From Chloroflexota bacterium (lineage in GTDB: Bacteria; Chloroflexota; Anaerolineae; Aggregatilineales; Phototrophicaceae): 64,000 nucleotides of DNA. Positions 1 through 64,000 of this stretch are shown piece after piece (positions within the stretch are counted from its first letter, which is position 1; every line of letters starts with the position of its first letter). Both the position numbers and the translations under genes were made by a program. The notes under the pieces are model-generated. The model was not told the DNA's origin. It saw only the letters and a list, made by a program, of their open reading frames with translations, and ran no database searches. Location of the stretch: contig JACRPS010000014.1 in the NCBI GenBank assembly GCA_016223085.1, positions 137,269 through 201,268 on the forward strand. The letters run 5' to 3'.

Positions 1-1
1 T

Positions 2-316
2 GTGCCAATCCTCGATGATTCTGGCAATATTGTTGGCTACAAGTCCGCGTCGAATGGGGATGTCGTGCTGTCCGCGCTGGATGAAAACACGCTGCAGACG
101 ATTGCTGAGCGCACCGGCGGCATGTACTGGCGTGCCGCCGCTGATGGTGCGGAAATAGCCAGCATCGCCGGGCAAATCCAGCAGCGGGAGGGCAGCCGCC
201 TGGAGAATCGGGCGCAGAATCGCGGGGTCGAACGCTTCGGAATTTTTGTCGCGCTGGCGCTGCTGGCGCTGTCGCTGGACATGCTACTGCCGGAAACACG
301 CCGGGAGGTCGCATGA
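2..316 (+). CDS. Bat-type VWA protein, C-terminal part (truncated by window edge)
   Basis: Only the last 104 residues or so are present. The frame is open at the left edge, so the GTG at position 2 is probably internal. The visible part matches the end of a BatA/BatB-like von Willebrand A protein: a strand ending in a GNIVGYK segment, then a stretch reading TIAERTGGMYW, typical of the last helix region of these VWA domains. A C-terminal transmembrane helix (about residues 80-95) is followed by a short charged tail. The stop overlaps the next ATG by four bases (ATGA), so the gene is translationally coupled to the TPR lipoprotein. The role in envelope stress or MoxR-linked assembly is inferred from the family. 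The MIDAS residues lie outside the window. Confidence 0.72.
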   Translation: MPILDDSGNIVGYKSASNGDVVLSALDENTLQTIAERTGGMYWRAAADGAEIASIAGQIQQREGSRLENRAQNRGVERFGIFVALALLALSLDMLLPETRREVA

Positions 317-1002
317 AGGTTATCTTGATACTCACTGCGATGGCGCTACTGGCAGCAGGTTGTGACGTGAATCCCGCTGAACGAGTGAGCGCGGGCAACG
401 ATCTATACAGCCGGGGCGATTATCTGGCAGCGCTGGCGGCCTACCAGTCGGCGCAGGTGGTCGCGCCGGATATGCCCGAACCCTACTATAATGCTGCCAG
501 CGCGCTGGCGCTTTCCGGCCAGCTTGAGCGCGCTGTTGAAGCGTTACAAATGGCGTTAGAACTGGGCGAGCCGGTGCTAAAGGCAAAGGCATATTACAAT
601 CTGGGCAACGTCTATTTTGAGATGAGCCAGTTCCCTGAGGCTGTACGCGCCTACCAGCAAGCCCTGCTGCTGAACCCGGATGATGCGGACGCGCGTTATA
701 ACCTGGAACTGGCGCTGCGACGCATTGTGCCACCACTGCCGACCAACGAACCGGCGGAAGCAACGCCAGAGCCAACGCCGACCAGCAGCGAACCGGGGCA
801 GGGGCTGCCATCGCCAACACCGGACAGCGCGGCAACGCCGACCCCGCAGCCACCCGAAGGGGAGGCACAGCCGACCTCTGCAACGCTGCTGCCGGACGAG
901 GCACAGCAGTTGCTGGATGCCATCCAGCGCAACCAGCAGACTTTGCGCGACCGCTTGCAGCAGCGAACACCCCAGGCCAACCCACCGGAGAAAGACTGGT
1001 GA
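313..1002 (+). CDS. TPR-repeat lipoprotein of the Bat operon (BatC/BatE-like)
   Basis: This is a 229-residue protein. The N-terminal hydrophobic segment ends in a lipobox-like LAAGC with Cys17, suggesting a lipid-anchored extracytoplasmic protein. Residues about 25-130 form three TPR units; the clearest reads YYNLGNVYFEMSQFPEAVRAY. The rest is a Pro/Thr/Glu-rich linker (about 138-190) and a Gln-rich helical tail. It starts inside the stop of the VWA gene, and its own stop overlaps the start of the BatD-like gene, so all are co-translated. TPR plus VWA plus BatD is the usual Bat arrangement, and the protein probably scaffolds that complex. No catalytic site is expected. Confidence 0.75.
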   Translation: MKVILILTAMALLAAGCDVNPAERVSAGNDLYSRGDYLAALAAYQSAQVVAPDMPEPYYNAASALALSGQLERAVEALQMALELGEPVLKAKAYYNLGNVYFEMSQFPEAVRAYQQALLLNPDDADARYNLELALRRIVPPLPTNEPAEATPEPTPTSSEPGQGLPSPTPDSAATPTPQPPEGEAQPTSATLLPDEAQQLLDAIQRNQQTLRDRLQQRTPQANPPEKDW

Positions 1003-2348
1003 TGAAGTGGTTAGTCATCACGATCATGCTGCTGCTTGTTTGCAGCAAGGTACGGGCGCAGGACGCACCCACCGATTATTACATTGAAGCGTCGGTGGAT
1101 AATCCAACGCCCTTCGTTGGCCAGCAGATCGGCTATACCGTGCGCGTGTACGAAGCAGTGGATTTATCGGAAACTTCACCGCTGTACGAGCCGCCGGATT
1201 TTGAAGGTCTGTGGCGGGTGGACATCCAGCCGATGCCCTACGCCCAGTCGCCACAGCAGATCAACGGGCGCACGTATATCGCCAGCGAAATTCGCACGGC
1301 GCTGTACCCTACCCGCGCGGGTGACATCACAATTGCTCCGGCGCGGGTCATTCTGCCGGAAACGGTATTCCGACCGGAGCAGCAGGTCGAGTCGAACGCG
1401 GTCACACTTCAGGTACAGCCATTGCCTGAGGGCGCTCCGCCCGGCTTCAACGGCGCGGTTGGTCAGTTTGAACTGACGGCGGCACTTGACCGCCAATCGT
1501 TGACGCTGGGTGAGCCGGTGACGCTGCGGCTGACGGTACGCGGAACGGGCAACGTCGAGCAGTTACCTCCGCCGGAGGTGTCCACGCCGGAAGGCTGGCA
1601 GCAGTTCACCACCCCCAGCGCCTACACGGCCACGCAGGATAACGGACGCATCATTGGCGAAAAAGTATTTGAATGGGTGATTGTCCCCAATCAGCCGGGG
1701 GTGCAGGAACTGCCTGCCATTTCGTTTGCCTACTTCGACCCCGCCGCGCTGGCATACCGGACACTGAACACTGCGCCGACGATAATAGAGGTGCTGCCGG
1801 GAAATGCGGGTGTCGCGCCGCCATTAGGAGCAAGCCAGCCAGAAGAATCAACCGAGCGAATGGCGATCAAGCCGGCGCCAGCGGCAGTCATCAATGAAAC
1901 GCCGTCTCCTACGTGGCTATTCTGGCTGCTGTGGCTGATTCCTCCGGCTGCCGCATTCACTAGCGCCGGGTGGCTGGTTCACCAGCAGCGGCGCAGTCGC
2001 AATCGGGCGGCCATCCGCCGGTCGGCGGCGCTGGCACGGGCCGAAGCGCAAATTCAGATGGCGGCCAGCCATTCGCCTCAACAACTGTATCGTGTGCTGC
2101 GGGAGGCGATCATTAGCTACTTCGGCGATAAACTCAACGCGCCACCGAGTCGAATCGGTCAGGATGAGATGCGGCGGGCGCTGGCAGAGCGACCGATACC
2201 GCCAGAAGTCAGCAGGCGTGTGCTGACCTGTCTGGAGCGCGCTAACGAAGGGCAGTACGGACCGGCCAGCACCGTTGACGCGCGGCAGCTTGCCCGGTAC
2301 ACCGCCGACACGCTCAAGCTGCTGGACGCCGCCTGGGAGGCGAAATGA
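1002..2348 (+). CDS. BatD-like membrane protein (oxygen tolerance family)
   Basis: About 448 residues. A signal peptide (first 20 or so residues, ending near RAQD) is followed by beta-rich extracytoplasmic domains containing the PFVGQQIGYTVRVYE and SLTLGEPVTLRLTVRGTGN type segments usual in BatD proteins. One transmembrane helix lies near residues 303-325, then a basic cytoplasmic tail of about 120 residues. A GTG at 999 also opens the frame, but the ATG at 1002 sits 11 bases after GGAG and overlaps the preceding stop, so I prefer it. The end overlaps the next gene by ATGA. The function within the Bat/MoxR system is inferred from the family. Confidence 0.78.
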   Translation: MKWLVITIMLLLVCSKVRAQDAPTDYYIEASVDNPTPFVGQQIGYTVRVYEAVDLSETSPLYEPPDFEGLWRVDIQPMPYAQSPQQINGRTYIASEIRTALYPTRAGDITIAPARVILPETVFRPEQQVESNAVTLQVQPLPEGAPPGFNGAVGQFELTAALDRQSLTLGEPVTLRLTVRGTGNVEQLPPPEVSTPEGWQQFTTPSAYTATQDNGRIIGEKVFEWVIVPNQPGVQELPAISFAYFDPAALAYRTLNTAPTIIEVLPGNAGVAPPLGASQPEESTERMAIKPAPAAVINETPSPTWLFWLLWLIPPAAAFTSAGWLVHQQRRSRNRAAIRRSAALARAEAQIQMAASHSPQQLYRVLREAIISYFGDKLNAPPSRIGQDEMRRALAERPIPPEVSRRVLTCLERANEGQYGPASTVDARQLARYTADTLKLLDAAWEAK

Positions 2349-3094
2349 GGCGCGTGGTGGCACTGCTGATCATCCTGCTAGCTGCAATGCAAACGCTGGC
2401 GCAAGCGGATTCAGGCGCCGTGATGGCACAGGCCAACGCTGCTTACCAGCAGGGCGATTACGAGACTGCCGCGCGTCTGTATCAATCGTTGGTAGATGGC
2501 GGTATCCAGAATAGCAGTGTTTATTTCAATCTAGGCAGCGCCTACTATGAAAGCGGAGAACTGGGGCGCGCGCTGCTAAACTACCGCCGGGCGCAGGCGC
2601 TGCTGCCGCGTGACAATGACCTTAACCGCAGCCTGGCGCGAATTCGGGGCGAACGCACTGACATTCAGGGGGATGAAACTGGCCTGCTGGAAGGGCTGGC
2701 GGCGCTGACCGGCGGTGTTCTGACACTGGCCGAACTCGGCTGGCTGGCGCTGCTGTTATGGTTCGGCTGGTTCGCGCTGCTGCTCGGCTGGATGCTGGGG
2801 GCAGACTGGCGCGAGACGCTGCGCGTGCCGCTGATCGTCGGCGCGGTGCTGGTTGCGGTCGCAGTGGCGCTGCTGGCAAGCCGGCTGTGGGTGCAGGCGT
2901 ACCGTCCGGCAGCGGTGGTCCTTGCCGAACAGGTTGACGTGATGAGTGGGCCGGGGGAACGCTACTTATCGTTGTTCCTGCTTCACGCCGCCGCTGAAAT
3001 TCGTATCGTGGAACGGCGCGGTAGCTGGCTGCGGTTTGCGCTGCCGGATGGCCGTCAGGGTTGGCTGCCGGAAGCGGTGGTAGAACCGGTGTAG
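2345..3094 (+). CDS. TPR and SH3-like domain membrane protein (BatE-like)
   Basis: 249 residues. A signal peptide (cleavage near AQAD) is followed by two or three TPR units (about 27-95, with SSVYFNLGSAYYESGELGRAL). Two hydrophobic segments follow (about 125-150 and 157-178). The C-terminal 65 residues resemble a bacterial SH3 domain: VDVMSGPGERYLSLFLL, then GSWLRFALPDGRQGWLP. This TPR, TM, SH3 order is that of BatE-type proteins. The gene starts within the stop of batD and is the last gene of this plus-strand operon. Its TAG stop lies inside the left arm of an inverted repeat. An SH3 domain outside the membrane may bind peptidoglycan or a partner. Confidence 0.72.
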   Translation: MRRVVALLIILLAAMQTLAQADSGAVMAQANAAYQQGDYETAARLYQSLVDGGIQNSSVYFNLGSAYYESGELGRALLNYRRAQALLPRDNDLNRSLARIRGERTDIQGDETGLLEGLAALTGGVLTLAELGWLALLLWFGWFALLLGWMLGADWRETLRVPLIVGAVLVAVAVALLASRLWVQAYRPAAVVLAEQVDVMSGPGERYLSLFLLHAAAEIRIVERRGSWLRFALPDGRQGWLPEAVVEPV

Positions 3095-3119
3095 GGACAT
3101 GGCGCCGCCGTGTCCCTAC
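3091..3119. repeat. Intergenic palindrome, hairpin between convergent genes
   Basis: Arms GTAGGGACA (3091-3099) and TGTCCCTAC (3111-3119) are perfectly complementary, and the GC-rich middle can extend the stem. It overlaps the stop codon of the BatE-like gene and lies 9 bases from the sucD stop. There is no T-run, so factor-independent termination is uncertain. Its GTAGGG...CCCTAC form resembles palindromes at 22280 and 44972. Confidence 0.6.
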
Positions 3120-3127
3120 CAATGCGC

Positions 3128-3985
3128 CTAGTGCAGCAAGGATGGAATCTGCTCTGGATTGTCCGCTACGCGGACACCGGCGGATAGCAGCGCCTCGATC
3201 TTTTCGGTGGCTGTGCCTTCGCCGCCTTCGATGATTGCGCCGGCGTGGCCCATGCGGGTGCCGGGCGGGGCGCTCTTGCCCGCGATGAAGGCCGCGACGG
3301 GTTTGGTCATATGCGCCCGGATAAACTCGGCAGCATCCACTTCGGCGCGACCACCGATTTCACCGATGAGCACCACTTTTTCCGTTTCGGGGTCTTCTTC
3401 AAACATTTGCAGCGTTTCAACAAAGTTGGTGCCGATGATCGGGTCGCCACCGATGCCAACGCAGGTCGTCTGGCCCCAACCGGCGTTGGTCAGCGCGTAG
3501 ACCACCTCGTACGTCAGCGTGCCACTTTTTGACACCACGCCGACGTTGCCGGGTTTGGCGATGTAGCCCGGCATGATGCCGATTTTGGCGATGCCGGGCG
3601 CCAGCAGGCCGGGACAGTTGGGGCCGATCAGTCGGCTGTTGCTGTGCTTGAGGTATTCGTACACCTTCATCATGTCGAGGATCGGAATCCCTTCGGTGAT
3701 GCATACAATTAGTTCAATGCCCGCGTCTATTGCTTCGTAGATCGCGTCCGGCGCGTAGGGCGCAGCGACGTAGATGATGCTGGCGTTCGCGCCGGTGGCG
3801 TCCACCGCTTTTTTGACATTATCAAACACCGGCTTGCCGTGTACCCATTCACCGCCCTTGCCGGGTGTGACGCCGGCGACCAGGTTCGTGCCATAGTCAA
3901 TCATCTGTTTGGTATGGAAGCTGCCCTCGCGCCCGGTGATGCCCTGAACGATCAGGCGCGTGTCTTTGCTAACCAGAATTGCCAT
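3128..3985 (-). CDS. sucD: Succinyl-CoA ligase (ADP-forming) subunit alpha
   Basis: 285 residues, the normal length. With SucC it interconverts succinyl-CoA and succinate with nucleotide phosphorylation in the TCA cycle. The N-terminal CoA-binding Rossmann domain shows [13 protein letters not shown] and TPGKGG. The phosphohistidine loop is [10 protein letters not shown] near residue 246, with His247 as the expected phosphorylated residue. The ATG lies three bases after the sucC stop, so the pair is an operon. It converges on the Bat operon, with a shared palindrome between them. Nothing looks damaged. Confidence 0.95.
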
Positions 3986-3988
3986 GAT

Positions 3989-5167
3989 TTACTGCGCTCC
4001 TCTTTCGGCTGCCAGCGCCTTACGGGCGTATTCAACCGCTTTTTTGGCCGCCTCGGTCAGCGTTGCGGCGCTTGTCAAATTTGGAATATTGGCGTTGTCA
4101 ATGATGGCGCGCCCTTCTTCGGCATTCGTGCCCACCAGCCGGATGACCATCGGTAGCCTGGTGGGAACTTCGTTCAGGGCTTCGAGGATACCCCGTGCCA
4201 CCTCGTCACCGCGCGTGATGCCGCCGAAGATGTTAAACAGCACGGATTTCACGTTTGGGTCAGACAGGATAATCCGCAGCGCCGCCGCAACCTTCGAGGC
4301 TTGCGCGCCGCCGCCAATGTCCAGGAAGTTCGCCGGGCCAATTTCTTCACCGCCGTAGAGCCGGGTCATGTCCATCGTCGTCATCGCCAGCCCCGCGCCG
4401 TTGACCATACAGCCGATCTGCCCGTTGAGTTTCACGTAACTGATGCCTGCCAGCCGTGCTTCCGTTTCCTCTTTTGGTTCAGCATCGGTGTCGCGCATCT
4501 CAGCCAACTGTGGCTGCCGGTAGAGCGCGTTGTCGTCAATAATCATCTTGCCATCGAGTGCGAGAAGCTGGTTTTCTTTGGTAATCACCAGCGGGTTGAT
4601 CTCTGCCAGCACTGCATCACTGGCGACGTAACATTTGTACAGGTTGGTCGCAATTTTGCTGAAGGCGCGCCAGTGTTCGTAGGGCAGGTTAATCCCGCTG
4701 GCGAGGTTGCGCGTCTGGTAATCGAGCAGGCCGAGGAAGGGATCAATCCGTTCGCGGATGATGGCGTCCGGCTTGTCACGGGCAACCTGTTCGATTTCGA
4801 CACCGCCTTCGGACGAGGCCATAATCACCGGCTTGCCGGCGGCGCGGTCGTTGGTGACGCCGAGGTATATTTCCTGGCCGATGTTAGCGGCGGGGTCAAT
4901 CAGAACCTTACGGACCGTCAAACCTTTGATTTTCATGCCCAGGATTTGATTGGCGTATTCTTCCGCCTGTTCCGGCGTGCGTGCGACCTTAATGCCGCCG
5001 GCCTTGCCACGTCCGCCGACGAGCACCTGCGCTTTAACGACAACCGGACAGCCCAGTTCGCGGGCGATTTCATAGGCCTCCTGGGGAGTGCTGGCCGTTT
5101 TGCCGCGTGGAATCGGGATGCCAAACTCCGCAAAGCGGAACTTCGATTGGTATTCGTGCAGATTCAA
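3989..5167 (-). CDS. sucC: Succinyl-CoA ligase subunit beta
   Basis: 392 residues, the usual length for the beta subunit, with an ATP-grasp fold at the N-terminus and a CoA-ligase domain at the C-terminus. It opens with the canonical MNLHEYQSK and carries GGRGKAGG (nucleotide loop), EINPLV, and [13 protein letters not shown] near the C-terminus. The start is TTG at 5167. A strong GGAGGT ribosome-binding site six bases upstream and the canonical N-terminus decide it. A TATACT hexamer, a possible -10, lies about 30 bases further upstream without a convincing -35. It is co-transcribed with sucD. Confidence 0.95.
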
Positions 5168-5248
5168 GGATAGACCTCCGCTGGTAATAACAAATCAGGG
5201 CAAACCAGACCTAGAGTATAACCAGCGGTGGGGGTTTTGCATAACCGT

Positions 5249-5533
5249 CTAGCGCAGTTCAATGCGATGGCGCGTCACGTAAATGTGGGGAAAATACGTT
5301 TCGATCCAGTCCAGCACATTGTGGAGCACCTGCCGCGCGTGAGGGGCGGAATTGCTGACGATGGCGATGCCGATCACCGCTGACTGCCACAAATCCATAT
5401 TATCAACTTCAGCGGCGGAAACGCTGAAGGTGTTGTGCAGCCGCGCCAGCAGCGATTTCACAACGCTGCGTTTGTCTTTCAGCGAGGTTGCATCCGGGAG
5501 ATGAAGTTCGATTTCAAGGACAGCGATTATCAT
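5249..5533 (-). CDS. DUF503 family protein (YlxP-like)
   Basis: 94 residues from the ATG at 5533. A longer reading exists, but family members start at MIIAVLEIELHLP. The SLKDKRSVVKSLLARLHNTF segment and the VSAAEVDNMDLWQSAVIGIAIVSN segment are diagnostic of DUF503, a small ferredoxin-like fold often found near ribosome-maturation genes. Its precise function is not established. Here it is a single gene, divergent from the receiver-only regulator. Only a poor ribosome-binding site is visible. Confidence 0.82.
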   Translation of the reverse strand: MIIAVLEIELHLPDATSLKDKRSVVKSLLARLHNTFSVSAAEVDNMDLWQSAVIGIAIVSNSAPHARQVLHNVLDWIETYFPHIYVTRHRIELR

Positions 5534-5602
5534 ATGGCTTGTTGATGGTTTAAGAAAAGCGTGATTTCCGGCCTGATTTCCGCATGACAACCTGATAATT
5601 CA

Positions 5603-5632
5603 TGGACATCGTTAAGCCGCTTATGGTAGACT
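5603..5632 (+). promoter_or_regulatory. Candidate sigma70-type promoter for the response regulator
   Basis: A -35-like TGGACA (5603-5608) and a -10-like TAGACT (5627-5632) are separated by 18 bases, about 50 bases before the regulator's ATG. This is read by eye only. Confidence 0.4.
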
Positions 5633-5684
5633 GGGAACAGGATATTGATTCTTCCATCACCCCGTGCCGGAGGCACGCTGCCGT

Positions 5685-6068
5685 ATGGTACCCGTCCGCG
5701 TCGTATGCATTGAAGACGAGCCGGAGATGATTGATCTGGTTCGGCTTATTCTATCACGGGAAGGCTACGAAGTAATCGGCGCGCCCGGCGGCGTTAAGGG
5801 GTTGGAGACGGTTGAAGACCTGTCACCGGACCTGGTGCTGCTGGACCTGATGATGCCGGACATGGACGGTTGGGAAGTCTACCAGCGGATGAAGGCTAAC
5901 CCGAATACCAAACACATTCCGGTGATCGTTGTGACAGCACGGGCGCAGAGCATTGATAAGGTGCTGGGGCTGCACATCGCCAAAGTGGACGATTACATCA
6001 CCAAGCCGTTTGGTCCGGCGGAACTGCTCAGTAGCATCCAGCGAGTGCTGGCGAATCACCGTCATTAA
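5685..6068 (+). CDS. Single-domain response regulator (receiver only)
   Basis: 127 residues comprising one CheY-like receiver domain and nothing else. The acidic pocket is D11/E12, the phospho-acceptor is D54 in LLDLMMPDMDGW, the switch Thr is T84, and the conserved Lys is K107 in DDYITKPFG. An upstream GTG at 5664 keeps the frame open, but the ATG at 5685 sits 11 bases after GGAGG and gives a canonical N-terminus. No output domain is present, so it must act on a protein partner or in a phosphorelay. No histidine kinase lies nearby. A strong terminator follows, so it is monocistronic. Confidence 0.88.
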   Translation: MVPVRVVCIEDEPEMIDLVRLILSREGYEVIGAPGGVKGLETVEDLSPDLVLLDLMMPDMDGWEVYQRMKANPNTKHIPVIVVTARAQSIDKVLGLHIAKVDDYITKPFGPAELLSSIQRVLANHRH

Positions 6069-6087
6069 TACTGCCACGATTGATGTT

Positions 6088-6116
6088 GAGCTTCCTGGGC
6101 CAGGGAAGCTCTTTTT
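6088..6116 (+). terminator. Rho-independent terminator after the response regulator
   Basis: Perfect stem GAGCTTCC (6088-6095) with GGAAGCTC (6104-6111), eight-base loop, followed directly by TTTTTG. It lies 20 bases after the stop codon. Confidence 0.85.
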
Positions 6117-6144
6117 GTTTAACCTCGGTCTCATATGTTATGAT
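6115..6144 (+). promoter_or_regulatory. Candidate promoter for the LysM operon
   Basis: TTGTTT (6115-6120) and TATGAT (6139-6144) are spaced 18 bases apart, about 80 bases before the LysM gene. The -35 overlaps the T-run of the preceding terminator. Confidence 0.45.
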
Positions 6145-6225
6145 TGCCGACTGCTGGACAGACCGTGTTCAAACATGAACCTGTAAAAACCATCTTACCG
6201 GCGCTGCCTGACTTCAGGAGTTCTT

Positions 6226-7761
6226 ATGAAACGACTAGCTATGCGCCTCGTTCTCATCGTTCTGCTGGTTGGTTTTGTTGCGCCTGCGGTGCTCCAGGCG
6301 CAGGGGAATAATCTGCTGACAAACCCCGGCTTCGAACCGCCATTTTCGACCCTGACCGGCACGCCACCTCGGCAGGTAGCACAGGGGTGGACACCCTGGC
6401 ATCTCACTGGCGGCCAGTCGGCTTCGGAGAATATTCAGCCGGAATATTACCCGGCCACCGATACCACCAACGGCCTGGGTGTGCCGCGCATCCGTAGCGG
6501 CTCGGACGCGCAGCAGTATTTTACGTTTTTTGCGACGCACGATGGCGGGTTGTACCAGCGCGTGACCGGCATCACGCCGGGGGCGCAACTGAACTTCAGC
6601 GCCTACGTGTACGTGTGGTCCAGCACCTACGATGACGTGAACCGGAGTGAAGCGCCCGGCGGGGTGGTGGTGCAGGTGGGGATTGACCCAACCGGTGGCA
6701 CCAGCGGCGACAGCAGCAATATCGTCTGGTCGCAGCCCGGCGTGCAGTACGATGCTTATAATCAGTACAGCGTAACCGCGACGGCGCAGAGCAGCGCTGT
6801 AACCGTGTTTGTGCGGACTACCGTCACCGAACCTGTAAAAAACAATAATATTTATGTGGATGATGCCTCGCTGACTGTTGCCGGCGCGCCAACGCAGGCG
6901 CCAACCGCGACTGCGACCCGCACGACAATGCCGCCAACCGCGACGCCGACCCTAGTACCAACGTCCATCCCAACCAACGTTCCCGTGGCAACCGCGACGC
7001 AGCCGGGCGCGGCGACGCTACCGCCAACCAGCACCCTGCCGCCAACCGCCACGCTGCCACCGACTGATACGTCGGTGCCGGCGTCAGCCACTCCGACGCA
7101 GGATGTGTTGGTTCCGACAGCCACGCCGATTACCCCTATACCAACGGCTACCGGACAGGCGCCACCGACGCCGGTGAGCAGTGATCTGCCCGGTACAGTG
7201 TTCCATACCGTTCGCACCGGCGATACGGTTGGTCAGCTTGCGGCGCTGTATGGCAGCACCACCCCGGCGATCATCCAGGCCAACGGGCTGAACCAGAGTG
7301 CCTTCATCCGCGTAGGGCAGGTGCTGGCTATCCCGGTTCGCGTGCCAAACCCGGCGACAGCGACGCCGACACCCACATCTGCCGTTGTGATTATCGTCAC
7401 TGCGACGCCGGTAGCGCCGGATACGGGCGGCAATCTGGTGTATGTGGTGAGGCCGGGCGATACGCTGTTCCGTATTGCCGTGCGGTTTAATACTACTGTC
7501 GCCACGCTGGCGCGCGCCAACGGCATCACGAATCCCAATATCATCCGCATCGGGCAGCGGCTGAATATCCCCACCGGCGGTGTCATCGTTCCGACGCCCA
7601 CACCGCCGCCTGCCGGCCCAGTGAGCTACGTGGTGCAGCCGGGTGATACGCTGTTCCGCATCGCCGTGCGCTTCCGCGTACCGGTGTCCCGCCTGATTCA
7701 GGCCAACGGCATTGCTGACCCGAACCTGATCTTTGTGGGGCAAACGCTGGTGATCCCATGA
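6226..7761 (+). CDS. Secreted protein with three LysM domains
   Basis: 511 residues. The signal peptide is residues 1-26 (cleavage after LQA). Residues about 28-215 form a beta-rich domain opening with NLLTNPGFEPP, as in carbohydrate-binding jelly-roll modules. A Pro/Thr/Ala-rich linker with PTAT repeats covers about 216-320. LysM domains lie at about 324-369, 404-450 and 465-511; the last two share a PGDTLFRIAVRF core. LysM binds peptidoglycan or chitin-like glycans. No catalytic domain is visible. The ATG has CAGGAG six bases upstream. The stop overlaps the DUF192 start (ATGA), and the gene heads a three-gene wall-associated operon. Confidence 0.85.
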   Translation: MKRLAMRLVLIVLLVGFVAPAVLQAQGNNLLTNPGFEPPFSTLTGTPPRQVAQGWTPWHLTGGQSASENIQPEYYPATDTTNGLGVPRIRSGSDAQQYFTFFATHDGGLYQRVTGITPGAQLNFSAYVYVWSSTYDDVNRSEAPGGVVVQVGIDPTGGTSGDSSNIVWSQPGVQYDAYNQYSVTATAQSSAVTVFVRTTVTEPVKNNNIYVDDASLTVAGAPTQAPTATATRTTMPPTATPTLVPTSIPTNVPVATATQPGAATLPPTSTLPPTATLPPTDTSVPASATPTQDVLVPTATPITPIPTATGQAPPTPVSSDLPGTVFHTVRTGDTVGQLAALYGSTTPAIIQANGLNQSAFIRVGQVLAIPVRVPNPATATPTPTSAVVIIVTATPVAPDTGGNLVYVVRPGDTLFRIAVRFNTTVATLARANGITNPNIIRIGQRLNIPTGGVIVPTPTPPPAGPVSYVVQPGDTLFRIAVRFRVPVSRLIQANGIADPNLIFVGQTLVIP

Positions 7762-8138
7762 GCGCGAAGTGGCGGGTGCTGCGGAACGCGCGCACCGGCA
7801 GGGTAGTGCTGGACCGCGTGAAGCTCTGTGATTCATTCTGGTGCCGGTTTCGTGGACTGCAACTGGTACGCCACCTGCCGGAAAACGAAGGACTGTTGTT
7901 TGTGACCAGCAGCGAGAGCCGCGCCAATACCACCATCCACATGCTGTTTATGCTGTTCAGTATTGGTGTGGTCTGGCTGGATGCGTCCGGCAGGGTAGTA
8001 GACAAAACGCTGGCAAAACCCTGGCGTCCCGCCTACGCGCCGCAGAAGCCCGCGCAGTACTTTGTTGAGGCCAGACCGTCAATACTGGAACGGGTGCAGG
8101 TTGGCGATACGCTGCGTTTTGATGAGGTTGTTTCATGA
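7758..8138 (+). CDS. DUF192 family protein
   Basis: 126 residues. The features of DUF192 are visible: a CDSFWCRFRGLQ segment near the start, then TTIHMLFMLFSIGVVWLDASGRVVDK, and a PAQYFVEA segment near the end. This small beta-barrel family has no settled function. Members are often exported, but no signal peptide is evident here. The gene overlaps both neighbours by four bases, so it is translationally coupled between two LysM proteins. That fixed position suggests a wall-related role, which is inference only. Confidence 0.85.
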   Translation: MSAKWRVLRNARTGRVVLDRVKLCDSFWCRFRGLQLVRHLPENEGLLFVTSSESRANTTIHMLFMLFSIGVVWLDASGRVVDKTLAKPWRPAYAPQKPAQYFVEARPSILERVQVGDTLRFDEVVS

Positions 8139-9559
8139 TCTATCGGCTGCTGGCGCTGCTGGTCGGCGCCAGCCTGTTACTGCTGCCTGCCGCTGCCCAG
8201 GATGTTCCCCCCGGCGTAACCATTCATGTGGTGCAACGCGGCGAAAATCTGTTTCGGATTGCCTTACAGTACGGCCTGACTGTTGACGAACTGGCACGGC
8301 TTAATGGTATCGCGGACCCCGGCAATATCCAGGTTGGTCAGCGGCTGCTGGTACCATCGGACGCTGCGCTCTTGCCCACCAGCCAGCCGCTGCTGCACGT
8401 TGTGCAGCCGGGCGAAACGCTGCGCAGTATTGCCGAACTGTACGGGATGACGGTAGATGACCTGGCGGCGCGCAACCAGATCACCGATGTAAACACGGTG
8501 TATGTGGGGCAGGTGCTGAATATCGCCGCAGCCCCTGTCGTGCCGACGGCGGTCGCCGCCGCGCCAACCGAGCCACCGGCGTCCGTCATACATGTGGTGC
8601 AGCCGGGCGAGACGCTGTTCCGCATCGCTACCGGTTACGGGCTGACGGTGAACGAACTGGCCCAGGCCAACAGTATCAGCGACCCGACGGTGATCTACGC
8701 CGGTCAGCAGTTGGTGATTCCGAACGTCACGCTGCCGCAACTGGCGCTGGATTTGCCGCCGATTGTGACCGGGCTGGACATCCGGCCCCTGCTGTTTCTG
8801 GAAGGCCAAACGGGGCGCATCCACCTGACGACTGCTCAGGCGGTGCAGGTCAGCGGCGCGTTTCTGGGCCGCAGCGTGAATGTCGCGGCGGATGCAAGTA
8901 GCATGGCATTCACCATCCTGATCGGTATACCGATGTTCACCGACGCAGGGGTGTACCCGCTGCTGCTGTCGCTGACTGACAGTGCCGGTCAGGTGACACC
9001 TATCAGCGTGAACCTACAGGTACTGGCCGGTAATTACGGCAGCGAAACGATCAATTTGTTAGCAGATCGCTCTGGATTGCTCGACCCCTCGGTGGAAAGC
9101 GCCGAACAGCAGTTAATCCAGAATGTGATGGGCAGCTTTACGCCGACACGCTTCTTCGTTGGCCCGATGGGGCTCCCGGCGGCGGCAGCCATGACCTCCC
9201 CCTATGGACGCAAACGCTCGTACAACGGCGGGCCGTTCGACCGCTTCCACAGCGGCACGGACTTCGCAGGCGCGCCCGGTGCGCCGGTGCTGGCGGCTGC
9301 GCCGGGTTACGTCGTGCTCGCTGACCATCTTAACGTGCGCGGGAATGCCACGATCATAGATCATGGCTGGGGGGTGTTCACCGGCTACTGGCACCAGACC
9401 GATATTTACGTTCACGTCGGCGATTTTGTAACGACCGGACAGGTGATCGGCACGGTGGGCGCAACCGGGCGCGTGACCGGCGCGCATCTGCACTGGGAAC
9501 TGTGGGTGAACGGTGTGCCGGTAGACCCGATGCAGTGGGTGAGTCAGTCGTTCGGCTAG
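8135..9559 (+). CDS. LysM / M23 peptidoglycan endopeptidase
   Basis: 474 residues. The signal peptide is residues 1-21 (ending PAAA-QD). Three LysM domains lie at about 28-73, 85-130 and 150-196, with an unassigned beta-rich region at 205-340. A C-terminal M23 (LytM-type) zinc peptidase domain covers about 349-465. Its metal motifs are visible: H and D in FHSGTDF, the HLHWE motif near the end, and an intervening His in GYWHQ. It likely cuts peptide cross-bridges in peptidoglycan. Alternatively it is an activator, but the intact ligands argue for catalysis. It is coupled by ATGA to the DUF192 gene. Confidence 0.9.
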   Translation: MIYRLLALLVGASLLLLPAAAQDVPPGVTIHVVQRGENLFRIALQYGLTVDELARLNGIADPGNIQVGQRLLVPSDAALLPTSQPLLHVVQPGETLRSIAELYGMTVDDLAARNQITDVNTVYVGQVLNIAAAPVVPTAVAAAPTEPPASVIHVVQPGETLFRIATGYGLTVNELAQANSISDPTVIYAGQQLVIPNVTLPQLALDLPPIVTGLDIRPLLFLEGQTGRIHLTTAQAVQVSGAFLGRSVNVAADASSMAFTILIGIPMFTDAGVYPLLLSLTDSAGQVTPISVNLQVLAGNYGSETINLLADRSGLLDPSVESAEQQLIQNVMGSFTPTRFFVGPMGLPAAAAMTSPYGRKRSYNGGPFDRFHSGTDFAGAPGAPVLAAAPGYVVLADHLNVRGNATIIDHGWGVFTGYWHQTDIYVHVGDFVTTGQVIGTVGATGRVTGAHLHWELWVNGVPVDPMQWVSQSFG

Positions 9560-9569
9560 GTTTGGCAGT

Positions 9570-12080
9570 ATGGCTAAACGCGAGACCATTCAATTTTTCA
9601 CTGAACTCGGCGGGAGGCCGCTGGTGGACGACGTAAAGTCCTTTGAGAAACTGGTGCGCTGGTATGACCGGCGCTTTGGCAGTAAACGGCGCAGCCTGCC
9701 CTGGTTCACGCCGGGGAACGTGGAACAGGTGGTATCGTTCGAGCGCGGCCTGCGGCTGCGCTGCGAGCGCGGCTGGGTGGAACTGCGCTGGATGGCGACG
9801 GACTGCCTGCGGGTGCGCTGGCTGCGGCAGAACGAGGACCATTTCATCGAGCCATTTTCCTACGCGGTTGTCAAGGTGGACTGGCCTGCCGTGCCGCTAG
9901 AAACGCGGCAGGGCGACGACGCAATTCTGATGAAGTCACCGGAATTGGTCTGTCGCATCGGCAAACGACCGTTCCGGCTTGGGTTGGAGACCCCCACCGG
10001 CGACCTGATTTGTGTGGATACTGCCGGGATGCAGTCCCGCGATGATGGCCTGACGCGGTTGTGCATGGCACTCCAACCGGACGAAGCGTGCTATGGTTTG
10101 GGCGAACGCGCCTTCGGTCTGCAACTGCGCGGCCACCGCTGCACCCTATGGAATACCGATCCACCGACGTTTCACCGGGGGTCCGACCCGCTGTATTACA
10201 ACGTCCCGTTTTATCTGGGTGTCCACAACCGCGCCGTCTACGGCCTGTTCTGGGATAATTCCAGCCGGACAACGGCTGACCTGGGCGCGGCGCGGGCGGA
10301 TGAACTGGTACTGGAGAGCGAAAGCGGCGAAGCGCGCTACTATCTGTTTGCCGCCGCCGACGTGAAGCGGGTGTTGAGCCGCTATACCGAACTCACCGGA
10401 CGGATTCCGCTGCCGCCGCTGTGGAGTCTGGGCTATCACCAGTGCCGCTTCAGCTATTATCCTGAAGAAACAGTGCTGAAAGTTGCTGAGGAATTCCGCA
10501 GCCGGGGTATCCCCTGTGACGCGATTTATCTGGACATCCACTATATGGACGGATTCCGCGTATTCACGTGGGATAAGCAGCACTTCCCAAAATTTAAGGA
10601 GATGCTCGACAGGCTGCACGACCGGCACTTTAAGGCGGTAGCAATCGCCGACCCCGGCATCAAGATTGATGGCGAGTACGAAACGTATCGTAGCGGCGTC
10701 GAGCGCAATGTGTTCCTGCGTTACCCGGATAACAAATTGGTCGCAGGGGCAGTATGGCCGGGCATGTGTCACTTCCCGGATTTCACCGACCCGGCGGCGC
10801 GCGCCTGGTGGGCAGAACAGATGGGTAATCTGCTGGAGGCCGGCATAGACGGTATCTGGAACGACATGTGCGAACCGGCGATCTTTACACAGGATGGCGC
10901 GGCCACGCTGCCAGATTACGTGCGCCACAACTATGATGGTCTGGGGGGCTGCCATCTGGAACATCACAACGTTTACGGGATGCTGATGGGGCGGGCATCC
11001 TATGAGGCGCAGCTTAAGCATCGCCCGAACGCCAGGCCGTTTAACATCATTCGCGCCGGTTACGCCGGGGCGCAGCGGTACGCCAGTTCTTGGACGGGCG
11101 ACAATACGTCCGACTGGGATCACCTCCGCTTGAGTATCAGCATGACGCTCAACATGGGGTTGTCGGGCGCACCGTTCACCGGGCCGGACATCGGCGGTTT
11201 TCAGAAGGATACCAACGCGGAACTGTTCACCCGCTGGCTGCAAGCGGCCTGTCTGCTGCCGTTTTTCCGGTCGCACACGGCGCTGGGCACGGCGGCGCAG
11301 GAACCCTGGGCCTTCGGACAGCCTTATGAGGTCATCAACCGGCTGACGATCATGCTCCGTTACCGGCTGCTACCGTACTTGTATTCCGTATTTGCGCAGG
11401 CCAGGGAATATGGCTGGCCGATTGTTCGCCCGCTGTTTATGGCCGAGCCAGATAATCCTGATTTGCGGGCAGCGGACGACTGTTACCTGCTGGGGGATGC
11501 GCTGCTGGTCGCGCCAGTGGTGCAGGCGGGCGCGGTGCGGCGGTCGGTCTACCTGCCAAAAGGCAACTGGTACGATTACTGGACCAACGAACGACTGAAA
11601 GGCGGGCGCACTATCGAAGTGCCCGCACCGCTGGAACGGCTGCCGCTGTTTGTGCGGGCCGGCGCGGCGCTGCCGCTGTGGCCGGAAATGCAGTACGCGA
11701 ATCCGCAGGCGGTTGAGACACTGGTATACCGGGTGTATCCGGGCGAGTTTGAAACGGTGCTGTACGAAGACGCCGGCGAGGGACTCGCGTATCTGGATGG
11801 TGACTACCGCTGGATTTACCTGACGTGCGGCTGGGAAGACAGCAAGCTGGTGGTCAACCGCCGGGTGGCGGGACGTTACCAACCGCCGTATCAATCGGTG
11901 CGCTTGGAAGTGGTTGGCCTGCACGATGAGCCGCTGCAGGTGAAGGTAAACCGTCAGAGCGCGCCGCTGTGGTTTTATGACGATGATCTGTTGGAAGTGA
12001 CGGTTGATGATTTCCAGCGGGTGGAGATTATCCGTAAGCCGCTGCCGACCGACAAAACCATCGCGCGGCGGCCCTGGTAA
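9570..12080 (+). CDS. Glycoside hydrolase family 31 alpha-glucosidase
   Basis: 836 residues, a typical full-length GH31. The order is an N-terminal beta-sandwich, a (beta/alpha)8 barrel starting near PPLWSLGYHQCRFSYY, then C-terminal beta domains. The catalytic nucleophile is Asp432 in WNDMCEP and the likely acid/base is Asp511 in SWTGDNTSDW. No signal peptide is present, so it is probably cytoplasmic and acts on imported or stored alpha-glucans or related alpha-glycosides. Exact specificity cannot be read. The gene begins ten bases after the M23 peptidase and may be the last gene of that operon, although its ribosome-binding site is weak. Confidence 0.92.
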   Translation: MAKRETIQFFTELGGRPLVDDVKSFEKLVRWYDRRFGSKRRSLPWFTPGNVEQVVSFERGLRLRCERGWVELRWMATDCLRVRWLRQNEDHFIEPFSYAVVKVDWPAVPLETRQGDDAILMKSPELVCRIGKRPFRLGLETPTGDLICVDTAGMQSRDDGLTRLCMALQPDEACYGLGERAFGLQLRGHRCTLWNTDPPTFHRGSDPLYYNVPFYLGVHNRAVYGLFWDNSSRTTADLGAARADELVLESESGEARYYLFAAADVKRVLSRYTELTGRIPLPPLWSLGYHQCRFSYYPEETVLKVAEEFRSRGIPCDAIYLDIHYMDGFRVFTWDKQHFPKFKEMLDRLHDRHFKAVAIADPGIKIDGEYETYRSGVERNVFLRYPDNKLVAGAVWPGMCHFPDFTDPAARAWWAEQMGNLLEAGIDGIWNDMCEPAIFTQDGAATLPDYVRHNYDGLGGCHLEHHNVYGMLMGRASYEAQLKHRPNARPFNIIRAGYAGAQRYASSWTGDNTSDWDHLRLSISMTLNMGLSGAPFTGPDIGGFQKDTNAELFTRWLQAACLLPFFRSHTALGTAAQEPWAFGQPYEVINRLTIMLRYRLLPYLYSVFAQAREYGWPIVRPLFMAEPDNPDLRAADDCYLLGDALLVAPVVQAGAVRRSVYLPKGNWYDYWTNERLKGGRTIEVPAPLERLPLFVRAGAALPLWPEMQYANPQAVETLVYRVYPGEFETVLYEDAGEGLAYLDGDYRWIYLTCGWEDSKLVVNRRVAGRYQPPYQSVRLEVVGLHDEPLQVKVNRQSAPLWFYDDDLLEVTVDDFQRVEIIRKPLPTDKTIARRPW

Positions 12081-12129
12081 TGAAGTTGTCAGTCGTCCGT
12101 TCTTGGTTTTCAGTCAAACTGGAAACGGG

Positions 12130-12155
12130 AGGGGCGAGCATACAGGCTCGCCCTT
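12130..12155. repeat. Intergenic hairpin between convergent genes
   Basis: GGGCGAGC (12132-12139) and GCTCGCCC (12146-12153) pair perfectly around a six-base loop, between the GH31 stop and the opposing membrane protein stop. No T-run follows on either strand. It is similar in sequence to the GGGGCGA palindromes at 22280 and 44972. Confidence 0.55.
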
Positions 12156-12166
12156 GTGATTCCGGC

Positions 12167-13342
12167 TTACTTGTACGCTTCGTCGAGGGCTTCGAAGTTG
12201 GTGAACAGGAAGTGGTCGTGGTAGTAGTGAATCCACAGGAATGACAGGATGGCGGTGTAGTAGGCCACGTCAAACCGCCACAGATCAACCAGCTTGGCAT
12301 AGTCGGCCTGCGCCGGGTCAATCGTGGACGGCGTGATGAACCCGGCGATAAAGCGCATCACGATAAACACGACCAGCGACCCCAGCAGCATCATCGTGCT
12401 GAGTACAAACAACCCGCGCGAGTCCTTACCTTTGCTGAAGCGGGCCACCAGCGGCGCGCTCTGGTTCAGGTTGCCGTACTGCTGCTTGATCTTGATAATG
12501 TAGAAGGTGATTGCCAGGTACTGGAACGAGTGCCACATGTTCGCGCCCTGGAAGGCAGTGTCTAGGTTTTCAAAAGCCGCCAGCGGGAAGAACACGGCCA
12601 CAGTCAGACCGACAAAAATGGTCTTCGGCCAGTTGAGTATCCCCTGACGGTATTCCTGCACCGACTTCACGATGAACGCTGCCAGCGCCACAAAGAACAC
12701 GCCTGCGGCTGCAACAAATAACCAGGGCTGCTGGAATGCCTGCGGAATGACGCGCGTCAGATCGTTCGTACCAACGGCAAACGTTCCCTGGCTGATTTTG
12801 TAGGCCGCCATCGGGAACAGACAGGTGAGTACCACCGCGTAGTCAATGGCGCGGGCATACAGGCTGACCGCGCTGCGCTGGCGGACAATCTGGTGTTCCT
12901 TGTGATTATATAGCTCGACGATGTACGTCACCTGATGCAGTACGTGCAGCATCGCCCAGAAGAAGAAGATGGTCAGCAGCAGTGTCAGGTTGAGGAACGC
13001 CAGCGACACTACGATGATCGGTATAATGATGGACGAGCGGATGAGCATCGGGTAGCGCCGCCGGAAATCCCCATCAAAGCTGGTGCGCAGCAGCGTGGAC
13101 ATCATGTGCGGGCCGCCAACGGCGATAGCGACAAAGCCGTTGATGATGTTACGGGCAACGTCCGCATCCATCCCCAGCGTGTCCCGGCCAAACAGCCAGA
13201 ACAGGTAGGGCAGGGGAACGGTTAACACGCTTAGGATGATAAACAGCATGTCCCAGCGGCGGTTGCGCAGCCACAGGCCGGACCGGTCCTGTGCCAATAC
13301 TGGCGCGGCGACGGTTGGGAAACTTGCACTGGTCGCGCTCAT
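12167..13342 (-). CDS. Polytopic membrane protein with conserved-looking histidines
   Basis: 391 residues with about 8-9 predicted membrane helices and a charged N-terminus containing LWLRNRRWD. I do not recognise the family with certainty. Several histidines lie at helix ends: GGPHMMSTLLRT (near residue 92), MLHVLHQ, MWHSFQYL and a C-terminal IHYYHDHF. Such patterns occur in membrane metal enzymes, including desaturase/hydroxylase-like and Brp/Blh-type carotenoid proteins, so a metal or heme site is possible but unproven. The ATG has a strong AAGGAGG upstream, and a good promoter lies at 13407-13435. It appears monocistronic. Confidence 0.7.
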   Translation of the reverse strand: MSATSASFPTVAAPVLAQDRSGLWLRNRRWDMLFIILSVLTVPLPYLFWLFGRDTLGMDADVARNIINGFVAIAVGGPHMMSTLLRTSFDGDFRRRYPMLIRSSIIIPIIVVSLAFLNLTLLLTIFFFWAMLHVLHQVTYIVELYNHKEHQIVRQRSAVSLYARAIDYAVVLTCLFPMAAYKISQGTFAVGTNDLTRVIPQAFQQPWLFVAAAGVFFVALAAFIVKSVQEYRQGILNWPKTIFVGLTVAVFFPLAAFENLDTAFQGANMWHSFQYLAITFYIIKIKQQYGNLNQSAPLVARFSKGKDSRGLFVLSTMMLLGSLVVFIVMRFIAGFITPSTIDPAQADYAKLVDLWRFDVAYYTAILSFLWIHYYHDHFLFTNFEALDEAYK

Positions 13343-13406
13343 AAGCAGACACCCCTCCTTACAGTTCCCTGTGATAAGCCAGCTTTATTATTTAGCGTTG
13401 CTAAGT

Positions 13407-13435
13407 ATTTTAGCAGATATTTTGCTGATTGCCAC
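13407..13435 (-). promoter_or_regulatory. Promoter of the His-rich membrane protein
   Basis: On the minus strand, GTGGCA (13430-13435) and TAAAAT (13407-13412) are separated by 17 bases, about 65 bases before the ATG. The surroundings are AT-rich, unlike the coding DNA. Confidence 0.55.
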
Positions 13436-13490
13436 CACTTTTAAGGAAATGGCAACCGGCTTTTGGTAAGGCGACTGTCTTGAGTGGCTA

Positions 13491-14063
13491 TCACTCACGG
13501 GGGACGAGATGGTGCTGGCGGCAGCGCGCTTCGTAGGCTTCCTGCGCGCCGACCAGGATGATCGGGTCGTTGTAATGGGCAGGTTTGCCGTTGACGAGCC
13601 GCTGCGTCCGGCAGGCTTCCTCACCGCATACCACGCAGATGGCATGGAGTTTGGTGACTTCCTCGGCGATTGCCAGCAGGCGCGGCATCGAACCGAACGG
13701 CTCACCGCGGAAGTCCATATCCAGCCCGGCGACAATGACACGGATACCCCGGTCCGCCAGTGTTTCCACCACACCCACGATGCCGTCGTCAAAAAACTGC
13801 ACTTCATCAATAGCAACAACCGTTGTGGTCGGGGTGAGCAGGTCCAGGATTTGCGTGGACTGGTGGACCGGGTGGGCTTCGATATTCTGGCCGTTATGGC
13901 TGGTGACATGCTGGATGCTGTAACGGTTATCGAGGTCAGGCTTAAATACCTGCACCGTCTGCCGGGCGATCACGGCGCGGCGCGCACGGCGAATCAGTTC
14001 TTCAGTTTTGCCGCAAAACATGCTTCCACAAATGACTTCAATCCGTCCGCTGTGGTGCAGCAT
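13491..14063 (-). CDS. tdk: Thymidine kinase (type II)
   Basis: 190 residues from the ATG at 14063; a TTG at 14090 would add nine residues. The ATG is chosen because GGGGAAG lies just upstream. It phosphorylates thymidine for salvage. Motifs seen are the P-loop GSMFCGKT near residue 14, the DEVQFF segment containing the Walker B acid, and [11 protein letters not shown]. The lasso/zinc-ribbon cysteines are in [13 protein letters not shown], with a later RCRQHH. All expected elements are present. It sits downstream of the ribosomal protein genes, with a terminator hairpin between. Confidence 0.93.
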
Positions 14064-14092
14064 CGGTTCTTCCCCCTGTGTAGACAACAAGA

Positions 14093-14123
14093 AAGGCAGA
14101 CATGATTAAACCATGCCTGCCTT
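14093..14123 (-). terminator. Terminator after the L21-L27-L31 operon
   Basis: On the minus strand a 12-base stem (14112-14123 with 14093-14104; AAGGCAGGCATG against CATGTCTGCCTT with one G-T pair) encloses a seven-base loop and is followed by TTTCTTGTTGT. Transcription leaving rpmE would meet it before tdk. Confidence 0.65.
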
Positions 14124-14147
14124 CAAAATCAAACCAACCGGAGCGAT

Positions 14148-14609
14148 TTACTCAGCCTTCACCAGTTCGTAACCGCGTGCCCGCAGCGCCTTCTTGATTG
14201 TCGCCAGGTGCTGGCGGCCAATTCCTGGGATTGCCAACACAGCATCGTCGCCACCTTCCTGCAACCGCGCGATCAGTTCGCCGGCGGTATTCAGGCCGTT
14301 TTCGCGCAGCAGGTCAAGCTGGCGCTTCGGAATGTCGAAGTCGGTCAGCGGCGCGTCAGGTGATGTGGCGGACGTGGCGCGGGCTTCGGCCTCGGCACGC
14401 TTCGTATCGCGCACCTGCAGCCGCTTCAGGAAGCGGTCCACCTGGCCTTCGGTGTCCACGATACGCTGTTCGCCGGTATAGAACGGATGGCACTTCGAGC
14501 AAATGTCGGTACGGATTTCCGCGACGGTCGCGCCCGTTGTCCAGGTATTGCCGCAGGCGCAGGTGACGCGCGCTTCAGGATACCAGGTCGGATGAATCTT
14601 TTCTTTCAT
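14148..14609 (-). CDS. rpmE: Ribosomal protein L31 with C-terminal helix-hairpin-helix extension
   Basis: 153 residues, about twice the usual length of L31. Residues 1-70 are a zinc-containing L31: MKEKIHPTWY, with Cys17, Cys19, Cys37 and Cys40 arranged as CxC...CxxC. A charged linker (about 70-88) leads to a helical domain at about 90-150 with the hairpin sequence AIPGIGRQHLATIKKAL. This resembles HhH modules of DNA/RNA-binding proteins and the RNA polymerase alpha C-terminal domain. The extension is in frame with no sign of error. AAGGA lies upstream of the ATG. The gene follows rplU and rpmA in one operon. Confidence 0.9.
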   Translation of the reverse strand: MKEKIHPTWYPEARVTCACGNTWTTGATVAEIRTDICSKCHPFYTGEQRIVDTEGQVDRFLKRLQVRDTKRAEAEARATSATSPDAPLTDFDIPKRQLDLLRENGLNTAGELIARLQEGGDDAVLAIPGIGRQHLATIKKALRARGYELVKAE

Positions 14610-14686
14610 ATGAGGTGTCCTTTGTTCAGGGCGTCACGGCCCGGTGGCCGGGTAGCGTAACGCAATCATCGTTTGTCGGTGGGCAG

Positions 14687-14971
14687 TTAAGCCTGCGGAT
14701 TCTCAGACGCGGCGACAGGGTAAACGCTTACTTTTTTCTGCCCGTTACGGCCCGGCATCACTTCGAATTTCACAACCCCGGCAACGGTCGCAAACAGGGT
14801 ATGATCCTTGCCCATGCCGACATTTTCACCGGGATGGTAGCGTGTCCCGCGCTGCCGCACCAAGATATTGCCCGGAATGACATGTTCGCCACCATAGCGT
14901 TTAACGCCCAAACGCTGAGCGTTGCTATCGCGTCCGTTGCGGCTGCTGCCGCCACCTTTTTTATGAGCCAT
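14687..14971 (-). CDS. rpmA: Ribosomal protein L27
   Basis: 94 residues, the normal size. It begins [20 protein letters not shown], the canonical N-terminus that reaches toward the peptidyl-transferase centre, and continues with LGVKRYGGE and [10 protein letters not shown]. No N-terminal cleavage extension like that of Firmicutes is present. It lies 23 bases after rplU, in the usual rplU-rpmA order. Confidence 0.97.
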
Positions 14972-14994
14972 TGTCGTTTCTCCCGATGAACGGT

Positions 14995-15306
14995 CTATAC
15001 GGTAATGTCGTCAATACGCAGACGGGTGTAATATTGGCGGTGGCCAGTTTTACGCCGGTAGCTGTTGCGCTGACGGTAGCGGAAGACAATGATCTTCTTG
15101 CCCCGGAACTGCTTGACGACCGTCGCCTTGATAGCCGCGCCTTCAACACGCGGCTGCCCGACGACGGTGTTGTCCCCATCCCCGACCAGGAGCACATCAT
15201 CAAATGTGATGGTTTCGTTTTCGGCAAAGGGCAGCTTTTCCACGTCAACCGTTGCGCCCACTTCGGCTCGGTACTGGTGCCCGCCGCTGCGGAAAATCGC
15301 GTACAT
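14995..15306 (-). CDS. rplU: Ribosomal protein L21
   Basis: 103 residues, standard length, binding 23S rRNA in the large subunit. It starts [13 protein letters not shown] and contains KFRGKK-like [26 protein letters not shown], the signature basic block. An upstream in-frame ATG at 15318 adds four residues, but GGAG lies six bases before the ATG at 15306, so that one is used. The gene heads the L21-L27-L31 operon behind a near-consensus promoter with a leader of about 100 bases. Confidence 0.96.
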
Positions 15307-15412
15307 AGTAAACTCCAATCTTCACTTGCAACCGCCGCCGGGCTGGCACACCGGGCCGCCACGTCGCGGGGAAAATTGGCTGCAAATAGAATGCGGTTAA
15401 AAAGGCGTGGCT

Positions 15413-15441
15413 ATTATAGTGTTCGCTGCTGGTAGCGTCAA
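15413..15441 (-). promoter_or_regulatory. Near-consensus promoter of the rplU-rpmA-rpmE operon
   Basis: On the minus strand TTGACG (15436-15441) and a perfect TATAAT (15413-15418) are separated by exactly 17 bases. The ATG of rplU is about 100 bases downstream, leaving room for a leader that could hold autoregulatory structure. I could not identify a known leader class there. Confidence 0.85.
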
Positions 15442-15528
15442 CGTGGAGTTTGGGGCGGCGGGTGGCGTTGGCTTTTGGCAGTTGGTGATTAGCGGTCTGG
15501 CCAACATCCAATCGCCAAAGGCTATCCG

Positions 15529-16596
15529 CTAGAAAATAAACATTGCATCGCCGAACGAGAAAAAGCGGTAGCCTTCGCGCTTGGCGATCTCGTAAGCGTT
15601 CAGTATGCGCTCCCGCCCGGCGAAGGCGCTGATCATCATCAGCAGGGTGGACTTGGGCAGGTGGAAGTTAGTTATCATGGCGTCCACCACGCGCCAGCGG
15701 TAGCCAGGATAAATAAACAGGTTGGTATCGCCGGCGAAGGCGATCACCGGACGCCAGGGGCACACGTCCGGCAGGTCATGGGGGCGGGATGGGTTGCCAC
15801 CCGCGCTTAATATTCCTGCTGTTTCGAGCGTTCGTGCGCTGGTCGTGCCCACGGCGATAATCCGCCCCCCAGCGAGTTTTGTCTCGTTGATGATACGGGC
15901 GTCGTCGCTCGATAGCTGCGCCGATTCGCTGTGCATGTGGTGCTGCTCGACTTGCTCGACGCGCACCGGCTGGAAAGTATCCAGGCCGACATGAAGGGTG
16001 CAGTAGGCCACCTGCACGCCCCTGTCTTTGAGCGTTAGCAGCAGTTCCGGTGTGAAGTGCAGCCCGGCAGTCGGCGCGGCAGCCGAACCTTCGCGGCGGC
16101 TGTAGACGGTCTGGTAACGTTCTGGATTGATGAGATGGGTATGGATGTAAGGGGGCAGGGGAGTCTCGCCCAGTTCAATCAGCAGATCGTTTACGGGCTG
16201 GCTGAAATTGATGACACGCTCCGAACCCTCCTGCTTTTCGATGACTTCCGCCGTGACGGCGCTACCGGGGAAGGATAACTGCGTGCCAACCTCGACGCGT
16301 CGCCCGCCTGCCAAGACATACCAGCGGGTTTCGTCCACCTGGCGCAGCAGCAGGATTTCGACCGCGCCGCCCGTCGCCGCTTTCACCGCTTGCAGCCGCG
16401 CCGGAATGACACGGGTATTGTTGAGTACCAGCACATCGCCGGGCTGGACGTAGTCCACGATGTCGCGGAAGACGCGGTGTTCGATATCACCGGTTTGCCG
16501 ATTAAGTACGAGCAGGCGCGACGAGTCGCGGGGTTCGACAGGCGTTTGCGCGATAAACGAGTCGGGGAGATCGTAATCGAAGTCGGAAAGATTCAT
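15529..16596 (-). CDS. queA: S-adenosylmethionine:tRNA ribosyltransferase-isomerase
   Basis: 355 residues from the ATG at 16596; a longer frame exists but the family starts at MNLSDFDYDLPDSFIAQTP. QueA transfers ribosyl from SAM to 7-aminomethyl-deazaguanine in tRNA to make epoxyqueuosine. Motifs include EPRDSSRLLVL, DVLVLNNTRVIPARL, GSAAAPTAGLHFT, VGTTSARTLE and the C-terminal TNFHLPKSTLLMM. The ATG overlaps the stop of the DUF2905 gene (ATGA). It ends the ruvB-to-queA operon. Confidence 0.95.
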   Translation of the reverse strand: MNLSDFDYDLPDSFIAQTPVEPRDSSRLLVLNRQTGDIEHRVFRDIVDYVQPGDVLVLNNTRVIPARLQAVKAATGGAVEILLLRQVDETRWYVLAGGRRVEVGTQLSFPGSAVTAEVIEKQEGSERVINFSQPVNDLLIELGETPLPPYIHTHLINPERYQTVYSRREGSAAAPTAGLHFTPELLLTLKDRGVQVAYCTLHVGLDTFQPVRVEQVEQHHMHSESAQLSSDDARIINETKLAGGRIIAVGTTSARTLETAGILSAGGNPSRPHDLPDVCPWRPVIAFAGDTNLFIYPGYRWRVVDAMITNFHLPKSTLLMMISAFAGRERILNAYEIAKREGYRFFSFGDAMFIF

Positions 16597-16835
16597 GGGC
16601 GGTTGATGAGTCGAATGATGACGTTCAGAATGACTGTCAAAACGATGCTGAGCAGAATCATGCTCACAATCGGAAAAATACACGTAAAACCAGGGCGCTC
16701 GATGCGAATGTCGCCCGGAAGGCTGCCGAAGTTCTTCAGAATCGGCGTGTTACCAAGCAGCATCAGCAGGCCGCCGAAGATGGCGACGACGATGCCGATA
16801 ATGAGCAGGATGCGCCCGAGTGATTGGAAGTCCAT
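16593..16835 (-). CDS. DUF2905 small membrane protein
   Basis: 80 residues with two transmembrane helices (about 5-25 and 48-72). Between them is NTPILKNFGSLPGDIRIERPG, the conserved loop of the DUF2905 family, whose function is unknown. The family is often found beside ruvB and queA, as here. It overlaps queA by ATGA and begins six bases after the DUF5615 stop. Confidence 0.85.
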   Translation of the reverse strand: MDFQSLGRILLIIGIVVAIFGGLLMLLGNTPILKNFGSLPGDIRIERPGFTCIFPIVSMILLSIVLTVILNVIIRLINRP

Positions 16836-16841
16836 TGTCTT

Positions 16842-17174
16842 TCAGCCGTTTTCCTCAGCAGTTATTCGAATCACCTGACCTGCTTGCAGGGAGAGCAAAA
16901 CCGCTTCTAACTTTGGAACTAGCGGGAGCAAATCAGCGAGGCGATTGCTTCGCGCAGACAAGGTTACAACTGCAAACGGCAGATTCTCTAGATTCTGCTG
17001 GTGTTTTATGCTCTGGTCAATGGTAATAAAGGCATCAAATTGGCCGGCAATCAAGCGCAGCAGTTCGCCATTTTTCTTACCAGACCAGCCCGTTTCCGGC
17101 ACGGTTTTTGCTTCGTGTTCGGGGAGTTCATACTTTAACTTGCGGGGAAGGCACTCATCAATCAGAACGCGCAT
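16842..17174 (-). CDS. DUF5615 PIN-like protein, probable toxin
   Basis: 110 residues. The N-terminal MRVLIDECLPRKLKYELPEH and the mid-protein FDAFITIDQSI are the hallmark acidic motifs of DUF5615, a PIN-like nuclease family usually paired with a DUF433 partner. D6, E7 and a later D (in TIDQS) would make the metal site. The start overlaps the DUF433 stop by 17 bases, a tight toxin-antitoxin arrangement. RNase activity is inferred from the family, not shown. Confidence 0.82.
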   Translation of the reverse strand: MRVLIDECLPRKLKYELPEHEAKTVPETGWSGKKNGELLRLIAGQFDAFITIDQSIKHQQNLENLPFAVVTLSARSNRLADLLPLVPKLEAVLLSLQAGQVIRITAEENG

Positions 17175-17388
17175 TGACGGTTGACGACAGCGCCGCCTCC
17201 GTTAATTTCAGTACGTCTATCACTTGCTGACGTGTGACGGTTGGAAAATCGTCCAAGAAGTTGTCAATCGTGTCCCCGGCAGCAAGGTAGTCAATCAAGG
17301 TTTGAACCGGCACGCGAGTACCGGCGAAAACCAACAAGCCACCGAGGACATCACTAGACTGTTGTACAGGTAAAACCTTATCATTCAT
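17158..17388 (-). CDS. DUF433 family antitoxin
   Basis: 76 residues from the ATG at 17388, which has AAGGGA upstream. A longer reading to 17406 would overlap the ruvB stop. The core GGLLVFAGTRVPVQTLIDYLAAGDTIDNFLDDFP is typical of DUF433, a winged-helix-like domain that acts as the antitoxin of DUF5615 or PIN partners. It lies 14 bases downstream of ruvB and overlaps the toxin gene, so the pair is probably transcribed with ruvB. Confidence 0.85.
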   Translation of the reverse strand: MNDKVLPVQQSSDVLGGLLVFAGTRVPVQTLIDYLAAGDTIDNFLDDFPTVTRQQVIDVLKLTEAALSSTVNARSD

Positions 17389-17402
17389 GATGGCTTCCCT
17401 TC

Positions 17403-18443
17403 TCAAAACAGCGGCGGCTGTGATGAGTTATTCTGCCCGTTTTTGTCCACGTAGGGTAGGCCGAGGTGTTCGTAGGCCAGCGGCGTGGCGGTGCGACCGC
17501 GCGGCGTGCGCGCCAGGAAACCGAGTTGCAGCAGATACGGCTCGTATACATCCATGATCGTGTCGGCGTCCTCGCTGATCGCGGCGGCGATGGTTTCGAC
17601 ACCAACTGGCCCGCCGCCGTATTTTTCAATGACGGTGGACAGGATGCGGCGGTCAATGTCGTCCAGACCGAGGTGGTCAATATTCATCAGCGCCAGGGCA
17701 TCGCCGGCAACCGGGCCGGTAATCACACTATCGGCGCGCACCTGCGCATAGTCCCGTACGCGCCGCAGCAGCCGCAGCGCAATACGCGGTGTGCCGCGCG
17801 CCCGGCGGGCGATTTCCGATGTGCCCTCTGGCCGGATTTCTACCTTCAGCATCCCGGCAGCGCGGTTGATGATATGTTCCATCGCTGCGAGATCATAGAA
17901 GTCCAGCCGGAACTGCGCGCCAAACCGGTCGCGCAGCGGCGGCGCCAGCAGCGCCAGCCGGGTAGTCGCGCCGATGACTGTGAAACGTGGCAGATTGAGG
18001 CGGACGTTTTTCGCGGCTGGGCCTTTGCCGATCACGATGTCCAGCACAAAATCTTCCATTGCCGGGTAGAGCACTTCTTCAACGGCGCGCCCCAGCCGGT
18101 GCACCTCGTCAATGAACAGAATGTCATTCTGCTTGAGATGTGTCAGAATCGCGGCCAGATCGCCGGCACGTTCGATGGATGGGCCAGCGGTGATACGAAT
18201 ATTGACGTTCATTTCGTTGGCGACAACGTGCGCCAGCGAAGTTTTGCCCAGGCCGGGCGGGCCGTAAAACAGAATATGGTCTACGGTTTCCTGTCGCGCC
18301 CGGGCGGCATCCAGGATGATTTGCAGGTTTTCGCGCACGCTGTCCTGGCCCACGATATCCCGCAGCAGTTTGGGGCGTAAGGCGATGTTTTCCCGGTCAT
18401 CGCGCCGCCGGGCGCCGCTGACGAGCCGCGCGTCGTCGGTCAT
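17403..18443 (-). CDS. ruvB: Holliday junction branch migration helicase RuvB
   Basis: 346 residues from the ATG at 18443, with GGAG eight bases upstream. The longer open frame upstream is unlike RuvB. It is the AAA+ motor of RuvAB. Walker A is GPPGLGKTS (61-69) and Walker B is [10 protein letters not shown]. Also seen are the [15 protein letters not shown] loop, the [11 protein letters not shown] sensor region and a C-terminal winged helix ([17 protein letters not shown]). Neither ruvA nor ruvC is in the window. It is first in the minus operon with DUF433, DUF5615, DUF2905 and queA, and divergent from upp. Confidence 0.96.
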
Positions 18444-18508
18444 GCTGGTTGCTCCGCTGGAATGAATAATCTGTTCTAGTATAGCGGACGCCAGCCGGGG
18501 CGCAACGG

Positions 18509-18536
18509 TTGCTTTGGTGGGGGTGTAGGGTACAAT
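18509..18536 (+). promoter_or_regulatory. Candidate promoter upstream of upp
   Basis: TTGCTT (18509-18514) and TACAAT (18531-18536), 16 bases apart, lie 33 bases before the upp GTG in the gap divergent from ruvB. Confidence 0.45.
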
Positions 18537-18568
18537 TACGGCGGTTTGGGCGAAGCAGGGGGAAAACC

Positions 18569-19192
18569 GTGTCACAGGTGTTTGTGTCGCAGCATCCACT
18601 GGTGCTGCATAAACTGACGGCGCTGCGGGACATCAATACCGATCACCGCGCTTTCCGTGAACTGGTGCGGGAGCTGGCGCTGCTGCTGTGTTATGAAGCC
18701 ACGCAGGATTTACCATTGCAGTCGAAGACGGTGACAACGCCGATGGGACAGGCACAGGGATATAAAGCCGAGGAGCGAATCGGCCTTGTGCCGATTTTGC
18801 GGGCCGGGCTGGGGCTGGTGTAGGGTGTGCAGGAACTGCTGCCGAACGTGCAGGTGTGGCACATTGGCCTGTACCGCGACGAAAAGACGCTGCGCCCGGT
18901 CGAATATTACAACCGCCTGCCAACCGCGCCGACGGTGCAGGTGTGCCTGGTGCTCGACCCGATGCTGGCAACCGGCGGCTCAGCAGTGGCAACGGTGGAC
19001 ATCCTGAAGCGGTGGGGTGTGACACGCATCAAGTTCCTGGGCCTGATTGCCGCGCCGGAAGGGGTCGAACGGCTGTCAAGGGCACACCCCGATGTGCCGA
19101 TTCATGTGGCGGCGGTGGACGAACGGCTGAACGAGATCGGCTTTATCGTGCCGGGGTTGGGCGACGCGGGCGACCGGCAGTTTGGAACGTAG
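18569..19192 (+). pseudogene. upp: Uracil phosphoribosyltransferase interrupted by an in-frame TAG
   Basis: The reading frame would encode a normal-sized UPRT of about 207 residues, converting uracil and PRPP to UMP. The GTG start at 18569 has a purine-rich GGGGGAAAA just upstream. The frame is broken by TAG at 18821-18823, between ILRAGLGLV and GVQELLP, where the family has Asp or Glu. A single change from GAG would explain it. The frame continues intact afterwards, including the PRPP-binding [13 protein letters not shown] and the C-terminal [16 protein letters not shown]. Everything else looks functional, so this is either a recent nonsense mutation or a base error. Confidence 0.85.
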
Positions 19193-19194
19193 CG

Positions 19195-20259
19195 GTGGCG
19201 GCCTGGAGCGCGTTTGTTATTGTCTTTGTGCTGGCGCTGGGGCTGTCCATCGTCCTGACACCGCTGGCAATCGGGCTGGGCAAACGCTACCGAATTATCG
19301 CGCTGGCCGGTGGCCGCCACCAGACCGAAGGTGACAAACGCGGCGTGCCGAAACTGGGCGGCCTGCCGCTGTTTGTCAGTTTCGCGGCGGCGGCGCTGGT
19401 GGCGCAGCTATTACCCGTGCCGCGCCTGGACCCGTACGAAGTTATCCGGCTGGCCGGGCTGCTGCTGGGCAGCATGGTGATTTTCATCGTCGGGCTGCTG
19501 GACGATCTGTTCCACTTCAGGGCGTTGCCACAGTTTTTAGGGCAGTTCGCAGCGGCAGCCGTGGCGATCATCTTCCAGATTTTTATCGAATATGTGAACA
19601 ATCCCCTGTCGGGGCAGCAGACTGAACCCTGGCCGTACATCGTCACCGTTGCGCTCAGTTTTTTCTGGTTGGTGGGTATGATGAACACGGTCAACTGGCT
19701 GGACGGGCTGGATGGACTAGCGGCGGGGATGGCGTTTATCGCCGGAACGATGCTGTTTGTGAACAGCGCTTTCCGGGTGGAACCGCCTCAAACCAGTGTC
19801 AGCCTGCTGCACCTGGCGCTGATGGGCAGTTCGCTCGGTTTTCTGCTGTACAACTTCTATCCGGCGCGCATCTTCATGGGCGGCGGCGCGATGCTGCTAG
19901 GTTATCTGCTGGGGACGCTCAGCATTATCGGCGGTGCGAAGATGGCAACGATTCTGCTGGTCATGGGGCTGCCGCTGATGGATGTGGCGTGGCAGGTGCT
20001 GAACCGGGTGTGGCAGGGACGCAGCCCGTTTGAAGGCGACCGGGGGCATGTGCACTTTCGGCTACTCGATTTGGGTTTCAGCCAGCGGCAGATCGTACTG
20101 GTGTATTACCTGTTCTGCGCGTTTTTTGGGCTTCTAACGCTGGTGATCGAAAGCCAGTTTTACAAATTTATCGCGTTGGCGGTGATGCTGGGGCTGGTGG
20201 CACTGGGGTTTGTGTTTGTCAGCCGGTCGCGTCAGACCGATTCGTCCAGGTCTTCGTAG
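19195..20259 (+). CDS. Undecaprenyl-phosphate sugar-1-phosphate transferase (WecA/TagO/MraY family)
   Basis: 354 residues with about ten membrane helices, from the GTG at 19195 with GGAA eight bases upstream. The open frame further back is only a shadow of upp. It should attach a HexNAc-1-phosphate to undecaprenyl phosphate, starting an envelope glycan. Key motifs are GLLDDLFHF with the paired Asp of the active site, NTVNWLDGLDGLAAG, and a cytosolic GDRGHVHFRLLDLG containing the WecA-type His motif. The latter favours WecA/TagO over MraY. It follows upp by two bases and ends 28 bases inside the opposing gene. Confidence 0.88.
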   Translation: MAAWSAFVIVFVLALGLSIVLTPLAIGLGKRYRIIALAGGRHQTEGDKRGVPKLGGLPLFVSFAAAALVAQLLPVPRLDPYEVIRLAGLLLGSMVIFIVGLLDDLFHFRALPQFLGQFAAAAVAIIFQIFIEYVNNPLSGQQTEPWPYIVTVALSFFWLVGMMNTVNWLDGLDGLAAGMAFIAGTMLFVNSAFRVEPPQTSVSLLHLALMGSSLGFLLYNFYPARIFMGGGAMLLGYLLGTLSIIGGAKMATILLVMGLPLMDVAWQVLNRVWQGRSPFEGDRGHVHFRLLDLGFSQRQIVLVYYLFCAFFGLLTLVIESQFYKFIALAVMLGLVALGFVFVSRSRQTDSSRSS

Positions 20260-21353
20260 GTCAGTTCGTCACCGTCATCGTCGTCCATCTCGGCCTCATC
20301 TTCGTCATCGGTTGCCGGTGGCTTAATGCCCGCGACACGTGGCGGTATAGCAGGCGATGGTTTATCAATCGTCCCGGCGATAACGTCTGGCGCGGCGCGT
20401 CCGGCGGTTGGCGACAGCGGCGACGGCAGCGGCTTTGATTCCGGCGCGATAATGCGATCTTCGGCGCGGCTGACGGTTTCCTTGCCTGGTGCGCCGGGGA
20501 TGGGCAGCGGCAGTCGGTAGATCGAGGGTGGGCCGGCAGGCGCGGTTCTGGCGGGTTTCTGGCGCTCCAGGGCGCGGCTGCGCCGGAGTTCGGCAGCGCG
20601 CTGCTCCAGCAGTTCGGCGCGGGTCATCGTCACCAGTTTGCCGTCTTTGAAAGTGGCGCTGTTGCCGGTGATGCGTTCGATGATCGCTTCGATCGTTCCC
20701 AGCACCGCAACCATAAACAGGTCAATCCCGATGATGACCCCCAACGTGCCGGACAGCGCATTCACGCTGTCGTTCAGGCTGTGTAGCGCGTTCACCAGCA
20801 CTTCTCCCGCTGTGCCCAGGAACATCAGCACCACAAAAGCTACGCCCATTGCACCGAGGATGATCCACCAGCCGCGCAGGTGTTCGGGATGGGCGGGAGT
20901 CAGGGTATTGCTGATGGTGAAGACGAGGTAAATCCACAGCCAAAAATCCGGCGTGCTGATAAAGCGACTGACCGCGCCGGAGACATCGCCCAACACGCCG
21001 CTTTGCATGGATTGGGCGAAGACGCTGACGTTAAGGACATTATTGGCGATGAGCCACACCAGCAGCACACCAACCGCAAAGGGCGCCGCCGTGATGAGCG
21101 CCAGTTTGATCGGGCCGGTTCGGGGTGCCAGTTTGACGAAGTTGAGCCGGAGTTCAGCGACTTCCTGCTGCTTCGGCCATTCCAGCACCCGATCGGCGCG
21201 AACATTGAGCAGGCCCGCCATCGCCCAGTAGACAAACTCGTGAATGACGATGCCGGGCAGGAAAAAGGCGTAAAACAGAATAGTGGTCGTTTGAAGCTGC
21301 CGGGTAATGAGCCACCCCACCTTAAAGATGTGCTGGTGCAGCCAGCGTTCCAT
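20232..21353 (-). CDS. Polytopic membrane protein with acidic cytoplasmic tail
   Basis: 373 residues from the first ATG. The frame stays open upstream and encodes a hydrophobic stretch (TPWLVVIGLLYLL) that looks like a missing first helix. The real start may therefore be a non-ATG codon, for example the CTG at 21417-21419, two bases after the tpiA stop. Four or five membrane segments occupy about residues 20-230, with an IVIHEFVYW segment in the first. The remainder is a long Pro-rich, very acidic tail ending EDEAEMDDDDGDELTYEDL. I do not recognise the family with certainty. It is the last gene of the gap-pgk-tpiA run and overlaps the WecA-like gene tail to tail. Confidence 0.65.
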   Translation of the reverse strand: MERWLHQHIFKVGWLITRQLQTTTILFYAFFLPGIVIHEFVYWAMAGLLNVRADRVLEWPKQQEVAELRLNFVKLAPRTGPIKLALITAAPFAVGVLLVWLIANNVLNVSVFAQSMQSGVLGDVSGAVSRFISTPDFWLWIYLVFTISNTLTPAHPEHLRGWWIILGAMGVAFVVLMFLGTAGEVLVNALHSLNDSVNALSGTLGVIIGIDLFMVAVLGTIEAIIERITGNSATFKDGKLVTMTRAELLEQRAAELRRSRALERQKPARTAPAGPPSIYRLPLPIPGAPGKETVSRAEDRIIAPESKPLPSPLSPTAGRAAPDVIAGTIDKPSPAIPPRVAGIKPPATDDEDEAEMDDDDGDELTYEDLDESV

Positions 21354-21421
21354 CCGCCGCAGCAGATAGAGCAGCCCGATGACAACCAGCCAGGGGGTGA
21401 GCAGGTCAAACGCGGCCAGAC

Positions 21422-22192
21422 CTAGACACCTTTCGCCTTCGCGGCAGCTTCCACCAACTGCGTGAAGTCGTCCACTTTCAGTGACGCGCCGCCCACCAGC
21501 GCGCCATCAATATCCGGCTGGCTCATGTATTCCGCCATATTGCCTGGCTTCACGCTGCCGCCATACTGAATCCGTACCGACTGCGCTACGTCGTTGCCGT
21601 AAAGTTGTGCCAGCGTGCCGCGAATCGTGCCGCCGATGATACTATTGGCAAGGTCGCCGCTGGCATTTTTGCCGGTGCCGATGGCCCAGATGGGTTCGTA
21701 AGCGATGACGATGTTGCGCATATTATCGGCGCTGATGCCGTTGAGCGCGGTGCGCACCTGCCCACCGACAAACTGTTCGGTTTCGCCGGCCTCGTTCTGC
21801 GCCAGGCTTTCGCCAACCGCGATAATTGGCTTAAGGCCGTAGGCCAGCGCCGCTTTTACCTTGCGATTGATGTCCTCGTCGGTTTCGTGCAGGTAGGCGC
21901 GGACTTCCGAGTGGCCGATGATGACGTATTCGACCAGCCCTTGCAGCATGGTCGGCGCAATCTGGGACGTAAACGCGCCCTGCGCTTCCCAGTTCATGTT
22001 CTGCGCGCCAACCTTAATGTCCGTGCCCTTGAGCGCCTCCGCCACAGCGGCGAGGGCGACAAACGTCGGGCAGACGACGCGCTCCACGCCCGTAAACGGC
22101 GCCAGGCGGGGCGCGAGTTCGCGCACGAAGTCAACCGACTCGTGCAGCGTTTTATACATTTTCCAGTTTCCGGCGATGATGGGGGTACGCAT
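21422..22192 (-). CDS. tpiA: Triosephosphate isomerase
   Basis: 256 residues, normal length, interconverting DHAP and glyceraldehyde-3-phosphate. Lys11 (GNWKM), His94 (IIGHSE) and the catalytic Glu in AYEPIWAIGTGK are in place, as is the phosphate-gripping YGGSVKPGN. Several nearly invariant positions differ: GHSEVR for GHSERR, GAFTSQ for GAFTGE, and AVGESL for CVGE. AAGGAG precedes the ATG. A large dyad overlaps the putative -10, so tpiA may have its own regulated promoter as well as read-through from pgk. Confidence 0.94.
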   Translation of the reverse strand: MRTPIIAGNWKMYKTLHESVDFVRELAPRLAPFTGVERVVCPTFVALAAVAEALKGTDIKVGAQNMNWEAQGAFTSQIAPTMLQGLVEYVIIGHSEVRAYLHETDEDINRKVKAALAYGLKPIIAVGESLAQNEAGETEQFVGGQVRTALNGISADNMRNIVIAYEPIWAIGTGKNASGDLANSIIGGTIRGTLAQLYGNDVAQSVRIQYGGSVKPGNMAEYMSQPDIDGALVGGASLKVDDFTQLVEAAAKAKGV

Positions 22193-22217
22193 CGTATCTC
22201 CTTAACAGAAACGCCGG

Positions 22218-22254
22218 TTGTTCACCCGTGTATTATACACAGCAGGGCGAACAA
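22218..22254 (-). promoter_or_regulatory. Dyad-symmetric element over a TATAAT box upstream of tpiA
   Basis: A perfect 13-base palindrome (22228-22240, GTGTATTATACAC) contains TATAAT on the minus strand. Outer arms TTGTTC-n-CCC (22218-22227) and GGG-n-GAACAA (22245-22254) extend the symmetry. It lies 26 bases before the tpiA ATG. It looks like a -10 box inside a repressor operator, although no convincing -35 is visible. Confidence 0.5.
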
Positions 22255-22279
22255 TCGGGATAAAAAACGGATGATTGCG

Positions 22280-22308
22280 GTAGGGGCGAACCGCCGGTTC
22301 GCCCCTAC
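22280..22308. repeat. Perfect palindrome between pgk and tpiA
   Basis: A 13-base arm starting GTAGGGGCGA (22280-22292) pairs perfectly with 22296-22308 around a three-base loop. This is the best copy of a palindrome type also seen at 3091, 12130 and 44972. There is no T-run. It could act as a transcript stabiliser, a weak terminator or a mobile palindromic unit. Confidence 0.7.
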
Positions 22309-22343
22309 ACCTCTAACTGATCACAGACAGAATCCGCGACAGC

Positions 22344-23531
22344 TTACTTGTCCTTCAGCGCGACAACGCCTGGCAGCGCCTGGCCTTCGAGCATTTCCAG
22401 GCTCGCGCCGCCGCCGGTGGAGATATGCGTGATCTGATTGGCAAGACCGGACTGCTCAACTGCCGCCGCCGAGTCGCCGCCGCCGATAATGGTCACCGCG
22501 CCTTGGCCGGTGATATCGGCCAGCAGTTTGGCAACGGCGTTGGTGCCTTTGGCAAAGTTCGGCATCTCAAACACACCCATCGGGCCGTTCCAGACGACGG
22601 TCTTGGCGTCCCTGAGCGTTTGCGCAAACAGGTCAACGGTTTTGGGGCCGATGTCGTAAATCGCCCAGCCTTCCGGCACACCCTGTTCAACGTTGATAAC
22701 CTGCGTTTTGGCATCGTTGCTAAAGTTGTCACCGATCACGGCATCTACCGGCAGCACCAGCTTGTCACCGCCTTTTTGCAGCAGGTTGCGAGCGGTTTCC
22801 ACCGAGTCGGCTTCCACCAGCGACTTACCCATGCCGTAACCCTTCGCTGCAAGGAAAGTATTCGCCATGCCGCCGCCGATCAGCAGCTTGTCTACTCTGC
22901 CAAGCAGGGCTTCGATCACGGCGATTTTGTCCGATACCTTCGCGCCGCCGAGGATGGCAACAAATGGGCGCTTGGGGTTTTCCAGCGCGGTTGCCAGATA
23001 ATCAATCTCTTTTTCCATCAGCAGGCCGGAAATAGCCGGCAAGTATCGCGCTACGCCTTCGGTTGATGAATGAGCGCGGTGGGCCGAACCAAAGGCGTCG
23101 TTGACGTAGATGTCGCCCAGCTTCGCCATCTGCTGCGCCAGCTCAAGGTCATTCTTTTCCTCACCCTTGTGGAAGCGGGTGTTTTCCAGCAACAGCACAC
23201 TGCCTTCCGGCAGCCTGGCGGCGGCTTCTTCCGCGACCAGGCCAACGCAGTCTTCCGCAAAATAGACTTTCTGACCGAGCAGCTTTTCCAGTACCGGCAC
23301 CACCGGCGCCAGGGAATACTTCGCCTCCGGGCCGCCCTTGGGCCGCCCGAGGTGTGACATCAGCACTACCGAGCGCGGTTTCTGGTCTAGGATGTACTTG
23401 AGGGTGGGGACAGCGGCGCGGATACGGGTATCATCCGTCACTTTGCCGTCTTCCACCGGCACATTGAAGTCCACACGGACAAGCACGCGCTTGCCCTTCA
23501 GGTCAGCATCACGAACGGTCATCTTATTCAT
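22344..23531 (-). CDS. pgk: Phosphoglycerate kinase
   Basis: 395 residues from the ATG at 23531, with AAGGAG seven bases upstream. A longer open frame exists but begins within the gap-pgk spacer. It makes ATP from 1,3-bisphosphoglycerate. The family features are LVRVDFNVP at the start, [50 protein letters not shown] and a C-terminal [13 protein letters not shown] with the ATP loop, then [11 protein letters not shown]. No anomalies were seen. It lies between gap and tpiA in the usual glycolytic order. Confidence 0.96.
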
Positions 23532-23556
23532 CGTTTTTCTCCTTCGGAGCAAGAAA

Positions 23557-23588
23557 GAGGCGAGGAACGACCCCTCGCGCCTCGCCTC
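23557..23588 (-). terminator. Hairpin in the gap-pgk spacer, possible attenuator
   Basis: A perfect nine-base stem (GAGGCGAGG 23557-23565, CCTCGCCTC 23580-23588) with a 14-base loop lies in the 89-base gap-pgk spacer. On the minus strand it is followed by TTTCTT. It could partly terminate or protect the gap transcript. Confidence 0.45.
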
Positions 23589-23620
23589 GTCAATCACGGT
23601 GGACGGCGTTGTACCGCCCT

Positions 23621-24631
<1,011 letters not shown>

Positions 24632-24703
24632 GACACTGCTCCTTGTGCTAGTAGACGCCCGATATTGTAATGGGGCGACATAAAAAAGACGATATTCAAG
24701 CGT

Positions 24704-26005
24704 TTAACTTTCAATCAGGACGGATTTCAACGGACTGCCAGCCCGTTCCTGCTCGCTCAACTCAAAGATGGCTTTTGACAGTTTTTGCGGGTCATGCCGC
24801 CAGGGACGTTCCGCGTCCGTCAAATCAGCGTAACGCAGTTCGTACCGCTGCAAAATTTCGTGATGGTCCGGCACGGGCTGGACATAAACAGTGTTGCTGC
24901 CCGCGTTCTGCGTCGGATAGGCGTTGTTCGCCAGCACAACCTGGAACACGCCGCGTCCAACGTGCCGTTCCAGCGCCAGGACGTGATCGGCCACCGTAAA
25001 CCCATCGGTTTCGCCCGGCTGGGTGGCGACGTTGCAGACATAAATGCGGTAGGCGCTGGTAGCGCGCAGCGCCTCGGCAATGCCACGCACCAGCAGATTG
25101 GGCAGGATGCTGGTAAACAGGCTGCCCGGCCCGATCACTACCAGATTGGCATGCAGGATCGCCTGCACGCTGGCATCATAGGCCTGCACGTCGGGCGGGT
25201 TCAAGCGCAGGGAATCAATCTGGCCGCCGGCATGGGTAATGTCCGATTCGCCGTTGATTAACACGGTGCGGTTGCTGCCCGGCAGCCGTACCACCGCGCT
25301 GAGGTTAACATCCTGCAGCGTAGCGGGCAGAACCCGTCCCTGAATATTCAAAACACGTTCGGTTTCGACCAGTGCCGTTTCGATGCTACCGGTCACGCCG
25401 GCGAGGGCAGTGATAAACAGATTGCCGAAAGCATGACCGCCGAGTTCGCCGGTGTTAAAACGGTACTGGAACAGGCGTGTCATAAGGTTTTCGTCATCGG
25501 CCAGGGCAGCGATGTTATTGCGCAGATCGCCGGGTGGCAGCACGCCCATCTCGCGGCGAAGTCGGCCAGAACTGCCGCCATCATCCGCGACCGTAACAAC
25601 AGCAGTGATATTGCTGGTATAGTGTTTGAGGCCGCGCAGCACGGATGGCAGTCCGGTGCCGCCGCCGATGACCACCACTTTCATCCCTTTTTGCCGTCGG
25701 TTATGCGCGTAAACCACGTCAATGATCCGCCCCTGCTGGAGCTTGCGGTACGGTGCCAGAATACTGCGCGCCAGGCGCACCACTGCAAACGCGGCTACAC
25801 CCAGCCCCAGTATAATGGCTGTAACGCCCAGCAGCCATTCCCCCGCCGGTTCAACAGCGGCAATCAGATGAACATCCGCAAGAACGAGCGCGGCGTAGGC
25901 ACAGCCGGCGGCGACCAGGAACATCCCTAGCAGCAGCAGTAACAGCCACCGTTTGACGCCGATTCCGGGGGTGAGGAGCTTGGTCAGCGCCTGAAGTTTG
26001 AACAT
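24704..26005 (-). CDS. YvcK / CofD-like protein (gluconeogenesis factor family)
   Basis: 433 residues from the ATG at 26005; a TTG at 26071 would lengthen it. Two membrane helices (about 20-75) precede the YvcK domain. That domain starts MKVVVIGGGTGLPSVLRGL and contains VTVADDGGSSGRLRRE and PPGDLRNNIAAL, the dinucleotide-type binding site. YvcK proteins bind UDP-sugars and affect carbon flow and cell-wall synthesis. Its place just before gap-pgk-tpiA fits that role. The N-terminal membrane anchor makes it longer than the soluble Bacillus type. Confidence 0.9.
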   Translation of the reverse strand: MFKLQALTKLLTPGIGVKRWLLLLLLGMFLVAAGCAYAALVLADVHLIAAVEPAGEWLLGVTAIILGLGVAAFAVVRLARSILAPYRKLQQGRIIDVVYAHNRRQKGMKVVVIGGGTGLPSVLRGLKHYTSNITAVVTVADDGGSSGRLRREMGVLPPGDLRNNIAALADDENLMTRLFQYRFNTGELGGHAFGNLFITALAGVTGSIETALVETERVLNIQGRVLPATLQDVNLSAVVRLPGSNRTVLINGESDITHAGGQIDSLRLNPPDVQAYDASVQAILHANLVVIGPGSLFTSILPNLLVRGIAEALRATSAYRIYVCNVATQPGETDGFTVADHVLALERHVGRGVFQVVLANNAYPTQNAGSNTVYVQPVPDHHEILQRYELRYADLTDAERPWRHDPQKLSKAIFELSEQERAGSPLKSVLIES

Positions 26006-26074
26006 CACCGTTCCGCTAAGGCCAATCTGAACGGTAAGATTAACACTGCCACTGCGGGCTGTCAAAGTCAACGA

Positions 26075-26806
26075 TCACGCTGAGTCCGGTCGAATGTCAC
26101 CTTTCGGTTGCCAGCGCCCGGCGAGCAGAAAGGTCAGTCCCGCACCAATGACGCTGAGGCCACCAATCGTCAGCGCGGCTTCAAACCAGAACTGCTCAGG
26201 AAACAGTCGGATGAGTGTGTCAGAGTATTCAAAGCGCCAGGTGCCACCCTCGAAAAAAAGCTGATGGAAACCGGTGAAAAACACGTTCCAGTTGACGACA
26301 GCCACAATCACAATGGCGACGATGAGTGCCAGCGTCAGGCTGCTGCCGTATAGCACGCCAAACCGCAGGTAACGCCGCGTCCGTCGGTCGGTCGCCAGAA
26401 AGAGCGCGGCGGACAACGCCATCACACCCACAATAACTGCCGCGCCAAAAGCAAGTTGCGTGACCTGCTTCACGTCGCGCATGTGGCGCAGTTCGCGTTC
26501 GTTGTACATGGCCTTGCCGTCCGGGAAGCGCAGGTTGCTTAAAAAGGTGATGTCCGCACCGTTCAGCAGGTACTCTAGCGCCAGCGGGGCGTAGGTCAGG
26601 CGGTCCTGGGTGGTGAAGCCGTAAAGATCGTCAGGAAAGCCGGGACGGTTGTAGACCAGTTGCAGGAACAGCGGCGTCATCACCAGCCGGATGCAGGCCA
26701 TCACCAATAGGAAGGGAAAGGCCAGCGTCAGCAACCCTTGCAGCAGCCGGGCGTAGCGCGACGCTAAAGCTGTATGATGGGTGGGTGAAGCAGTTGTGTC
26801 AGCCAC
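26075..26806 (-). CDS. DUF1461 integral membrane protein
   Basis: 243 residues with four membrane helices and a GTG start at 26806, just after the previous gene's stop. The extracytoplasmic loop after helix 1 carries GFTTQDRLTYAPLALEYLL, LRFPDGKAMYNERELRHMRDVK, and later VNWNVFFTGFHQLFFEG and DTLIRLFPEQFW. These are characteristic of the DUF1461 (TIGR01906-type) family, whose function is unknown. It is probably co-transcribed with the aminopropyltransferase-like gene upstream and yvcK downstream. Confidence 0.82.
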   Translation of the reverse strand: MADTTASPTHHTALASRYARLLQGLLTLAFPFLLVMACIRLVMTPLFLQLVYNRPGFPDDLYGFTTQDRLTYAPLALEYLLNGADITFLSNLRFPDGKAMYNERELRHMRDVKQVTQLAFGAAVIVGVMALSAALFLATDRRTRRYLRFGVLYGSSLTLALIVAIVIVAVVNWNVFFTGFHQLFFEGGTWRFEYSDTLIRLFPEQFWFEAALTIGGLSVIGAGLTFLLAGRWQPKGDIRPDSA

Positions 26807-26813
26807 GTGTCAC

Positions 26814-28415
26814 CTACGGCGAGCCTAACTGTTCCGTGCCGCCAGAAAGCAGGAAGTTGAGTACGAGCGAGTCCACCAGTGTTTCCACTGGCGCGCGGTC
26901 GTCAGTGAAAACCGGATCGGACGGTGTGGCCGGTACAAGCTGCGTGACGCCCCACGTGAGGGCATCGCGCAGGAAGGGGTTGGCGTCTGCCTGAAGAACG
27001 CTCAAATTTTGTGCGAGGTTATCCTGCTGTGTAGGCTGGACAGTAGCGACCAGAATGGTGTTAAACGAGTTGGGCACATCCATCGCGTAGACATTCGGGA
27101 AGACCTTGAGCAGCGTGGCGGTCATGGCGTCCACCAGGCGGCGGTCGGTGTTGGTGCGCCCCACGTTGATGGCAACCACGCCGTTATCCGCCAGCCGTGA
27201 CCGCACTTCCTGAAAGAACTCGACCGTTGTTAAATGCCAGGGAATGTAGGGCGGGCGATAGGCGTCCACCGCGATGACGGTATAACGCCGGTCGAGTTGA
27301 TTGAGCATGTAGCGGCCATCCTGTGCGTAAGTGGTCAGGCCGGGTATGTGGTCGGCGTTCATCTCAAAGTAACGGGCGCCGGCTTCAATGATGCCGGAGT
27401 CAATCTCGATGCCATCAATCGGGATGTCGCCGTAGACCGCCGTGTACTGGCGCGCAATCGTCCCGGCAGCGAGGCCGATGATCGCCAGCGATTGCACGTC
27501 GTCTGGCGCAAACGGCGGATTGTTGAAGTGCGGCGCGGTCAGAAAGAAGCTCCAGGTGCGGTGATTGTCGGCGACAGTATCAGGACTCCACTGGCTGTGG
27601 ATGCCCTGGCCCTCGTTGAGATACAGGTAGCGGTTGCCCTGCGCGTCCTGCTGCACCTGGATATAGTTGTAGGCGCTCTCGTCTTCATACAGCAGCGTTG
27701 AGCCGGGGTAGGGCGGTCGCAGCGGACCATTCAAAACCAGCGCCGCCAGCGCACCGATGACCAGCGGCATCCATAACCAGCGCAGCGCGGCAGCGGGCCG
27801 GCAGCGCCACAGGCCGATGAAACCGACGGCGTACAGCAGCCCGGCGAACACAAGGAACGTCAGGGTTGTGCCCAGTTCAGGAATCAGCAATACAGTTGGC
27901 AGAAACGTGCCCATCAGGCTGCCCAGGGTGCTGACAGCGTAGATACGCCCGGAGATTTTGCCGCTGTCTGCCGGGTTGCTCATCGCCAGCCGAATGGCAA
28001 ACGGCGACAGGCAGCCAAGCAGTGTCACTGGCACGGAAAACAGTACGAGAATGGAGACAAACGAGCCGATGGCTAACCCGGCCTCCGCGCCAGCAACAGC
28101 ACTGGAGGCGGTGCGAATAATCGGGCGGGCGACGAGGGGAATCAGCGCGTTAAAGAAGGCGCTCCACAGGATGATGCGGTAGAACGTGTCATAACGCGGC
28201 GACCGATCCGCCCAGCGTCCGCCGATGAAGTAGCCAATTGTCAGGAACAGCAGAATGAGGCCGATGACGTTTGCCCAGACGATATTACTCGTGCCAAAGA
28301 CGCTGCCCAGCAGCCGCGAGGCCGACAGTTCAACCGCCAGCGTGACCATGCCGCTAGTGAACACGCACAGGTACAGGTAGGTATTGCGTGCTGGTGATAC
28401 GGTGTTCGCGGTCAA
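26814..28415 (-). CDS. Membrane protein fused to a spermidine synthase-like domain
   Basis: 533 residues with a TTG start at 28415 and AAGGAT upstream. About seven membrane helices fill residues 10-230. A Rossmann-type domain at about 250-500 resembles polyamine aminopropyltransferases. Within it are AIIGLAAGTIARQYTAVYGD (cofactor loop), GIEIDSGIIEAGARYF and VIAVDAYRPPYIPWHLTT, the last with the Asp of the catalytic position. This membrane-plus-synthase architecture is common in bacteria, and its substrate is unsettled. Spermidine synthesis itself should not be assumed. Confidence 0.85.
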   Translation of the reverse strand: MTANTVSPARNTYLYLCVFTSGMVTLAVELSASRLLGSVFGTSNIVWANVIGLILLFLTIGYFIGGRWADRSPRYDTFYRIILWSAFFNALIPLVARPIIRTASSAVAGAEAGLAIGSFVSILVLFSVPVTLLGCLSPFAIRLAMSNPADSGKISGRIYAVSTLGSLMGTFLPTVLLIPELGTTLTFLVFAGLLYAVGFIGLWRCRPAAALRWLWMPLVIGALAALVLNGPLRPPYPGSTLLYEDESAYNYIQVQQDAQGNRYLYLNEGQGIHSQWSPDTVADNHRTWSFFLTAPHFNNPPFAPDDVQSLAIIGLAAGTIARQYTAVYGDIPIDGIEIDSGIIEAGARYFEMNADHIPGLTTYAQDGRYMLNQLDRRYTVIAVDAYRPPYIPWHLTTVEFFQEVRSRLADNGVVAINVGRTNTDRRLVDAMTATLLKVFPNVYAMDVPNSFNTILVATVQPTQQDNLAQNLSVLQADANPFLRDALTWGVTQLVPATPSDPVFTDDRAPVETLVDSLVLNFLLSGGTEQLGSP

Positions 28416-28485
28416 GTCGGGTTATCCTTATGGTTGGGTCGCTGGCGCAAGTCTAACGCACAGCGGCAGCAGAAGGAAGGGCACG

Positions 28486-29175
28486 ATGAAGATACGGCGG
28501 GCGGAGACCCAGGATATTCCGGCGCTACTGGCTGTCAAACAGGCGACATGGCCGGATGAAACTGTTCGGTTCGACTATGCCGACTCTGTACTGCGCGACC
28601 TCGATCACGTCACGCTGATTGCAGAAATAGACGGAGACATTGCCGGTTTTCTGAACGGATTTTTGACGCTGGCCGCTGATGGTGCGCGGCGGTGGGAGGT
28701 TGACCTGCTGGCAGTGTATTTCCGCTATCGTAATCAAGGAATTGCGCGGCGGCTGATCGCTGCCAGCACCGAGGCGGGTTTATCAATGGGCGCGACGGTG
28801 GCGCGGGCGCTCATCAAAACGGATAACGCCGCCAGCCAGCGTGCCTTCGTGCGCGCCGGCTTTCGCTGCATTCAGGTGGTTCACGCGCTATATATCTCGA
28901 TGGAAGCCCAGGCTTATACGGCTGATCTTCCGTACGGCGCGCATCTCATTCCGGTGCAGACCCTGAATTATCGTGGGATATGGGTGGAGGGGGTGATCTC
29001 TGCCCTCACGCTCGCGTATGCCCAGCGGGTGCGGGCGCGGCACAGCTACGATCTGGTCGGGACAGTGATTCCGGTCAGCCAGCGTGAAGCCATCACCGCA
29101 GCGGTTGGCGCGGGATTCACGCTGGCCGGGCATTACCAGTGGTTTACAAAGGACGCTGCGCCAGCACCGCGCTGA
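28486..29175 (+). CDS. GNAT family N-acetyltransferase
   Basis: 229 residues from the ATG at 28486, with AAGGAAGG upstream. The N-terminal 150 residues form a GNAT fold: MKIRRAETQDIPALLAVK, DLLAVYFRYRNQGIARRLI with the acetyl-CoA pyrophosphate loop, and NAASQRAFVRAGF. The C-terminal 75 residues are also GNAT-like in outline, possibly a degenerate second half. The substrate cannot be deduced. The 3' end overlaps the opposing DUF58 gene by 32 bases. Confidence 0.85.
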   Translation: MKIRRAETQDIPALLAVKQATWPDETVRFDYADSVLRDLDHVTLIAEIDGDIAGFLNGFLTLAADGARRWEVDLLAVYFRYRNQGIARRLIAASTEAGLSMGATVARALIKTDNAASQRAFVRAGFRCIQVVHALYISMEAQAYTADLPYGAHLIPVQTLNYRGIWVEGVISALTLAYAQRVRARHSYDLVGTVIPVSQREAITAAVGAGFTLAGHYQWFTKDAAPAPR

Positions 29176-30397
29176 GGTCGTCGTTCTTGCGGACGAGCAA
29201 CGTTGGGATTCGCGCCAGCTTTAGCAGGGCAATCGTTTCGTCCGGCGATTTCTGTCCGCCGAAGGAATACGGGTCAACTAGCACGCACATTGGGCGGATA
29301 CCCCGGCGCGACAGGATTTGTGCCTCGTTGACCCAGGCCGAGTCGAGCGAGGCCGTGACGATGACCAGCGTCGTGCCGCGCGTGAAGTAGGGCGTTTCGA
29401 GTGTCAGCATCTGATTGAGCGAATAGGTTGAAAAGCTGCGAGCGACGGCCAGCGTTTGCAGGATGCGCGCAAGCTGCCGGTTGCCGCGTTCCGGCTGGTG
29501 GATTTCACGGGCGGGGGTGTAGGCGGCAAAGCCGAGCGCGCGCTCCGACTCGATGAAATATTTTGCCAGCGAAGCCGCCGCGACGACTGCATATTCTTCT
29601 GTGGATGGCGGTATGGCCTGGCTGGTCGGAATCACCGGTCCGGTGCGCCCGATGCGCTGCACGCTCGGTTCTTCAACCAACGAACTGGCGGAAAAATCCA
29701 CAAACAGCCAGATATCCACCAGAGGATCAATCTCAAATTCCTTGACCAGCAGACGATCCTTGCGGGCGGTGCTGGGCCAGTGGATGCGGTTGAAGGCATC
29801 GCCGGTGACGTAATCGCGCACGCCGGCGGCGTTAGTGGTGACAAAGTGTGCCCGCCGCCGCTGCGCTGCGCCGCCGGAGATCAGGCCGATGGGCAGATGC
29901 ACCTGGTTCACCGGCATGGTCGCAGGGTAGACGATAACACGCGAGGTCGCATCAATCCGGCGCGGGGTGAGGAAGAAGCCAAACGGGTCGCCGCTCATGA
30001 GCGTGACCGGCCCAAGCTGGAATTCCCCCCGAACGAGACATGGCGTTTCTACGTACCAGCGGTAGCTGCGGCGCGCCCCCAGCGCGGGGACAACATGGCT
30101 GGCGCGATGTCCCGGCAGGGTGGAGTGGTCGCGCACCTCCAGCCACAGTTTAGGCAAAAGTGAACGATTGCGGACGACAAAGGCTTCGTCCAGATTGCGC
30201 CCGACTTGGGCGCGTCGGGCGCGAGTTTTGCGGCTGATGCTGATCCAGCGGACGGACAGCCACGCCCAGACAAACGAGATCGCCAGCAGGCCGCCAAACA
30301 GATAGGCAATATTAAAGAACAGCGCGCGCCCGGTGAACAGGCCGGCCAGTAGAGACAGAATCAGCAGGACATAAACAGCGTTACGGCGGTTTGGCAT
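29144..30397 (-). CDS. DUF58 membrane protein partnering MoxR
   Basis: 417 residues from the ATG at 30397; a longer frame lies inside moxR. Two membrane helices near the N-terminus (about 8-45) are followed by a beta-sandwich and the DUF58 signature FNRIHWPSTARKDRLLVKEFE. The last part is VWA-like, with LVDIWLFVDFSASS. DUF58 proteins act with MoxR AAA+ ATPases in assembly or activation of target complexes. The start is one base after the MoxR stop, so the two are coupled. The VWA and BatD-type partners are at 0-3 kb rather than adjacent. Confidence 0.88.
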   Translation of the reverse strand: MPNRRNAVYVLLILSLLAGLFTGRALFFNIAYLFGGLLAISFVWAWLSVRWISISRKTRARRAQVGRNLDEAFVVRNRSLLPKLWLEVRDHSTLPGHRASHVVPALGARRSYRWYVETPCLVRGEFQLGPVTLMSGDPFGFFLTPRRIDATSRVIVYPATMPVNQVHLPIGLISGGAAQRRRAHFVTTNAAGVRDYVTGDAFNRIHWPSTARKDRLLVKEFEIDPLVDIWLFVDFSASSLVEEPSVQRIGRTGPVIPTSQAIPPSTEEYAVVAAASLAKYFIESERALGFAAYTPAREIHQPERGNRQLARILQTLAVARSFSTYSLNQMLTLETPYFTRGTTLVIVTASLDSAWVNEAQILSRRGIRPMCVLVDPYSFGGQKSPDETIALLKLARIPTLLVRKNDDLSAVLAQRPL

Positions 30398-30398
30398 A

Positions 30399-31409
30399 CT
30401 ACTGCCAGGCAGATGCCCCCGGCACGGACGTAGCTGCCAGAACGTCCTGCACGATGGTGCGCGAGGTGATGTCCTTGATACGCGCCGCCGGGCCAACAAT
30501 GATCCGGTGCGCCAGCGTGGCTTCCGCCAGGGCTTTCACATCGTCGGGGATGACGTAATCGCGCCCGGCCATTGCGGCCCGCGCCTGCGATGTGCGAAAC
30601 AGCGCCAGCGAGCCGCGCGGGCTGCTGCCCAGGTACACGTCCGGGTGCTGGCGGGAAGCGTTCGCCAGATCAACAATGTAGCGTTTGATCTCGTCGGCGA
30701 CGTACACCTCGCGGATAGCCTGCTGTGCGGCCAGCAGTTCCTGCACGCTGACGACCTGCCGCATGTTGTTGATCGGGTGCTCGTACTGCTGCGCGGAAAG
30801 CACCGTCAGTTCTTCCGCCGGGCTGGGGTAGCCGAGTTGAATCCGCAGCAGGAAGCGGTCAAGCTGGGCTTCCGGCAGCGGGAACGTGCCTTCGTATTCA
30901 ATCGGGTTCTGCGTCGCCAAAATCACAAACGGTTCTTCCATCGGGTAGGTCACACCGTCTACCGTCACCTGCTTTTCTTCCATCGCTTCCAGCAGGGCGG
31001 CCTGTGTTTTGGGCGTGGCGCGGTTGATTTCGTCCGCCAGCACAATCTGGGCCATGATTGGCCCGGCGCGGAACTCAAATTCGCGGGTTTTCTGATTGAA
31101 CAGCGACACACCGGTTACGTCCGACGGTAGCATGTCCGGCGTAAACTGGATGCGGCTGAAGGTGCAGCCAATCGTCCGCGCCAACGCCTTCGCCAGCATG
31201 GTCTTGCCGACGCCGGGGATGTCTTCAATCAGAATATGCCCCCGGCTGAGAAGGCCAAGTGTGGTGAGGCGAACCTCATTCCGCTTGCCGATGATGACCT
31301 GGCTGATGCTCTGGACGATGCGTTCGGCGACGTTTTGTGCCAGCGAGACGGGGTGCTGGTTGCTGCTGACGCGGGGCGTCTGGCGGGTATCCTGCGGATA
31401 GTCGGGCAT
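30399..31409 (-). CDS. MoxR-type AAA+ ATPase
   Basis: 336 residues. Walker A is [16 protein letters not shown], followed by [12 protein letters not shown]. Walker B is [24 protein letters not shown], and sensor 1 is [24 protein letters not shown]. These are all hallmarks of MoxR, which remodels or inserts cofactors into partner proteins together with DUF58/VWA proteins. The first 20 residues are a divergent, probably disordered extension. A TTCTCA/TATACT promoter lies about 80 bases upstream. DUF58 follows at once. Confidence 0.92.
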
Positions 31410-31488
31410 AAAACCTGCTTTTCTACGCTAGAATTACGCTGAATGAGCGAACCTTCGTGAAACTGGATGTTCTTAACAGCAACGTTTC

Positions 31489-31516
31489 AGTATAACAAAA
31501 CTTCGTCCGGTGAGAA
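31489..31516 (-). promoter_or_regulatory. Candidate promoter of moxR-DUF58
   Basis: On the minus strand TTCTCA (31511-31516), a 16-base spacer and TATACT (31489-31494) lie about 80 bases before the MoxR ATG. Confidence 0.5.
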
Positions 31517-31554
31517 CCCTGGATTGCCGCGCGCCATTTTGTGTCTGTCACGAC

Positions 31555-31582
31555 TTGCCGATTGTCTGGTGTTTAGTATAAT
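31555..31582 (+). promoter_or_regulatory. Candidate promoter of the roadblock gene
   Basis: TTGCCG (31555-31560), a 16-base spacer and a perfect TATAAT (31577-31582). The leader to the ATG would be about 155 bases. Confidence 0.6.
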
Positions 31583-31745
31583 AAATCTGGGTTGAGGTGC
31601 GCCAGCACCAACCGCCGTCAGTCTTATAACCTTTTTTCCTGAATTGCGTAGTACAATCAACTCATCAAGGGTGTTCAAGACCTCTTTGTAAAATTGTTCT
31701 GCACCCCGGTGCTGCTTCCGGGCATCTTTCGAGAGGAGTACACTT

Positions 31746-32117
31746 ATGGCGAAATCGCGGACTGAGCTGATGGTAGATCGTCTGCGTGATCTTCAGTCAA
31801 CGACCCCGGAGATTGAGGCATCGGCGGTCGTAAGTGTGGATGGCCTGATTATGGCTTCCTCGTTACCGGCAGGCGTGGAAGAAGACCGGGTATCGGCGAT
31901 GTCAGCGGCGATGCTGTCCCTCGGCGAACGTATTTCGACTGAACTGGGACGCGGGGCGCTGGAACAGGTGTATATCCGGGGACGTGATGGGTATGTCATC
32001 CTGATGTCGGTTGGTGAGGAAGCGGTGCTGACCACCCTGGTGCGCGAAGGCGCAAAACTCGGTCTGATCTTCCTGGATATGCGCCGGACGGCTGACGATC
32101 TCGAAAAGCTGGTTTAG
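31746..32117 (+). CDS. Roadblock/LC7 domain protein
   Basis: 123 residues forming a single roadblock fold. The segment EIEASAVVSVDGLIMASSLPAGVEEDRVSAMSAAMLSLGER is the typical first half, and GYVILMSVGEEAVLTTLVREGAKLGLIFLDM the second. In bacteria such proteins (MglB-like) regulate small Ras-like GTPases, and one is encoded at 37028-37558. GAGAGGAG precedes the ATG. A terminator follows, so it is monocistronic and separate from pyrG. Confidence 0.9.
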   Translation: MAKSRTELMVDRLRDLQSTTPEIEASAVVSVDGLIMASSLPAGVEEDRVSAMSAAMLSLGERISTELGRGALEQVYIRGRDGYVILMSVGEEAVLTTLVREGAKLGLIFLDMRRTADDLEKLV

Positions 32118-32154
32118 TCCGTATCGGTTTGCCCCAAGTTGACGCCATGAAAGC

Positions 32155-32202
32155 CGGCGGGGTGAAACGCAGCGAGTGTTCCCCCGCCGCGATTTTTGTT
32201 TG
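32155..32202 (+). terminator. Terminator after the roadblock gene
   Basis: CGGCGGGG (32155-32162) pairs with CCCCGCCG (32182-32189). The 19-base loop can fold further, and a T-rich run (TTTTTGTTTG) starts three bases after the stem. Confidence 0.65.
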
Positions 32203-32226
32203 TTAGTGAGTTGTGTGAGTGCTGCT

Positions 32227-33833
32227 ATGCCCAAGCCCAAGTACATCTTCTGCACCGGCGGCGTGGTGAGTTCGGTTGGTAAAGGTGTAACCGCCGCTGC
32301 GATTGGCCGTATCCTGAAGGCGCGGGGACTGCGTGTCGCCGTGCAAAAGCTTGACCCGTATCTCAATGTTGACCCCGGCACGATGAGTCCCTACCAGCAC
32401 GGCGAAGTATTTGTCACGGCTGATGGGGCAGAAACCGACCTTGACCTGGGACACTACGAACGGTTTATTGACGAAAACCTGAACCGTACCTGCAACGTCA
32501 CCGCGGGGCAGGTGTATGGCTATGTAATTGACAAGGAACGCCGGGGCGTGCTGATGTGGTGATCGTCGAGGTGGGCGGCACGGTGGGCGACATCGAAGGC
32601 CAGCCGTTCCTCGAAGCTATCCGGCAGATGCGCATGAACGTATCACGGCACGATACGTTGTGCGTTCATGTGACGTTTTTGCCGTATATCGGTGCAACCG
32701 GCGAACTCAAGACTAAACCGACGCAGCACAGCGTGCGCGATTTGCGCAGCATTGGCATCCAGCCCAACGTGATTATCGCCCGCACCGATTATCCGGTAAG
32801 TCAGGACGTGACAGACAAAATCGCGCTGTTCTGCGACGTGGATAAGGAAGCGGTCATTCCGCTGCAAACGATTGACCTGCTGTACGAAGTGCCGCTGATT
32901 CTGGAAGATGCCGGCCTGGGCAATTATCTGGTGGAGCAGCTTCAGCTTGAGGTTGGCAAACCGGACCTGAGCGAGTGGCGCAATCTGGTTAAGCGGATGC
33001 GGGCCGCCAAGCAGGCCGAGCCGCTGCGCATCGCCGTTGTTGGCAAATACGTGGAACTTCACGACGCTTATATGAGCGTGAAAGAGGCGCTTTTCCACGC
33101 GGCCAGCGCGCAGAACTGCCGCCTTGAAATCGAGTGGATCTACTCCGGCGATCTCGAAAAGGAGAAAGGCTGGGACCGGCTGGCCTCGGCTCATGGTATT
33201 GTCGTTCCCGGTGGCTTTGGCTACCGGGGGGTTGAGGGCAAAATCATGGCAGCGCGCTACGCCCGTGAGCGCAAAATCCCATACCTGGGGCTGTGCCTGG
33301 GGATGCAGGTCATGTGCGTGGAGTTCGCCCGCAACGTTTTGGGGCTGGAAGGCGCCAACAGTTCCGAGTTTGAAAGCGCTGAACACCCGGTGATTGACCT
33401 AATGCTGGAGCAGCGCGGTATTACCGACATGGGTGGCACGATGCGTCTGGGCCTGTACCCGTGCCAGCTTCAACCCGGAACGGTGGCTGCGGAGGCTTAC
33501 CACAACGTGCCGGAAGTGCAGGAACGCCACCGCCACCGCTTTGAATTTAACAATGCTTACCGCACCCGGTTTGACCAGCATGGTATGGCGTTCAGCGGCC
33601 TTAGCCCGGATGGCGAACTGGTGGAAATCGCGGAAATCAAAGACCATCCGTTTATGGTTGGCAGCCAGTTCCACCCGGAATTTCTGAGCCGCCCGAACCA
33701 GCCACACCCGCTGTTCCTGGCGTTTGTGAGGGCGGCGGCACAGCGCCGGGACGCGCTGCCGCAGGAGGTGGTCAACAACGCCAACGGCTTTGTGCGAAAA
33801 GATGTACCGGATGAAACAGAACGAAGGAAATAA
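32227..33833 (+). pseudogene. pyrG: CTP synthase with an internal frame-changing deletion
   Basis: CTP synthase makes CTP from UTP, ATP and glutamine. The first part (32227 to about 32546) encodes [20 protein letters not shown] and [18 protein letters not shown], then ends out of frame at TGA 32560-32562. The second part continues in another frame from about 32547 ([21 protein letters not shown]) to the glutamine amidotransferase domain, with LGLCLGMQ and its catalytic Cys. Between them the roughly 28-35 residue segment that begins EYLGxTVQVIPH in homologues is absent. The DNA therefore lacks on the order of 85-105 bases, not a multiple of three. As CTP synthase is normally essential, an assembly or sequence error is likely. 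Confidence 0.88.
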
Positions 33834-33837
33834 GGCG

Positions 33838-34884
33838 ATGAGCGTAGACAGTTTCATTCACGCCATTCCGAAAGTTGAATTGAACCTTCAATTTGAGGGT
33901 GCGCTGCGTAAAGATACGCTGCTGATGATTGCCGAGCAGAATGACATCCCCGGCACCATAAAGAATTTCCAGCAGTGGCTCGCGTTGCTGGAACGCCCCG
34001 ACTACAAACGGCTGGACGAGATGGTGCGGGCCGTTAGCCAGTGGCTGCAACTGCCGGAAAACCTGACTCGGCTGGTATACGAGATGGGTGTGGCGCTGGC
34101 AAAGCAGAACGTGCGCTATGCCGAGGTGAGTATCAACCCGACGCTGTATATGGAGCAGGGACTAACGTTTGAGCAGCTACTGACAGCGATCAATGATGGC
34201 CGTGACCGGGTGACTCGCGGTTGGGGAGTACAAATCCGCTGGATTCTGACGATACCTCGCGATCAACCACGCAAGGCCGATGACTATCTGCGCTGGGCGA
34301 CCAGCACGTCCGCCCGGAAGGGCGGGGTGCTTGGCATCGGCCTGGGTGGGCCGGAAAACGCGCAGCCGATTGGGCAGTTTGAGCGACCGTTCCGCAGTGC
34401 GGAAAAGAAGGAGCTGCACCGGGTGGCGCTGGCCGGTGATGAACTGGGCGCGGAAGGCATCATTGAAGCGGTCACACATCTCCAGCCTGACCGCATCTAT
34501 CGCGGTTGGGGCGTGGCGGAGTCGCCGGAGGCGCTGCGGCTGCTGGATGAGCAGCATATCCCGCTGGTGCTGGCGCTGGCGCATGAGGTACGTACCGGAC
34601 GCATCAGCAGTTACGCCGACTACCCGCTGCGCCGGTTGCTGGACGAAGGTCTGACGGTAACGCTGACGTCCGGGATGCCGGAACTGTACCAGACTACGCT
34701 AGTGCAGGAATATCTGGCGGCGGTGGAGCAGATTGGCGTTGGGCTGACCGATGTGGAAGAAATGGCGCTGAACAGCGTGCGCGCCAGCCTGCTACCGGAC
34801 GACGAAAAACAGACAATGCTCGACCAGTTCACGCAGGAATACGCGCGGCTGCGGGCCGAGCACATTACGCCGGAAACAACGTAA
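33838..34884 (+). CDS. Adenosine deaminase-like protein lacking the metal site
   Basis: 348 residues from the ATG at 33838, four bases after the pyrG stop. The overall length, the PKVEL start and the order of segments match adenosine/adenine deaminases, but every zinc or catalytic position I can align is changed. The HxH motif is N16-L-Q18. HAGE is L198-A-G-D. RIGHG is R-I-Y-R222-G. TDDP is S-G279-M280-P. The surrounding fold-defining residues are kept and the frame is intact. I infer a catalytically dead paralogue with a binding or regulatory role, coupled to pyrG. A deaminase with a different mechanism cannot be excluded. Confidence 0.75.
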   Translation: MSVDSFIHAIPKVELNLQFEGALRKDTLLMIAEQNDIPGTIKNFQQWLALLERPDYKRLDEMVRAVSQWLQLPENLTRLVYEMGVALAKQNVRYAEVSINPTLYMEQGLTFEQLLTAINDGRDRVTRGWGVQIRWILTIPRDQPRKADDYLRWATSTSARKGGVLGIGLGGPENAQPIGQFERPFRSAEKKELHRVALAGDELGAEGIIEAVTHLQPDRIYRGWGVAESPEALRLLDEQHIPLVLALAHEVRTGRISSYADYPLRRLLDEGLTVTLTSGMPELYQTTLVQEYLAAVEQIGVGLTDVEEMALNSVRASLLPDDEKQTMLDQFTQEYARLRAEHITPETT

Positions 34885-34937
34885 GACACTTTTTGGTTAT
34901 CAGTTGACAGTCAACGATATAACCAGCATAAGAATCG

Positions 34938-34968
34938 AAAAGGGCCATCCGACCGGGATAGCCCTTTT
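34938..34968. terminator. Bidirectional terminator between the deaminase-like gene and dnaK
   Basis: AAAAGGGC (34938-34945) and GCCCTTTT (34961-34968) pair, with ATCC/GGAT extending the stem across one mismatch. A-runs on one side and T-runs on the other let it work on both strands, which suits the two convergent genes. Confidence 0.75.
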
Positions 34969-34977
34969 GGTTGGTGA

Positions 34978-36876
<1,899 letters not shown>

Positions 36877-36877
36877 T

Positions 36878-36941
36878 GGACATCACTCCCACATCCTTGA
36901 ATGAGGTTTTATACGGGTATTAGTATAGGGAGTGAATGTCC
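36878..36941 (-). promoter_or_regulatory. Inverted repeat covering the dnaK ribosome-binding site
   Basis: On the minus strand GGACATTCACTCCC (36941-36928) is complementary, with one bulge, to GGGAGTGATGTCC (36890-36878). The latter holds the GGGAG ribosome-binding site and ends one base before the ATG. The 37 bases between contain a second small dyad (TATAC...GTATA). Promoter-like TTCACT/TATAAA with a 17-base spacer overlaps the distal arm. It could be an RNA switch or a DNA operator. No CIRCE sequence is seen. Confidence 0.55.
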
Positions 36942-36974
36942 GAGGCAGATTAGAATAATGTTGGAAAGGTATAA

Positions 36975-37001
36975 AAAGACCGGATTTTTATTCCGGTCTT
37001 T
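36975..37001 (-). terminator. Intrinsic terminator between the GTPase gene and dnaK
   Basis: A perfect ten-base stem (AAAGACCGGA 36975-36984 with TCCGGTCTTT 36992-37001) with a seven-base loop, followed on the minus strand by TTTTTATA. It separates the signalling genes from dnaK. Confidence 0.85.
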
Positions 37002-37027
37002 ATTCTTCGTTATAACTTCAATGAAGG

Positions 37028-37558
37028 TCAGGGGGCAGATTTTTCCTTCTTCAACAGTTGCATCATTTGCAGCAGCACCTGCCGCACGCTTGATTTCTGG
37101 GTGGCAACGCAGGGCATAACCGTGACATCACTGCCAGCCCTGGTGCCGCGCCGCACGTCGGAGAGTTTCGCCGCACCGTCCAGATCGGTTTTGTTGGCGA
37201 CGACTAGATACGGTACGTTGACGAAGCTGGAAAACAGGTTGATTAACTCGGCGGCATCGGGGAACGAGGGAGTGTCGGTGCTGTCCACCAGCACGATGAA
37301 ACCGTTCATCTCGCTGGACAGGATTTCCCACATAAAGTCGAACCGGGTCTGGCCGGGGGTACCGTAGAGGTACAGGGTGTCACCGTCAAGCTGCACGCGG
37401 CCATAGTCCATCGCAACGGTGGTTTCGGACTTGATCCCCTTGTCCTCGGTGGTAATCCGTTTTTCGGTTGAGACCACCGGAATATCCGAAATCGTTTTAA
37501 TAAACACCGTCTTCCCGGAGTTAAACGGGCCGGTGACCACGATTTTGTATGCGGACAC
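37028..37558 (-). CDS. Small Ras/Arf-like GTPase
   Basis: 176 residues with a GTG start and a strong AAGGAGG upstream. The P-loop is GPFNSGKT (10-17), the switch II region is LYGTPGQTRFDFMW with Gly where Ras-like proteins have Asp (DxxG), and the base-specificity motif is NKTD. This bacterial GTPase family is typically paired with roadblock proteins in polarity or signalling control, and a roadblock protein is encoded at 31746. It follows the OmpR-type regulator by 74 bases and is closed by a terminator. Confidence 0.9.
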   Translation of the reverse strand: MSAYKIVVTGPFNSGKTVFIKTISDIPVVSTEKRITTEDKGIKSETTVAMDYGRVQLDGDTLYLYGTPGQTRFDFMWEILSSEMNGFIVLVDSTDTPSFPDAAELINLFSSFVNVPYLVVANKTDLDGAAKLSDVRRGTRAGSDVTVMPCVATQKSSVRQVLLQMMQLLKKEKSAP

Positions 37559-37632
37559 GAAACCCTCCTTGAGGGGTTAGGGCGCGTAACTCAACTTCAT
37601 TGTACGTGGAAACCCCTCTCGCCGCAAGCGCG

Positions 37633-38379
37633 TTACGCCTGTTCCAGCGATCGCTTGAAGTCCATGAAGCGGTAGCCAACGCCCCGTTCCGTCAGGATGT
37701 ACTTGGGGTTGGCCGGGTCTTCTTCGATCTTCTCGCGCAGGTAATTCACGTACAGACGAACGTAATGCGCCTCGTCGCGGTATTCGTAGCCCCAGACCTT
37801 CGCCAGTAACTGGTCGTGCGGTACGGTCCAGCCGGCGTTTTCCACCAGATGATAGAGCAGGCGGTACTCAGTGGGGCGCAGCTTAATGTGCTCGCCGTTG
37901 ACGATCACCTCGCGCTGGTTGAAGTCAATGCTCAGGCGGTCGTCAATACGCAGTACAGCCTGTTCCGGCGAGGTGGATGGCATACTGGCGCGGCGCAGCA
38001 CAGCTTTAATCCGGCTGGAGAGTTCGCGTGGGCCAAACGGTTTGGTGATGTAGTCGTCCGCGCCCAGTTCAAGGCCGTATACCTTGTCGTTTTCTTCGCC
38101 CTTGGCGGTAAGCATAATCACTGGGATGTTAGAGAATTCCCGTAGCATCCGCAGGGTTTCGTAGCCATCCAGTTCGGGCATCATGATGTCGAGCAGAACG
38201 ATGTCGGGGAGTTTGGTGCGGACGGCTTCCAGGGCTTCCAGGCCAGTGTGCGCTTCAATGACCTGATGGCCTTCCAGTTCCAGATTCATTCGGATAAAGC
38301 CGATCATCCGCGGCTCATCGTCTACTACCAGTACCCGTTTTCCATCGCGCTGGCCAGTTCGCGGAAGTTTTGTTGTCAT
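37633..38379 (-). CDS. OmpR/PhoB-family response regulator
   Basis: 248 residues from the ATG at 38379. The receiver domain (about 14-125) has D20/D21, phospho-acceptor D64 in [16 protein letters not shown]91 and K113 (DDYITKPFG). A winged-helix DNA-binding domain (about 150-240) shows [18 protein letters not shown] and [18 protein letters not shown], ending RGVGYRF. It is a transcription factor controlled by phosphorylation. No histidine kinase is nearby, so its donor may be encoded elsewhere, or it may be linked functionally to the Ser/Thr kinase upstream. It lies 11 bases after the small hypothetical gene. Confidence 0.93.
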
Positions 38380-38390
38380 GATTTGTGTAC

Positions 38391-38636
38391 CTAATCGTTT
38401 CTCCACAGTTGCGGGAAGTCGGCTTTGGCACTGGGGTCAGGCATCACCTGGATCAGATTGATGCGCGACCAGGGGAGCATCACAGTAGTCACGCCTTCAT
38501 CCAGCCAGTCTACTTCGCGGTCCTTGCGGTCACGCGGGTTTTTCCCCAGGATCATAATGTCGGACGGATGAGGCAGGTCTTCGACATCAACTTTTATCGG
38601 TTCGGAGTTTGCAATGTGTAGGAGTAGAGTAATCAT
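38391..38636 (-). CDS. Small hypothetical protein upstream of the response regulator
   Basis: 81 residues from the ATG at 38636, with GGGAG five bases upstream. A longer frame to 38672 has no such site. The sequence has a beta-rich start ([22 protein letters not shown]), then [45 protein letters not shown] recognise no family. The alternation of strands suggests a small beta-barrel or adaptor. It is closely spaced with the response regulator and probably co-transcribed with it. Confidence 0.65.
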
Positions 38637-38674
38637 GGCGTCTCCCGAAAGTTGCCGTTGATAATCTTGCAATT

Positions 38675-38680
38675 ATTATA
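38675..38680 (-). promoter_or_regulatory. TATAAT box upstream of the small hypothetical gene
   Basis: A perfect minus-strand -10 hexamer in an AT-rich stretch 39 bases before the ATG. No matching -35 is seen, so it is only a candidate start for the regulator-GTPase unit. Confidence 0.3.
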
Positions 38681-38705
38681 CACACAATGAATGGTAACGG
38701 GCACA

Positions 38706-39203
38706 TCATTTGAAATAGATATGCGCTACCAGTTTACCCAGGCGAATTTCGTCCCCGTCCCGCAGAATGCGAGGCTGGTCTGGGACAAGGCGCTGGCCGT
38801 TGAGGTGAGTGCCGTTGGCGCTGCCCATGTCCACCAGCGTTAGGGTATCCTCGTTGCGCATGATGGCAGCGTGAATCCGGGACACACCCTTGTCCAGCGC
38901 GCCATAGGGGGACAGGTCTATATCCGGTTTTTGTGGGCTGTTCATGTCCGCGCGGCCCAGGATAGTCTTTTTTGCCGGCTGGATAATGACAGGCGAGGGC
39001 ATATCCCGAATGTGCATGATAATCGAGGCATCCTGACCAAAGCGGGCCGTGCCCCAGGTGGCTTTGGCCGCCAGTTCGTTAGCAGCCTGGTCAAGCTGCT
39101 TGGTTGGCAGCACAGCGTTGCCACCCTTCAGGTTCTGGCCGCATTCTTCGCAGAAAAGCACCCCTTCCAGGTTTTTATATCCACAATGTGGGCACAGAAT
39201 CAT
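38706..39203 (-). CDS. Zinc-ribbon / FHA domain protein
   Basis: 165 residues. The N-terminal zinc ribbon has Cys4, Cys7, Cys18 and Cys21 (CPHC...CEEC). The FHA domain covers about 70-165 with the expected ILGRAD, SRIHAAIM and DMGSANGTHLNGQRL blocks; the Arg, Ser-x-x-His and Asn residues that grip phosphothreonine are present. It should bind phosphorylated partners of the Ser/Thr kinase encoded upstream. It overlaps the J-VWA gene by ATGA and is coupled to it. Confidence 0.92.
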   Translation of the reverse strand: MILCPHCGYKNLEGVLFCEECGQNLKGGNAVLPTKQLDQAANELAAKATWGTARFGQDASIIMHIRDMPSPVIIQPAKKTILGRADMNSPQKPDIDLSPYGALDKGVSRIHAAIMRNEDTLTLVDMGSANGTHLNGQRLVPDQPRILRDGDEIRLGKLVAHIYFK

Positions 39204-40699
39204 AGTGAACTATCCTCGTTCGATGGGCCAAGCAGCAGAAAGCGCGTCTGGTACTTCAGCGTTTTGCGTCCGGCGTCAGAGAGATTGCTGGTATGTGCCA
39301 CGCGGCGAGCCTCTGCCCGTGCCTGGTGCGCGAGTTCCTCTTCGCCCATCGCCAGCAGGCGGGTCGCCAGATTTTCCAGCCGACGCGTAGCCTCCTTTAC
39401 GTCGCCGCTTGCCAGCGCTTCCTGCGCGCGTTCCTGCATCCGATACAGGGTCAGCTTGCCCAGAGCGTCGAGAATAACCGGCGGGGGGTCTTCCGGCGGA
39501 GGATTCTCGTTTACTTCCAGAGAGATATCACTCAAACTTTGATACTGCTGGTTCTGGTTCACCAGGATGTCACCCTGCGCGACCAGCCGCGCCACCGAGC
39601 GGAACCCCAGCGGTAGGTTGGCCGGAAGCTGAACCTGAAGCAGCACGGCAATGCTACGGTTTGCCTGCAGGCTTCCCAGTTGCAGATAGGCTTCGTCAAC
39701 GGTGAGGGGCTGCGGATGGGGCAGCAGTTTGAAGGCCGATTCCAGCCGGACATCCGGATCGGGCGCAATCGAAAGACGCACGCGCTCCGCAAAGGCATTG
39801 GACAGATTGCGCACGTGATTGTTGAGGAACTTCACAACCGCGCTGGCAGAGTTGATGTAGGACGAGGTGCCGCCGGTGGTGGAAGCAAGCTGGTCAAGGA
39901 ACTCGTCATTCCATTCCTGGCCCAACCCCATCGCGCTGATACTGATACCCTGCTCGGCGGCCTTACGCGCCAGCTCGATACAATTGTCCTGATCGCCGAA
40001 GGTGTTGCCATCGGTCAGCAGAACCACATGATTCACCAGACGCGGGCCGAGGTAGCGGCGGTTCTGGTCAACACCGGCGGACAGCCCCTTAAAAATCTCG
40101 GTGCCGCCAGAGGCATTCATCATGCTGATTTTGGCTTTCAGAGCGTTTTTGTTGTCAACGGGCGTCGCCGGAATAATCACTTCCGCGCGGTCATTGAAGG
40201 TCACAACCGAGAGAATATCCCCTTCGGAAAGCTGGTCAATGATCTGATGCGCGGCTACTTTTACCTTGTCCAGCCGCGTGCCGTTCATCGAATTGCTGTG
40301 ATCCAGCACCAGCGTGAGGTTCAGGCGCGACTCGCGCTTGAGATTTTCCTCGCGGGCACGTGGGTCCGGCAGGATTTCCGCCAGCAGGTAAACCACCTGC
40401 GGCTCCGGCAGCGGCACGATAGCGCGCTTGCTGGGTGTGACGCGCAGGCTGAAATAATACCCTTCACCGCCGTGACGCCGCAGCGCCTGCATGTCGTAAG
40501 TGCGGCGGCGCTCGGAATCGATCAGTAGCTCGTAGGCGACTGTCACGTCCTGGAACTGAACGCCGGCGCCGGGATTATTCTGGTTCACGTCCGGGTGCAG
40601 CCGGCGGGCCACCCGCCGATAGGCCGCCTTGATCTCCTCGGTGGAAGCATCTTTCGGGACGCCCAGCGTGGTATACGGGTCGAGACTGGTCACAGCCAT
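39200..40699 (-). CDS. J-domain / von Willebrand A fusion protein
   Basis: 499 residues. Residues 1-70 are a DnaJ-type J domain with the HPD motif at 35-37 and the usual YTTLGVPKDASTEEIKAAYRR opening. Residues about 125-310 form a VWA domain with the MIDAS motif D133-x-S135-x-S137, T200 and D230 all present. The remainder is a beta-sandwich and helical region (about 320-480). The J domain should stimulate an Hsp70 such as the nearby DnaK, while the VWA binds a metal-dependent partner. The gene is coupled to the FHA gene and lies 18 bases after the PP2C gene. Both domains look functional. Confidence 0.88.
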   Translation of the reverse strand: MAVTSLDPYTTLGVPKDASTEEIKAAYRRVARRLHPDVNQNNPGAGVQFQDVTVAYELLIDSERRRTYDMQALRRHGGEGYYFSLRVTPSKRAIVPLPEPQVVYLLAEILPDPRAREENLKRESRLNLTLVLDHSNSMNGTRLDKVKVAAHQIIDQLSEGDILSVVTFNDRAEVIIPATPVDNKNALKAKISMMNASGGTEIFKGLSAGVDQNRRYLGPRLVNHVVLLTDGNTFGDQDNCIELARKAAEQGISISAMGLGQEWNDEFLDQLASTTGGTSSYINSASAVVKFLNNHVRNLSNAFAERVRLSIAPDPDVRLESAFKLLPHPQPLTVDEAYLQLGSLQANRSIAVLLQVQLPANLPLGFRSVARLVAQGDILVNQNQQYQSLSDISLEVNENPPPEDPPPVILDALGKLTLYRMQERAQEALASGDVKEATRRLENLATRLLAMGEEELAHQARAEARRVAHTSNLSDAGRKTLKYQTRFLLLGPSNEDSSL

Positions 40700-40717
40700 A
40701 ACAATAACTACTTCATA

Positions 40718-41713
40718 CTAGCCAGGAATTTGCAGGATAATTGCCGTGATATTGTCTGTGCCGCCGTGTGTGTTGGCAAGAGCAACCAGCTTGTCACAGG
40801 CTTCCTGGGGATTGTTGTGCTGCATGACGAGCGCCGCGATTTCTTCTTCGTTGACCAGATTCCATAGCCCGTCACTGCACAACATCACCCGTGATTTGGG
40901 CGGCAGACGCCGGGTGAGGGCATCCACCTCCACCGTATCGCTCTGGCCCAGGGCGCGATAGAGTACATTTTTCTGATGGTGGTTGATCGCTTCTTCCGGC
41001 GTCAGTTGGTCGAGTTCCACCAGCCGCTGCACCAGCGAATGATCGCGGGTAATCTGTTCCAGGCCATCCCTGGTAATCAGGTAAACGCGGCTGTCGCCGA
41101 CGTGGACGATATACGCCAGATCACCGACGATGGCAACGGCGGTTAAGGTTGTGCCGCCCTCCGGGACTTTGGCAATAATGTCGGTATTGGCTTTCTGGAC
41201 GGCGGAGATCATGGCTTCGGTGATCGGCATCCGGTCGGCATCATTTTCGCCGCGCAGCATGGGAAGATAGACGTTGGTCGCTATGTGGGTGGCAACCACG
41301 TGTGCGGCCATTGCCGACGCTTTCTCGCCGTCATGATGCCCGCCCATGCCGTCGGCCACAATAAAGAGGCCGAAGTCCGGTCGCTGGTCGGCGCTGCGGC
41401 TGGTGGAAAACATGGAGTAGGCCGTATCCTGGTTGGTGGTGCGCACCATGCCGACATCGGTAGACTGCCCGAATGACAGGTGTTCGTTGCTGGTCGAAAT
41501 GACCGTTTCCGGCGGTAGGGGACGTGTTGCGCCGTCGGCGACCGTAGGTGCAACCGTTTCAACCGCAGGAGGAGTGCCGGGGGAAGGCTCTGCCGTTCGC
41601 GCCGAGGGCGGCTCCATAGGGGCCGTTTCCTTCGGGCGGCTGCTGTCGGATACGGCAGGTTTATCCTGCGGCTTGGACGGGGACTGCGTAAACAGACGGC
41701 GGAACAAGTCCAT
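40718..41713 (-). CDS. PP2C-type Ser/Thr protein phosphatase
   Basis: 331 residues. A Pro-rich, probably disordered N-terminus (1-75) precedes a PP2C domain with the metal-binding motifs STDVGMVRTTNQDTAY, FGLFIVADGMGGHHDGEKAS, VHVGDSRVYLI and LCSDGLWNLVNEEEI, and a final Asp in GGTDNITAIILQ. All expected metal ligands appear present. It should reverse phosphorylation by the kinase encoded just upstream, a common pairing. It has no membrane segment, so it is cytoplasmic. Confidence 0.94.
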   Translation of the reverse strand: MDLFRRLFTQSPSKPQDKPAVSDSSRPKETAPMEPPSARTAEPSPGTPPAVETVAPTVADGATRPLPPETVISTSNEHLSFGQSTDVGMVRTTNQDTAYSMFSTSRSADQRPDFGLFIVADGMGGHHDGEKASAMAAHVVATHIATNVYLPMLRGENDADRMPITEAMISAVQKANTDIIAKVPEGGTTLTAVAIVGDLAYIVHVGDSRVYLITRDGLEQITRDHSLVQRLVELDQLTPEEAINHHQKNVLYRALGQSDTVEVDALTRRLPPKSRVMLCSDGLWNLVNEEEIAALVMQHNNPQEACDKLVALANTHGGTDNITAIILQIPG

Positions 41714-41746
41714 GATTGAGACTCCAATACCGGGTAAAAACAGGGT

Positions 41747-43672
41747 TTAGTTTACCAGAGGCAGCGCATACAGGGTTTTGTCAAACGAACCGAACAGGAT
41801 CACGTCATTAGCGATACAGGCAGTTGAAGTGATTGGGCCATTGGTCTTAAATTTCCACCGCTCCTTGCCGGTCTGCATATCCACGCAGTAGAAATATTCG
41901 TCGGTGCCGCCAAAATAAACTGCGCCCTGGTAAACAATGGGTGACGAGATGATCGGTTTTTCGATTGTGAACTTCCATTTCTCGCGGAAGGTCTGGGCGT
42001 TGATGGCATACAGTGTGCCGTCAGCAGAGCCGAAAAACAGCAGGTCGCCTTCGACCACCGGCGATGAAATCACCGGGCCGTTGGTGCGGAAACGCAGCGA
42101 GCTATAGCCGCTGCTGGCATCCAGCGCATAGACGTTGTTGTCGCTGGAGCCGATATAGCAGATACCTTCGTTCACATCTACAAACGGCGAGGAATTGACC
42201 GGACGGCGGGTGCGGTAGCTCCATTTCCGCTTGCCATCCAGGTCGAGGCCAAAAACTTCGCCGGTTTCCGCGCCGAAGATAATCACCTCATTGGTGACGT
42301 ATGGGCGGCTGCGGATGGGGTCGCCCACCTGGTATTTCCAGCGAAAACGGCCATTGGGGGCGGCGAGCGCGTACAGGTGGCCGTCATCGCTGCCGACAAA
42401 GATGTGGTCGTGAGCAACGCGCGGCGTGCAACGGATTTTGTCCTGCGTGACATAAGACCAGTTAATCCGGCCTGTCCGGTAGTCCAGCGCGTAGAAGGTG
42501 TTGTCTTCCGAGCCAAAAACAACCAGCCGGTTTGACTCGTCCACCACCGGCGAGGAGGCGATGCCGCCGTGCGAGGCGTACTTCCAGATAAATGCGCCGG
42601 TGGTGAGGTTCACGGCATAAACGTTGGTATCGTACGACCCGACAAACGCCATCTCCTTATGCGCGGTCGGGCTGGAGCGAATTTCATCCTCCGCCGTGAA
42701 CTTCCACTTCGGCTCAATCGCGCCGGTGGCGGTCATGTTGTCAAAGAAATCCGTGCCGGCCATTGCCGTGCCGCGACCAGCCTGCGGCGCAATCACAATC
42801 TGTGGCTGGAGGCGTAGTTTTTCCAGCTCCGCTTTCATCTCTTCGCAGTTCTGGAAACGGTTGGCCGGTTCAAACTGCAAGGCTTTTTCGACGACGGATA
42901 CCAGGCCGTCCGGGACTTTGGGATTGTACTGCTGGATAGGGCGTTCCGGGAAGCTGAAGGGCGGCGCCAGTCGTGGGTCCTGCCGCGTGAGGATATGATG
43001 CAGCGTCGCGCCCAGGCTGTAAATGTCGCTGAGGATTGTCACGTCGCCCTTGTACTGTTCCGGGGCGCAGTAGCCTTCCGTGCCGATCATGGTGTGTTTT
43101 TTCACGCCGCTGTCAAAAATCTTGGCGATGCCGAAGTCAATCAGCCGGATTTTGCCGAAGCTGTCAATCATGATGTTGGACGGCTTTAAATCACGAAACA
43201 CAATCGGCTTCGGCTGCGTGTGCAGATAGTTGATAACGTCACACAGGTCAATTGACCATTCGATGATTTTTTCGACCGGCAGTTCCTTCGTTTTTGCCAG
43301 CAGCGATTCCAGGTCGCTGCCGTTGATAAACTCCATCACCAGATACACGCGGTCTTTCTGGTCAAAGAAGTCAAAAATCTTGGGAATAGCCGGGTGATTC
43401 AGCGCAGCCAGGATGTTGGCTTCGCGCTGGAAGGTGCGTAAGGTGGAATTGTGGAGCGCGGGATCGCTGGTGGGGTTCAGCATCTCCTTGACAGCTACCA
43501 CCCGGCGTACATCCGGGAAGTTAAGATCGCGCGCCTGATAAACCGTACCCATGCCGCCGCCGCCCACGACACCGAGAATCTTATACCGACTTTTTAAGAC
43601 CGTGTTCGCTTGTAATGAACTATCGCTCGAACTATCGCCACCCATGCCGGCGAACTTAGTTGTGTCGGGCAT
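41747..43672 (-). CDS. Ser/Thr protein kinase with C-terminal PQQ-type beta-propeller
   Basis: 641 residues. The kinase domain (about 28-290) has the Gly-rich loop VVGGGGMGTVY, Lys62 (VAVKEM), the catalytic loop VFRDLKPSNIM with Asp161 (Phe replaces His of HRD, as in some Hanks kinases), Asp179 in IDFG, and GTEGYCAPEQY. Residues about 320-640 are seven or eight PQQ/beta-propeller blades, for example GSYDTNVYAVNLTTG. No transmembrane helix lies between kinase and propeller, so the sensor part is probably cytoplasmic. It heads the kinase-PP2C-J/VWA-FHA set behind a promoter at 43729-43757. Confidence 0.93.
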   Translation of the reverse strand: MPDTTKFAGMGGDSSSDSSLQANTVLKSRYKILGVVGGGGMGTVYQARDLNFPDVRRVVAVKEMLNPTSDPALHNSTLRTFQREANILAALNHPAIPKIFDFFDQKDRVYLVMEFINGSDLESLLAKTKELPVEKIIEWSIDLCDVINYLHTQPKPIVFRDLKPSNIMIDSFGKIRLIDFGIAKIFDSGVKKHTMIGTEGYCAPEQYKGDVTILSDIYSLGATLHHILTRQDPRLAPPFSFPERPIQQYNPKVPDGLVSVVEKALQFEPANRFQNCEEMKAELEKLRLQPQIVIAPQAGRGTAMAGTDFFDNMTATGAIEPKWKFTAEDEIRSSPTAHKEMAFVGSYDTNVYAVNLTTGAFIWKYASHGGIASSPVVDESNRLVVFGSEDNTFYALDYRTGRINWSYVTQDKIRCTPRVAHDHIFVGSDDGHLYALAAPNGRFRWKYQVGDPIRSRPYVTNEVIIFGAETGEVFGLDLDGKRKWSYRTRRPVNSSPFVDVNEGICYIGSSDNNVYALDASSGYSSLRFRTNGPVISSPVVEGDLLFFGSADGTLYAINAQTFREKWKFTIEKPIISSPIVYQGAVYFGGTDEYFYCVDMQTGKERWKFKTNGPITSTACIANDVILFGSFDKTLYALPLVN

Positions 43673-43728
43673 AATCGCGTTATTCCTATATATCCTGAGA
43701 TCACGGTGAGTGAGATGCGTCTTGAATA

Positions 43729-43757
43729 ATTATATTAAACCTGCAACAATACCGCAA
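43729..43757 (-). promoter_or_regulatory. Promoter of the kinase-phosphatase operon
   Basis: On the minus strand TTGCGG (43752-43757), a 17-base spacer and a perfect TATAAT (43729-43734) lie about 57 bases before the kinase ATG, in the gap divergent from hemW. Confidence 0.6.
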
Positions 43758-43793
43758 TTCTCCTTAAGTTGAGGAAACACCCCGGCCCAACAC

Positions 43794-44966
43794 ATGAGTG
43801 CCACATCGGTTCCCCTTTCCATTTATTTGCACATACCTTTCTGCCGCATAAAATGTACCTACTGTGCTTTTAATACTTATGTTAATCTCGAGGGGTTGAT
43901 TGAGCCATTTGTGGCGGCGCTGGCTCGGGAAATCCAGATTGTCGGTCAGGCACAGCCGGGCCAAACCGTTGGCACGGTGTACCTGGGTGGCGGCACGCCG
44001 AGTATCCTGACACCGGAGCAGATGGACGATATTCTGACCGCGATTCGGCGGAACTTTAAGCTGCTGCCGGATGCCGAAATCTCTATCGAGGCGAACCCCA
44101 GCGATCTGAACGCCGGCTATATGAAGGCGCTGCGCGAGGTGGGCATCAACCGCGTTAGCATCGGGATGCAGTCGGCCAACGCAAATGAACTGGAACTGTT
44201 CCACCGGCGGCACGACAACGATGCGACGGTGCGGGCGGTGGCCGCCGCGCGGCAGGGCGGTTTTACCAATCTCAACCTTGATCTGATCTACGGCATCCCG
44301 CATCAGACACTTGATAACTGGGACAACAGCCTGCGGCAGATGTTGCGGCTTCAGCCGGAGCATGTTTCGTTGTACGCGCTGGGGCTGGAAGACGGCACAC
44401 CGATGAAAAGATGGGTCGCTACGGGACGCCTGCCCGCGCCGGATGATGATCTGGCTGCGGACATGTACGAACTGGCGACGGACGTGCTAGGGGCTGCCGG
44501 TTATGAACAGTACGAAATCAGCAACTGGGCAAAGCCGGGTTATGCCTGCCGCCACAATTTGCAGTACTGGTACAACCTGCCGTATCCCGGTCTCGGACCG
44601 GGGGCGCATGGCTTCGCCGGTGGCGTGCGTTATTCCACCGTCCTGTCACCGCAGAGATACATTCAGGCGATGCAGACCGCCGATGACCGCTACGACTACC
44701 CGCGCACGCCGGCCACCGATCAGGCGGTCGTGGTAGACCGGCAGACGGAGATCACCGACACGCTGCTGATGGGACTGCGGCTGACGCGGGAAGGGATTCG
44801 CCGTGAGGTCTTTCGTCAGCGATTCGGCGATGATGTGCTTGACCTGTACGGCAGCCTGATCGAAAAGTACGTCGGCTATGGCCTGCTGTACGTAGACGAT
44901 GACGTCGTGCGGCTGACGCGGCAGGGGCGCTTGTTAAGCAACATGATCTTCCGCGAATTGGTTTAA
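43794..44966 (+). CDS. hemW: HemW-type radical SAM protein (heme chaperone)
   Basis: 390 residues, the usual length. The radical-SAM cluster motif is C17-x3-C21-x2-C24 in HIPFCRIKCTYCAFN. YLGGGTPSIL, IEANPSD, INRVSIGMQSAN and LDLIYGIPHQT follow, as in HemW (formerly HemN-like), and a C-terminal HemW domain is present. HemW lacks coproporphyrinogen oxidase activity and carries heme to acceptor proteins. The HIPFC motif with one following Cys pattern fits HemW rather than HemN. It is divergent from the kinase, and its ribosome-binding site is weak. Confidence 0.9.
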   Translation: MSATSVPLSIYLHIPFCRIKCTYCAFNTYVNLEGLIEPFVAALAREIQIVGQAQPGQTVGTVYLGGGTPSILTPEQMDDILTAIRRNFKLLPDAEISIEANPSDLNAGYMKALREVGINRVSIGMQSANANELELFHRRHDNDATVRAVAAARQGGFTNLNLDLIYGIPHQTLDNWDNSLRQMLRLQPEHVSLYALGLEDGTPMKRWVATGRLPAPDDDLAADMYELATDVLGAAGYEQYEISNWAKPGYACRHNLQYWYNLPYPGLGPGAHGFAGGVRYSTVLSPQRYIQAMQTADDRYDYPRTPATDQAVVVDRQTEITDTLLMGLRLTREGIRREVFRQRFGDDVLDLYGSLIEKYVGYGLLYVDDDVVRLTRQGRLLSNMIFRELV

Positions 44967-44971
44967 TGACG

Positions 44972-45007
44972 GTAGGTCACGGGGCGACCCCGCGGAGTCG
45001 CCCCTAC
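44972..45007. repeat. Palindrome between hemW and the prenyl synthase gene
   Basis: GGGGCGAC (44981-44988) pairs with GTCGCCCC (44997-45004) around an eight-base loop. Flanking GTAGG and CTAC make it a diverged copy of the palindrome at 22280, with four extra bases in the left arm. It sits between two convergent genes. Confidence 0.6.
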
Positions 45008-45019
45008 AGGATTGCCACG

Positions 45020-46033
45020 CTAATACGCGCGCCCAAACAGGTTTTCAACCAACTGCATTAATTGCCCCGCAGCTTCTCCCCGCGGCTGGGCGTTTTCCAG
45101 CGCGGCGAGGGCGCGGCGGTAAAAGAAGGTTTCCTGCTGCTGGGTGTAGTCCCGCACGCCCAGCCGGTCAAGCAGCGCGACCGCCTCGGTCACGTCTGCC
45201 GGAGTAAAAGTGTCACGCTGGTACACGCTCGCCAGTTCCGGGCTGTGGCTGAGGCCGTACAGCACCGGCAGCGACTTTTTGCGCGAGAGGATGTCGGTCG
45301 CAGCGGATTTGCCGGTCACGTTCGGATCGCCCCAGATGCCGAGGATGTCGTCCCGAATCTGGAACGCGATACCCAGATTCAGACCAAATTCGGCATAGTG
45401 AGCCGCTACCGCCATATCCTCCGAACCGACCAGGGAACCGATTTCTGCACAAGCAGCGATCAGCGCGGCAGATTTGCCGCTAATCATCGAGAGATATTCA
45501 TCCACGCTCACTGTTGGCTGGTGCTCAAAGCGCATGTCAAGGTGCTGGCCGCGTGTCAGTTCGAGCGTGGTAGCGTTAAAGATTTGCCACACGCGTAGCA
45601 GCGTAGACGGCGCGACCGAGTCCGCCAGTCCTTCCAGGGCGCAGAACGACAGCGAAAACAGAGCGTCGCCGGCGTTGATCGCGTTGGCCTCGCCCCAGAT
45701 TTTCCAGACGGTCGGGCGTTTGTGGCGGGTCGGGCTGTTGTCCTGGATGTCGTCGTGAATAAGCGAGAAATTGTGCAGCAGTTCGACAGCGGCGGCTGCT
45801 GGTAGCGCTGTATGCCACCGGCCTCCGGCGGCCTGGGCGCATAACAGCAGCAGCAGTGGGCGAATCCGCTTGCCGGTGGCCTGATGATACGGCAGGCCGT
45901 TTTCATCACTCCAGCCAAGGGCATAATGCAGCATAACGGCAAAGCCCGGCACATCCTCCGGGATACGACTGACAACCTGGCGCATGGTAGCGTCCAGTTC
46001 CGCAAAAAAGGGGCGGGCAAGTTGTGCAAACAC
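45020..46033 (-). CDS. Polyprenyl diphosphate synthase
   Basis: 337 residues with a GTG start. It is a trans-isoprenyl diphosphate synthase: GKRIRPLLLLL, the first Asp-rich motif LIHDDIQDNS (Asp94, Asp95, Asp98) and the second FQIRDDILGIWGD. It condenses IPP with allylic diphosphates to give a C15-C20 or longer product, and chain length cannot be fixed by eye. It follows the IPP isomerase gene by 24 bases, so the two form an isoprenoid operon that could feed quinone, carotenoid or undecaprenyl carrier synthesis. Confidence 0.92.
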   Translation of the reverse strand: MFAQLARPFFAELDATMRQVVSRIPEDVPGFAVMLHYALGWSDENGLPYHQATGKRIRPLLLLLCAQAAGGRWHTALPAAAAVELLHNFSLIHDDIQDNSPTRHKRPTVWKIWGEANAINAGDALFSLSFCALEGLADSVAPSTLLRVWQIFNATTLELTRGQHLDMRFEHQPTVSVDEYLSMISGKSAALIAACAEIGSLVGSEDMAVAAHYAEFGLNLGIAFQIRDDILGIWGDPNVTGKSAATDILSRKKSLPVLYGLSHSPELASVYQRDTFTPADVTEAVALLDRLGVRDYTQQQETFFYRRALAALENAQPRGEAAGQLMQLVENLFGRAY

Positions 46034-46057
46034 TGAGTTTAATCCTAATATGCGGAC

Positions 46058-47101
46058 CTACTGTACCGAGAGTAGCGGTGTCCGTTGAAGCGCATCAATC
46101 GTCCGCGCGCCGCTGCACAGCATGGCAATGCGAAGCTGCGCGGTGAGTTCACGTATTAACTGGTCAACCGATTCAAGCGACTGGTCGGCGGCTTTCAGGA
46201 ACGGGCCGGCCAGCCCTCCCAGCGTCGCACCAAGCGCAATACACTTGGCGATGTCAATGCCGTCACGCAGGCCGCCGCTGGCGATAATCGGCAGGCCGGG
46301 CGCGCCTTTCACCGCATACTGGATGGCATCCGCGGTCGGGATACCCCAGTCGGCAAAGCTGGCGGCCACGCGGGCGTGGAAAGCGTTCGGCGCACGATGG
46401 TACTCTACCTCGCTCCAGGATGTGCCGCCGGAACCGGCCACGTCAATGGCGGCGACGCCGGCGTTTTTCAGGTCACACGCGTTCTGCTCGGAAAAGCCCC
46501 AACCAACTTCTTTAGCGATAACGGGCACGGAAACATGGCTACAAACCTGTTCGACTTTTGATAGCAGCCCGGCAAAGTCCGTATCGCCCTCTGGCTGGAC
46601 GGCTTCCTGCAGGACGTTGAAGTGCAGGATGAGCGCATCGGCTTCAATCATATCAACGGCGCGCTGGCATTGCTGCGGGCCATAGCGATAATTCAACTGT
46701 ACCGCGCCAACGTTGGCAAACAGCAGAATGTCCGGCGCGACGTTCCGCACCTGGTAGGTATACGCCAGTTCAGGTTTTTCGATGGCCGCCCGTTGCGAAC
46801 CCAGCCCCATCGCTACACCCCGCGCCTGCGCCGCCTCCGCCAGGTTCTGGTTGATGCGATAAGCCATATCGGTGCCGCCCGTCATGGAGGAAATCAGAAT
46901 GGGCGCGGAGAGGGTTTTGCCAAAAAGCGTCACCCGTGCGTCCACGTCGCTGAAGTTCATCTCAGGCAGCGCCTGATGTAAAAAGCGATACTTCTCCAGT
47001 CCAGTGGTCAAACGAGGGAACTGCACGTCTTTTTCGAGGTTGATACGGATATGGTCGGCTTTGCGGCTTTCCGTCGTCGGTGTATCCGTGACTTTGCTCA
47101 T
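46058..47101 (-). CDS. fni: Isopentenyl-diphosphate delta-isomerase, type 2 (FMN)
   Basis: 347 residues, the normal length. This FMN enzyme interconverts IPP and DMAPP. Motifs include [40 protein letters not shown] with the substrate-binding Gln and catalytic region, [21 protein letters not shown] and the FMN-phosphate loop [15 protein letters not shown]. The type 2 isomerase is typical of many non-proteobacterial lineages. It is divergent from acpP and upstream of the prenyl synthase. Confidence 0.95.
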
Positions 47102-47175
47102 GGTGCGGTGTTCCTACTTAGGGTGCAGGCTAATGCTACCCGATAAACGAAGACTGTGTCAACTCCGTTTGCCCA

Positions 47176-47204
47176 CTGGCACAAGGTCTGAATATCGGTA
47201 TAAT
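47176..47204 (+). promoter_or_regulatory. Candidate promoter of acpP
   Basis: CTGGCA (47176-47181), a 17-base spacer and a perfect TATAAT (47199-47204) lie about 50 bases before the acpP ATG. Confidence 0.6.
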
Positions 47205-47255
47205 GTGTGCCTGCTATTCTGCAAACACAATGCCCCACGTACTGGGAGGTCAAAA

Positions 47256-47495
47256 ATGGCATCAACTGAAGAACGTGTCCGTAATATTGTGGTGGATTTG
47301 CTCGGCGTGGAAGCTGACCGCGTCGTGCCGTCCGCGCGTTTCCGCGAGGACCTGGAAGCGGATTCGCTCGATCTGGTCGAATTGATTATGGCCTTCGAAG
47401 AAGAATTCGGCGGCGAAATTAGCGACGAAGACGCCCAAAAAATTACGACCGTTGGCGAGGCAATCACCTACATTCATGAACGGATGGGCGGCTAA
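47256..47495 (+). CDS. acpP: Acyl carrier protein
   Basis: 79 residues from the ATG at 47256, with GGGAGG upstream; the longer open frame before it is not coding. The phosphopantetheine attachment site is Ser37 in [12 protein letters not shown]. The rest is a highly acidic four-helix ACP ending [15 protein letters not shown]. It carries acyl chains in fatty-acid synthesis. No other fab genes are next to it, so this is a stand-alone copy under its own promoter and terminator. Confidence 0.95.
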
Positions 47496-47523
47496 AACGC
47501 CGTTTCGCAGCGGAACGTAGATG

Positions 47524-47562
47524 CAGGGTAGTGCGTCAGGCGCGTGCTACCCTGTTTGTTTT
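47524..47562 (+). terminator. Terminator of acpP
   Basis: CAGGGTAG (47524-47531) and CTACCCTG (47547-47554) pair, with an inner GCG/CGC, followed by TTTGTTTT. It overlaps the last codons of the opposing membrane protein gene. Confidence 0.78.
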
Positions 47563-48147
47563 GAGGCGGACTGGCAGCCAGTCCAGCACAGACAGCGCCA
47601 GGCAGCAGGCGGCAAAGCCGATCACACCAACACCCACGCGCAGCGGTACATGAAAATCGGCCAGCAATACATAAGTCTGACCGAAGCCCCACAACGCAGC
47701 TCCGGCGGCGGCCAGGGTCAGTACACTGCTCGCATGCTGACGATAGCGGGCAAAACGTCCAATCAGACCAACAGTACCGCCGCTCAGCGCCAGCAGCGCC
47801 AGCGCGAACTGCTGGCGATAATTCAGATCATCCTGATACTGGGTGAGAAATTCGAGCGGTGGAAGCAGCGCAACGGCGATCAGAAGCACCACCAGCGCGC
47901 ACAGCCAGCGGCGGATAGCTGGCCGGGACGCAATAACGAGCGCCAGCAGTACCGGCGGCAGCCGCAGCAGGAAGCTGGTCAGCAGGGGAGGGGGGGCGGC
48001 GCGAACCGCCGGGTGCAGGCTGGCCCATTCCGCCAAATCTACCGCACCCATCGTCAGGCCGGCAGCGGGTGTTACTACCCAGGGCAGGAGGTAACAGACC
48101 AGCGCCAGCAGCAGGAGCAGCCAAAAGAAGCGGTCTGCTGCGGTCAT
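47536..48147 (-). CDS. Hypothetical membrane protein coupled to the ChlI-type ATPase
   Basis: 203 residues with about five or six hydrophobic segments and few charged residues. The first helix begins DRFFWLLLLLALVCYLLPWV. I do not recognise a family and see no catalytic motif. The start codon overlaps the ATPase stop (ATGA), so production of the two is coupled and a functional link is likely. The 3' end overlaps the acpP terminator on the other strand. Confidence 0.65.
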   Translation of the reverse strand: MTAADRFFWLLLLLALVCYLLPWVVTPAAGLTMGAVDLAEWASLHPAVRAAPPPLLTSFLLRLPPVLLALVIASRPAIRRWLCALVVLLIAVALLPPLEFLTQYQDDLNYRQQFALALLALSGGTVGLIGRFARYRQHASSVLTLAAAGAALWGFGQTYVLLADFHVPLRVGVGVIGFAACCLALSVLDWLPVRLKTNRVARA

Positions 48148-49310
48148 GCGCCGATCAGCTCATCAATGCGGGCGCGAATCTGCTCATCCTCTGCGTACTG
48201 GCTTTCAAAGAACCGCACCATAAATTCGCTGCGCCGCTGCCGCAGCGCCATTGGCGCAACCGCGCGCACATCCTGCACCGTCGCCACATCACGGCCATCA
48301 CTGGCGGCATAGGCGCGGGCGGCCTCGAATAAGGTGTATTCCGCGCGGTGCGAGTCAATGTCCAAATCCTGCACCAGCGTCAACCCTAACTCCAGCGCCT
48401 CCGGCGCGAGTGTCGTCTGTTTGAGCAGTTCGCGGGCAAAAACAATCTCCTCACGGACTTCAGCCGTAGCCAGTTCCCATTCCCGCAGAAATTGTGTGGC
48501 ATTGTGCCGGTAGGCGCGAACGCGGTGGTACACTTCCAGCCGGTCTTCTTTCGCTGTCAGGCCGCGCACGTTCACCCGCAGGCCGAAGCGGTCCAAAATC
48601 TGGGGACGCAGGCGGCCTTCCTCCGGGTTCATCGAGCCGATGAGCACAAACCGCGAGCGATAGGTGCCGGACATCGCGCCGCGCCGCACGGTATAGCTGC
48701 CCTGGGCGGCAGCGTCCAGAATCGCATCCACGATTTCATCGTCCAGCAGGTTCACTTCGTCAATATACAGTAGATTGTTGTCGGCGCGGGCGAGGATGCC
48801 CTTTTCCAGCCGGACACGCTGCTGCTGAATGGCAACACGCTCGTTGATGCCACCAACCACATCTTCCAGCCGGGCATTTAACGGCAGTTCAACCAGCTTC
48901 ACCGGCTCGTAGTGGGAGATCGGTTGGCCGGAGTGAAATTTTTCGTAACAGTCCGGGAAGAGAAGGCGGGCATTGGAATGCTGCAACTCCTCCGGCAAAA
49001 CACCTTCTTCGCAATCGCTGACTTCGACATCTGGCAAGATGTTCACCAGGCTGCGAACAGCAGTCGTTTTGCCCGTGCCGCGCGGGCCGATGAGCAGTAC
49101 ACCCCCGATGGCCGGGTTGATGACCGCCAACAGCAACGCCACGCGCATTTCCATCTGACCGACAATCGCCAGAAAGGGGAAGGGGCGGCGGTCGGCGATG
49201 CCGAGGTCGGGCGCTTCTTCCGCCAGCACGGCGCGCGCGCCGGATTGGCTCAGCAGCCGCAGCAGCGCGGATTGATCCGTGCCGCTGAGATGGGGCAGAA
49301 CGTCGCTCAT
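48144..49310 (-). CDS. ChlI/BchI-like AAA+ ATPase (magnesium chelatase subunit I family)
   Basis: 388 residues. After a 45-residue divergent N-terminus comes PFPFLAIVGQMEMRVALLLAVINP, Walker A GPRGTGKTT (75-82 region), YEPVKLVELPLNARLEDVVGGI, Walker B NNLLYIDEVNLLDDEIVDAIL, and SMNPEEGRLRPQILDRFGLRV. These are signatures of the I subunit of Mg-chelatase. No ChlD or ChlH gene is present in the window. The protein may serve bacteriochlorophyll or cobalamin-type metal insertion, or a MoxR-like job. A photosynthetic role is not supported by context alone. It is coupled on both sides by ATGA overlaps. Confidence 0.85.
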   Translation of the reverse strand: MSDVLPHLSGTDQSALLRLLSQSGARAVLAEEAPDLGIADRRPFPFLAIVGQMEMRVALLLAVINPAIGGVLLIGPRGTGKTTAVRSLVNILPDVEVSDCEEGVLPEELQHSNARLLFPDCYEKFHSGQPISHYEPVKLVELPLNARLEDVVGGINERVAIQQQRVRLEKGILARADNNLLYIDEVNLLDDEIVDAILDAAAQGSYTVRRGAMSGTYRSRFVLIGSMNPEEGRLRPQILDRFGLRVNVRGLTAKEDRLEVYHRVRAYRHNATQFLREWELATAEVREEIVFARELLKQTTLAPEALELGLTLVQDLDIDSHRAEYTLFEAARAYAASDGRDVATVQDVRAVAPMALRQRRSEFMVRFFESQYAEDEQIRARIDELIGA

Positions 49311-49801
49311 ACTTTTACCCGGTTTTCGCGGGCGCGCTGCTGCTTGCGATAAGCCTGGCGCTGCTCGGCTTCCTCGGCCCGCCGGCGCTGCTCTGGCGTT
49401 TCGTAGATCAGTCCCGGTACAACCGCTGGATGGCCGTCCGGCCCCAGCGCCACGTAGACGAGATAGGCAATGTTAGTCACTTTGCTATCACCCAGCAGCG
49501 GGTTTTCGGTGATGACTTCGACACGGACTTCCATTGACGTGCGTCCAACATACGTCAGTTCGGCGTTGCACAGCACGAGATGCCCCAGCAGGATGGGTTC
49601 CATGAAGGTCATCGAGTCAATGGCAACCGTGACGACAGGCAGGCGGGCGTGGCGCATGGCGACCAGGGCGCCGGCCTCGTCTGCCATCTTCATAATCACG
49701 CCCCCATGGACGTTGCCATGCGCGTTTGCATCCTGCGGTCCCATCAACGCGCTTAAGGTAAAGCGCGACTCGTCTACGTGTTTGTGGGGGCGTTCTTCCA
49801 T
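49307..49801 (-). CDS. Acyl-CoA thioesterase (hotdog fold, YciA/BACH type)
   Basis: 164 residues. The hotdog domain (about 12-130) has GPQDANAHGNVHGGVIMKMADEAGALVA, the substrate-binding helix of this family with the catalytic Asp region, and VVTVAIDSMTFMEPILLG. A Glu/Arg/Gln-rich tail of about 30 residues follows. It probably hydrolyses fatty acyl-CoA, perhaps to balance acyl pools. It ends by overlapping the ATPase start. Confidence 0.88.
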   Translation of the reverse strand: MEERPHKHVDESRFTLSALMGPQDANAHGNVHGGVIMKMADEAGALVAMRHARLPVVTVAIDSMTFMEPILLGHLVLCNAELTYVGRTSMEVRVEVITENPLLGDSKVTNIAYLVYVALGPDGHPAVVPGLIYETPEQRRRAEEAEQRQAYRKQQRARENRVKV

Positions 49802-49810
49802 ACTGCCATC

Positions 49811-50209
49811 CTAATCCATGTCTTCCACCAGATCGGAGACGCGCTTAAACACGTCCTCGTCCCATTCTAGCACATCCACTTTGTCGAAGCCCAGTTCGCT
49901 GGACATGGGTGGCAGCGGCGCGCGCGGGGGGAATTTCTCCGGCTTGGGCGGCTTGGGTGGACGGTCTTTGAGCAGGGGTGGACGTTCATAAACGCGCTTG
50001 CGAATGATGCGGCCATCCGGCCAGAGATTGCCGATCCACTCACCCGCCGCCGTGTACACATCATGGTTTTCGCCGCGCACAAAGCCAATGTAGTCGGCAC
50101 GGGTGTCAAACAAATACTGGCCGATTTTGACGGCGTGCCATTCCCCGCGTGTGTCATAGATGAAGAAGGGTTTGTTCGGGTCCAGTTTAAACATTTTAGG
50201 GGCAGACAT
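49811..50209 (-). CDS. Small protein resembling the 4-fold beta flower family
   Basis: 132 residues from the ATG at 50209, chosen because GAGGG is six bases upstream; the ATG at 50215 is too close to it. Residues about 10-70 show repeated short beta units (FFIYDTRGEWHAVKIGQYLFDTRADYIGFVRGENHDVYTAAGEWIGNLWPDGRIIRKRV), like the 4-fold beta flower domain. A Pro-rich segment and an acidic tail follow. The function is unknown. An extended -10 promoter lies upstream, and it leads the thioesterase-ATPase-membrane protein operon. Confidence 0.72.
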   Translation of the reverse strand: MSAPKMFKLDPNKPFFIYDTRGEWHAVKIGQYLFDTRADYIGFVRGENHDVYTAAGEWIGNLWPDGRIIRKRVYERPPLLKDRPPKPPKPEKFPPRAPLPPMSSELGFDKVDVLEWDEDVFKRVSDLVEDMD

Positions 50210-50258
50210 ACTCATCCCTCTTGGCTAAGTCACATCCATTTGGTGAAACGATAACAGC

Positions 50259-50267
50259 ATTATAACA
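50259..50267 (-). promoter_or_regulatory. Extended -10 promoter of the thioesterase/ChlI operon
   Basis: On the minus strand TGTTATAAT, an extended -10 element (TGnTATAAT) with a perfect hexamer at 50259-50264, lies 50 bases before the ATG at 50209. No strong -35 is seen, which is usual for this promoter class. Confidence 0.5.
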
Positions 50268-50284
50268 GTTGAATGCAGTTTTCG

Positions 50285-50312
50285 GCTGGGAAGGTAGCAC
50301 TACCCACCCAGC
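50285..50312 (-). terminator. Hairpin at the end of the polysaccharide operon
   Basis: GCTGGG (50285-50290) with CCCAGC (50307-50312) and GGTA (50293-50296) with TACC (50301-50304) form a stem broken by one internal loop. It includes the glycosyltransferase stop codon. The minus-strand tail is not T-rich, so termination may be only partial. Confidence 0.4.
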
Positions 50313-51439
50313 AGGCGGGTATAAATGTCGCGCAAATGGCGGGCCGAAGCATCCCAGGTGAACTGCCGGGCGCGTTCCTGTCCTCTCTCAACCAGGTTTT
50401 GCCGCAGGTCGCTGTCGTCCAGCAGGCGGCGCAGCGCGTCAGTCAGTTCGTCCACATCGTAGGGGTTGATGATGAGGGCAGCGTCACCGGCCACTTCCGG
50501 CAGCGATGATACATTCGACGTGACCACCGGTGTACCACAGGCCATCGCTTCCAGTACCGGCAGGCCAAAACCTTCATATAGTGATGGAAAAGCGATGCAG
50601 GCCGCCGCGCTGTACAGCGCCGGTAAATCGGCTTCGTCGGCAAAGCCGATAAAATGTACGTAGTCGCTCATACCAGTGTCCCGGATGCTGGCATAAATCG
50701 GGTCTTCCAGCCAGCCGCGTCCACCGGCAATCACCAGATGCACGTCATAACCGGCAGCGCGCAGGCGGGCAAGCGCCGCGATCAGACGAGTGTAGTTTTT
50801 GCGGGGCTGAACGGTGCCGACCGAAAAGATATAAGGTACAGCGCCGAGGCGATAGCGGCTTCGTGTAGTCAATAAAACTCCAGCGTCATCAACGGGTTGA
50901 AACCGCGTGTCAACACCGCTGAGCAGCACGGTCACTTTATCAGCCGGAGTATGATACAGTTCAATCAAATCAGCTTTAGTGGCCTGCGAGTCGGCGAGTA
51001 TGTGATCGGCTGCGCGCACCGAGCGCGGCACCACTTGATCCAGATAGGCTTTTAAGTTCGTGCTGGCAGCTTCCGGCACTCGCACAAACGACAGATCATG
51101 GACGGTCAGCAAAGTGCGGGTTGAGGGCAGGGTAGGGGGAAGCACGAAGTCAGTGGCATGATAAAGTTTTATTGGCCCCACGAATGCTTCCACCGGCAGC
51201 GGCAGGCGCGCGCGCTGCCACAGCCGCGCCAACCAGATTGGCGTCAGACGTGTCGGTTTCCAGCGGAAGTTGCCGGCTGGCGGTGGCGGTAGCTGCGCTG
51301 AATGGGCGCCCGCCACAAACAGGCGATAGGGGGTAGTCGTGTCCAGGCGCGACAGGGCGGCGACCAGTTCGCGCACGTAGCGCCCGATGCCGCCGCCCTG
51401 CTCGTAAGCCGGTGTATAGTCAATGCCGATTGCAGACAA
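50300..51439 (-). CDS. GT4-type glycosyltransferase
   Basis: 379 residues from the TTG at 51439, seven bases after the gtrA-like stop; the frame is open further back but runs inside that gene. The GT-B fold is evident: [15 protein letters not shown] near the N-terminus, [28 protein letters not shown], and [35 protein letters not shown], the nucleotide-sugar binding signature with the EGFGLPVLE acidic pair. It probably adds a sugar to an envelope polysaccharide. It is the last gene of the block. Confidence 0.92.
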
Positions 51440-51446
51440 AACGAGC

Positions 51447-52067
51447 CTACTTGGTGGCGTGTTTATCCACGTCGTTGTACGTCCACAGACGGTTAGCGAA
51501 GAAGTTCCAGAACATGACGACGATGATACCAATGAACTGTGCCGCCAGCGTTCCCAGCTTATCGTCCGCCGCAATGGATGGCACATAGGCCGGACGCAAC
51601 AGGTGGATGACCGGCAGCAGAATCGGCATCAGCCACATGCCGAGCGTATGGTAGGCCGCCGAAATCCACAGCGTCCGTCCAAACCAGCCGATGAAGCTGA
51701 TCAGCGTAAACTGCGCCAACTGCCGCCGCATGGAGCGGGAGCGCGAATCCGGGTAGGTCCAGAAGCGGTTCCAGATGAAGTTGCTGATGACTGCCGCCAG
51801 GAAGGCAATCGTCGTCGCAAGAGCGACGTTGACGGTAAGGCGCTCACCCGAAGCGCTGGTGGGCGGCAAAATGGTCGCCTGCAGGACGATGACCGTGCCA
51901 AAGTCCACCATCGCGCCGACAAAGCCAACGATAGCAAATTTCAGGAAACGTTCGACTTCCCTGGATTTGCTGCCGAAGCGGGCGGCGATGGCTTCAATCA
52001 GGCCGTCAATCGGGCTGCGAAGGGCGCGCTGGGGCGCGGCTGGGGCGGTATTGTAGCGAGTGGTCAT
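51447..52067 (-). CDS. GtrA-like membrane protein
   Basis: 206 residues with four membrane helices. The RFLKFAIVGFVGAMVDFGTV opening and FLAAVISNFIWNRFWTYPDSR are the GtrA family signature, repeated near the C-terminus as IGIIVVMFWNFFANRLWTYND. GtrA-type proteins are thought to flip undecaprenyl-linked sugars. The ATG overlaps the stop of the O-antigen ligase gene. The N-terminal 40 residues are a soluble extension. Confidence 0.87.
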   Translation of the reverse strand: MTTRYNTAPAAPQRALRSPIDGLIEAIAARFGSKSREVERFLKFAIVGFVGAMVDFGTVIVLQATILPPTSASGERLTVNVALATTIAFLAAVISNFIWNRFWTYPDSRSRSMRRQLAQFTLISFIGWFGRTLWISAAYHTLGMWLMPILLPVIHLLRPAYVPSIAADDKLGTLAAQFIGIIVVMFWNFFANRLWTYNDVDKHATK

Positions 52068-53551
52068 GGAACTCCTAGCCTTGTGTATCTACGAGTCTGA
52101 TTATACAGGATAGCCAACACACCCAGCATTAAGCCGAGGTGCAGGAACAGGTTGTTGACGTACAGGTTATCAAACAGGCTGTGGACGCCCAGATACGTCC
52201 AGGTACCGAGCAGGCCGACCAGAATACAGTGAGCCAGGAAGTCGGGATGCCGCCGTGCGCGCCAGTTCGTCCACATTATCAGAACCCATGCCTTGCCATA
52301 TCCTAACAGTCCGATGATGCCAGCTTCTGCCAGAATATTCAAGTAATAATTATGCGCGTGGCCGAGCGGTTCTATCCAGTTAAGCAGCCGATACTGTGGA
52401 TAAACCACCTCGTAGTTGCCCAGACCTACACCCAGCCAGGGGTGCGTGCTGGTCATATTCAAGGCCGCCTGCCAATGCGCCAGTCGTTCCACAACGGCAT
52501 AGTTTTCCGGGGTGATGTCTACGCCGCGCACATCCTCAAAGGCAAAAAATTCCGCCGTTGAACTGCTGATGCGCTCTGTTACCGAAGCGGGCAAAAAGCC
52601 AGTAAGCCACAGCAGCGCAACCAGCGTGGTGGAGATTGCGGCAATCATCAATCCCCGCCAGGCGCGCTGGGGGAAAGCGAGTACCAGCACCCCCAGCGCC
52701 ATACCAAAAGCCAACCATGCGCCGCGACTCCACGAAGCAAAAATACCGACCACCATGACGATAGCCGCCGCAGCGTAGAACAACGTTAGCAGCACTGTAG
52801 AAATGGGTAGATGATGCCGGATGCGCCATCGGGACCAGGCGCGCCGACCGTAGCCAACGGCTGCCATGATCGCTACCGGCGCCAGCAAGCCCATAAAACC
52901 GCCAAACGGATTGGGCTGGCCGAAAGTGCCGAAGGCGCGGAAAAAACGGCTGCTAATCAGCAGGTGCAGCGCGCCGCTGCCGCCCCAAAATTCGTATAAC
53001 CCAACCAGCCCATTGGCAAGCCCCGCTAATACCAGCCCAAACACCAGCCAGTGCCAGAGGTGATCGCCCGCCATGTCGTGAGCCAGCAGCAGCAGCAGCA
53101 GGATTTGCAGCCATTTCAGCCACTCGTTGAGCCACGCGCCGATGGAGGCAGCATTGAAGGCCGTGAGCGCAAACACCACCAGCAGGAGCAGTATGGCCGT
53201 CATAACCGGCGTGTAAACCAGTGAAAGCAGGGATTCGCCGCGCGCGATGCGGTAGGCCGCCCAGGCGGCGATCAGCGCCGCAAACGCAAGCTGGCCGATG
53301 TCCAGCGGCAGTTGCAGCGCCGACTCGGTCGCAATCAACGTGCGCAGCGGCGCCAGTACCAGCAGCGCGATCAGCGCCGCCAGTGGTGTGACCGCCGCCA
53401 GCAGCGCCAGCGCCACCAGCGCAAAACCGGTAAAGGCCACCGCCGGGGGGAGGATGGCGACAACAACGCCCGTGAGGACTGCTGCCGCTGCCCACAGCAG
53501 CATCGCTCTACGCGGACGGGGCGTGCTCCGACGCAGGCTTACTACCGTCAC
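52064..53551 (-). CDS. O-antigen ligase / polymerase family membrane protein
   Basis: 495 residues from the GTG at 53551, which overlaps the stop of the UDP-glucuronate decarboxylase (GTGA) and has GAGGTG upstream. About 12 membrane helices. The Wzy_C-type loop is visible: [31 protein letters not shown], then [25 protein letters not shown], with the His-rich HAHN motif common to ligases and polymerases. It would polymerise or ligate envelope glycans. It is coupled to the GtrA-like gene. Confidence 0.88.
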
Positions 53552-54480
53552 AGCACCTCGCGGAAGTAGGCGATGGTTGGCTCCAGCCCTTCGCGCAACT
53601 GAACTTTCGGCTCCCAATTCAGGATTTCACGGGCGCGGGAGATGTCCGGCTGACGCACCTGTGGATCGCCTTTAATGCGCTCGTCCTTAAAGACGATGCC
53701 AGCGTTGTTTCCGGTGACGGCGTTCACCGTTTCCGCAAATTGCAGGATGGTCATCTCCACCGGGTTGCCGATGTTCACCGGTTCGTTGTAGTTGGACAGC
53801 AGCAGCCGGTAAATACCTTCAATCAGGTCGCTCATATACTGGAAACTGCGGGTTTGGGAACCGTCACCATACACGGTCAGCGGCTCGCCGCGCAACGCCT
53901 GCGCGATGAAGTTAGGCACGACGCGGCCATCGGCCAGCCGCATCCGGGGGCCATAGGTGTTAAAGATACGAACGATGCGGGTATCCACGCCATGATAGCG
54001 ATGATAGGCCATCGTAATCGCTTCAGCGAACCGTTTAGCTTCGTCATACACTCCGCGCGGGCCAATAGGGTCAACGTTGCCGGGATAATCCTCTTTCTGG
54101 GGGTGTACCAGCGGGTCGCCGTAAACTTCCGACGTGGAGGCGAGCAGGAATTTTGCGCCCTTGTTCAGTGCCAGTCCAAGCGCGTTATGCGTTCCCAGCG
54201 CGCCGACCTTCAGGGTCTGAATCGGCAGCTTAAGGTAATCTATCGGGCTGGCGGGTGACGCAAAGTGCAACACGGCGTCTACTGGCCCGGCGATGTAGAT
54301 ATAGTTGGTGACGTCGTGGCGGATAAAGTAAAAATTGGGATTGCCGGCCAGATGAGCGATGTTCCGCGTATTGCCGGTGATAAGGTTGTCCATCGCAATG
54401 ACAGAATGGCCTTCGGCCAGGAAACGGTCGCACAGGTGTGACCCCAGAAAGCCGGCGCCGCCGGTAATCAATACACGCAA
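53548..54480 (-). CDS. UDP-glucuronate decarboxylase-like SDR (UDP-xylose synthase)
   Basis: 310 residues from the TTG at 54480. AGGAG lies seven bases before this TTG, and the resulting [16 protein letters not shown] is the canonical start, while an ATG 18 bases earlier precedes the ribosome-binding site. NAD-binding GGAGFLGSH, the DNLITG segment, [26 protein letters not shown], and [10 protein letters not shown] with the catalytic Tyr and Lys match UDP-glucuronate decarboxylases. It supplies UDP-xylose or a close relative for the glycan made by this block. Confidence 0.92.
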
Positions 54481-54555
54481 CGTTATACTCCTTAGCATCG
54501 TCGAAAGAAGTTCCTCAAGAAGTATAACCGTGTCCCGACAGGTGGCAAGTGCGGG

Positions 54556-55110
54556 CTAGACCTTCACTTCACCTTCGCCGGCTTTTTTCAGTTCGTCAAG
54601 CTGCTCGGTGAATTCGGTCTTAAAAATCTGGTACACCAGCGGGTCGTCCAGACAGATGATGATGGTGCGCAGGTAGCGGGGGTCGTCGAAGGTGAAATCA
54701 ATGATGTGCGTCAGCATCGTTTTGGCGCAGTTTTCGGCGGGGTAGCCCAGTACGCCGACCGAGATCGCCGGCAGTGCCACCGACTTCAGGCGGTGTTGTT
54801 CGGCCAGTCGCAGACATTCGAGCGTGGCGCTGGCAAGTTTACCCCGCTCGCTGCCTTCACCCCAGTGTGGGCCAACCACGTGGATGAGCTTTTCCACCGG
54901 TAAATCACCAGCTTCGGTGACAACGGCGTAGCCGGTTTCGCACCAGCCAATCGCCGCGCAGGCCTGCACCACTGTTGGGCCGGTGCGGGCCGCCAGCGCG
55001 GGTGACAGGCGTAGATTGGTGTCGGTCGGGTTGACGATGCCACCTACATCCAGCGAGAGGATGTCATCCTGGACGATCTGGATGGTGACTTTGTTCACTT
55101 TGGCTTTCAT
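54556..55110 (-). CDS. Macro domain protein (ADP-ribose binding)
   Basis: 184 residues, a single macro domain: [27 protein letters not shown], then [27 protein letters not shown], and the phosphate loop [21 protein letters not shown]. It probably binds or hydrolyses ADP-ribose derivatives such as O-acetyl-ADP-ribose or ADP-ribosylated targets. The N-terminal Asn of the NA(A/D)N motif is retained in VNPTDTN with Pro in place of Ala. It lies inside the polysaccharide block without obvious coupling. Confidence 0.85.
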
Positions 55111-55154
55111 CGAACGACCACTCTCACACCAGTTTGCGTTACATTACACCATCA

Positions 55155-58100
55155 TTACAAAGGTTCGTCAATAGGTCGCATGTTCGACAGCGCCAGCAGG
55201 AACACAAACACGTAAGCCAAATCCTGAACATAGACGCTGTTATCAATCAGGCCATGTGCCAGCAGGTTGACCATGCTGCCGATCATGCCGACCACCACCG
55301 CCAGGAACAGCGGGTCGCGCGGACAAAAGCGGTGGAATAAGCGGCGGGCACGCCGCCAAAAGGCTATTTGCAGCATGATAAAGACCACGACGCCGAAGAA
55401 ACCGAGGCGCACCCAGAAGTCGAGGATGAAGTTGTGCGGGTGCGACAGGTCCGGCTCCTGCCAGGCATCCGGCAGAATGAAGCGCCCGCGAAAAGCGTAC
55501 AGGAACTGGTCGAGGCCGACGCCGGTTAGCGGATAATCCTGAATGAGGTGAATGGCGCTCTGCCACACGCGTAGTCGGAAGAAGTTTGTCCCGCCGCTGA
55601 AATCCAGAACGCGAGCAAAACGGGCGGATTGCAGTGACAGCACAAACGCCAGCGCGATCACCACAACCAGCGCCAGCAGCAGCCAGCGCGCGCGCCGTCG
55701 CCAGACCAGCAGTACCACCGCTCCAACCGCCGCCGGTATGCCGATAAACAGCGCGCCGACGCTCTGGCTCAGGATAACGGCAGCCGCCATGACCACCAGC
55801 GCCAGGGCGGCCAGCGCGCGGCGTGTGCGATTCAACGGCAGGACAGAGAAGGCGAGGGCAAACGGCAGGCAGCGCCCCAGGAACAGGCCGACGTTGTTGG
55901 GCGACCCGTAGACGCTGGCAAGCCGCCGCGCCCCGGCCTCTGCCGTGATGACCGCCTGCCCCTGCATGAACGTAACCAGACCAATTACAGCTACGGTAAG
56001 CCCGGCCAGTACAAGCGCATCCACCAGCCGGACGATAGCCTTACGATCAAGCGGTGTCGTGCGGAAAATAGTGTAAAACAGCGCGGGTTCCAGTATCATC
56101 ACGCGCAAATCCGTAATCGCCTGTGGGCGGTGCTGCGCCCACAGAAGTGAAACAATCCCTAAAGCAACCCAGGCGATTACAGCCCAGTCCAGCGCATTGA
56201 GGCGGCGCAGTCCAGCGGCCAGCGAGGACGGTGGAAACTGGCTGACTGCGCTCTGACGGTGGCGGCCCCAATCCGCCAGCGACCGCAGCAGCCAGGCGGC
56301 AGCCGTGACCAGCAGGATTAGCTCCGCCAGCGGAAAGGCGAAGCGGTATAACTCGACCGGGAACAGGAAAAACGGCGACCAGAACAGGGTGAGCATCAGG
56401 CCCAGGTCGAGCCGGTGGTAGACAAGGACAAACAGAACCGGCAGGGCGATGATCGTCAGGATAAGGCCGGGTTCGAGATAAAGCACGCCAGCCGTGACCA
56501 GCGCCAGGCCAAGCTGAACTGGCTCGCGTCGGAACAGATGAGGCGTACCATCACCCCAGGTGAGGAACATACCCGCCAGCAAGGCCAGGGAAGTGACGGC
56601 GCTGATGATGAGCTGGCTGGTATTGTCTAAACTGCGCAGCAGTACGCTGAAGGGAGGGAAGACCTGTTTCCGGGGGATGCGCCAGCCGGTGACGATCACC
56701 GCCGCTGCCGCAACCAGCGCCGCCAGCGCGGCAGCAGTGATCTGACGGTTGTAAGGGGCAGTCAAATCGCCCGAACTGACCGCATAGCCCGCCAGCGCCC
56801 AGCGATCCCAGCCGCGATCAGCCGTCACTGCCAGCGTGTGCGGGCCGTTGGGCAGCCCGCGCGCGACGGCAACCAGGTTGGTTTCAGGCGAACGGCTGCC
56901 GCTGGTGAGCACGATGTAGGCATTGCCGGAAGCATCTTTGGGGACGGCATTGGCCGGCTGACCGTCAATAGTTGGGTAGAGATAACCGACATAATCATCC
57001 TGTCGGAGCAGCAGCGCCACGTCCTGCCCGGTGAAGTCAAAGGCAAGCTGGCTGTCCTGCAGCCAGCCGATATCCGCGCCCATCCTGCCCAGCGTCCAGA
57101 CGCCACTGTAACGGGCGAAGGGGTTCGCCGCCGGGAACAGTCCGTTTTGAGCCGCATCCGGGTGGTCGCGCTGCGTAAGCACCTGATATAACGGGGTTTC
57201 CCGGTTGTCCTGGCCGATCAGGGCGAAGCCCCACAACGGATGATCAGGCGGCGCATCCGGCTGCCAGTGGTAGAGGATCAGCCCGCCCAGCCAGGGCCAT
57301 TCCCGTTCGGCGCGGTCTATCGCTGCCAACGTGTAGTCCACCTGCTGCTGCGCGGTTACGCTGCCCCAGATGGATGGCTGTCCGGCCCAGCCCGGTGGTA
57401 GACTGTTCCAGCCCCAACTGCTGGCCCACAACGGCTTGCGGCCATCCCCGTTTGCCACCATCACTTCGCGCAGCGCGACGATGCGGGAGAAGTTCAGCAC
57501 AGCATTATCTACGGTACGGTCATCCGGCGGCAGGTTAAAGCCATAAGGTTTGGCCGCTGCGCCATCCATGTAGGGTTGAATGCCAAGCGCGTACAGGTCA
57601 CGCAGGTAGAGGATGTCGCTGATGTTACGCGGCCCGGTTTCAACCGTTGGCGCAAGAGCAGCCAGCAGCACCTGCGCGTTTTCATCAGCGCCGTGAATGG
57701 CGGCGTAGGCTTCCTGCACCAGTGCGGCGTAGTCAGCGGGGCGTGGCTCCAGACCGCCCCAGGCAGCGGTCAGGTTTGGCTCATCCCACAGTTGGTAGTG
57801 GTCTATCATTGTGCCGTAACGGGCGGCGAAGGCGCGGGCAAAGGCGGCGAAGTCGGCGGGGTTGGACGGTGGGGCAGTGGGGTTATCCACTGCCAGCGGC
57901 GACCGCGCCCAGGCCGGCGTGTTGACCAGCACGGCCACCAGCCGCAAGCCCGGACGAGCATCCACCGCCTGGACCAGACGATCCCAGCGGTCCCAGTCAA
58001 AGCGTCCCGGCTGCGGCTCAATGGCATCCCAGGGGAAAAGCTGCCGCACCCAGGTGATGCCGGCAGCTTCCATACGGTCAAGCTGGACGGAGAGGTCGTC

Positions 58101-58289
58101 AGGAGAGTACTGCGATAATTCGGCATTTACGCCGAGGCGCGGCACACGGAACGGCAGATCGGCGCTTCGAGTCGCATCCACGTAGCCGCGCAGGTTAAAA
58201 TCACGTGTCTGTTGTGTTGCCAGCGCCGCGACCATACTGCCGACCAACGCCAGCAGCGCCACCAGACACAGCCAGAGATCGCGCTTCAT
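55155..58289 (-). CDS. Glycoside hydrolase-like domain fused to an O-antigen ligase
   Basis: 1044 residues from the ATG at 58289, which overlaps the previous stop (ATGA). An N-terminal membrane anchor (about 6-25) is followed by a clan-A-like (beta/alpha)8 domain at about 45-370: GITWVRQLFPWDAIEPQPGRFDW, then HYQLWDEPN with acid/base candidate Glu170. The second Glu expected in this fold, in a W-x-T-E-x-G-type strand, is replaced (WASSWGWN, Ser290-Ser291). A beta domain (about 390-500) leads to some 12 membrane helices with Wzy_C motifs GVGLDQF and DLSHPHNFILDFWVRLG. It is probably a ligase/polymerase with an extracytoplasmic sugar-binding module. Confidence 0.82.
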   Translation of the reverse strand: MKRDLWLCLVALLALVGSMVAALATQQTRDFNLRGYVDATRSADLPFRVPRLGVNAELSQYSPDDLSVQLDRMEAAGITWVRQLFPWDAIEPQPGRFDWDRWDRLVQAVDARPGLRLVAVLVNTPAWARSPLAVDNPTAPPSNPADFAAFARAFAARYGTMIDHYQLWDEPNLTAAWGGLEPRPADYAALVQEAYAAIHGADENAQVLLAALAPTVETGPRNISDILYLRDLYALGIQPYMDGAAAKPYGFNLPPDDRTVDNAVLNFSRIVALREVMVANGDGRKPLWASSWGWNSLPPGWAGQPSIWGSVTAQQQVDYTLAAIDRAEREWPWLGGLILYHWQPDAPPDHPLWGFALIGQDNRETPLYQVLTQRDHPDAAQNGLFPAANPFARYSGVWTLGRMGADIGWLQDSQLAFDFTGQDVALLLRQDDYVGYLYPTIDGQPANAVPKDASGNAYIVLTSGSRSPETNLVAVARGLPNGPHTLAVTADRGWDRWALAGYAVSSGDLTAPYNRQITAAALAALVAAAAVIVTGWRIPRKQVFPPFSVLLRSLDNTSQLIISAVTSLALLAGMFLTWGDGTPHLFRREPVQLGLALVTAGVLYLEPGLILTIIALPVLFVLVYHRLDLGLMLTLFWSPFFLFPVELYRFAFPLAELILLVTAAAWLLRSLADWGRHRQSAVSQFPPSSLAAGLRRLNALDWAVIAWVALGIVSLLWAQHRPQAITDLRVMILEPALFYTIFRTTPLDRKAIVRLVDALVLAGLTVAVIGLVTFMQGQAVITAEAGARRLASVYGSPNNVGLFLGRCLPFALAFSVLPLNRTRRALAALALVVMAAAVILSQSVGALFIGIPAAVGAVVLLVWRRRARWLLLALVVVIALAFVLSLQSARFARVLDFSGGTNFFRLRVWQSAIHLIQDYPLTGVGLDQFLYAFRGRFILPDAWQEPDLSHPHNFILDFWVRLGFFGVVVFIMLQIAFWRRARRLFHRFCPRDPLFLAVVVGMIGSMVNLLAHGLIDNSVYVQDLAYVFVFLLALSNMRPIDEPL

Positions 58290-59893
58290 GGCGCCCAAAC
58301 AGGGTTAGATGCGCTCCCATCCAGAGTTAGCTGGTGGGCGACAGCCGATTCCACATCCACAATCCACAGATTACCCTGATAGATCAGCGCAATCTGGCGG
58401 CCATCGGGACTCCAGACAAATTCCTGATTCTGATAGACTGACTCGCCCGCCTTGATGCCGGGTTCGTTCTCCAGCGGGAAGATGCGCCGGGCGTTGCTGC
58501 CGTCGCGGTCAGCGACGATCAGATCGTACTCGCCGTTGATGCTGTTAAACGGGTCACGGGCGCGCAGGTAGGCCAGATACCCCTGCGGAAATTCACTGCC
58601 GGGATCGGAAACCAGCGGTGAGAACTGCGGCGCGGCCCAGATGCCCACGTTCTTCATGATGCTGGCGCGCAGGCTGCCTTCCGTATCGGCGACCGCCACG
58701 TCAAACGCGGGGCTGTTTTCCGGCAGTTCGCGGCCAACGGGCGGGCCGTGTACCGTTGTAATAATCGCGGCGCTGTCTGGCGACCAGGAAACCGTTGCGC
58801 GCCAGGACCAGTCGGCGCGGGTCAGGAATACGGCGTAATTCAGCAACGGGACGTTCAGCCTGCCATTTTCCAGATCAACCAGCCCAAAGGCATCGGCCTG
58901 CACCCACGCCAGCTTTTGCCCATCCGGCGACCATTCGTAGCGGGTGCCCCACCAGGCGTAAGGACCGCCGGGGGGATTTTCCAGAATTTGCCGGACATTA
59001 AGCGATTCGCCGGTTTGCGGGTCCAGCCGCATCTGCCACAGATCGTTAAAGGCACGCCAGCCGGGGGCGGCTTCGCTGGCTTCGCCCGTGGAGTAGCTGA
59101 TGGTGTTGTCGGCACCGGGAACCCAATCGGCATACAGCACATCGCCCGGCACGAGGCTGACTGGCTCCGCATCCTGCTGGACATCGGCGATCAGCCACAA
59201 CTGATTGAAGGAGTTACCGCCATCGGCATCCGTCACTTTGCGGGTAAACAGTAGCTGGCGGCCATTCGGGGACAGCTTAAACACCCGTTTATCGAGGTCG
59301 CTGGTCGTGGTTAGCGGGCGTTTGGTGGTGCTGCTGCCGCGCATACTCCAGGCGTTACCGTTGCCAATGTACGCCAGCGTCCCGGCAATCGGCACCGGTT
59401 CGATTTCACCGGATGGGCCGACGTAGATGATTTCGTCTTTCGGCGCGAGGATTTCCGTCCGGCTGATTTCCACCCGGTCGCCCGGCACGCCGTCGTTAAT
59501 GGTCACGCGGTAACAGATTTCCAGCGTGCCGTTCTGTCCGGCCTGGCCGACCTTTTGCTCACCGGGTTTCAGCCCTTCACTCAGCAGCGTTTTTTGCTGG
59601 TAGGGGATGATACTTTGCTCACACTCGTTGGTTTCCTGCACACGGACGACGGTCACGCGCATCCCATCACTGATTTGCGTAAACGGCGGCGGGTTCACCC
59701 GGTCAAGTTCCCCCAGTTCGATATCCACTTTAGAATCGCGCAGGAATTCGCCAACGGTGACCGGCACGGAATAAGCGAAGGTGCGTTCACGTCCATCGGC
59801 GACCAGCGACACCCGAATGGTGGGTGCTTCCGGTTGGCCCTGGCACGATGCCAGCAGCAGCGCACTTAAAACGATCAGAAACAGTTTTTTCAT
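58286..59893 (-). CDS. Lipoprotein with DUF348, G5 and TolB-like propeller domains
   Basis: 535 residues. The signal peptide ends at the lipobox LLASC with Cys17. Residues about 25-66 resemble DUF348 (TFAYSVPVTVGEFLRDSKV). About 85-160 are a G5 domain (IIPYQQKTLLSEGLKPGEQKV, then ILAPKDEIIYVG). From about 180 to the end there is a WD40/PD40-type propeller with FKLSPNGRQLLFTRK and WSPDGRQIALIY blades. G5 and DUF348 occur in cell-wall-associated proteins, so peptidoglycan or glycan binding is likely. It is coupled by ATGA to the glycosidase-like/ligase gene. Confidence 0.85.
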   Translation of the reverse strand: MKKLFLIVLSALLLASCQGQPEAPTIRVSLVADGRERTFAYSVPVTVGEFLRDSKVDIELGELDRVNPPPFTQISDGMRVTVVRVQETNECEQSIIPYQQKTLLSEGLKPGEQKVGQAGQNGTLEICYRVTINDGVPGDRVEISRTEILAPKDEIIYVGPSGEIEPVPIAGTLAYIGNGNAWSMRGSSTTKRPLTTTSDLDKRVFKLSPNGRQLLFTRKVTDADGGNSFNQLWLIADVQQDAEPVSLVPGDVLYADWVPGADNTISYSTGEASEAAPGWRAFNDLWQMRLDPQTGESLNVRQILENPPGGPYAWWGTRYEWSPDGQKLAWVQADAFGLVDLENGRLNVPLLNYAVFLTRADWSWRATVSWSPDSAAIITTVHGPPVGRELPENSPAFDVAVADTEGSLRASIMKNVGIWAAPQFSPLVSDPGSEFPQGYLAYLRARDPFNSINGEYDLIVADRDGSNARRIFPLENEPGIKAGESVYQNQEFVWSPDGRQIALIYQGNLWIVDVESAVAHQLTLDGSASNPVWAP

Positions 59894-59926
59894 AACCTAC
59901 CGCAGTTATCGTTTTGCCAACAGGGA

Positions 59927-59956
59927 ACCAGGCCCACCCGTAAAGGCGGGCCTGGT
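59927..59956 (-). terminator. Hairpin after the PKD lipoprotein gene
   Basis: ACCAGGCCC (59927-59935) and GGGCCTGGT (59948-59956) pair, extended by CC/GG across one mismatch. On the minus strand the stem is followed by TTCCCTG, a weak T-tract. It lies between the PKD gene stop and the next gene's start. Confidence 0.5.
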
Positions 59957-59967
59957 GCCAGAGAGAC

Positions 59968-62900
59968 CTAACGCGGGCGGAAGTCCGGGCGATTGTCGTG
60001 CGCCGGGTTGTTGGTCAGGTTCACCGGATTCGAGCCATCAGCATTCATGACGTAGATTTCGTCGTTGCCGTCCCGGTTGGTGGTGAACACAATCTGCGAA
60101 CCATCCGGCGACCAATCCTCATTGGCGTCATCCGCATTGTTCTGGGTGAGGTTGGTCGGGTTCGAGCCATCGGCGTTCATCACATAGACTTCGAGATTGC
60201 CATCCCGGTCAGTCGTGAAGGCAATCTGGTTGCCATCCGGCGACCAGGTCGGCGCGAACTCGCGGCTGTTCGTTTCGAACGTCAGCCGTGTGACCGAACC
60301 ATCGGCGGCCATCACGTAGATTTCGTCGTTCGCATCTTCGCGGTTGGAGACAAACAGCATCCGCCCGCTGCCATCCTCGGCGATGGCCGGGCTGTGGTCG
60401 TCCGCCGGATTCTGCGTCACGTTGCGCGGGTTTGAACCGTCCGTTGACATGGCGTAGATTTCAAGATTGCCGTCCTGATCGGTGGTGTAGAAGATGGTGC
60501 TGCCATCCGGCGACCAGGCGGGCAAATCGTCGCTCACGTTGTCATTGAAGGTCAACTGGATTACGTTCGAGCCATCGGCATTCATCACGTAGATTTCGCG
60601 GTCGCCATCCCGGTCATAGGAGAACGCGATTTGCGAACCATCCGGCGACCAGGCGGCATTGTTGTCGTCGCCAGCGTTGTTGGTCAGATTGTTGACGGTG
60701 CCGTCCGGTCGCATGAGATAAAGTTCGCGGTTGCCATCGCGCAGTGATGTAAAGACGATGTCATCCGTGATCGCCTGTTTGGGCTGCTGCTCCGGCTGAT
60801 TGACCGCGATGGTCTGCACCGTCGAGTTTGAGCCGCCGGGGCCGTTTACGGTTAGCGTGACGGTGTAGGTGTTCGGGGTGTCATAGGTGTGACTCGGATT
60901 CGGTTCGCTAATTTCGGGAGAGCCATCGCCGAAGTTCCAGACGATGCCAGTGATGTCGCCCGACGACTCGTTGGTGAACTGCACCGTCAGGGGCGCATCG
61001 CCGGAAGTGGGGTTCGCGCTGAAGGCGGCAACCGGCTGGGCCGGCAGTGGCGTTTCGGTCGGCGCGGGCGCGTTGACCGTGATGGTCTGCACTGTCGAAT
61101 TCGAGCCACCGGGACCATTAACCGTCAGCGTGACGGTGTAGGTGTTCGGGGTGTCGTAGGTGTGACTCGGATTCGCCTCACCGCTTTCGGGAGAGCCGTC
61201 GCCAAAATTCCAGACGATGCCGGTGATGTCGCCCGACGACTGGTTGGTGAACTGCACCGTCAGCGGCGCGTCGCCGGAAGTGGGATTCGCGCTGAAGGCC
61301 GCAACCGGCGCAGCCGGCAGCGGCGTCTGCGTGGGCAGTGGTGCGTTGACGGTGATGGTCTGCTGCGTCGCGTTCGAACCGCCCGGGCCGTTGACGGTCA
61401 GCGTGACGGTGTACACACCGGCTGCATTGTAGACATGCGACGGGTTAGTATCACCCGTTTCCGGAGAACCGTCGCCGAAGTTCCAGACAATGCCGGTGAT
61501 GTCGCCGGACAACTGGTTGGTGAACTGGACGGTCAGCGGGGCGTCGCCCGATGTGGGGTTCGCGCTGAAGGCGGCCACGGGCGCAGCCGGCAGCGGTGTC
61601 TGCGTGGGCGGTGGTGTGTTGACGGTGATGGTCTGCTGCGTCGCGTTCGAACCGCCCGGGCCGTTAACCGTCAACGTGACCGTATACGCTCCGGCTGTGT
61701 TATACACGTGCGCTGGATTCGGTTCACCGGTTTCGGGAGAGCCATCACCGAAGTTCCAGACGATGCTGGTGATGTCGCCGGACGACTGGTTGGTGAACTG
61801 GACGGTCAGCGGCGCGTCGCCGGAAGTGGGGTTCGCGGTGAAGGCGGCGACCGGTTCGGCAGGGATGGGCGTTAGTGTTGGCGCGGGCGTATCGGTTGGC
61901 AGCGGTTGAGCCACGCGAACCTGTGCTTCAGCGTTGTCCTTGCCCCCTTCGTTGGCAACGTTCAGCCGTACAGTGTAGGTTCCGGGGTTTGTGTAGGTGT
62001 GCGCCGGGTTCACTTCGTTGGAAGTGGTGCCGTCGCCAAAGTCCCAGACATGGGTCAGATTCTGGCCGGAGGACTGGTTGGTGAACTGCACCGTTAGCGG
62101 CGCATTGCCCTCCGCCGGGTTGGGGGTAAACGCGGCATCCGGTGCAGCAATGGGCTGGGCGGCTGTAACCGTTCCCTGAGCATCGTCCGTGCCGCCGGGG
62201 CCAGTTACCGTCAATGTGACAGTATACGTTCCTGGCGTAGCATAGGTATGGCTCGGATTCTGTGTATCACTCTGCGTGCCGTCGCCAAAATCCCAGCGAT
62301 AGGACGTAATCTGCCCGGTTGACTGATTGGTGAACTGGACAGTCAGCGGCGCGTTACCGGAAGTCGGCGTTGCCACAAAACCTGCCACTGGCGCGTTGGG
62401 TTTCTGGGTGACAGTGATGATCTGCTGCGCGGTGTTCTGGCCGCCGGGGCCGACCACCGTCAGGCGAGCCGTATACGTGCCCGGATTGTTGTAGGTATGC
62501 GCCGGGTTTGCGTCGGTGCTGGTTGTGCCATCGCCAAAGTCCCAGTTAAAACTCTGCATCTGGCCGGTGGACTGGTTGATAAACTGCACCGCAAGCGGAG
62601 CATCCCCACTGGATTTATCGGTGCGGAAGGCGGCGACCGGTGGCGGAATGACCGGGTCTTCCACCGTGATTTTGCGGGTCACCGACGATGAACCGCCGGG
62701 ACCGGACACCGTCAAAATCACGTTGTAGGTGCCAACGGTGGTGAACTGGTGCGTTGGCGACTGTTCCGCACTCTGTGTGCCATCGCCGAAGTTCCAGTTA
62801 TAGGTGGTGATCTGGCCGGTGGACTGGTTCGTAAACTTCACCGTCAGCGGGGATGGGCCACTGACACGATCCTGGGTGAAGGCTGCAACCGGGGCAGAAG

Positions 62901-63774
62901 CCCCCTGGACGTTGATCTGACGCGAGACATTCGACGAACCGCCAGGGCCGGTTACGGTCAGGGTGACGTTAAACACACCCGGTGACCGGAAGGTGTAGGT
63001 GGGGTTTGGGTCGGGGCTGGTGCCGCCGTCGCCGAAGTTCCAGCTATAGCTGCTGATCTGGCCGCTGGACTGGTTGAAGAAGCGCACGACCAGCGGCGCC
63101 TGGCCGTTGGCGCGATCCTGCGTGAATGCGGCGATGGGGCGCTGGACATTGGGTGTATTGGACGGCACCGGCGTGGGCACCTGGTTCTGGATGCGAATGT
63201 TGTTCACAACCGTGTACAGGCTGCTGCCATCACGCAGGTAAACGCGCAGGCGTAACTGGTAAACCGCATCCTGAACGGCGGTGGTATTCCAGATACCCAG
63301 CAGGCCGTTTATAACGGGCGTCTGAACGATGCCGGTTGCCGGGAACCACAGATTGCCAGGATTGGGGTCCGGGCCGTATTCAAGCTGGTACTGCAAGAAC
63401 TGTGGATGGATGGCCGAACCCAGCACCTGAACCGCACCCGCGACCACATTGCCGGGGATGGGGGACAGAATGACAATGCTGATCGGCAGCGGGGTGCTGG
63501 TTGGGGCGGACGCCACCCACGTGGGCGGCAGGATGACGGTCGTCGGCGGGATTTGGCCTGGACGGGCAGTTGGGATAACAAAGCGTGTCAGCGGCAGAGT
63601 GGTCGGCAGACCAGCCGTCGGCAGCAGGGTTCGGGTTGGCTGCGCAGTGGTGGTAGCGACCTCGGTGAGCGTAATCTGCTCCTCTGGCGCGCTGGTGAGG
63701 TTACAGGCGGCGGCCAGGAATGTGATGACCAGCAACAGTAGCATCACATACCTGGGCTTCGATAATTTAGCCAT
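59968..63774 (-). CDS. Large lipoprotein with nine PKD domains and a TolB-like propeller
   Basis: 1268 residues from the ATG at 63774; an upstream start at 63807 adds 11 residues. The lipobox AAAC has Cys24. After a Pro/Thr-rich region (about 30-200) come nine PKD domains (about 220-980), each with a xFxANPTSGDAPLTVQF-type start and a WNFGDGS core. Pro/Thr linkers join domains 6-9. The rest is a six- or seven-bladed propeller with blades reading EIYVMNADGSNPTNLTQN. PKD and propeller domains mediate surface binding and adhesion, and no catalytic motif was found. PKD 6-9 are near-identical at the DNA level. Confidence 0.9.
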   Translation of the reverse strand: MAKLSKPRYVMLLLLVITFLAAACNLTSAPEEQITLTEVATTTAQPTRTLLPTAGLPTTLPLTRFVIPTARPGQIPPTTVILPPTWVASAPTSTPLPISIVILSPIPGNVVAGAVQVLGSAIHPQFLQYQLEYGPDPNPGNLWFPATGIVQTPVINGLLGIWNTTAVQDAVYQLRLRVYLRDGSSLYTVVNNIRIQNQVPTPVPSNTPNVQRPIAAFTQDRANGQAPLVVRFFNQSSGQISSYSWNFGDGGTSPDPNPTYTFRSPGVFNVTLTVTGPGGSSNVSRQINVQGASAPVAAFTQDRVSGPSPLTVKFTNQSTGQITTYNWNFGDGTQSAEQSPTHQFTTVGTYNVILTVSGPGGSSSVTRKITVEDPVIPPPVAAFRTDKSSGDAPLAVQFINQSTGQMQSFNWDFGDGTTSTDANPAHTYNNPGTYTARLTVVGPGGQNTAQQIITVTQKPNAPVAGFVATPTSGNAPLTVQFTNQSTGQITSYRWDFGDGTQSDTQNPSHTYATPGTYTVTLTVTGPGGTDDAQGTVTAAQPIAAPDAAFTPNPAEGNAPLTVQFTNQSSGQNLTHVWDFGDGTTSNEVNPAHTYTNPGTYTVRLNVANEGGKDNAEAQVRVAQPLPTDTPAPTLTPIPAEPVAAFTANPTSGDAPLTVQFTNQSSGDITSIVWNFGDGSPETGEPNPAHVYNTAGAYTVTLTVNGPGGSNATQQTITVNTPPPTQTPLPAAPVAAFSANPTSGDAPLTVQFTNQLSGDITGIVWNFGDGSPETGDTNPSHVYNAAGVYTVTLTVNGPGGSNATQQTITVNAPLPTQTPLPAAPVAAFSANPTSGDAPLTVQFTNQSSGDITGIVWNFGDGSPESGEANPSHTYDTPNTYTVTLTVNGPGGSNSTVQTITVNAPAPTETPLPAQPVAAFSANPTSGDAPLTVQFTNESSGDITGIVWNFGDGSPEISEPNPSHTYDTPNTYTVTLTVNGPGGSNSTVQTIAVNQPEQQPKQAITDDIVFTSLRDGNRELYLMRPDGTVNNLTNNAGDDNNAAWSPDGSQIAFSYDRDGDREIYVMNADGSNVIQLTFNDNVSDDLPAWSPDGSTIFYTTDQDGNLEIYAMSTDGSNPRNVTQNPADDHSPAIAEDGSGRMLFVSNREDANDEIYVMAADGSVTRLTFETNSREFAPTWSPDGNQIAFTTDRDGNLEVYVMNADGSNPTNLTQNNADDANEDWSPDGSQIVFTTNRDGNDEIYVMNADGSNPVNLTNNPAHDNRPDFRPR
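59990..60740 (-). repeat. Tandem propeller repeats, about 132-bp period
   Basis: Six or so copies of a unit encoding WSPDGSQIxFxxxRDGNxEIYVMNADGSN-type blades recur roughly every 132 bases at the 3' end of the PKD lipoprotein gene. They are less alike at the DNA level than the PKD repeats. Confidence 0.75.
60830..61900 (-). repeat. Four tandem 273-bp repeats encoding PKD domains 6-9
   Basis: Closely similar DNA recurs with a 273-base period, for example the segment starting gatgtcgcc-gacgact at 60954, 61227, 61500 and 61773. Each unit encodes one PKD domain and its linker. Older PKD units upstream in the protein are clearly diverged, so domains 6-9 are recent duplications or are kept similar by recombination. 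Confidence 0.85.
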
Positions 63775-63821
63775 AAAACGGCCTTTCTCAGGATTCCCAT
63801 AATACAAACAATACCATGCAG

Positions 63822-63827
63822 ATTATA
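63822..63827 (-). promoter_or_regulatory. TATAAT box upstream of the PKD lipoprotein gene
   Basis: A perfect minus-strand TATAAT about 48 bases before the ATG. TTGTCC lies 14 bases further upstream, too close for a standard -35, so only the -10 is convincing. Confidence 0.35.
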
Positions 63828-63878
63828 GCAGTTCTTGCGCTGGACAACCTGACGGTCAACCGGCTATTGAGCGTTAAC

Positions 63879-63907
63879 TTGTCGTCAGGTTGATGTGATG
63901 CTACACT
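63879..63907 (+). promoter_or_regulatory. Candidate promoter of the window-edge response regulator
   Basis: TTGTCG (63879-63884), a 17-base spacer and TACACT (63902-63907) lie about 48 bases before the ATG at 63955. Confidence 0.4.
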
Positions 63908-63954
63908 GATTTTTAACCAGGGTTAGCCATGATGGACATAGGAAGACGTTCCTG

Positions 63955-64000
63955 ATGAAAGTGCTGATCGTTGATGACGAGCAGGCAATCCGCGACGCGC
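63955..64000 (+). CDS. Response regulator, N-terminal fragment (cut by window edge)
   Basis: Only 15 codons are visible: MKVLIVDDEQAIRDA. This is the classic first strand and acidic pocket (VDDE) of a receiver domain. GGAAG lies nine bases before the ATG. The output domain and any kinase partner lie beyond the window. The gene is divergent from the PKD lipoprotein gene, with about 180 bases between them. Confidence 0.7.
   Translation, partial: MKVLIVDDEQAIRDA

Follow-up and report, generated by a model that had tools for sequence, protein, structure and literature searches.

The question raised by this locus is what a protein that has kept the length of an adenosine deaminase (ADA), with every metal-binding and catalytic motif replaced, may be doing directly behind the gene for CTP synthase. 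The locus lies in a stretch of 64,000 nucleotides from a Chloroflexota bacterium, which is referred to here as the window. The gene in question, designated pseudo-adenosine deaminase (pADA; positions 33838..34884, + strand), was defined by its open reading frame, a Pfam match, a structural model and alignment. It encodes 348 amino acids with an ADA-fold TIM barrel, begins with ATG at 33838 and ends with a stop codon closing at 34884. A preceding interpretation made from the letters alone (the sequence-only reading) had described the frame as intact, and the 348 codons are indeed read without an internal stop. The ATG is preceded by AAGGAA, and the stop codon of pyrG (ending at 33833) lies four bases before it, which bears out the spacing given in the same reading. 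The two genes are probably co-transcribed. On the other side, a convergent gene (34978..36876, − strand; from the ORF list and locus comparison), which we take from its sequence to be dnaK, marks the boundary of the cluster.

The pyrG gene of the window (CTP synthase; 32176..33833, + strand) is split by a frameshift in the assembly into ORFs 32176–32562 and 32556–33833. Its start may be the GTG at 32176, as in the ORF list, or the ATG at 32227, from which a family-like N-terminus is read. Where the nearest relative (locus L041) has 87 bp, only 2 bp are left in the window, with the frameshift near 32546, and approximately positions 105–131 of the CTP_synth_N profile are missing. No other pyrG was found in the window's genome. 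CTP synthase is normally needed by the cell, so the lesion is likely an assembly error, the alternative being a real lesion. The pyrG neighbour proposed earlier is thus adjacent as described, but the description has to be corrected in that the window's own copy is broken in the assembly.

The homology of pADA to ADA is beyond chance. The protein matched the Pfam family A_deaminase (PF00962) with 188.9 bits at a cut-off of 27, covering profile positions 1–327 of 330. It remained under the equivalog cut-off of TIGR01430 (190.2 vs. 216.55 bits); the best TIGR01430 E-value among 63 orthologues was 3.4e-62, which should correspond to about 210 bits, and an active-type ADA linked to pyrG in a sister family (L141) scored 301. 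Searches against Pfam and NCBIfam up to E = 1 returned only adenosine/AMP deaminase families and no dihydroorotase. The AlphaFold2 model, for which 63 unchanged family sequences served as input, had a mean pLDDT of 96.7. Comparison of the model with the PDB (VIA) gave Z 43.9 over 339 residues for 4gxw and Z 41.4 for mouse ADA (1add), and the top matches were adenosine and adenine deaminases aligned over the whole chain. Both the nearly end-to-end Pfam match and the whole-chain structural match support the earlier description of an ADA homologue with length and residue order kept. Full-length homology, the TIM barrel, length and residue order are therefore common to pADA and ADA (PF00962, TIGR01430; 4gxw, 3rys, 1add), whereas the replacement of four zinc ligands and three catalytic residues, together with the score below TIGR01430, sets pADA apart from the enzyme.

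The replaced sites were located by alignment with one ADA chain, in which we take H15, H17, H214 and D295 to be the zinc ligands and E217, H238 and D296 to be the catalytic residues. The zinc sites map to N16, Q18, L198 and G279, respectively, and the catalytic sites to D201, R222 and M280. In the window, all on the + strand, NLQ stands for HxH (H15 and H17; codons 16–18, 33883..33891), LAGD for HAGE (H214 and E217; codons 198–201, 34429..34440), RIYRG for RIGHG (H238; codons 219–223, 34492..34506), and SGMP for S/TDDP (D295 and D296; codons 278–281, 34669..34680). All seven residues are replaced, in agreement with the original observation. No displaced set of ligands is apparent elsewhere in pADA, the alignment being collinear from end to end. 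pADA is very probably not an adenosine deaminase, and the pattern of substitutions points to a loss of activity.

Orthologues of pADA were found in 82 of the 98 genomes of the window's family, the window's own included, and represented 20 genus codes. Their scores were clearly separated from those of paralogues. Two further ADAs over the Pfam cut-off (L161 and L180), both with intact motifs, are encoded in the window's genome. In 34 of the 82 carrier genomes, pADA was the sole A_deaminase match at E ≤ 1e-10, a number counted by hand from tables that include some incomplete genomes. An active ADA is therefore unlikely to be the partner of pADA or the enzyme to which it is accessory. Another genome belonging to the same genus (L174, 3001–5104) carries two active-type ADA genes in tandem with a spacing of four bases, the stop codon of the first ending at 4059 and the next start lying at 4064.

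The gene order was also conserved. In all 81 readable pADA loci, pyrG was located directly upstream on the same strand; in the remaining one (L090), the contig begins inside the gene, and the pyrG side is cut off. The distance from the end of the pyrG match to pADA ranged from −8 to 281 bases (median 78), which is too small for a normal-sized gene. Orthologues sharing the pyrG neighbour, which the sequence-only reading had named as a check, are thus the rule in the family. Among the 16 family genomes without pADA, six also had no pyrG, so that the locus itself is missing, one had pyrG cut at a contig edge, and nine, spanning four genus codes, had pyrG. No ADA-like match was found in these nine loci (L193–L201). 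A small protein gene located 5' of pyrG in the window (31746..32117, + strand), whose product is presumably roadblock/LC7-like (rblc7) judging by sequence type, was present in 72 of the 81 loci, window included, with 48–98% identity to the window's protein in the other 71. It was absent from four loci with room for it (L072, L117, L118, and L160), in which the pyrG–pADA pair stays.

Within the orthologue set, the seven sites did not behave alike. The equivalents of H238 and D296 were retained in none of the 82 proteins, while E217 was kept in 14, H214 in 13, D295 in 33, H15 in 15, and H17 in 12 (one row was gapped at the last two sites). None of the seven residues was left in 29 orthologues, the window protein among them. 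Of the substitutions seen in the window protein, the orthologues thus share the loss of His238 and Asp296, but the other five sites vary. All four zinc ligands were kept in four orthologues (L050, L052, L054, and L056); having no His238 or Asp296, these proteins are possible zinc-binding, non-catalytic intermediates.

An order-wide search, followed by reading of the best further loci, revealed 14 ADAs directly behind pyrG in two sister families of the order (11 in f2 and three in f4; L141–L154). Their motifs HxH, HAGE, (G/K)HG and S/TDDP were intact. The upstream small gene was present in 13 of these 14 loci, the other one lying at a contig end. Neither four additional loci from families f7 and f8 nor the other paralogues that were read had a pyrG in the stretch examined. 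One of the linked proteins (L151, 868–2139 in reverse-strand coordinates) is 423 amino acids long and has a C-terminal extension of approximately 75 residues.

Phylogenetic reconstruction was based on 77 proteins: 37 of the 82 orthologues and 40 active-type ADAs (14 pyrG-linked and 26 others). With the motif columns left in and the bootstrap not fully settled, the inactive clade formed a single group on a long stem (support 100/100) and was joined with the 14 linked active-type ADAs (100/97), apart from the 26 other ADAs. L050 and L054 branched first within the inactive clade (90/84). On this tree, the H238 and D296 sites each need one change among the 37 orthologues, and the other five sites need 5–8 changes each. 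L141–L154 hence share the gene order of pADA and represent the nearest lineage in the tree, but differ in their intact motifs and in lacking the helix signature described below. A class-level search with a profile of the linked active-type ADAs matched 87 genomes, 11 of them in the window's order. Neighbours were read for 30 loci from these 87 genomes, all outside the order. By pattern, 28 of the 30 had all four motifs; L215 and L232 missed one each, possibly because of alignment breaks. None had pyrG within the flank, which was at most about 1.5 kb long and shorter where a contig ended.

On the simplest reading of these data, the link to pyrG arose first, in this order, when the enzyme was still active, and the loss of catalysis followed in place. 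Because the sister families have an intact pyrG–ada pair and the tree joins them to the inactive clade, catalysis appears to have been lost once, in place, in the window's family. The number of changes on the tree and the zinc ligands kept in the first branches suggest that the catalytic residues went first and that the zinc site was eroded later and repeatedly.

The loss was accompanied by a gain elsewhere. Conservation, that of the pocket included, was compared on 41 orthologues left after thinning at 60% identity. Helices alpha2, alpha3 and alpha4 had conservation values of 0.54, 0.47 and 0.51 in the inactive clade vs. 0.35, 0.23 and 0.40 in other ADAs. Relative to 13 of the 14 linked ADAs, a less divergent set (61% mean identity vs. 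41%), alpha2 and alpha3 were again more conserved in the inactive clade, and no gain was seen for alpha1 (0.56 vs. 0.57) or alpha4 (0.51 vs. 0.56). Newly conserved positions fell within residues 1–192 in 19 of 21 cases (hypergeometric P 4e-4). The strongest of the new residues were mostly Arg, Lys and Trp, spaced at 3, 4 or 7 steps along helices 73–89, 111–129, 144–154 and 178–190, and the net charge of alpha2–alpha4 changed from about −3 to +3. On the model and the alignment, we propose helices alpha1–alpha4 with their gained Trp/Arg/Lys signature (codons 69–191; 34042..34410, + strand) as a binding face. The signature comprises eight residues: W69, D120, R127, W129, R145, R152, R183 and K190. 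With L090 omitted, at least six of them were present in all 81 orthologues tested and all eight in 64, compared to at most three in each of the 40 active-type ADAs; the signature was picked from the clade's own consensus, and this contrast is partly by construction. The informative part is its presence in the first-branching L050 and L054, where it is complete alongside all four zinc ligands. Helix periodicity and charge suggest that the signature residues face outward.

Our leading explanation, which we hold tentatively, is that this pseudoenzyme has been kept as a non-catalytic binding or regulatory subunit, with PyrG as the first candidate partner. The narrower version, that pADA is in most of the family a dedicated ADA-derived subunit for the regulation or assembly of CTP synthase, is more doubtful. 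From the gained face and the gene order, we infer binding to another protein, which protein this is, and a regulatory effect. Several observations speak against PyrG as the partner. The pyrG link was already present with an intact ADA in the sister families, so the neighbourhood, being inherited, does not by itself show partnership. Nine genomes have pyrG without pADA, and PyrG can therefore do without it. In the window, pyrG is interrupted while pADA is intact.

PyrG sequences were compared for 76 of the 82 carriers, 13 of the 14 active-linked genomes and all nine non-carriers; the remaining ones were truncated, disrupted or not extracted. Carriers and active-linked genomes differed at six positions. 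At the thresholds set, no residue conserved among carriers was altered in the nine non-carriers; with no difference between these two groups, the comparison neither supports nor locates a contact on the PyrG side. A long C-terminal tail of PyrG with an NG[FHY] motif was seen in 19 of the 76 carriers (L041–L056 and others), in none of the nine non-carriers and in none of the 13 active-linked genomes. As a possible short linear motif it was set aside, since no instance appeared among the sequences from the large genus g22. The 'pyrG partner' of the sequence-only reading survives as the best single guess, given the conserved neighbour, but is weakened by a link that predates the loss of catalysis and by a PyrG without matching change.

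The same two facts favour a scaffold with a different partner, for which the pyrG neighbourhood would be only inherited co-expression. The gained basic and aromatic residues would suit such a scaffold equally, whether it forms a homo-oligomer or binds the upstream small protein, another protein or nucleic acid. The conservation of the small protein in 72 of the 81 loci is in line with it, but this gene is missing from four loci in which the pyrG–pADA pair persists, and no data point to another partner. We consider this explanation rather unlikely.

If a ligand were bound, in the absence of metal, by what was once the ADA pocket, pADA would be a sensor of nucleotides or nucleosides; a nucleotide sensor had also been suggested from the letters. 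The fold is kept, and so are single pocket residues (G184, now G171, with conservation 0.95; E186, now E173, 0.82; D19, now E20, 0.69). The pocket as a whole argues against this. At 16 positions mapped from what we take to be the list of ADA pocket residues, conservation in the inactive clade was 0.40 vs. 0.41 overall, and 54% of random sets were as high; in the order's other active-type ADAs, the same positions reached 0.81 vs. 0.44 for all positions. Among the less conserved parts of the inactive clade are the stretches containing strands beta5, beta7 and beta8 (0.28, 0.29 and 0.35). Mean conservation over residues 193–320 was 0.34, compared to 0.51 in other ADAs of similar divergence and 0.72 in linked ADAs. 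A sensor is improbable, and conservation has shifted from the pocket to helices alpha1–alpha4.

An enzyme with new chemistry, perhaps at a metal-free new active site, is very improbable. Conservation of pADA is compatible with it, relatives among the amidohydrolases can function with a modified metal site, and four of the 82 orthologues have all four zinc ligands. Still, the newly conserved positions lie almost entirely within residues 1–192, the named ones mainly on or near helices and not at the barrel mouth, and the D296 and H238 equivalents are absent from all 82 proteins.

In the 40 closest orthologue pairs, which share members and are not independent (L090 omitted), dN/dS was 0.07–0.24, with 0.12 for the window and L041; four active-type ADA pairs gave 0.09–0.15. 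With these values, an intact frame and presence in 82 of the 98 family genomes, the gene does not look like a pseudogene, and the proposal that selection has kept the fold without zinc chemistry is upheld. A decaying gene or sequencing artefact is hardly credible: residues of the pocket do vary, nine pyrG-bearing genomes lack the gene and the window's pyrG is frameshifted, but the pADA frame stays open across 82 genomes from 20 genus codes (L090 seen in part), dN/dS is low, the new residues are near-invariant, and in 34 genomes no other family member was matched.

An enzyme turned into a binding protein is expected to acquire residues as it loses catalysis and to retain them while its pocket diverges, which is the pattern found here. 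Under the favoured explanation, a subunit with PyrG as the candidate partner, the ancestor shared by three families of the order would have had an active ADA behind pyrG. A single loss of catalysis would have followed in place on the stem leading to the window's family, with the equivalents of His238 and Asp296 going first, and by the same stage the conserved aromatic and basic face would have been gained on helices alpha1–alpha4. With the pocket no longer of consequence, the metal ligands would then have disappeared repeatedly and in parallel. The alpha1–alpha4 face of pADA would dock on a partner from the same gene cluster, most probably PyrG, and docked pADA may modulate the assembly, stability or feedback of CTP synthase.

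The literature offers analogues for both halves of this proposal. According to one source, the ATCase of Pseudomonas contains an inactive dihydroorotase chain needed for activity and assembly, and a fungal pseudo-dihydroorotase domain lacks zinc ligands (PMC7053772). The pseudo-dihydroorotases of class A2 Pseudomonas ATCase and of the fungal ura2 type (PMC7053772, PMC4581275) resemble the proposed pADA in being inactive homologues of a zinc enzyme that serve pyrimidine synthesis; they differ in that they derive from dihydroorotase, that the partner is ATCase and that the complex is demonstrated, whereas pADA derives from ADA and its complex with CTP synthase is proposed. The Pseudomonas chain may serve as a working model for pADA as a required dead-barrel subunit. 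In mammalian ADA, helices R76–A91 and P126–D143 contact CD26 (PMC5818423), which suggests that the ADA fold can use the alpha1–alpha4 face for protein binding. The equivalents of these helices in pADA (residues 73–88 and 111–128) fall within the conserved face, although mammalian ADA is active and its partner is unrelated. A description of the pADA family was not found in open-licence PMC literature, as judged by title or start of abstract.

The locus makes the history of a pseudoenzyme traceable: an intact relative occupies the same genomic position, intermediates have lost the catalytic residues but not the zinc ligands, and in other members the metal site is gone completely. The new conserved residues are present as early as the first-branching members of the inactive clade. 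Since pADAs pass the Pfam cut-off, automatic annotation may name them adenosine deaminase, and because 34 of the 82 carriers have no other family match, purine salvage could be mis-predicted for these bacteria. We know of no dedicated protein subunit of bacterial CTP synthase reported before; if PyrG is the partner, pADA would be the first known to us. In that event, an inactive zinc-hydrolase barrel would have been recruited to pyrimidine synthesis a second time and independently, repeating what is seen with dihydroorotase and ATCase in Pseudomonas.
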